A DNA stretch of 28,874 nt, taken from Deltaproteobacteria bacterium. GTDB taxonomy: Bacteria > DRYD01. The stretch lies in NCBI GenBank assembly GCA_028276365.1, contig JAPYWL010000012.1, forward strand, positions 1-28,874, read 5' to 3'. How positions within the stretch are numbered: the first letter of the stretch is position 1; each line of letters starts with the position of its first letter. This document shows, piece after piece, positions 1-28,874 of the stretch. Both the position numbers and the translations under genes were made by a program. A model generated the notes under the pieces. It searched no databases, was not told where the DNA came from, and saw only the letters and a list, made by a program, of their open reading frames with translations.

Positions 1-256
1 GATTATATAATTCAGTTAGTTTATTTTTAAAAAAATTATAATTAATAGGAATATTATCAAAAGAAAGGATTCTAATTTTTATTTTAGATTTAGAATTAAA
101 ATAAGCCTTAGCTACAAATTGATTATCCAAATAAAGATCAACTATCTCACCATCAGTTATATTATCATCAAAAGATTTAATATCCTCACTAAATCCCCAT
201 AAATACCCTACTTTTAATTTTTGATAAAATTTAGGTTTTATTTTTATTTTTTTCAT
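1..256 (-). CDS. RlmI-like 23S rRNA cytosine methyltransferase, N-terminal part
   Basis: Partial gene: it starts at an ATG at 256 on the minus strand and runs off the left edge, leaving about 85 residues. The start is preceded by a GAAAGGAT Shine-Dalgarno-like site. The visible part reads like the N-terminal PUA domain of the RlmI/YccW family of SAM-dependent 23S rRNA m5C methyltransferases: a Gly-Tyr-Leu-Trp-Gly-Phe stretch in the place of the family's HPWVF/WIY segment, then GEIVDLY, then a KAYFNSKSKIKIRILSF segment matching the family's 'GxYNPxSxIxxRILT' pattern. The catalytic methyltransferase domain would lie outside the window. It begins 47 bases after the nucleotide-sugar dehydrogenase on the same strand and is probably co-transcribed with it. 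The family is inferred only from the PUA-like part, so another PUA protein cannot be excluded. Confidence 0.7.
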   Translation of the reverse strand, partial: MKKIKIKPKFYQKLKVGYLWGFSEDIKSFDDNITDGEIVDLYLDNQFVAKAYFNSKSKIKIRILSFDNIPINYNFFKNKLTELYN

Positions 257-303
257 TTTTTATCCTTTCAAATTTAATTTACTATTTATTAAAAAATTTT
301 ATT

Positions 304-1605
304 TCAAGCTTTAAAAACATTAGGATAATTCTTTTTAATTAAGTTTCTTGTATCTATTACTAAATTAGAGTTTTTAGCTATAAAATCCGGATCATATACA
401 CTATGATCAGTTATAATTATCACAACATCGTATTTTTTTAAATTTTGTTCAGTTAATTCTACTGATTCCTTTAAAATATTGTATTTTCTGAACTTAGGTG
501 ATTTAGGGATATAAGGATCATTATAATCTACAATACAATTATAATTATTTTCTAAGATATCTATTACTTTAAGAGCAGGAGACTCTCTAGCATCATCTAC
601 ATCCTTTTTATAAGCTAATCCTAATATTAATACTTTTGAATTAAAAATAGATTTATTAAACTTGTTCAAAATTTCTATTGTTTTATTAATAACGTAATAA
701 GGCATATAAGCATTAATTTCTCCGGCTAATTCAATAAATTTTGTATTAATATCATATTCTTTAGCTTTCCAAGTTAAATAGAAAGGGTCAATAGGGATAC
801 AATGTCCCCCTAATCCTGGGCCAGGATAAAAAGCTTGAAATCCAAATGGTTTAGTTCTAGCTGCTTGAATAACTTCCCAAATATCTATCCCCATTCTATC
901 AAACACCATTTTTAATTCATTAACCAGTGCAATATTAACAGATCTATAGATATTTTCTAATAATTTAGCAGCTTCTGCTACCTTAGGTGAAGATACTTCT
1001 ACAACTTCATCCACAACTAAACTATATAACTTTGATATCAAAATCAAAGATTCCCTATTTATCCCACTTACTATCTTAGGAACTTGCCTAAAAGTAAATT
1101 GTTTATTACCTGGATCTTCTCTTTCTGGTGAAAAACCTAAGTAAAAATCAACCCCAGCTTTTAAACCGCTTGTTTCTAAAATATTTTTTAAATCAATTTC
1201 AGTAGTTAAAGGATAGGTAGTAGATTCTAAAATTACCACTTGATTTCTTCTTAAGTATTTAGAAATTACTTTAGCAGTATTAAAAACATATGACATATCA
1301 GGGTTCCTATATTTATCCAAAGGAGTAGGAACACAAATTATAATAAAATCTACTTCTTTAAGCAAACTAAAATCATCAGTAGCTCTAAAATAATTACTAA
1401 TCTCTTGAATAGTTAAATCACTTATATATTTTATATAGCTTTTTTTATTATTAAGTAATTCTACTTTAGATTTATCGATATCAAATCCAATAACTTTTAT
1501 ATTATTTTGACAAAAATTAATAGCTAAAGGTAGTCCAACATACCCTAATCCAATAATTCCTACAATTATTTCTTTGTTTTCTATTTTTTTTAATAATTCC
1601 TTCAT
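304..1605 (-). CDS. wbpA: UDP-N-acetylglucosamine 6-dehydrogenase-type nucleotide-sugar dehydrogenase
   Basis: Predicted NAD-dependent oxidation of a UDP-HexNAc to the uronic acid, for surface polysaccharide. The protein has 433 residues, normal for the UDP-glucose/GDP-mannose dehydrogenase family. Visible landmarks: Rossmann motif GLGYVG (19-24), CVPTPLDKYRNPD (91-103), ESTTYPLTTE (127-136, usually STTYPGTTE), FSPEREDPGN (158-167), the AAKLLENIYRSVNIALVNEL helix (212-231) and GGHCIPIDPFYL with catalytic Cys269. SPEREDPGN and GGHCIPIDPFYL favour the WbpA/UDP-GlcNAc group over UDP-glucose dehydrogenases, but substrate is inferred. The ATG at 1605 follows a GAGGGTG site. It sits 38 bases downstream of leuC and just upstream of an rRNA methyltransferase, so no polysaccharide cluster is visible here. 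Confidence 0.88.
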   Translation of the reverse strand: MKELLKKIENKEIIVGIIGLGYVGLPLAINFCQNNIKVIGFDIDKSKVELLNNKKSYIKYISDLTIQEISNYFRATDDFSLLKEVDFIIICVPTPLDKYRNPDMSYVFNTAKVISKYLRRNQVVILESTTYPLTTEIDLKNILETSGLKAGVDFYLGFSPEREDPGNKQFTFRQVPKIVSGINRESLILISKLYSLVVDEVVEVSSPKVAEAAKLLENIYRSVNIALVNELKMVFDRMGIDIWEVIQAARTKPFGFQAFYPGPGLGGHCIPIDPFYLTWKAKEYDINTKFIELAGEINAYMPYYVINKTIEILNKFNKSIFNSKVLILGLAYKKDVDDARESPALKVIDILENNYNCIVDYNDPYIPKSPKFRKYNILKESVELTEQNLKKYDVVIIITDHSVYDPDFIAKNSNLVIDTRNLIKKNYPNVFKA

Positions 1606-1643
1606 AATGATACACCCTCACGCAATGAAAAAATAAAGATAGA

Positions 1644-3044
1644 TTAATTAGATAGTAGTTCGCGATAATCTACAAAATGTCCATATATAGCAGCAGCAGC
1701 AGCCATAGCAGGACTAACTAAATGGGTTCTTCCTCCTTTACCTTGCCTATTTTCATAGTTCCTATTAGAAGTAGAAGCAGATCTTTTACCAGGTTCTAAT
1801 ACATCAGGATTCATCCCTAAACACATAGAACACCCACTTTCTCGCCATTCAAACCCTGCTTCCTTAAATATTTTATCTAATCCCTCTTTCTCTGCCAATA
1901 ACTTAACTTGAGTAGAACCAGGTACAACCATAGCCCTAACATGTTTATTTACTTTCCTTCCTTTAACTATTTCAGCTGCTACCCTTAAATCTTCAATTCT
2001 TGCATTAGTACAAGATCCAATAAATACCCTATCTACTTTTATATCAGTTATTTTAGTCCCAGGCTGTAACCCCATATACTCTAATGCTTTAATAGCAGCT
2101 TTCCTTTGAACTTCATCCTCAAAATCATTAGGATCAGGTACCTTGGAATTTACACTTACTACTTGAGAAGGATTCGTACCCCAAGTTACCTGAGGTTCCA
2201 AATTAGTAATATCTATTTTTATAGTTTTATCATACTTAGCATTCTCATCGGTTTTTAGGGATTGCCAATAACTTAAAGCTTTTTCCCATTCCTTACCTTT
2301 AGGAGCAAAAGGCTTATTTTCTAAATATTTAAATGTTATATCATCAGGTGCAATTAACCCTGCTCTAGCACCCGCTTCTATACTCATATTACTTATAGTT
2401 AATCTACCTTCTATACTTAATTCTTTTATAACATTTCCTGTGTATTCAACAACATATCCACTTCCTCCATTTGTCCCTATCTTTCCTATAATATACAGAA
2501 TAATATCCTTAGGGTATAAGAATTTAGGTAATTTCCCTGTTATTTTTATTTCCATAGTTTTAGGTTTTCTTAATTTTATAGTTTGAGTAGCTAATACTAA
2601 TTCTACCTCAGACGTTCCAATCCCAAAAGCTAAAGCCCCTAAAGCTCCATGAGTAGATGTATGAGAATCACCACATACTATTACCATCCCAGGTTGAGTT
2701 AGTCCTAATTCAGGAGCTATAACATGTACTATTCCTTGATATATACTATCTATTCCGAAAAATAAAATATTATTTTCCTTACAATTTTTTTCCAAGGTTT
2801 CTATTTGTTTTTTAGCTATAGGGTCTTCTATTGGTAAATGCTTTGGAGTAGTAGGCACATTATGATCACAAGTAGCAACAGTTAAATCCGGTCTTCTAAC
2901 TCTCCTGTTTTTTAGCTTTAGATTTTCAAAAGCTTGTGGGGAAGTAACTTCATGAATTAAATGTAAATCAACATACAAGCCATAAAATCCGTCTATTTCA
3001 TAAACCACATGATTATCCCATATTTTTTCAAATAACGTCTTCAT
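1644..3044 (-). CDS. leuC: 3-isopropylmalate dehydratase large subunit
   Basis: Isomerises 2-isopropylmalate to 3-isopropylmalate in leucine biosynthesis, together with the small subunit LeuD, using a [4Fe-4S] cluster. The protein is 466 residues, exactly the usual bacterial LeuC length, and matches from end to end: [12 protein letters not shown] (31-42), ATCDHNVPT (57-65), [20 protein letters not shown] (124-143), [14 protein letters not shown] (285-298) and the [29 protein letters not shown] end. The three cluster ligands are Cys345 (GSCTN), Cys405 and Cys408 (CSMC). The bacterial-type 460-residue form argues against homoaconitase or archaeal-type IPMI. The ATG at 3044 follows an AAGGGGGAT site. 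No leuD or other leu gene is in the window; the next gene downstream is a sugar dehydrogenase. Confidence 0.95.
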
Positions 3045-3229
3045 TAGTTATCCCCCTTAATATAAAGTACTTTTAAACCTATAAAAGAATTAGTTTGTAA
3101 AAATTATTTTCTAAAATAAGAATTATGTTTTATCTTAATTTATCCTCTAAAAAAAATAAGTAAATTAAAAAAAACAAGTAAATAAAGAGGGTATCTTAAA
3201 TAATAATTCAAAATAAATATTAAAGAATT

Positions 3230-4912
3230 ATGGATTTAATAAAGGAAACAATTATAAATGCTCCAAATCTACCAGGGGTTTATTTTTTTCTTGATAATAA
3301 GAATAATATAATCTATATAGGTAAAGCTAAAAATTTAAAGCAAAGATTATTACAGCACTTAAATCAATCGAAAGACATCTTAAAAAATACATATAAAATA
3401 GAATATAAAGTATTAAATTCAGAATTAGAAGCCCTAATAACTGAAGCTATATTAATTTATAAACATAAACCGTTTTATAACATTAAATTTAAATACCAAA
3501 AACCTCTAAAGTATATAGTTTTAGTTAATAAAGATGGATATCCTTATTTTGATATTACATCTAATTTAAATCCAGATATATCCTTTTTTATTGGACCATA
3601 TCAATATATATATAATTTTGATTACCTAAAAAAAACCTTAGGTAATTTATTTGGAATAAGGCTTTGTAAATATGACTTTAAGAAATACAAGCCCAATTTA
3701 TGTATGTACTATTACTCTAGCTATTGTAGTGGAATTTGCCAAAATAAAATAAATCAACAAGAATATCTAAAAAATTTAGAATTAGCTATTAAATTTCTAA
3801 TTAAAGACAGAAATACAATTGAAAACTACATAAAAGAACTTTATAATCAGTTAGAAATACTTAAAGAAAACTTAGAATATGAAAAAGCTATTATTATAAG
3901 AAACAAAATAAGAACTTTAGAAAAGTATATTTCAAATTATTTAGAAGATACTGAAAAATATTATATATATTTTTCAGATTTCTTGGATAATTCTATTTTT
4001 ATTGCTGTTTCAAAAATATATTCTAATGAACTAACTAATATTTTAAAAAATACATTTATTTTTCAATTAGAAAATATAAAAGAATTACCCAAAGAGCAAA
4101 TACTTTTAAATACTATCTTAGAATATATTCCCAACACCAATACCCCTAAAGAAATAAAAACTAATTTTTATAATAATTCATTAAGTGAATTATCTGAATT
4201 TATAAAAAATGTAAATAATAATCAATTCAAAGATATTAGCCCTAATTTAATACTTAAATTAAGTAATATAAAATTAGTGTTAATAGATTATGAAAAAGAT
4301 AAGGAAATAATCGAATATTTAGAAAATTTAATAAAAAATACATACTTAAGAAACCAAAGATTTAATAAAGAAAATATAATAAAGAAGTTAGCAAGTATTT
4401 TAGAAGTAAAGTCAATAAATAGGATAGAATGCGTAGATGTAAGCCATTTTTATGGAGAAAATGTATATGGTGCTCTAATTGTATTTGAAAAAGATAGATT
4501 AAAAAAAGATAAGTATAGAATATTTAAGTTACATAATAAATTTGATGATATATCTAATATAAAGGAATTACTAACAAGAAGAATTAAATATCTAACTAAC
4601 TTTGAGAACTATAAAGATAAAAGTTTAAATTTATTTCCACAGGTTATACTAATAGATGGAGGTAAATCGCAATTAAAAGCTGCTTATGAAATCTTAAAAA
4701 ATTATCCTCAATTATTATCAATAAAATTAATATCAATAGTTAAGCCTGAAGATGAAATCTTATATTTAGATATATCAGATAAAAAAACTAAAATAATTAA
4801 ACTAGATTTAAAGGATATAGAGGTATGGAATTTTTTAAGGATGTTAAGAGATGAAGCTCATAATTACGCTAACGCTAAAAGAATTAAATACACAAAATTA
4901 TTTGCCTTATAA
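3230..4912 (+). CDS. uvrC: Excinuclease ABC subunit C, short C-terminus
   Basis: Endonuclease of nucleotide excision repair that makes both incisions with UvrB. Order of domains: GIY-YIG nuclease (about 12-90; GVY 16-18, YIG 29-31, Tyr29, Arg39, Glu72), a Cys cluster (Cys146, 158, 166, 170; spacing 12-8-4, the same as in E. coli UvrC, which has been reported to carry a [4Fe-4S] cluster), UVR helix pair for UvrB contact (about 199-234), and RNase H-like nuclease with Asp403 (VDVSH), Asp476 (IDGGKSQLKAA) and His544 (RDEAHN). The catalytic triads are complete. The protein stops 16 residues after His544 at 560, so the usual tandem helix-hairpin-helix DNA-binding end (about 60 residues) is missing; the DNA after the stop does not encode it in any frame. 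The ATG start has only a weak Shine-Dalgarno site. It is divergent from leuC across 185 bases. Confidence 0.93.
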   Translation: MDLIKETIINAPNLPGVYFFLDNKNNIIYIGKAKNLKQRLLQHLNQSKDILKNTYKIEYKVLNSELEALITEAILIYKHKPFYNIKFKYQKPLKYIVLVNKDGYPYFDITSNLNPDISFFIGPYQYIYNFDYLKKTLGNLFGIRLCKYDFKKYKPNLCMYYYSSYCSGICQNKINQQEYLKNLELAIKFLIKDRNTIENYIKELYNQLEILKENLEYEKAIIIRNKIRTLEKYISNYLEDTEKYYIYFSDFLDNSIFIAVSKIYSNELTNILKNTFIFQLENIKELPKEQILLNTILEYIPNTNTPKEIKTNFYNNSLSELSEFIKNVNNNQFKDISPNLILKLSNIKLVLIDYEKDKEIIEYLENLIKNTYLRNQRFNKENIIKKLASILEVKSINRIECVDVSHFYGENVYGALIVFEKDRLKKDKYRIFKLHNKFDDISNIKELLTRRIKYLTNFENYKDKSLNLFPQVILIDGGKSQLKAAYEILKNYPQLLSIKLISIVKPEDEILYLDISDKKTKIIKLDLKDIEVWNFLRMLRDEAHNYANAKRIKYTKLFAL

Positions 4913-5039
4913 CTAATTATTAATATTAATTTTAATTTTTAATAAATAAAAAAAAATATTGAATATACTTTAGGTAAAATAGGAGGAAAAATAAAAAAAA
5001 TGTAGAAGATAATAAATAGTTATAGGATTAAGGAATAGA

Positions 5040-5124
5040 GGGCAGGTGGCCGAGCGGTCAAAGGCATGGGACTGTAAATCCCACGGGCGAGAGCCCTTCA
5101 GTGGTTCAAATCCACTCCTGCCCA
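5040..5124 (+). tRNA. tRNA-Tyr (GTA)
   Basis: An 85-base class II tRNA. The acceptor stem GGGCAGG (5040-5046) pairs with CCTGCCC (5117-5123), with A as discriminator. The anticodon loop CTGTAAA gives anticodon GTA (Tyr). There is a long variable arm with the hairpin CGGGCGAGAGCCC, and the T arm AGTGG-TTCAAAT-CCACT. The 3' CCA is not encoded (the gene is followed by TTCTCA). It is a single isolated tRNA gene. Its cognate synthetase, tyrS, lies further right in the window at 22266. Confidence 0.97.
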
Positions 5125-5211
5125 TTCTCATAATCTTATTAAAAATTCTAAAAAATTGAAAATCTAAAAGATTTATGAAAGTTTATTAAAACTAAAAGTG
5201 AGTGGTAGATT

Positions 5212-5754
5212 TTGCTTAAAGGTCAAAAAATATTTTTGCTACCTATAGAGCGACATGATATAATTACTCTAAATGAATGGATCAAAAAAGGTTTAGATTT
5301 CTCTCTTATTTCTCCTTCCTCTTTATTTACTCTTAATTTAGATGAACTTGAAAATTGGTATAACTCACTTATATATAATCCCAAAATTAGGGTATTTGTT
5401 ATAAGAAATATAGAACATAAAACCCCTATAGGTTTAATTGAACTTAATAATATAGACTGGAAAAATAGAAATGCAGAAATAGGTATATTTATTGCTTATG
5501 AAAACTTAAGAAACAAAGGGTTTGGAAGTGATACTCTTGAAGTTATTATAAACTATTCTTTTAATGAACTTAATTTATTTAAATTATACGCTAAGATAGT
5601 AGAAGATAATTACCCTTCTATCAAACTCTTTGAAAAATTTAATTTTAAAAAAGAAGCAGTATTAAGAAAAAATATATTTAAAAATAATAATTACATTGAT
5701 TTACTTATTTATGGCTTATTAAAAGAAGAATTCACTTTAAATAACAATAAGTAA
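5212..5754 (+). CDS. GNAT-family N-acetyltransferase (RimJ/RimL-like)
   Basis: Acetyl-CoA-dependent N-acetyltransferase of unknown substrate, 180 residues, typical of the RimJ/RimL/SpeG-like group. The N-terminus LKGQKIFLLPIERHD matches the family opening. A central strand IGLIELNNIDWKNRNAEIGIFI (about 72-94) is followed by the acetyl-CoA loop ENLRNKGFGSDTL (about 97-109), which fits the R/Q-x-x-G-x-G/A pattern as RNKGFG, and the C-terminal LYAKIVEDNYPSIKLFEKFNFKKE segment that marks the fold. The only in-frame start is TTG at 5212 with a weak GAGTGG site, so the start is moderately certain. Five bases separate its stop from the FtsB-like gene, suggesting translational coupling. Substrate could be a protein N-terminus, a polyamine or a small molecule. 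Confidence 0.85.
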   Translation: MLKGQKIFLLPIERHDIITLNEWIKKGLDFSLISPSSLFTLNLDELENWYNSLIYNPKIRVFVIRNIEHKTPIGLIELNNIDWKNRNAEIGIFIAYENLRNKGFGSDTLEVIINYSFNELNLFKLYAKIVEDNYPSIKLFEKFNFKKEAVLRKNIFKNNNYIDLLIYGLLKEEFTLNNNK

Positions 5755-5759
5755 TAAAT

Positions 5760-6023
5760 ATGAAAGCTAAGTTATTAGTTATAGGTAATTTTATTTTCTT
5801 TTTATTAACTTCATTTTTAATTTATAAAGAAATTGAAAAAATTAAAATTTTAAACCAAAAAATAATTAATATAAAAAAAGAAATAGAAAATATAAAAGTT
5901 GATTTAAATTTAGTTTTAGCTCAAACTAGTTTATACAAGAATCCCGAATATCTAAAAAGAATATTATTAAAAAATTATCTTATGAATAATAAAGAGTTTA
6001 TAGTAATTATAAAAATGTATTAA
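5760..6023 (+). CDS. FtsB/DivIC-like septum-formation initiator protein
   Basis: Small 87-residue bitopic membrane protein: short basic N-terminus, one membrane helix (about 4-22), then a charged heptad-like coiled coil (about 23-58), then NPEYLKRILLKNYLM (61-75), which resembles the 'DPEYIEKiAReelGm' segment after the coiled coil in FtsB/DivIC proteins. Known members link FtsQ/DivIB and FtsL in the divisome. The size, topology and this segment support the call; similarity is otherwise weak, and any short TM-plus-coiled-coil protein could look alike. The gene follows the acetyltransferase gene by 5 bases, and its ATG has no clear Shine-Dalgarno site, which suits coupled translation. Confidence 0.55.
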   Translation: MKAKLLVIGNFIFFLLTSFLIYKEIEKIKILNQKIINIKKEIENIKVDLNLVLAQTSLYKNPEYLKRILLKNYLMNNKEFIVIIKMY

Positions 6024-6079
6024 ATTTTGGGATTTTTATATTTAGTATTTTTTAGAAGTAGTAAAGGAGGGAAGATTAT

Positions 6080-6247
6080 ATGTCTAAAAAAGATAATAAA
6101 AAAGTAAATGTAAACAAAAATAATAATAATACAGAAGAAAAAAACGATAAAGATAAGGAATTTGAAAAAAAATTAAAGAAATTTTTAAGAGATAGTGCTC
6201 AAAATATAGCTCAACAAAGAAAGAATATTGAAAGAAAGCAAAAATAA
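6080..6247 (+). CDS. Small basic, Lys/Asn-rich hypothetical protein (55 aa)
   Basis: A short reading frame from ATG 6080 to TAA 6247. It is supported mainly by a strong Shine-Dalgarno site (AAAGGAGGG at 6063-6071, about 8 bases before the ATG) and by its place in a co-directional run between the FtsB-like gene and ileS. The product starts with MSKKDNKKVN, has a disordered Lys/Asn/Glu-rich first half, and then one predicted amphipathic basic helix (FEKKLKKFLRDSAQNIAQQR and on, residues 28-55). No membrane segment and no cysteine. I recognise no family. The helix could bind RNA, ribosomes or a protein partner, but nothing in the sequence decides this. Confidence 0.6.
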   Translation: MSKKDNKKVNVNKNNNNTEEKNDKDKEFEKKLKKFLRDSAQNIAQQRKNIERKQK

Positions 6248-6352
6248 ACTAACATTATTATTATTAAAAATATAATTTTATCTATTAGAAATTTATTTTT
6301 TGTTAAAAAAACTGAGCTTTCTTTGGAATTAATAGTAGGAGGAGTAATTCCT

Positions 6353-9160
6353 ATGGATTTATCTAAAACTGTTAATTTACCTTATACTGAATTTGAAATG
6401 AAAGCAAACTTACCTTTTAATGAACCTAACATTATTGAATTTTGGAAAGAAAATAGAATATATTATAAAGCATTAAGTAAGAACAAAAACAATAATAAGG
6501 TTTTTGTGTTACATGATGGACCTCCATATTCTAATGGTAAAATTCATTTAGGACATGCTTTAAATAAAATATTAAAAGATATAATAGTAAAGTATAAAAC
6601 ATTAAAAGGGTATTATTGTCCGTTTATACCTGGCTGGGATACCCATGGGCTACCTAATGAAAAAGCAGCTATAGACACTTTTAAAATAGATAGAAAAAAA
6701 GTACACCCTAATTATATAAGAGAAAAATCTAAAGAAATAGCTATAAATTTCTCAGAAATTCAAAAAGAACAATTTATAAGATTAGGGATTTTTGCAGATT
6801 GGGATAATCCTTATTTAACTTTAAATCCATCTTATGAAGCAATTATTATCAAATCTTTTGGGGATCTATATGAAAATGGGTATATTTATAGAGATTTAAA
6901 GCCTGTTTATTGGTGTTATGAATGTGAGACTTCATTAGCAGAAGCTGAAATAGAATACAAAAATAAAATATCCCCATCTATTGTTGTAGCTTTTAAATTA
7001 CTAAATCAAACATTTATTAACAAATATAATTTAAGTGACGTTTATGTATTAATATGGACCACTACACCTTGGACATTACCTGCTAATGTAGCTTTGGCTT
7101 TTAAACCCGATTCACATTATATTATTATTAATTACAATGATAAAAATTATATAGTATCTAAGGAAGCTTTATTTAATTCTTGGCAGTTAGAATTTATAAG
7201 AAAAAGTGAATATAAAATAATAACTGAATTTAATTCAAATGAATTAAATAATTTAAAAGCTAAACACCCATTTTTAGATAAGGAATCCATATTATTGCCT
7301 GCTGAATATGTAGATATTTCAGATGGTACAGGTATTGTTCATACAGCCCCTGGGCATGGCTTAGAGGATTATTTAACCGGAAAAAAATTTAATCTTGAAA
7401 TTATCTCTCCTATTGATTCAGAAGGTAAATTTACTGAAGAAATAGAATTCCTTAAATCCATTCATATTAATCAAGCTAACGATATAATAATTAAAGTAAT
7501 AGAAGAGAATGGATTACTATTAAATAAGAGTAATTATGAGCATAGTTATCCCCATTGTTGGAGATGTAAAACCCCAGTAATTTTTAGGGCTACTTATCAA
7601 TGGTTTTTAGATGTCCAAAAAATGAAAGATAAATTAGTTAATGAAGTCAATAAAGTTAAGTGGTATCCAGAATGGGGATTAATAAGAATGCTAAATATGT
7701 TAGAAAACAGACCTGATTGGTGTTTATCAAGACAAAGAGTTTGGGGAGTCCCAATACCTGTTTTATATTGTAATAGCTGTAAAAAACCTAATGTTAATAA
7801 AGAATTGGTTTATCATATTGCAGAGATAATATCTAAAGAAGGAAGTGATTCTTGGTTTAAAAATGACTCAAAATATTTCAAACCTGAAGGCTATAAATGT
7901 ATATATTGTGGAAATACTGAATTCACAAAAGAAGAAGATATATTTGATGTATGGTATGAATCTGCCGTTAGTCATATTAAAGTTTTATATAATGATTTAA
8001 AGCTTCATCCAGCCGATTTATATTTAGAGGGAGCAGATCAATATAGAGGTTGGTTTCAAGTTTCTCTTATTACAAGTGTAGGAATCTTAAATAAAGCTCC
8101 TTATAAATCAGTATTAACTCATGGTTGGGTATTAGACGAATTAGGTAGAGCTATGCATAAGTCTTTAGGTAATGTTATAGATCCTATGGAAATAGTAGAA
8201 GAATATGGTGCAGATATCCTAAGGTTATTTTTTGCTACTACTGAATACACTAATGATATTAAAATCTCTAAAAAAGCCTTAAATAACATATCAGAAATAT
8301 ATAAAAAAATAAGAAATACTATCAGATTTATATTAGGAAATTTAAATGATTTTGATATTAATGAATTTTATATAAAAATAGACGATCTACCTTTATTAGA
8401 AAAATATATTATCCATAAATTTAAAGAACTTTTAAATGAAATAGAACAATTTATAGAGAAATTTGAATTTCACAGGTATGTTAACTCTATATATGATTTT
8501 ATTGTTCATGAGTTAAGTTCATTATATTTAGATATTAGAAAAGATGTATTATATACCTATGCTAAGAACTCATTTGAAAGAAGATCTTGTCAATTTGTAT
8601 TATATAATATCCTAAAAGCTTTACTAATAATATTATTCCCTATATTATCATTCACTTGTGAGCAAGCTTATAAACATTTAAAAAATGCTAATTTCATCAG
8701 CTGTTATTTAGAGAATTATCCAGATTTTAGTGATTTTAATTTTAATTTAGATGAAATAAATACAGTTGAAAATATGATTAATTTCTACAAATCTTCTTTA
8801 CCTATTTTTGAAGATCTAAAAAATCAAGGTAAATTTAAAACAATAAATGAAACAATATTAAAAATATACTCTCCAGATAATTCACTACTAAATTATTTAC
8901 AAAGTAATTTTAAATTAATTAAAGAAATCTTTAGAACAGCTGACATTGAATTTATTAGTACAAATTATAATTTAGAAAATAAAGAAATTAACTTTAATTT
9001 TAATAATAGGAATATAAATTTATTTATAGATTTTGAGAAATCAAATTATTTAAAATGTGAAAGATGTTGGAATTATTATAAGGAATTAAAACAAATAGAA
9101 AATTATAAAGTTTGTAATAGATGTTTTGAAATTCTTAAAAATGTTGGAATTATTCTATAG
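6353..9160 (+). CDS. ileS: Isoleucyl-tRNA synthetase
   Basis: Charges tRNA-Ile; about 935 residues, normal for the bacterial type. In order: Rossmann catalytic core with HIGH motif HLGH (65-68) after DGPPYSNGKI, WCYECETSLAEAEIEY, the CP1 editing domain (WTTTPWTLPANVAL and GTGIVHTAPGHGLEDY), NRPDWCLSRQRVWGVPIPV, a CNSC/CIYC cysteine pair, DVWYESAVSH, the KMSKS-loop region GRAMHKSLGN (about 598-606), the anticodon-binding helices, and a C-terminal zinc finger Cys902/905/921/924. The lysine and serine of KMSKS are kept but the loop reads AMHKS. I chose ATG 6353 because GGAGG (6338-6342) sits 10 bases before it; the in-frame TTG at 6323 lies upstream of that site. No T-box motif is visible in the leader. 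Confidence 0.96.
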   Translation: MDLSKTVNLPYTEFEMKANLPFNEPNIIEFWKENRIYYKALSKNKNNNKVFVLHDGPPYSNGKIHLGHALNKILKDIIVKYKTLKGYYCPFIPGWDTHGLPNEKAAIDTFKIDRKKVHPNYIREKSKEIAINFSEIQKEQFIRLGIFADWDNPYLTLNPSYEAIIIKSFGDLYENGYIYRDLKPVYWCYECETSLAEAEIEYKNKISPSIVVAFKLLNQTFINKYNLSDVYVLIWTTTPWTLPANVALAFKPDSHYIIINYNDKNYIVSKEALFNSWQLEFIRKSEYKIITEFNSNELNNLKAKHPFLDKESILLPAEYVDISDGTGIVHTAPGHGLEDYLTGKKFNLEIISPIDSEGKFTEEIEFLKSIHINQANDIIIKVIEENGLLLNKSNYEHSYPHCWRCKTPVIFRATYQWFLDVQKMKDKLVNEVNKVKWYPEWGLIRMLNMLENRPDWCLSRQRVWGVPIPVLYCNSCKKPNVNKELVYHIAEIISKEGSDSWFKNDSKYFKPEGYKCIYCGNTEFTKEEDIFDVWYESAVSHIKVLYNDLKLHPADLYLEGADQYRGWFQVSLITSVGILNKAPYKSVLTHGWVLDELGRAMHKSLGNVIDPMEIVEEYGADILRLFFATTEYTNDIKISKKALNNISEIYKKIRNTIRFILGNLNDFDINEFYIKIDDLPLLEKYIIHKFKELLNEIEQFIEKFEFHRYVNSIYDFIVHELSSLYLDIRKDVLYTYAKNSFERRSCQFVLYNILKALLIILFPILSFTCEQAYKHLKNANFISCYLENYPDFSDFNFNLDEINTVENMINFYKSSLPIFEDLKNQGKFKTINETILKIYSPDNSLLNYLQSNFKLIKEIFRTADIEFISTNYNLENKEINFNFNNRNINLFIDFEKSNYLKCERCWNYYKELKQIENYKVCNRCFEILKNVGIIL

Positions 9161-9290
9161 AAAGTAAAATAATTTTATAAAGTAGCATATTTTAAATTAC
9201 GTTATGATAGTAAAATATAGAAAAAAATATAAAAAAAATATAAATTAAAAAAAGTGTATAAAAATTTTTTAATTGGGTATATATATTTAT

Positions 9291-9307
9291 GGAAGGGGTT
9301 AAGGGGG
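9291..9307 (+). other. Purine-only G-rich tract upstream of hsp20
   Basis: Seventeen bases, GGAAGGGGTTAAGGGGG, with G runs of 2, 4 and 5 in an otherwise almost pure A/T leader of about 200 bases. It is followed at once by TATAAAA and lies 52 bases before the hsp20 start codon. Its position suggests a role in hsp20 expression, such as a promoter or mRNA-leader element, but it does not match CIRCE or a standard -35/-10 pair. Confidence 0.3.
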
Positions 9308-9358
9308 TATAAAAAAAGTATATAAAAAGTAAACCAAAAATAACGGAGGTGAAAAAGT

Positions 9359-9844
9359 ATGATGTTAGTTACTAGAGAAAGAAGGCCATTAAGAAGAAGT
9401 GGATTAATGAGTGAATTTGAAAGACTTCATAACTTAGTTGATGAATTAATGAATGAAGTTTTTGGTAGCTGGGGAACCCCTTCTTTAACAACAACCCCTA
9501 CACCAACTCAAAACCCCACATGGTTACCTTATGTTAATATGTGGCAAAGTGGAAATGAATTAATCATTGAATTCTTCTTGCCAGGTGTTCCAAAAGATAG
9601 TATAGAATTAAATGTAACCGAAGATACCTTAACATTAAGCGGCAAATGCCCAACTCCTTGGGGAAATAACAACCCAACAGTATATAAATATGAGTTCCCA
9701 TATGGTGAATTCTACAGACAAATGACATTACCATTCAGCGTTAACCCTGAAAAAGTTAGCGCTAAGTATGAAAATGGTGTATTAAGAGTTACTTTAACTC
9801 CTATGAGCTCTACTTCCAAATCCCATAAAGTTCAAATTTCATAA
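9359..9844 (+). CDS. Small heat-shock protein, Hsp20/alpha-crystallin family
   Basis: ATP-independent holdase that binds unfolding proteins, forming oligomers. 161 residues: N-terminal arm with amphipathic helix (FERLHNLVDELMNEVFG, 20-36), a Thr/Pro-rich linker (about 40-55), alpha-crystallin domain (about 56-150) with the family motif ENGVLRVTL (138-146), and a C-terminal VQI (158-160) in the place of the I/V-x-I/V oligomerisation motif. ATG is doubled at 9359/9362; both fit the GGAGGTG site at 9345-9351. Codon use is richer in C-ending codons (CCC, ACC, AGC) than in neighbours, as expected for a highly expressed gene. It has its own leader of about 200 bases and its own terminator, so it is probably a single-gene unit. 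Confidence 0.95.
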   Translation: MMLVTRERRPLRRSGLMSEFERLHNLVDELMNEVFGSWGTPSLTTTPTPTQNPTWLPYVNMWQSGNELIIEFFLPGVPKDSIELNVTEDTLTLSGKCPTPWGNNNPTVYKYEFPYGEFYRQMTLPFSVNPEKVSAKYENGVLRVTLTPMSSTSKSHKVQIS

Positions 9845-9878
9845 TTGCTAAATAAATTAAATTACTGAAATTTAAAAA

Positions 9879-9902
9879 AGGGGAGCTTTTAAAAGCTCCC
9901 CT
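9879..9902. terminator. Bidirectional intrinsic terminator between hsp20 and hemD-like gene
   Basis: A perfect 24-base palindrome, AGGGGAGCTTTT then AAAAGCTCCCCT. It is followed on the plus strand by CTCCTTTTTATTT and preceded by AAAAAA, which becomes a U tract on the minus strand. It lies 34 bases after the hsp20 stop and 61 bases after the minus-strand hemD-like gene ends, so it can serve both convergent units. It is by far the strongest hairpin I see in the window. Confidence 0.9.
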
Positions 9903-9963
9903 CTCCTTTTTATTTATTATTTAATACTTTTAATATTTATATCTTCATTATTTTTTATAATAC

Positions 9964-10857
9964 TTACCTTATAATTTTTAAAATACAATCTTTTAAAGTA
10001 TAATTTTCAGGAAATTTTAAGATCTTTTGATTTAAATTGATATTTTCAATATTTTTATTTCTATAATACTTTTTAAAATAATTTTGTATTTCTTTAGCTG
10101 TTATAGGTCCTATTGGTAAAAATTTTACCTTTTGATTAGTTATTAATTTTTCTATTTTAAAATATCTAAAGAATGTTTTAGAATTTGAAGGACTTGTAAA
10201 TATTAAGTAAATTTTTTCTTTTTTATTAGTATTTTTCTCAATAATACCATAATCATATAAATTTGAGTTATCTTTTAGTTTAAGTAATATTTTTAAAATT
10301 TTATACTCTTTAGTTTTTTTAAATCTATTATTAGGTTTTAATGTGTAAATATGAATTTCTTTAAATTTAACCTTGGCCTTTTTTAACTTATTAATTAATT
10401 CTGGGTTAGAAATTTTAGATCTTAGTATTAAAAAATAAAGTTTTTTACTTGAATTTTTGTTTATATTTATTATTAAATCAGCTAAATCAGAGGTTAAAAA
10501 TTTAGAAGGATAGATTATATTATCAAATCCATTTTTTTTGATTGATTGAGCAGTTTTATTTCCTACTGCTAAAAATTCTTTATTCCCTAAAATATCTATT
10601 ACATTATTTAGTTTATTTTTGTATATAAAATCAAAAAATAAAACACTTCCATTTTGACTAGTAAAAACTATATGAGTTATATCTTTATTATTTTGGATTA
10701 AATTAACTGCTTTTAAAATATTTTTTTCTAATGGAATAATTTTATTAACTTTAAGGAAATAGATTTTTAAATTTTTATTTACTTGTAGTTCTTTAATTTC
10801 ATTATTAAATTCTTTATTAATTTTGGGGTTATAAGCTTTTGTTATAAAGATAAACAT
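9964..10857 (-). CDS. hemD: HemD-like uroporphyrinogen-III synthase
   Basis: Predicted to cyclise hydroxymethylbilane to uroporphyrinogen III, the branch point to haem, siroheme and cobalamin. The family is poorly conserved, but typical signatures occur in order: THIVFTSQNGSVLFF (about 80-94), FLAVGNKTAQSIKKNGF (about 114-130), a YPSKFLTSDLADLI segment, LILRSK, IHIYTLKP, IYLIFTSPSNSKTFFRYF (about 216-233), PIGPITAKEIQNYF (about 247-260) and a closing FPENYTLKDCILKII. The two TSxxx/GxxTA pairs reflect the two-lobed fold. At 297 residues it is slightly longer than usual, with Lys/Asn-rich insertions in the middle. It starts 22 bases after the exported repeat protein without a clear Shine-Dalgarno site. 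No other hem genes are in the window. Confidence 0.75.
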   Translation of the reverse strand: MFIFITKAYNPKINKEFNNEIKELQVNKNLKIYFLKVNKIIPLEKNILKAVNLIQNNKDITHIVFTSQNGSVLFFDFIYKNKLNNVIDILGNKEFLAVGNKTAQSIKKNGFDNIIYPSKFLTSDLADLIININKNSSKKLYFLILRSKISNPELINKLKKAKVKFKEIHIYTLKPNNRFKKTKEYKILKILLKLKDNSNLYDYGIIEKNTNKKEKIYLIFTSPSNSKTFFRYFKIEKLITNQKVKFLPIGPITAKEIQNYFKKYYRNKNIENINLNQKILKFPENYTLKDCILKIIR

Positions 10858-10879
10858 TTATAAAGGTAAAAATTAGTTA

Positions 10880-12217
10880 CTATGGATTATTTATTTGAAA
10901 AATTACTAAGGAAGCAGTTTCACCCAAAGGTTTTAAATCTTTAAATACTTGCCCACCCAATAAAAATAATCGTTTTCCATCAAATACTTCAGTATAAATA
11001 ACAACATCATTAATATTTTCATTTATAAAATATTGACTACTATTAGGATTAGTAATATCAAATTTAATATAACCTAAATTATATAATCCACCAGCTAAAA
11101 ATAAATAATTACCTTGGTAATATCTAACGCTATTTACATAAAGATTCAAGTATTTATTATTAACATAATCTCTAAAAATATAAAATTTAGAGGAATTATT
11201 ATTAATATTATCAAATACAATTAGACCTGGTAAAAAGTTTTTATCATTTGCCAAATTAACACCTATATAGGTTTTATTATTTACTAAAGAAGCATTAACA
11301 TAAGCTAAACTAAAAAAATTTAATTCTTCTTTTGAAATGTTAAGATTTAACATATTATTTTTTATAATTTCACCAGTTTTAGAATTAACTTTTAGTATAA
11401 ATATTTTTCCCGGATTATTTTGATTATCATTAGCTATTAATACTAAATTTTTTTCAGAATCGATTAAAATATTACTAACTTCCAAAGAAGAGATATTTAT
11501 TTTTCCATCTTTTGCTTTATTTCCAAATAAGTTATTAATTATATTTCCTTTAATTTTATTTATTTCAAATAATAGAGGTTTATTAAGTAGATTAGCAATA
11601 AATAATGAGTTATTATCTATAGAAATATCTGAATCTATAGGTAAATCATAAATAATATTCTTTTTTATTTCTATAATACTAATCCCATTGTTTCCAAATT
11701 TTGTATCAAATTCAAAAGTTTTTTTATCTATTTTAGCTATAAATAGGTCTGCTGTCTTAAAATCTATTCTATTATTTTTTTTAATATATTTTTCTCCAAG
11801 GATATATATATAATTATCATCTTGAACTATACGAGTTTTTCCACCACTTTCAAAAGGCATCTTAAAATATCTAAAATTATCTAAATTATTTACATCATGT
11901 TTAAAAACATAAACTCTTTTATCTATAATTTGATTATTTTCTTTAAAATACCTTACTTTCTTATATTCACCAACACTAAACATTAAACTTAGTTTTTTGT
12001 CAATTACTGCATTAATTATATTAAATTCCATACTTTCATCCTTTTTACACTCTCCATCATAAAAATAAATACTACGAAAAATCTCTTTATTTGTTTTATT
12101 AATATCCAAATAAGTAGGTTTAAGAATAATATTGTTATTTTCAGCTATTGATTGATTTGATATCAATATAAAAATAAAAAATACTATTATTGTAATATAT
12201 ATTATTTTAGTTTTCAT
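10880..12217 (-). CDS. Exported repeat (beta-propeller-like) protein of unknown function
   Basis: 445 residues with a signal peptide: basic MKTKI, hydrophobic helix (about 5-23) and an SIA-E cleavage-like site near 27-28. The rest is beta-rich, with alternating short strands and repeated pieces of the form 'nLvLiandn...pGKIFILKVNSKTGEI'. One piece, KIDKKTFEFDTKFGNNGISI (about 161-180), fits the delta-60 repeat pattern 'LDxxFGxxG', suggesting propeller blades. Only a Cys near the mature N-terminus (ECKK, about 56-58) is notable. The ATG follows AAAGGAGGAT. No enzyme motif is seen. It lies between the phosphohexomutase and hemD genes. It resembles in style the membrane-anchored repeat protein at 27336, and may be surface-exposed or periplasmic. 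Confidence 0.6.
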   Translation of the reverse strand: MKTKIIYITIIVFFIFILISNQSIAENNNIILKPTYLDINKTNKEIFRSIYFYDGECKKDESMEFNIINAVIDKKLSLMFSVGEYKKVRYFKENNQIIDKRVYVFKHDVNNLDNFRYFKMPFESGGKTRIVQDDNYIYILGEKYIKKNNRIDFKTADLFIAKIDKKTFEFDTKFGNNGISIIEIKKNIIYDLPIDSDISIDNNSLFIANLLNKPLLFEINKIKGNIINNLFGNKAKDGKINISSLEVSNILIDSEKNLVLIANDNQNNPGKIFILKVNSKTGEIIKNNMLNLNISKEELNFFSLAYVNASLVNNKTYIGVNLANDKNFLPGLIVFDNINNNSSKFYIFRDYVNNKYLNLYVNSVRYYQGNYLFLAGGLYNLGYIKFDITNPNSSQYFINENINDVVIYTEVFDGKRLFLLGGQVFKDLKPLGETASLVIFQINNP

Positions 12218-12258
12218 ATTTTAATCTCATCCTCCTTTGTTATAGTTATTTTATATAA

Positions 12259-13773
12259 CTACGTTTTTATTTTATTTAAAAGAGAGTCAATTAGATTTTT
12301 AGCTTGGTTAAATGTATTAGCTTCAGAATAGATTCTTATTAATGGCTCAGTTCCCGAAGGTCTTAACATTAACCAATTATAATCATCCTTTTTTACTCTT
12401 ATATAATCTTTTACTTCTATTTCTCCTTCTAAAATAGTTTTTAATAAATCAATATTACTTTTTAATTTATTAAAATATTCTTGCTGTTGTTCAATACTTT
12501 CAAAATGATAATCATATCTATAACAATATGATTCCTTAGTAAAATTATGTAAATAATTTATTAATTGGTTAGGTTTAATATTTTCATAAGAAAGGAATTC
12601 TAAAATGAATAATGAATTAAGTAAGCTATCTCGTTCAGGAATATGATTTTTAAATCCTATACCGCCACTTTCCTCTCCACCTATTAATATATTATCTTTA
12701 ATAAACAAATCAGCTATATACTTAAAACCAACTGGTACTTCTATTGTTTGAGTATTAAAATGATCTCCTATCCTTTTTAGTTTAGTAGAGGTTGGCATTG
12801 TTCTTACTAATTTCCCATCCCATTTCTTATTTTTTATAAGATGTAAAGCTAAAATCGGTAATATTTCATGAGGAGTTATCCAGTAATCTTTTGTTCTAGC
12901 AAAAATTCTATCTCCATCACCATCAAAAGCAAAACCTATAGCATTATCTCCCACCATATTTACTAAATTTTCTAAATCCTTTAAATTAGATGGTATAGGC
13001 TCGGGAGATTTACCTCCAAAATATGGATTCCTATAATTATTAATTTCTACTATGTTAGATTCTAAATTAATAACTTCTCTAAAAGAATTAGCTAAAACTC
13101 CATACATATAATCTATTACTATCAAGATATTGTTTTTTAATATATAGTTTTTTATTCTTTCTATATCTATAAATTTTAGCAATTCATTTAGATAAATACT
13201 GTTAAAATCAATTTCTTTAATTAAGTTGTAATTAGGTTTTAAGTTATTATTTATAGTTAAATTAGCCAAATAATATTCAATGAGTTTAGTCATTTCAGGA
13301 GTAGAACTACCACCATATTCTGCTTTATACTTTAGTCCATTATAATAATAAGGATTATGAGAAGCTGTTATCATAATTCCTGCACAATAGTTTTTATAAG
13401 TAGCTAAGGATAAAGCAGGGGTAGAACAATTATAGGAACTTAAATATACAGGTATTTCAAAAGCTGATAAAATTTCTGAGACATGTTTGGCATATACTTC
13501 TGACATGAATCTAAAATCGTATCCTACTGCCACTCCATAACTATAATCCCTATAATTAACTTTATAAGAAGCATTAGGATAATTGTTATAATCAATATTA
13601 TAGACCTCTATATTTTTTCTTTCATTACTTTTTATAAACAATGCGATAGCAGAAGCAAGCTTAGTTAAATTATCAAAATTAAAATCTTTAGATATAACAG
13701 CTCTCCATCCATCAGTTCCAAATTTTATTTCAGTTTTAGTAGAATTATTTAGTAAAGACATATATTTTTTCAC
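12259..13773 (-). CDS. Phosphoglucomutase/phosphomannomutase-family phosphohexomutase
   Basis: Interconverts hexose 1- and 6-phosphates. All four active-site elements are present: phosphoserine loop TASHNP (Ser138), metal loop DGDGDR (284-289), sugar loop GGEESGG (365-371) and phosphate-binding loop RPSGTEP (471-477), after the N-terminal IKFGTDGWRA. About 504 residues, longer than many members. Glucose, mannose or glucosamine specificity cannot be read; GEESGG is common to Glc/Man mutases. The start is uncertain: GTG 13773 follows AAGGGGGTG with good spacing and is my choice; an in-frame TTG at 13794 lies before that site and ATG 13761 is 17 bases after it. It follows atpF by about 120 bases. 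It could feed sugar-nucleotide synthesis with the dehydrogenase at 304. Confidence 0.9.
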   Translation of the reverse strand: MKKYMSLLNNSTKTEIKFGTDGWRAVISKDFNFDNLTKLASAIALFIKSNERKNIEVYNIDYNNYPNASYKVNYRDYSYGVAVGYDFRFMSEVYAKHVSEILSAFEIPVYLSSYNCSTPALSLATYKNYCAGIMITASHNPYYYNGLKYKAEYGGSSTPEMTKLIEYYLANLTINNNLKPNYNLIKEIDFNSIYLNELLKFIDIERIKNYILKNNILIVIDYMYGVLANSFREVINLESNIVEINNYRNPYFGGKSPEPIPSNLKDLENLVNMVGDNAIGFAFDGDGDRIFARTKDYWITPHEILPILALHLIKNKKWDGKLVRTMPTSTKLKRIGDHFNTQTIEVPVGFKYIADLFIKDNILIGGEESGGIGFKNHIPERDSLLNSLFILEFLSYENIKPNQLINYLHNFTKESYCYRYDYHFESIEQQQEYFNKLKSNIDLLKTILEGEIEVKDYIRVKKDDYNWLMLRPSGTEPLIRIYSEANTFNQAKNLIDSLLNKIKT

Positions 13774-13892
13774 ACACACCCCCTTAAATACCAAAAATTA
13801 AAAATAAAAAAATCGAAAATAATAAATATTACCTTTATTCTTTTCAACAAGATAATAAAAACACTTATTTATATTTTAATTTTTTATTTTTT

Positions 13893-14384
13893 TTAATTTA
13901 TATTTTTGAGTTTTTCAGAAGCAGTTTTGATTATTTTAGCATTTACGTTTTCATCTACTACATCTTTTAATACTCCCTTAGCTAATTCGGTTACGACATT
14001 GACATAGGTATCTTTAATTTCATTTAGAGCTTGCTTCTTAGCATATTCTATTTCTTTTATAGTTTTATTTTTAATTTCATTAGCTTTATTTTGAGCTTCT
14101 TCGATTATATAGTTTTTAATATTTTCAGCTTCTTTTACAGCTTCTGATAATATTTTTTCTCTTTCTTCATTTATTTTATTTAATTTTGATTCTAAATCTA
14201 CTCTTAGTTGTTCTATTTCTTTTCGTATTTCTTCAGCTTTAGCTAAATTTTCTTTTATAACATTTTGTCTTGCCTGAGTTATATCTTTAAATGGCTTATA
14301 AAACAGATAATAAGCTATAATCACAAAAAGAATAAAATTAACTATTTGAAGAATCAAAGTAGGAACATTTAAGAGATCACCCAT
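13893..14384 (-). CDS. atpF: F-type ATP synthase subunit b
   Basis: Peripheral stalk of the F1Fo ATP synthase. 163 residues, normal for bacterial b: one N-terminal membrane helix (about 6-28, TLILQIVNFILFVIIAYYLF), the KPFKDI turn, then a long charged helix (about 36-150) forming the right-handed coiled coil that reaches F1. ATG follows AGGGGG. It is the third gene of atpB-atpE-atpF. In most bacteria atpH-atpA-atpG-atpD-atpC would follow, but here a phosphohexomutase does, so F1 must be encoded elsewhere. Confidence 0.93.
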   Translation of the reverse strand: MGDLLNVPTLILQIVNFILFVIIAYYLFYKPFKDITQARQNVIKENLAKAEEIRKEIEQLRVDLESKLNKINEEREKILSEAVKEAENIKNYIIEEAQNKANEIKNKTIKEIEYAKKQALNEIKDTYVNVVTELAKGVLKDVVDENVNAKIIKTASEKLKNIN

Positions 14385-14433
14385 TTTAACCCCCTAACAT
14401 AGCTTTTATTAAATAATAAAAACAGCTTTAATT

Positions 14434-14781
14434 TTATTTTAATATAGCTAAAACAACAAATAATACATAAAGCACTTGAGCTTCAATTAAAGCAAAAGCA
14501 ACAAAGAACCAAACTAACATAGAACCTGTAGTTTGTGGATTTCTATATATACCTTCCAATAGTGCTCTACCTAAAACACCGATCCCTAAAGCTGCCCCAA
14601 ACGCAGCAATACCCAAACCTATAGTACCTAAAGATTTTTGACTTATATTTATATTATTTAATAAATTACCTACTTCTTCTCCTGCTCCTAAAGCCCTTAA
14701 ACTAAATATACTAATTAATAAACTAACTATAAATAAGATATATATTATTGTAAATAAGCTTTTTAACTTATTATTATTCAT
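14434..14781 (-). CDS. atpE: F-type ATP synthase subunit c with extra N-terminal helix
   Basis: Proteolipid of the membrane rotor ring. The usual two-helix hairpin occupies about 48-115: Gly-rich helix 1 (GLGIAAFGAALGIGVLGRAL), polar loop EGIYRNP (76-82) and helix 2 with ion-binding Glu100 (ALIEAQVLYVLF). In Na+-binding rings, helix 1 carries Gln and Glu is followed by Ser/Thr; here these positions read Ile (GIG) and Ala (EA), favouring proton coupling (inference). At 115 residues it is longer than the common 70-90: residues 1-34 form a further hydrophobic helix with a possible signal-peptide cleavage at ALGA-GEE. ATG follows AAAGGAGGG, so the long start is well supported. Confidence 0.93.
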   Translation of the reverse strand: MNNNKLKSLFTIIYILFIVSLLISIFSLRALGAGEEVGNLLNNINISQKSLGTIGLGIAAFGAALGIGVLGRALLEGIYRNPQTTGSMLVWFFVAFALIEAQVLYVLFVVLAILK

Positions 14782-14820
14782 TATTTTCCCTCCTTTAACT
14801 TTTAGGATTTTTATTATTTA

Positions 14821-14859
14821 TTTTTATTATTTAGTGTTTATTTTTTATTATTTAGTGTT
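14821..14859. repeat. Tandem 21-base duplication at the end of atpB
   Basis: TTTTTATTATTTAGTGTT occurs at 14821-14838 and again at 14842-14859, a 21-base period. The second copy covers the atpB stop codon (the complement of TTA at 14852-14854), so on the coding strand the sequence CACTAAATAATAAAAA is read twice between atpB and atpE. It looks like a simple local duplication. Confidence 0.85.
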
Positions 14860-15706
14860 CTTCGTGTTCATGTAGATATAAACCTAAATAAACTGCACTC
14901 AAGATCTCAAATATAGTAGCTTGTATAAATGCTGCTAATAAACCTATTAGCATTACAAATAAACTTAAAATATACAAAAATCCCTTTAAAAATATACTAT
15001 TTTCTTTTATTACCATATGAACTAACTGTTCAACCATTGTATGTTCAGAAAATATATTAGCAAATAACCTTACTGATAAAGACAAAGTTCTAGCAAAGAC
15101 ATCAAATATATTTAGTAATAAAAATAAAGGGAATAAAACAATAGCAAGTATAATTGTAAAAGCGGTTTTATTAGCAAGTATTGTAGGAATAGGGAATATA
15201 AAATGGTTTAACCAATTTTTTAATCCCGTTTCTTTTATTGCTAATACATTATATGCTATTATAGATATTAAAGTTAAAGCTAAAGTAGTGCTTAAGTCAC
15301 TTGTAGGTGGTACTATCATACTATAACCTGAAGATTTCCATATTGGAGGTATATATCCTAATAAATTAGAAAATAAAATAAAAATAAAAAATGAAACAAG
15401 TAAAGGCATATACCTACTAGCCACTCTTTTACCTAATATTGACTCATTTATATTATTAATAGCTTCAATCATTAATTCAAATATATTTTGAACACTTAAA
15501 GGTTTAGGAACAAGTATTTCAGTATTTAAGGGATAAAATTTCAGTTTATTAAGAGTGGAATATACAGAATTTCTATAAAGGATCCCAAATATAAAGATAA
15601 CAAACATAACAATATAAGTACTAACAATGGTATTAAGGTGGATTTCAAAGTTAGGGAACATAAGGTATTTTAGGAATGGAGAGCTTCCTTCAGCTGCTAA
15701 AAGCAT
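14852..15706 (-). CDS. atpB: F-type ATP synthase subunit a
   Basis: Membrane stator subunit that forms the two half-channels for ions next to the c ring. 284 residues with about six membrane helices. Conserved landmarks: SNLLGYIPP (113-121), PTSDLSTTLALTL (134-146), and SLSVRLFANIFSEH (209-222) with the essential stator Arg213; the last helices contain FIQATIFEILSAVYLGLYL. RLFANIFSEH replaces the more usual RLFGNIxxGH, a modest variation. The ATG at 15706 follows a strong AGGAGGG. It is first of the atpB-atpE-atpF trio; no atpI precedes it, only the IscA-like gene 66 bases upstream. Confidence 0.95.
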   Translation of the reverse strand: MLLAAEGSSPFLKYLMFPNFEIHLNTIVSTYIVMFVIFIFGILYRNSVYSTLNKLKFYPLNTEILVPKPLSVQNIFELMIEAINNINESILGKRVASRYMPLLVSFFIFILFSNLLGYIPPIWKSSGYSMIVPPTSDLSTTLALTLISIIAYNVLAIKETGLKNWLNHFIFPIPTILANKTAFTIILAIVLFPLFLLLNIFDVFARTLSLSVRLFANIFSEHTMVEQLVHMVIKENSIFLKGFLYILSLFVMLIGLLAAFIQATIFEILSAVYLGLYLHEHEEH

Positions 15707-15772
15707 TTTTCCCTCCTGCTTTTCTAATACTTTTTTTATTTTTTTATTTTTTAATATTTTTAATTAGTATTT

Positions 15773-16192
15773 TTAATTATTACAAGCACAAGATCCTCCG
15801 CAATTACATTCCTTTTCATTTCCACATCCACATTTTTCTTCGTCTTCACATCCATATTCTTCTTCTTTAGTACAACCACATTGCCCATTTCCACAGCCAC
15901 AACCTTTATTTATATTAGAATTAATAATAAAATACCCCATCCCTTCACTTTCAACAAAATCTATTTCTGCATTTTCTACAAATGGATAACTAAAATCATC
16001 TACTACTACTTTCAAACCATTAATATCTATAAAATTATCGGAGCTGTCAAATTCATTTGTAATTTCAAAACCAAAATCTATACCACAACACCCACTAGCT
16101 ATTACAAAAACCCTTAAAGCTAAATTAGGTTCATTTTCATTTGCTATTAATTCTTTTGCTTTATTTAAAGCTTTTTCTGTTAAATTTAGCAT
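15773..16192 (-). CDS. IscA/HesB-family iron-sulfur protein with Cys-rich C-terminal tail
   Basis: A-type iron-sulfur carrier-like protein, 139 residues. Residues 1-100 are the HesB/IscA fold: LTEKALNKAKELI, LRVFVIASGCCGIDFGFEI with Cys35 (and an added Cys36), VVVDDFSYPFVENAEIDFVE, and the canonical C-terminal pair Cys98-Gly-Cys100. Normal family members end there at about 105-110. Here a further tail of about 39 residues carries nine more cysteines (105, 107, 115, 121, 123, 129, 131, 135, 137), mostly as CxC, among Glu/Gly/Asn. The tail looks like metallothionein or a metal-storage peptide. ATG follows AGAGGT. It is the first gene of the minus-strand run before atpB and shares a 206-base divergent region with the glycosyltransferase. 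Confidence 0.85.
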   Translation of the reverse strand: MLNLTEKALNKAKELIANENEPNLALRVFVIASGCCGIDFGFEITNEFDSSDNFIDINGLKVVVDDFSYPFVENAEIDFVESEGMGYFIINSNINKGCGCGNGQCGCTKEEEYGCEDEEKCGCGNEKECNCGGSCACNN

Positions 16193-16376
16193 TTTTCTTA
16201 CCTCTAAAAAAAATACTATTTTTTTACTCCCTTTATTTACTTATTAATAATATTTTACATTTTTTTTTTATTACCTTTAAAAATCATTAGATATTTTATT
16301 TTGAAAACATATCTTATAATTTAAAAAGGTTTTCTTTAAAAAAATTAAAAAATATTAAAATAAAATAAAAAATACC

Positions 16377-16404
16377 AATTAGATATGAAAAATTAGATAT
16401 GAAA
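16377..16404 (+). repeat. Tandem 14-base duplication at the glycosyltransferase start
   Basis: AATTAGATATGAAA is repeated exactly twice (16377-16390, 16391-16404). Each copy contains an ATG. The first (16385) opens only a three-codon frame, Met-Lys-Asn-stop, ending at 16396; the second (16399) is the start of the glycosyltransferase. There is no Shine-Dalgarno site before either. Confidence 0.9.
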
Positions 16405-17661
16405 AAGCAGATAGGAGTATATTGTAGAACTATAAACGAAAATTTTTTTATAAATAATGAAAAAGTATATATAAAAAAGGAGTTAGCGGGGGATATACTA
16501 CAAGCTTACTGGATCACAAAAAATATTCTCAAAGATCTAAAAGAACTTAATTTAAATGATGTAGAAATTTTAGCATATGATCCCAATTTAAAACTAAATC
16601 ATTTTTTTGGATTTTATATTCATTTATTTTATAATTTTAATAACTATGCTTATTTATACAAAGGTAAACATATAGGTATTACTGCTAATTATACAAACTT
16701 TTTCTTATCCAAATTTATTACCTCTAATTCTTTGTTAAACAGATTTTTATCATTTTTTATTCTAAAACTAAATGAGAACTTTATAAACTTAGTTAGCAAT
16801 ATCATCAATAGTTATTACTTTAATAAGGATTTTTTAAAGTTTACAAATGGTTTTTTATTAGCTTTAGAATCTAATTATATTCAATATTTTATTTTTAATT
16901 CATTAAGGGAACAAAATTTGTTTTTAAATCTTTTTACAAAAAACCAAAATATTTATAATCTTTTAAATCAAATAAACAAATATATTATTTACAATTGTTT
17001 AGATTTTCAAGAAATAGAAGATATATTAAATAATACCTCTTTAAATAATAGCTTAAATAAAGATTTAATTTTTAATTTAATATTAAAATTAAAAAATCTT
17101 TCAAAAAACAAATTGCTTTTTATAGGGAGATTTGACAGGATAAAGAATATTCTTAATCTTATAAAAGTTTTTGATAAAGAAAAAATTTATAAAGATTTTG
17201 TTTTAATAATATTAGGATACCCCGTTAGTTATGATTTAAACTACTACGAAACTTTAAAATCTATTTCTAAATCTAAGGAAGATATTTTTTTAATAAATAT
17301 AGATGAAATAGGGAATTTTTATCATGATAAAAGATACATAACATTTAAATTAATAGAATTAAGTGATGTAGTAATTTTGCCAAGTTTTGAAGAAACATTT
17401 TCCTTAACAGCCTTAGAAGCACTTTATTTTAATAAAAAATTAATAATCACCCAAAACAGCCCTTATTATGAATTATATCCAGAACTAATTAATCATTTTG
17501 TATTTCCTATTAATCCATTTAACTTTAGTTTAAAAAAAATATTATTAAAAATAGATTTGAATAAAGAGAATAAAAATATAAAAAATGAAATAATTTCAAA
17601 ATTTGATTGTAAAAAAATTTCTAAACAATATTTAGATATCTTTTTAAAATACTATAAATAA
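16399..17661 (+). CDS. GT4-like (GT-B fold) glycosyltransferase
   Basis: Predicted retaining glycosyltransferase using a nucleotide sugar, cytoplasmic or membrane-peripheral. 420 residues. The N-terminal half is divergent, with GDILQAYWITKNILKDL (about 31-47) at the acceptor-domain loop. The C-terminal donor domain is clear: KLLFIGRFDRIKNILNLIKVF (about 238-258), LIELSDVVILPSFEETFSLTALEAL (about 316-340) holding the E-x7-E motif, and a final FxxxKISKQYL. It is rich in Lys, Asn and Phe. It has no Shine-Dalgarno site; its start lies in a 14-base tandem duplication. It stands alone between the divergent IscA-like gene and a 237-base gap. Acceptor unknown: starch/glycogen-type, lipid or cell-surface sugar are all possible. 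Confidence 0.78.
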   Translation: MKKQIGVYCRTINENFFINNEKVYIKKELAGDILQAYWITKNILKDLKELNLNDVEILAYDPNLKLNHFFGFYIHLFYNFNNYAYLYKGKHIGITANYTNFFLSKFITSNSLLNRFLSFFILKLNENFINLVSNIINSYYFNKDFLKFTNGFLLALESNYIQYFIFNSLREQNLFLNLFTKNQNIYNLLNQINKYIIYNCLDFQEIEDILNNTSLNNSLNKDLIFNLILKLKNLSKNKLLFIGRFDRIKNILNLIKVFDKEKIYKDFVLIILGYPVSYDLNYYETLKSISKSKEDIFLINIDEIGNFYHDKRYITFKLIELSDVVILPSFEETFSLTALEALYFNKKLIITQNSPYYELYPELINHFVFPINPFNFSLKKILLKIDLNKENKNIKNEIISKFDCKKISKQYLDIFLKYYK

Positions 17662-17818
17662 AGCAAAGTAACTAACTTTATAAATAAAAAAACAATATCT
17701 GTAATCCTTTTTTCTTAATCTACCTCAATAAATTGATATCATTAAATTAATCTATATAAGATATTTGCCAATTTTATAGATTTACTAAATTCTTTAAGAA
17801 AGATTTTTATAATTTTTT

Positions 17819-17846
17819 TTGAAATTAATATATATAACTTTAATAT
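17819..17846 (+). promoter_or_regulatory. Possible sigma-70-type promoter for the DUF6580-fliR-tig run
   Basis: TTGAAA (17819-17824), 16 bases, then TAATAT (17841-17846), about 50 bases before the first ATG of a long co-directional gene run and inside a 237-base gene-free gap. In DNA this A/T-rich such matches arise easily by chance, so position is the main support. I see nothing else in 17662-17898. Confidence 0.35.
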
Positions 17847-17898
17847 GTTGTAAAAATAAGAAAAAATAAAAAATTAATAAAAGGAGGGAAAATTTAAA

Positions 17899-18489
17899 AT
17901 GAATGAAACCTTTAAAAATAAAATACTTAATAATAATAAAAGGTTAATTTATATAATTTTTGTGATATTTTTAGGGATATTTTATAGGTTAATACCTCAT
18001 TTTCCTAATTTTTCACCGTTGTATTCTATATCTGTTTTCTCCTCTATTTTACCAATTGAGCTAGATAACAAATTTAATAAATTACTAAAGTATATTTCTT
18101 TTTTGATCCCACTAATTATATTATTTATAACGGATTTGATTTTAGGGTTTTATAAAGGGATGATTTTTAATTATCTTGCTTTCTTAAGTTATTCTATTTT
18201 TTCTTACTTTATTTTTAATAAATATAGTAAATTATCAAAAACTATTTTAGGAGTGGTTTTATCTGTAGGTAGTTCTATTTATTTTTTTATTATTTCTAAT
18301 TTTGGGGTTTGGTTATTAACAGATATGTATTCAAAGGATTTAACTGGATTTATATTATGTTATATTAATGCTTTACCATTTTTAAATAATTCTATAATAT
18401 CTTCTATTATTTTTTCTATTTTGATATTTTACACTTACGAGTTATTATTTTTAAAAGGTAAAGATGTAAAGGATGTTGAATTAAATTAA
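17899..18489 (+). CDS. DUF6580-like integral membrane protein
   Basis: 196 residues with about five or six membrane helices. It follows the pattern of DUF6580/ECF-S-like proteins: RLIPHFPNFSPLYSISVF (about 27-44), LIPLIILFITDLILGFYKGM (about 68-88) and a later SNFGVWLLTDMYSKDLTGFILCYINALPFLNNSI (about 133-167), which parallels the family's 'NFGVW...GLxxCYxxAIPFF' segment. Function is unknown in the family; resemblance to substrate-binding S components suggests vitamin or cofactor uptake, but that is inference. The ATG follows AAAAGGAGGG. It is first in the run leading to fliR, 39 bases upstream of it. Confidence 0.7.
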   Translation: MNETFKNKILNNNKRLIYIIFVIFLGIFYRLIPHFPNFSPLYSISVFSSILPIELDNKFNKLLKYISFLIPLIILFITDLILGFYKGMIFNYLAFLSYSIFSYFIFNKYSKLSKTILGVVLSVGSSIYFFIISNFGVWLLTDMYSKDLTGFILCYINALPFLNNSIISSIIFSILIFYTYELLFLKGKDVKDVELN

Positions 18490-18528
18490 AGTAGAAATAA
18501 ATTTAATTTAATTTTAATATATTAAAAA

Positions 18529-19323
18529 ATGAGTTCAGAGGAATTAGGTTTAAAGTCATTAGTATTTTATTTATTAACATTTTCAAGGATAGCAGGCTTA
18601 GCTATCCAAGCTCCTTTGTTTGCTAGTCCCCATATGCCCACTCCTTTAAAAATAGGGTTTATTGGTGTAATTTCTTTGATATTTTTTTGGAGATTACCTA
18701 TAGATGCTAACTCTATTTCTTTTGATTTAATGTGGATTTTATTTAATGTTGGTAAGGAATTTTTGATTGGCTTAATTATGGGATATTTTATGATATTTAC
18801 TTTATATGCTATTCAGGGTGCTGGAGCTTTATTGGATCAGCAGTTAGGGCTTTCTACAGGTGCTTCGTTTGATCCCCAGCTAGGTGCTGTTAATATGAAT
18901 GCTCGATTTTTCTTTTACTTTGCCTTTACTTTTTTTATATTAAACGGAGGATTTTATTTTATTCTTAAGGTTATTGATTTCTCTTTTACTGTTTTACCTG
19001 TAGCTTCTTACTATAATTATTCTAAAGATTTTATACAAACTTTAATTTCTTTAACTAACTTATTTTTTTATGTAGCAATTCATGTAGCTGGTGCAGTGTT
19101 AGTTGCTGTTTTTATTGGACAAGTTGGTTTAGGATTAATAGCAAGGATTGCTCCTCAATCTAATGTATTTATGTTATCTTTCCCTGTTAATTTTATGATT
19201 GGGGTTTTTATCTTGTCTTTAACAGTACCTTATATTATCGAGTTATTTAATAACCATTATTTAAGTTATGATTATTTTGCTTCTTGGCTTTCTGATTCTA
19301 TTAAATCTTTAAAAATTAAATAA
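18529..19323 (+). CDS. fliR: FliR-family flagellar/type III export membrane protein
   Basis: Core channel subunit of the flagellar type III export gate (with FliP and FliQ). 264 residues, normal for FliR. Supporting segments: LTFSRIAGLAIQAPLFASPHMPTPLKIGF (about 16-44), FNVGKEFLIGLIMGYFM (about 72-88), the highly typical LLDQQLGLSTGASFDPQLG (about 101-119), and IGQVGLGLIARIAPQSNVFMLSFPVN (about 196-221). The membrane-embedded hairpins are all present. There is no Shine-Dalgarno site before its ATG. No other flagellar gene is in the window: it sits between the DUF6580-like gene and tig. It could be a flagellar gene displaced from its operon or a remnant of lost motility. Confidence 0.92.
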   Translation: MSSEELGLKSLVFYLLTFSRIAGLAIQAPLFASPHMPTPLKIGFIGVISLIFFWRLPIDANSISFDLMWILFNVGKEFLIGLIMGYFMIFTLYAIQGAGALLDQQLGLSTGASFDPQLGAVNMNARFFFYFAFTFFILNGGFYFILKVIDFSFTVLPVASYYNYSKDFIQTLISLTNLFFYVAIHVAGAVLVAVFIGQVGLGLIARIAPQSNVFMLSFPVNFMIGVFILSLTVPYIIELFNNHYLSYDYFASWLSDSIKSLKIK

Positions 19324-19379
19324 AAAATAAATAAATAAAAAAATAAATAAAAAAAAGTATAAAAAGGAGGTTAAATAAA

Positions 19380-20711
19380 GTGTCAAAAGTACTAAATGAA
19401 ATTAAAAAAGCAGATACTATTAAAGTACTCAATATTGAAATAGATAAGGATTCTATTGATGAAGCTTATTCCAAAGTAATGAGAGAAATTCAGAAAGATT
19501 TTGTTGTTCCAGGTTTTAGAAAAGGTAAAGTACCTTTTAATATAATTGAAAGTAAATTAGGGCAAGGTTATATTTTTCAAAAGGTTACAGAAGAAGCTAT
19601 TAATCAATCTATTAGAGATTTACTAACTTCATTAAATTATAATATAATTTCTATTTTAAATATAAAATTAAAGGATGCTAATTATGAAAAGATTCAGTAT
19701 GAAATAACCTTAGAAATTGAACCAACCTTTGAAATAAATGATAATATAGAATTAGAGGTTAATGAAATTAATATAGATAAAGAAGAGGAACTAAATAAGA
19801 GGTTAGATTATATAAGAGAGCAATATGTTAAATTTGTTGAAAGTAAAGAAGGTATAAAAGAAGGAGATAGAGCAGATATTATTTTTGAAATTAGGGATGC
19901 TAATACTAATGAGTTATTATCAGGTGGAGATAATAAAGTTTATTCTGTTATAGCTAAAAAAGAGTTATTATTACCTGGGTTATTTGAAAATATTTTAGGC
20001 ATGAAAAAAGAAGAAGAAAAAGAATTTAGTATCCCCGGACCTGAAAATATTGAATTACTTAAAAATAGAACACTTAAAATAAAAATTAAAGTTGATAATA
20101 TATTTGAAAAGATTTTACCTACTGATGAGGAATTAATTAAATTGGTTAATTATAATTCAATTGAACAGTTAAAAGAGGATTTAGATAAAGTTATTGCAGC
20201 AGATATAGAAAATCTTAAAAAAGATTTAGTTTTTAATAGATTTTTGTCTTATTTAAAAGATAATCTTGATTTTGAATTACCTGAGTCCATGTTAAAAAAA
20301 GAAATTGAAGCTCAAAAAAATAATTTTTTATTAATTCTAAAAAATCAAAATAGGACTTTAGAAGATTATCTTAAATCCGTTAATCAAACAGAAGAAGAAT
20401 TTAATAAACAAATAGAAAATATAGCCAAAGATAATGTTAAAAGATCTATTATACTTAATAACTTAATAAGGAAGTATAATATAAATGTTGATAACTTAGA
20501 AATAGAACATTATTTAAAAAACGATCCTGAAACTCAGAGGTTTGTTATGGAATTATCTCAAGCTAAATTAGATCAAAATGTAATAACTCAAAGATTAGTA
20601 TATTTTGTTACTCTTAAAAAACTAAAAGATGAAGTATTTAAAAAATTAAAGGTAGTTTATGTAAAACCTGAAACAGAAAAAGATAAAGAAAAAATAGCCG
20701 ATAAATTTTAG
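19380..20711 (+). CDS. tig: Trigger factor (ribosome-associated chaperone)
   Basis: Binds nascent chains at the ribosome exit tunnel. 443 residues: N-terminal ribosome-binding domain with signature loop GFRKGKVP (45-52), FKBP-like PPIase domain (about 160-245; EGDRADIIFEI, LLPGLFENILGMKKEEEKEF), and the C-terminal helical chaperone arms. The start is GTG at 19380, placed by a perfect AAAAAGGAGGT site ending about 6 bases before it. The leader between fliR and this gene is A-rich with repeated AATAAA. The charged end KPETEKDKEKIADKF is family-typical. In many bacteria tig precedes clpP; here it precedes a MetE-like gene. Confidence 0.95.
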   Translation: MSKVLNEIKKADTIKVLNIEIDKDSIDEAYSKVMREIQKDFVVPGFRKGKVPFNIIESKLGQGYIFQKVTEEAINQSIRDLLTSLNYNIISILNIKLKDANYEKIQYEITLEIEPTFEINDNIELEVNEINIDKEEELNKRLDYIREQYVKFVESKEGIKEGDRADIIFEIRDANTNELLSGGDNKVYSVIAKKELLLPGLFENILGMKKEEEKEFSIPGPENIELLKNRTLKIKIKVDNIFEKILPTDEELIKLVNYNSIEQLKEDLDKVIAADIENLKKDLVFNRFLSYLKDNLDFELPESMLKKEIEAQKNNFLLILKNQNRTLEDYLKSVNQTEEEFNKQIENIAKDNVKRSIILNNLIRKYNINVDNLEIEHYLKNDPETQRFVMELSQAKLDQNVITQRLVYFVTLKKLKDEVFKKLKVVYVKPETEKDKEKIADKF

Positions 20712-20744
20712 TAAAATTAAAATAACATAAGGAGAATGAAATAT

Positions 20745-21740
20745 ATGAATGTGTTAATACCTTCTTTATATCCAAGGAGCGAAGAATTAATTAAAAAAAC
20801 TAGAGATTTTGATAGGAATAGACTAAATGAACAAGAATTAGAAAAATATTTTTATAAAGATTTCATAGATTTCATTAATTTACAAAATGAATTGAGTTTA
20901 AAATATTATAATCCTGGTTTGTTTAAATTTAAGGATTTATTAAGACCTTTTACTTTAGTTTTAAAAAATTCAATTGCTAACACTTTGATTAGATTTGAAG
21001 AAACAAATACTTTTTGGAGAAAACTTGAAATCTCTGATTTTGATTTAAATTATAATAATTTTGAAATTATCTTTAAAGACTATCTTTATTTAGATTATTT
21101 CAATAAAACTAATGAAAATCTAATTAATAAGAAAATACTAATAACTTTGCCTTCTGTTTTTACTTTTTATAAATATTCTAATTTAACTTTTGAGCAAATT
21201 AACTTTTTACTTTTAGAGTTTTGTAAAAATTTAAATAGTTACTTAGTTAATACTAAATTATCAAAAGAAAATATTTCTATTGTTTTGGTAGAGTATCTTG
21301 ATTTTTTATATTCTAAGGATTTTGAATTATTTAAACAAAATTTTGAGTATTTAAAAAAATTGCTAAATGAATTAAATAAAGAATATTTAGAATTGTTTTA
21401 TTTTACTTATTCTAATTTAAATAAGGTTTATTTAGATATTTTTTCTTTAGAAGTTAAAGGTATTTCTATTAATTTTTATAGAAATAATCTAAAGGATATT
21501 GATTTTAGTAAGCTAAGTAAATATCTGTTAGCTGGAGTTATTTCTACTGAATCTTCTTTATTAGAAAATGAAGAAAAGATTAATAATTTTTTAAATAACA
21601 TTTCTAATTATTTTGATTTAAATAAAATGATATTTACAATTGATTTTATTCCTTATTTATTGCCAAGGAGTATTATGGATTATAAATTAAAAAATATGAT
21701 AGATATCTTAAATAAACAGGAATTAATAAAAACTAATTAA
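20745..21740 (+). CDS. MetE/UROD-superfamily-like protein lacking zinc ligands
   Basis: 331 residues. It follows the layout of the short 'core' MetE (cobalamin-independent methionine synthase, C-terminal-domain type): YPRSEELIKKTRDFDRNRLN opening, TLPSVFTFYK where GPxT usually lies, ISIVLVEYLDF where IQIDEPAL lies, and AGVISTESSLLENEEKINNF then IDFIPYLLPR and KLKNMIDIL for the end. The zinc ligands of MetE (HxC, E, C) align with Phe220, Tyr222, Asn243 and Phe301, so all four appear lost. This alignment is from memory of the family. Methionine synthesis is therefore unlikely; it may be a pseudo-enzyme or bind another ligand. ATG 20745 was chosen because AAGGAG lies 10 bases upstream; ATG 20736 is too close to it. 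Confidence 0.65.
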   Translation: MNVLIPSLYPRSEELIKKTRDFDRNRLNEQELEKYFYKDFIDFINLQNELSLKYYNPGLFKFKDLLRPFTLVLKNSIANTLIRFEETNTFWRKLEISDFDLNYNNFEIIFKDYLYLDYFNKTNENLINKKILITLPSVFTFYKYSNLTFEQINFLLLEFCKNLNSYLVNTKLSKENISIVLVEYLDFLYSKDFELFKQNFEYLKKLLNELNKEYLELFYFTYSNLNKVYLDIFSLEVKGISINFYRNNLKDIDFSKLSKYLLAGVISTESSLLENEEKINNFLNNISNYFDLNKMIFTIDFIPYLLPRSIMDYKLKNMIDILNKQELIKTN

Positions 21741-21752
21741 AAATAAAAATCT

Positions 21753-22229
21753 ATGGAATTAAATAATTTAGGTAATTTATATAATGATATTTTGATTGAG
21801 CATTATCAAAGACCATTTAATAAAAAAGTTTTAGAGAATTATAATTTTGATCAAGAAGGGATTAATCCTTCTTGTGGGGATGAATTACATTTATTTTTAA
21901 AAATAGGTGATAATAAGATAAAAGAGTTATCTTTTGAAGGGAAAGGATGTTCTGTTTCTATTGCTTCCGCTTCTATTATGTCTTATATAATTTCCATCTT
22001 AAAAGAATATTCGCTAAATGATATTAAAAAAATAGTTGATAAAATTATTGAGTATATAAAAGGTGAAATAAGTTATGAAGATATTTTCAAAAATGAATTA
22101 AATCATTTAAAAAATGAGTTTCAAGATTTACTAGCTTTAAAAGATATAAATAAGATTCCAGTAAGATTAAAGTGTGCTTTACTTAGTTGGATAACTTTAA
22201 AAGAATTCCTAAATAATTACAATTCTTAA
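21753..22229 (+). CDS. sufU: SufU-type iron-sulfur assembly / sulfur-transfer protein
   Basis: Zinc-containing sulfur acceptor for the cysteine desulfurase SufS in the SUF system of Gram-positive-type bacteria, or an IscU-like scaffold. 158 residues. LYNDILIEHYQRPFNKKVL (9-27), then the ligands Cys41 and Asp43 (NPSCGDEL), Cys66 (EGKGCSVSIASASIM) and Cys141 (VRLKCALLSW). The insertion between Cys66 and Cys141 and the RxKCAxLSW end are the SufU features that IscU lacks. It begins 12 bases after the MetE-like gene with no clear Shine-Dalgarno site. No sufB, sufC, sufD or sufS is nearby, although in most genomes sufU lies among them. Confidence 0.92.
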   Translation: MELNNLGNLYNDILIEHYQRPFNKKVLENYNFDQEGINPSCGDELHLFLKIGDNKIKELSFEGKGCSVSIASASIMSYIISILKEYSLNDIKKIVDKIIEYIKGEISYEDIFKNELNHLKNEFQDLLALKDINKIPVRLKCALLSWITLKEFLNNYNS

Positions 22230-22265
22230 ATAATTTTCTAATATGAGAAATGAGAGGTATTGATT

Positions 22266-23483
22266 ATGTTAGTAACTGATCAAATTAAAATAATTTTAAA
22301 AGGAACTCAAGAAGTAATAAATTTAGAGGAACTAGAAGATAAGTTAAAAAGAAAAGAGAGGTTGATAGTAAAGTTAGGAATAGATCCTACGGCTAATAGT
22401 ATTCATTTAGGTTTTGCAGTAGTATTAAGAAAATTTAGGTTATTTCAAGATTTAGGACATGATACTTATTTAGTATTAGGGGATTTTACTGCTTTAATAG
22501 GTGATCCTAGTGGAAAATCTAAAACCCGACCTATGCTAACTAAAGAGGAAATAGAAGATAATCTTAAAACTTATTTTAAGCAATTGGCAAAGATAATAGA
22601 TTTAAATAAAACTAAGATAGTATATAATTCTACTTGGTTAAATAAATTAAGTCCTTATGAAATTATATCTTTAGCTTCTAAATATACATTAGCTCAGATG
22701 TTAGAAAGGGAAGATTTTAAAAACAGGTATTTAAATAGGGAACCAATTTCTTTACATGAATTGATGTATCCGTTATTTCAGGCTTATGATAGTGTTTATT
22801 TAAAAGCTGATGTAGAATTAGGTGGGATTGATCAAAAATTTAACTTTTTAGTAACAAGGTATATTCAGGAAAAATATGATCAAGAACCAGAGGTAGCTGT
22901 TATGATGCCAATACTTGAAGGTTTAGATGGGGTTAATAAGATGAGTAAATCTTTAAATAATTATGTAGGGATAGATGAGAATCCTTTAACAATGTTTTCT
23001 AAGATTATGACTATCCCTGATAATTTAATTTACAGATACTATGAATTATGTACAAATTTACCTACTGAAACTATTGAAAAATTAAAAGAAATGAATAAAG
23101 ATAGAAATCCAAGAGATGTTAAATTAGAGTTAGCAAAAGAAATAGTAAGCATTTATCATTCTGAAGAATTAGCTAATCAGGCTTTTGAAGAATTTATTAA
23201 AATTTATTCTAAAAAAGATCTACCTTCTAATATTCCCATTCATTATATACCCCCTAACATTATTAACGAAGAAAATAAAGTTAATATTATAGATTTATTA
23301 TATATTTCAGGAATAGTGGAAAGTAAATCAGAGGCTAAAAGGCTTATTTCACAAGGAGGAGTATATATTATTTATAATGATACTTCTAAAAAATTAGATT
23401 TAACAAATAAATATATAGATTTTGTTGAACCTATGATAATTAAAATTGGAAAATTTAATTATTACAAAATAGAAAAAAAATAA
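22266..23483 (+). CDS. tyrS: Tyrosyl-tRNA synthetase
   Basis: Class I synthetase charging tRNA-Tyr; about 405 residues. The catalytic core has HIGH-equivalent HLGF (47-50, usually HLGH or HIGH) after GIDPTANSI, FTALIGDPSGKSKTRP, ELMYPLFQAYDSVYLKADVELGGIDQKFN, and a canonical KMSKS (225-229). A C-terminal S4 RNA-binding domain follows (about 335-400; IDLLYISGIVESKSEAKRLISQGGVYI). This is the TyrZ-like group with LNNYVGI after KMSKS. I chose ATG 22266 because GAGAGG (22252-22257) lies 8 bases before it; an in-frame TTG at 22260 is too close to that site. No T-box is apparent upstream. Confidence 0.96.
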   Translation: MLVTDQIKIILKGTQEVINLEELEDKLKRKERLIVKLGIDPTANSIHLGFAVVLRKFRLFQDLGHDTYLVLGDFTALIGDPSGKSKTRPMLTKEEIEDNLKTYFKQLAKIIDLNKTKIVYNSTWLNKLSPYEIISLASKYTLAQMLEREDFKNRYLNREPISLHELMYPLFQAYDSVYLKADVELGGIDQKFNFLVTRYIQEKYDQEPEVAVMMPILEGLDGVNKMSKSLNNYVGIDENPLTMFSKIMTIPDNLIYRYYELCTNLPTETIEKLKEMNKDRNPRDVKLELAKEIVSIYHSEELANQAFEEFIKIYSKKDLPSNIPIHYIPPNIINEENKVNIIDLLYISGIVESKSEAKRLISQGGVYIIYNDTSKKLDLTNKYIDFVEPMIIKIGKFNYYKIEKK

Positions 23484-23500
23484 AAGGAGAGTAAGTTTTT

Positions 23501-23728
23501 ATGAATGAAATATATACAAATAAGGAAGATAAAGAATTAGTTAATGATAATAAAATTAAAAAAATTTCTAAAAGGAAATTATTATTTTCTGCAATAATAG
23601 GAGCAGTAGCTGGAGTTATTTCTTATATTATTTATGAGAACTTAGATAATGAAACCAAATACTCTTTACATAAACAAATTAAAACTAATTTGAAAAATTT
23701 AATAAACAATATTATAAAGGAAGATTAA
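23501..23728 (+). CDS. Small single-helix membrane protein (YtxH-like?)
   Basis: 75 residues: polar Asn/Lys/Glu N-terminus, basic KKISKRK, one Gly/Ala-rich membrane helix (about 27-46, LLFSAIIGAVAGVISYIIYE), then NETKYSLHKQIKTNLKNLIN as a charged amphipathic helix. The shape recalls YtxH-domain stress proteins (Gly-rich helix, then a 'TR/TK' helix), but similarity is too weak to be sure. It has a GGAGAG site and lies 17 bases after tyrS and 2 bases before secY, so it is probably translated as part of the same unit. Its function is unknown. Confidence 0.6.
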   Translation: MNEIYTNKEDKELVNDNKIKKISKRKLLFSAIIGAVAGVISYIIYENLDNETKYSLHKQIKTNLKNLINNIIKED

Positions 23729-23730
23729 TT

Positions 23731-25167
23731 ATGATAGATAGTAAGTTAAATAAGATTTATGAGAGTGTTCAGTATAAGCAATTGATAAGTAGAATTCAAT
23801 TTGTATTATTTGCTATTTTTTTATTTGTATTATCTACTAATATAACGGTTCCTGGAATTAATTTAGAGGTTTGGAGACAGTTTATTAGTGCAGGGGGGAA
23901 TTTATTTGCATTTTTTGGCTTATTTACTGGTGGTGCTTTGAATAATTTTGCGATTACTTCCTTAGGCATAATTCCTTATATAGATGCTGCTATTATAATG
24001 CAATTATTAATAGCAGGTTTTCCTCAGTTAGCTGCTTTACAAAAAGAATACGGTGAAGAAGGTAGAAGGAAAATTAATTTCTATACTAAATGGTTAGCTA
24101 TTGTTATTGCTATTTTACAAGCTACTTTTGCTACTCTTAGTCTTCATAGAATTAATCCTGGGATTTTTTATGATAATTCTTTATTAGGTTTATTAGTTGT
24201 TATTGCTTCATTAGTTGGTGGTAGTATGTTTTTAATGTATTTAGCTGATCAGATTAATGAAAAAGGAATTGGGAATGGTAGTTCCATTTTGATTTTTTCA
24301 TCTATTTTATTTAGATTACCTCGTTTCATTATCGATTCTATTTCTAATATTGGTTCTAATTTATTAAATAGTATTTTAGTTATAGGTTTTCAGGTAGGTT
24401 TTTTTGTATTATTTGTAGCTGTTGTAGCTTTTTTATCTTTATCTATAAGGAAGATTTCTATAATGATAACTCAGCGGGTATTTGGAGGTAATGTATTAGC
24501 TCAGCAAAGAAATACTTTTTTACCTTTACCTTTATTATCTGCAGGGGTTTTACCTATTATATTTGCTGTAGCTTTATTGTATTTCCCTATTACTATTTTA
24601 CAAGCTTTAAAAATTGATGAAACTATTGTTTCTAGCAATATATTTTTAAATTTTATTTATAAAACAATAGTTCCACCTCATTTAGTTATACCTTCTGATT
24701 TTAGTTTAGGTAATTTACAAGTATTTTTTAATAGTTTGGTTTGGAATTTATGGCATTCCATTGTTTATGCTGCTTTAATTATGATTTTTACTTATTTTTA
24801 TACATTTATTATAATAAATGTAGATGATTTAAGTGATTATTTAAATAAGAGTGGTGCCGTGATTTTAGGGATAAAGCCGGGACAGGATACTAAAGTATTT
24901 TTAGAGCAAACTTTATATAAGTTAGCATTTATATCTGGGTTAGCTTTAGCTTTTATTACTATTGCTCCTCCTTATTTAATGTATATTATTAACTGGATTT
25001 TATCTAAAATAACTGGTATTCAGGAGATATCTTTAATGGGATTAGTTGGATATTATATAAGTGGTAGTTCCATGTTAATTATAGTGGGAGTAGTTTTAGA
25101 TGTTTTAAAGCAAATGAATGCTTTCTTAGTTGCTGCTAACCCTAGAGAAATATTTAAAAAACAATAA
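23731..25167 (+). CDS. secY: Preprotein translocase subunit SecY
   Basis: Central channel of the Sec translocon, ten membrane helices, 478 residues. Landmarks: TVPGINLEVW (plug side), FGLFTGGALNNFAITSLGIIPYIDAAIIMQLL (63-94), the FxxxGEEGRRKINFYTKW cytosolic loop, DQINEKGIGNGSSILIF (about 173-189), IRKISIMITQRVFGG with LPLPLLSAGVLPIIFA, and SGAVILGIKPGQDTKVFLEQTLYKL. In the last loop the usual GIRPG reads GIKPG: the arginine equivalent to E. coli Arg357, important for SecA coupling, is lysine. The Shine-Dalgarno site AAGGA lies inside the end of the preceding gene. secY is outside the usual ribosomal-protein (spc) operon and directly before secF. A second secY elsewhere cannot be excluded. 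Confidence 0.95.
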   Translation: MIDSKLNKIYESVQYKQLISRIQFVLFAIFLFVLSTNITVPGINLEVWRQFISAGGNLFAFFGLFTGGALNNFAITSLGIIPYIDAAIIMQLLIAGFPQLAALQKEYGEEGRRKINFYTKWLAIVIAILQATFATLSLHRINPGIFYDNSLLGLLVVIASLVGGSMFLMYLADQINEKGIGNGSSILIFSSILFRLPRFIIDSISNIGSNLLNSILVIGFQVGFFVLFVAVVAFLSLSIRKISIMITQRVFGGNVLAQQRNTFLPLPLLSAGVLPIIFAVALLYFPITILQALKIDETIVSSNIFLNFIYKTIVPPHLVIPSDFSLGNLQVFFNSLVWNLWHSIVYAALIMIFTYFYTFIIINVDDLSDYLNKSGAVILGIKPGQDTKVFLEQTLYKLAFISGLALAFITIAPPYLMYIINWILSKITGIQEISLMGLVGYYISGSSMLIIVGVVLDVLKQMNAFLVAANPREIFKKQ

Positions 25168-25219
25168 AATTAATTACTATGCTTTATAATTATTGAAAAT
25201 ACTTAATGGAGGTTTTAAT

Positions 25220-26467
25220 ATGAATTTTCTTGAAAATTTAAACACTTTTGACGTTATTTTATTTATAATTTTTATTGGACTTTCTTTTTATTTAAGTTTT
25301 CTTATTCAAAAGATTCAACAAAAAGGATTTAATTTAATTAAAAATTCAAGGATTATTTTAAATATTATTTTGGTATATAGTATTTTATTTTTGGGTATTA
25401 TTTTTTATTCTATTTTCAGTTTAAAGATAGTTAAGATGTTAGGGATAGATTTTATTGGTGGTACATTAACGGAGGTAGCTTTTAAGGAAAATATTGATAA
25501 TTCTAAGATAATTGATATTTATAAGAAATATAATAAAGACAAGGAGCTTATTATTCAAGAGGTTATTTTACCTTCTAATGAGTATAAAAGGGTTGTAGTT
25601 CTTAAAACGCGTCCTATGGATGAATTAGAAAAAAATAAAATCAATAAAGATTTAGAGTCTATAGGTGGGGTTATTAGGAGATCAGAGAATATTAGTTCTT
25701 CAATAAGTAAGCAAACATTAATTAATGCTATTGTTGCCTTGGTTGTTGCTCTTGTTGCTCAGATAATTTATATTGCTTTTAGATTTGGTAATAATATTTT
25801 ATATGGTATTATAGCGGATATTGCTTTATTACATGATGTTATAGTGATGCTTGGGATTTATGTAATTTTAGGATTAAGTGGGTTTGCAGGGTTTGAAATA
25901 AATAGTATATTTTTAGCTGCGGTTTTAACTGTTGTAGGGTACTCCGTTATGGATACTATTATTATTTTTGATAGAATTAGGGAAAATATTAAAATAGAGT
26001 TAAATTCTAATAATGAATTAAATTTAACCAAATTTGATGAATTGGTTAGTAAATCGGTAGTTCAAACTATAACAAGATCTGTTTTTACTACATTAACAGT
26101 TTTATTAACATTATTTGGGATAATATTTTTAGGTGGTGAAACATTAAGGAGTTTTTCTATAGCTTTAGCAGTCGGTACATTTAGCGGAGCTTTTTCCTCT
26201 ATTTTTATTGCAGCTCCTTTAGTTTCTTTACTTAAAGCTAAAATTTTACCCAAGGATATTAAAAATATCAAAGAAGAAGAAGGGACTAAGCCTATATTTG
26301 TATCTACTGATATTTCCAATATATTTGCCCATCAAGAAGAATTACCTGAAGATCTAAAAGAAAATAATATTAAAATTGAAAAAAATAAGGATTTAATAGT
26401 CGAAGATGTAAAAAACAAGCAAAAAAGAGGAGTTTTAGAAAGGTATAAATTAAAAAAGAAAAAATAA
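25220..26467 (+). CDS. secF: Protein-export membrane protein SecF, extended at both ends
   Basis: Partner of SecD that uses the proton gradient to pull translocated protein outward. 415 residues, against about 300 usual. Core: LGIDFIGGTLTEVAF (family GxDFxGGT), the first periplasmic domain, then membrane part with VALVVALVAQIIYIAFRF, IADIALLHDVIVMLG, TVVGYSVMDTIIIFDRIREN and TRSVFTTLTVLLTLFGIIFLGG. Extra parts: an N-terminal membrane helix (about 10-30) plus basic segment before the usual first helix, and a C-terminal charged tail of about 75 residues ending RYKLKKKK. I chose ATG 25220 because TGGAGG lies 8 bases upstream; an in-frame TTG at 25193 is before that site. No secD adjoins; secY is 52 bases upstream. 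Confidence 0.94.
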   Translation: MNFLENLNTFDVILFIIFIGLSFYLSFLIQKIQQKGFNLIKNSRIILNIILVYSILFLGIIFYSIFSLKIVKMLGIDFIGGTLTEVAFKENIDNSKIIDIYKKYNKDKELIIQEVILPSNEYKRVVVLKTRPMDELEKNKINKDLESIGGVIRRSENISSSISKQTLINAIVALVVALVAQIIYIAFRFGNNILYGIIADIALLHDVIVMLGIYVILGLSGFAGFEINSIFLAAVLTVVGYSVMDTIIIFDRIRENIKIELNSNNELNLTKFDELVSKSVVQTITRSVFTTLTVLLTLFGIIFLGGETLRSFSIALAVGTFSGAFSSIFIAAPLVSLLKAKILPKDIKNIKEEEGTKPIFVSTDISNIFAHQEELPEDLKENNIKIEKNKDLIVEDVKNKQKRGVLERYKLKKKK

Positions 26468-26518
26468 TTAAAATAAAAAAATAAAAAATAAATAAAATAA
26501 AAAATAAATGTAGTTAAT

Positions 26519-27304
26519 ATGAGTGAGGTTAAAGGAGTAGATATAAAGGAGTTATTAAGTAATAGGTACATAAAACCGTATGGAGATACTTTTAATGATG
26601 GAATAATACAATTAAGTTTTACAATACCTGCAAGGGATAAGTATATAGCTATAGAAGCAGCTAAAGTTTTATTAAGTAAAATGGGGTTTAAAGATATTAA
26701 AATAGCTACTGTAGAAGAACCTTTGGAGTATTTTTATTTTTTTGTAGTTTATGCTGCTACTACTTATGATGTTGATTTGGATAATATTAAACCTGTGATA
26801 CCTGAATATGAGAAGATGTCAAAAGACGAAGTAGAAGATTTTGTTAATAAGTATATTAAGAAGAAATTAGTGATATTAGGTGCTACAATTGGTACTGATA
26901 GTCATACTGTAGGATTAGATAGTATATTAAATATAAAAGGTTTTAAGGGAGAGAAGGGATTAGAAGCTTATAAAGTTTTTAAGGTATATAATTTGGGGCC
27001 TCAGGTTATGCCTGCTGTTTTAGTTGAAAAAGCTAAAGAATTAAATGCTGATGTTATTTTAGTTTCTCAAACCATTACTCAAAAAAATATGCATATTAGA
27101 AATTTAACAGAATTAGTAGATATATTAGAAGCTGAAGGTATTAGAGATAAAGTTATAGTTATATGTGGAGGTAGTAGGATCGATCATAGATTAGCTAAGG
27201 AATTAGGTTATGATGCAGGATTTGGACCTGGGACTACTCCTTCTGATGTCGCCTCTTTCGTTGTTCAATTTTATTATAAAAAGTTTATAAATAACCAAAA
27301 TTAA
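26519..27304 (+). CDS. kamE: Lysine 5,6-aminomutase beta subunit (B12-binding)
   Basis: Small subunit of the adenosylcobalamin- and PLP-dependent lysine 5,6-aminomutase of lysine fermentation. 261 residues, as in KamE (about 262). An N-terminal dimerisation domain (IKPYGDTFNDGIIQLSFT, 18-35) precedes the Rossmann B12 domain. His129 in D-x-H-x-x-G (127-132) is the cobalt ligand and Lys140 (ILNIKG) the PLP Schiff-base lysine; both are 11 residues before C. sticklandii His133 (133-129=4 in offset) and Lys144, so they share one constant offset of 4. ILVSQTITQKNMHIRNLTEL is strongly conserved. No large subunit kamD (about 500 residues) is adjacent. Its ATG has no Shine-Dalgarno site and follows a low-complexity AATAAA leader. 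An ornithine 4,5-aminomutase relative is possible but less likely by size. Confidence 0.92.
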   Translation: MSEVKGVDIKELLSNRYIKPYGDTFNDGIIQLSFTIPARDKYIAIEAAKVLLSKMGFKDIKIATVEEPLEYFYFFVVYAATTYDVDLDNIKPVIPEYEKMSKDEVEDFVNKYIKKKLVILGATIGTDSHTVGLDSILNIKGFKGEKGLEAYKVFKVYNLGPQVMPAVLVEKAKELNADVILVSQTITQKNMHIRNLTELVDILEAEGIRDKVIVICGGSRIDHRLAKELGYDAGFGPGTTPSDVASFVVQFYYKKFINNQN

Positions 27305-27335
27305 AATAAACAAAATTAAAAAAGGAGGTAGTATT

Positions 27336-28805
27336 ATGGATAAAGTTAATAAATATTTAAAACTAGTTTTCATAATTGTTTTATTTATTTTTTCATTAAT
27401 TTGGTTTTTAGATTTTGCTTACACAGCTAAATATGATCAAAAAGATAGTTATAAAAGTTATAAGGATTATAGATTAAATTATGAAGTAAGAAGTAAGAAA
27501 GTATTAGAAGCTAATTCTATTGATAGTTTAAAAGGAGTTATTAATTTAGGTAATGGAGAGTATTTATTTTATGGAGATACCAAAAGCTTTACTCAAAATG
27601 GTGCTGATTTTCTATTTTTAATGGTTAAAGAAAATAGTAATGAATATTTAGCAGATGCTGGAGTTTTAAGTGGTTTATTTAATGATAATCTAATTAGTGT
27701 AAAAAAATATAAAGATTATTTATTGGCTGCTGGTAATACTTGGAGTTATAATCAAGATACATTAGAAGATATTTTAGTTTCTGTTTTAGATAGTAGTTTA
27801 AATTTAGTTAAGTATTATGTTATAAGTGGCAATAGGCAGGAAGATGTTTCTAATATAGTTTTTGTTGATGATAATCCTTATATTTTAGCTTCTACAAGGA
27901 GCGCTACTTTTGGTAAAGAAAATTCTTTAATTATTAAATTGGATAATAATTTAGATGTTGATAAAATGTATTTAATTGGGACCAATTCTGAAGATAAACC
28001 TTATTATTTATATAAATTAAGTTCTAATAAGTATTTATTGATGGGAAACTATTCAAAATCTACAGATAATAAGGATATATATGTATCTATTTTAGATGGT
28101 AATTTTAATTTTATAAGGGGTTTTGCTTTTGGTGGAGCTTTTGATGAATATATTAAAGATTTTGTTTTGTATAAAGATAAATTAATTATTATTTCACAAA
28201 GTAGATCTTTTAAACCTTATGAAAAAGAAAATATATTAATTAATTTAATTGATTTAAAATCGATGAAAATTTTAAGATCCTTAGCTTTAGGTACTATTAA
28301 TGATGATTTTTATTTAGATTATTTATTGAATAATGATAAATTAGTTTTATTTGCAGATAGTAAAAATAAGGATACTTCTAATTTATTTTTAGTTTCCTTA
28401 GACCCTAATAATTTGAATTTAGATAAGGTTGTTAGTATAAATGATTTATTATCTCCTGAAGCTACTACTTATTTTTCAAGATTAAGAAGTTTATTTATTT
28501 TAGGTCAAGATGCTAAGTATATAGATATGGCTGTTAATGTGGTTAATACTAATACCTTAGAAGATTATGCTATATTTAAGGTTGATAATTTCTTAAGTGA
28601 ATTAGATAAAAATAAGTATCTAAAAGATTATAATATATCTAAGTATTATCTTAGAATTTCTAAGTATCCTAATTTAGAGTCTTATGATCTATTTATGAAT
28701 ACTAAATTAGTTTATTCTAAAGATTTAAGTGACAGTACCTTTAAGATTGATAATAATATTAATGTTAAGTATTTAAAAGTTGATGTTAGTTCCATTTGGA
28801 AATAA
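27336..28805 (+). CDS. Membrane-anchored repeat (beta-propeller-like) protein
   Basis: 489 residues. An N-terminal membrane helix (about 8-27, KLVFIIVLFIFSLIWFLDFA) without an obvious cleavage site suggests an anchored protein with the rest outside the cytoplasm. Residues about 60-400 hold at least four or five repeats of a pattern 'yLl.G.t.Sf...d.D.lv..LD.nln......GG..eD', for example KDYLLAAGNTWSYNQDTLED, NKYLLMGNYSKSTDNKDIYV and DKLIIISQSRSF, as in GGxxDD/'GYIVAGxTxS' propeller proteins. The ends are unlike any family I know. ATG follows AAAAAGGAGGT, 31 bases after kamE. It resembles the exported protein at 10880 in design, though the latter is Lys/Asn/Ile-rich while this one has more Gly, Val, Leu and Asp. 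Ligand unknown. Confidence 0.6.
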   Translation: MDKVNKYLKLVFIIVLFIFSLIWFLDFAYTAKYDQKDSYKSYKDYRLNYEVRSKKVLEANSIDSLKGVINLGNGEYLFYGDTKSFTQNGADFLFLMVKENSNEYLADAGVLSGLFNDNLISVKKYKDYLLAAGNTWSYNQDTLEDILVSVLDSSLNLVKYYVISGNRQEDVSNIVFVDDNPYILASTRSATFGKENSLIIKLDNNLDVDKMYLIGTNSEDKPYYLYKLSSNKYLLMGNYSKSTDNKDIYVSILDGNFNFIRGFAFGGAFDEYIKDFVLYKDKLIIISQSRSFKPYEKENILINLIDLKSMKILRSLALGTINDDFYLDYLLNNDKLVLFADSKNKDTSNLFLVSLDPNNLNLDKVVSINDLLSPEATTYFSRLRSLFILGQDAKYIDMAVNVVNTNTLEDYAIFKVDNFLSELDKNKYLKDYNISKYYLRISKYPNLESYDLFMNTKLVYSKDLSDSTFKIDNNINVKYLKVDVSSIWK

Positions 28806-28853
28806 TATTTTTATTTTAGATATTTTTAATTAATTATTATGGGGGAATAAGAG

Positions 28854-28874
28854 ATGAATAAGTGTTCAAAATGT
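28854..28874 (+). CDS. Start of a gene encoding a CxxC protein (partial)
   Basis: Only seven codons are in the window: Met-Asn-Lys-Cys-Ser-Lys-Cys. GGGGG (28841-28845) lies 8 bases before the ATG, which supports a real start. A CxxC at residues 4 and 7 suggests an N-terminal zinc ribbon, but nothing more can be said. It follows the repeat protein by 48 bases. Confidence 0.5.

Follow-up and report, generated by a model that had tools for sequence, protein, structure and literature searches.

The window analysed here, a stretch of 28,874 nucleotides, carries at 15773-16192 (-) a gene that starts with ATG and encodes a 139-residue A-type (HesB/IscA/ErpA-like) Fe-S carrier with a cysteine-rich C-terminal tail. 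The protein matched Pfam Fe-S_biosyn (PF01521) over residues 2-102 (E 7.5e-13; 49.1 bits against a cut-off of 26.3) and scored 80.5 bits against TIGR00049, above the cut-off of 58.8. All three conserved A-type cysteines are kept: C35, the first canonical ligand, which together with C36 occupies 16085..16090 (-) within an SGCCG motif, and C98 and C100, the canonical CxC ligands recognized from the translation and Pfam in C98-G-C100 (15893..15901, -). The A-type core, delimited by Pfam, AlphaFold2 and Foldseek, comprises residues 1-100 (15893..16192, -). AlphaFold2 returned a pLDDT of ~90 across most of residues 1-93, and a Foldseek search with the predicted core gave IscA, HI1723, SufA and AQ_1857 as the top matches, with E. 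coli IscA (1r94) sharing the fold at E 1.5e-8. Taken together, sequence and model indicate that the product is a member of the A-type Fe-S carrier family with the IscA/SufA fold, as the initial annotation had recognized in describing an IscA-type core that ends in a normal CGC. The NCBIfam equivalog cut-offs were missed for ErpA (86.3 against 117, the best-scoring equivalog model), SufA (56.3 against 136.2) and IscA (54.9 against 150.6). Standard ErpA, IscA and SufA proteins (PF01521, TIGR00049; 1r94/1s98, Aquifex AQ_1857 1nwb, Haemophilus HI1723 2apn) have the same three ligand cysteines. However, they stop 6-8 residues past CGC (e.g. CGCGSSFSV) without further cysteine, whereas the protein studied here continues for 39 residues with nine cysteines. 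The first-ligand motif differs as well, SGCCG replacing GGCSG, with C36 standing where A-type proteins usually have Ser/Ala.

The tail (residues 101-139; 15776..15892, -) was characterized by translation, codon comparison and composition. Its cysteines form the CxC pairs 105/107, 121/123 (15824..15832, -), 129/131 and the terminal 135/137 (15782..15790, -), plus the single C115; the count and positions first described, nine cysteines mostly as CxC in about 39 residues of the product of 15773-16192, were right. Cysteine makes up 23% of the tail, compared with 0.57% of the 25 other window genes, and the binomial chance of at least nine cysteines in 39 residues is ~1e-12. Residues 94-139 have a pLDDT below 50 and are predicted to be disordered. 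Tandem Repeats Finder detected no array within the coding part of the tail, the arrays sitting in an AT-rich spacer that ends at 15782. Dense CxC content and predicted disorder are also features of bacterial metallothioneins, and the earlier description of the tail as metallothionein-like is fair for its composition. It does not extend to family membership, which we rejected: searching Pfam and PDB with the tail yielded nothing at E values up to 10, although short low-complexity tails are difficult to match by homology, and the tail, unlike metallothioneins, is joined to an Fe-S carrier domain.

A search for homologues with the same tail identified a congener, G001 (CAKZQG010000005.1), which was independently assembled and encodes an 88% identical protein with the same tail in frame. 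The two tails align with one four-codon gap, corresponding to an indel at residues 114-117. From C98 on, 10 of the 11 cysteines are shared with G001 and C115 falls in the gap; all ten shared cysteine codons are kept, four of them with TGT/TGC switches. The five CxC pairs are intact, even though the middle residue has changed in two of them (G106E and N130G). Among the 39 tail codons compared, 11 differ synonymously only and 6 non-synonymously; the corresponding numbers for the 96 core codons are 28 and 10. By this codon comparison, the tail is under purifying selection in both congeners. Four further species, from another genus of the same family, carry shorter cysteine-rich tails, e.g. GCGCGCGCSDKEEHSCSCGNGSCGCH and ENSCNCNCNCGCDCK, so that a cysteine-rich tail is conserved across two genera and six species, with a length of ~10 to 40 residues. 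A sequencing or frameshift artefact, which the initial annotation had raised together with absence of the tail from close relatives, was rejected and has a negligible probability, given the in-frame tail and synonymous differences in the independent G001 assembly and the related tails in four more species. The first-ligand motif is SGCCG or AGCCG in all six family genomes, continuing as CCGI or CCGL without proline. One of the four relatives from the other genus is labelled Candidatus Calescibacterium, and the window accordingly belongs within or close to the thermophilic Calescamantes/Calescibacterota, a lineage described from springs near 80 °C (PMC4791363).

To set the tail against other A-type proteins, we surveyed 136 A-type ORFs with CxC from 386 genomes. 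No extra cysteine past CxC was present in 105, one in 14, two in 5, and three or more in 12; among the 136, eight or nine were found only in the two members of the window genus. The initial statement that no standard IscA is known with such a tail was too strong: within this sample it holds for the number of cysteines, but shorter cysteine-rich tails recur in unrelated A-type proteins. Outside the family, three or more extra cysteines occur in L008, L041, L047, L057, L088 and L141, which, like the window protein, have an extra CxC or CC past the canonical CGC. Their first-ligand motif is GGCSG or SGCSG, and their three to five extra cysteines lie in Gly/Ser-rich sequence, whereas the window tail is Glu/Lys-rich. 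These six proteins fall mostly on separate branches of the tree, and short Cys/Gly tails have apparently arisen several times in A-type proteins, in a tree that is poorly resolved and has too few columns to resolve the origin of the tail; parsimony gave 4-11 changes depending on the threshold. Literature searches found no published IscA with a cysteine-rich tail.

HesB-like (seleno)proteins (TIGR01911, NF038090) contain a related domain, whose first site is occupied by Sec or Cys in those examined, and often have a Cys/Gly-rich C-terminus, e.g. L174 (...GGGGSCGSGGCGSGDSGGGCGSGGCGCS); such a C-terminus was often present in the HesB-like selenoproteins, and one Cys paralogue, among the NF038090 matches. 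These proteins have a UxGP/CxGP motif (PMC13188914). In contrast, the window protein contains no Sec and keeps the canonical CGC, and neither it nor its five relatives has UxGP or CxGP, the proline being absent. Membership was rejected on this ground and on scores below the cut-offs of TIGR01911 (15.6 against 66.35) and NF038090 (IscA_HesB_Se; 41.8 against 85). On its sequence, the window protein appears to resemble the HesB-like families without being a member.

Each of the six family genomes has one PF01521 gene, and no second A-type paralogue, tailed or untailed, was found in them; all are MAGs of 71-90% completeness, and a second carrier could be absent from any one. No A-type match to the query was obtained in G006, a genome of the same order (73% complete). 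Five of the six family genomes encode SufB and SufD, and sufC, sufB and sufD are adjacent in G000. The sulfur-transfer protein of the SUF pathway, SufU, is encoded in the window at 21753..22229 (+) (TIGR01994, 120.5 bits; cut-off 92.5), in agreement with the SufU-type assembly originally noted. The Nfu domain (PF01106) was not found in G000, G001, G002 or G006, which leaves no obvious backup carrier. With one PF01521 gene per genome, SUF genes and no Nfu domain in the four genomes searched, the A-type gene is probably the main late Fe-S carrier, the incompleteness of the MAGs being a caveat. No other tail-like protein besides the A-type gene product itself was found in G000, G001, G002 and G005. 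Directly upstream of sufU, 20736-21740 (+) encodes a diverged 334-residue relative of MetE-like methionine synthase with no Pfam hit and a weak NCBIfam match. The window also encodes a diverged UvrC of 560 residues at 3230-4912 (+), which scored 252.9 bits against the TIGR00194 cut-off of 285.45 and in which no helix-hairpin-helix domain was found at the C-terminus.

The genes conserved beside the A-type gene are those of ATP synthase. The next gene downstream, atpB (F0 subunit a; 14852..15706, -), is linked to it in both genera, the A-type gene lying directly upstream of atpB in all six family genomes (14852-16192 (-) in the window; L031, L032, L033, L034 and L035). The genes atpE and atpF (F0 subunits c and b; 13893..14781, -) come after atpB wherever the contig extends; the L033 contig holds the start of atpB only. 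In G004 the A-type gene and atpB are separated by 2 bp, suggesting that they are co-transcribed there. This linkage of Fe-S and ATP synthase genes was seen in the family but not at the other A-type loci examined, in whose flanks (450-1500 bp) no atpB match was detected. LeuC and UvrC, previously proposed as nearby cluster clients, lie 11-13 kb away, too far to count as functional neighbours, and provide no functional link. At the congener locus L031, 485-1738 (-) encodes a protein with a pilin-like N-terminus (GFSLLEVVAF...) and, near the C-terminus, a Hint-like module (PF01079, E 7.7e-7, just below its cut-off).

We tentatively favor the view that the protein is a general A-type Fe-S carrier working with SufBCD and SufU, and that its disordered tail is a polythiol arm that buffers or guards metals beside the cluster site. 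The CxC pairs would bind soft metals (Zn, Cu, perhaps Fe) next to this site, and the arm, as a local buffer, would keep the single carrier from filling with the wrong metal; it may also hand iron to the carrier site. E. coli IscA binds Zn ~1:1 via Cys35/99/101, Cu also binds, and both metals inhibit the assembly of clusters; the crystal structure does not show Cys99/101, probably owing to their flexibility (PMC6495748). Metal binding by the tail is inferred. Against a buffering or guarding role, there is no metallothionein homology in Pfam or PDB, no metal-resistance gene adjoins the A-type gene, a tail in this position could just as well take part in cluster transfer, and a second carrier may have been missed in the incomplete MAGs. 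It is possible, though doubtful, that in a thermophilic lineage a metallothionein-like metal reservoir and the single A-type carrier have merged into one protein that would both store or guard metal and insert clusters.

Chelation has a close rival: the tail could provide another iron or Fe-S site, at which its thiolates, together with C98 and C100, would carry a further or bigger cluster, or pass clusters on to clients, giving a higher-capacity carrier. The tail begins directly past the cluster-binding CGC of the only A-type carrier found in the family genomes, and pairs 121/123 and 135/137 can be aligned across the six species, which would suffice for a site with four thiolates, although how the short tails align is uncertain. 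However, known Fe-S sites have fixed spacing, whereas the number and spacing of the pairs differ strongly among species, as in the G004 tail (CNCNCNCGCDCK), and the tail has no predicted structure. Retention of CxC pairs while their spacing, number and middle residues vary is more readily explained by generic chelation than by a single defined additional cluster, and we regard the second site as rather unlikely.

Two further readings are less likely. The Cys-Cys of SGCCG and the tail could make a thiol redox protein like the HesB-like selenoproteins instead of a cluster carrier. Each of the 11 sampled proteins in which the first ligand is part of CC ends in a cysteine-rich C-terminus (3-11 Cys), and CC is associated with five or more cysteines (7/11 against 7/130; Fisher p 5e-6, which is no formal test as the sequences are related). 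In the tree, these 11 proteins form a loose cluster (90%), the AU test does not reject a single clade (p 0.78), Sec occupies the same first site in HesB-like proteins, and most uncharacterized selenoproteins are suspected redox proteins (PMC13188914). The scores below both HesB-like cut-offs, the missing proline and the retention of all three A-type ligands argue against this, and a carrier role is expected of the only A-type gene found; we consider thiol redox improbable. Near-neutral drift at a tolerant C-terminus would accord with the range of tail lengths and with the several apparent gains of Cys/Gly-rich tails of varied length, but the congeners keep every shared cysteine, synonymous changes outnumber non-synonymous ones in the tail, and its cysteine content stands far above that of the surrounding region, which makes drift equally hard to credit.

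It has long been asked whether the cargo of A-type proteins is iron, clusters or both. A ready series for testing how extra thiols at the cluster site affect metal selectivity and cluster transfer is offered by a sole carrier whose thiol tail is natural and detachable, together with natural homologues that have 3 to 9 additional cysteines. IscA itself has been proposed as an iron chaperone (PMC6495748). The cysteine-rich C-terminal tail recurs among A-type proteins as an architecture that has been little described; several lineages have it in shorter form, whereas eight or nine extra cysteines are confined to the window genus among the 136 sampled. Other arrangements were also seen: L148 and L132 are A-type proteins with GCCSG, in which the extra cysteine precedes the first ligand instead of following it, and have short cysteine-rich ends. 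At L174, two HesB-like genes are adjacent and both encode Cys/Gly-rich tails; at the first ligand, one has an in-frame TGA (probable Sec) and the other Cys-Cys.
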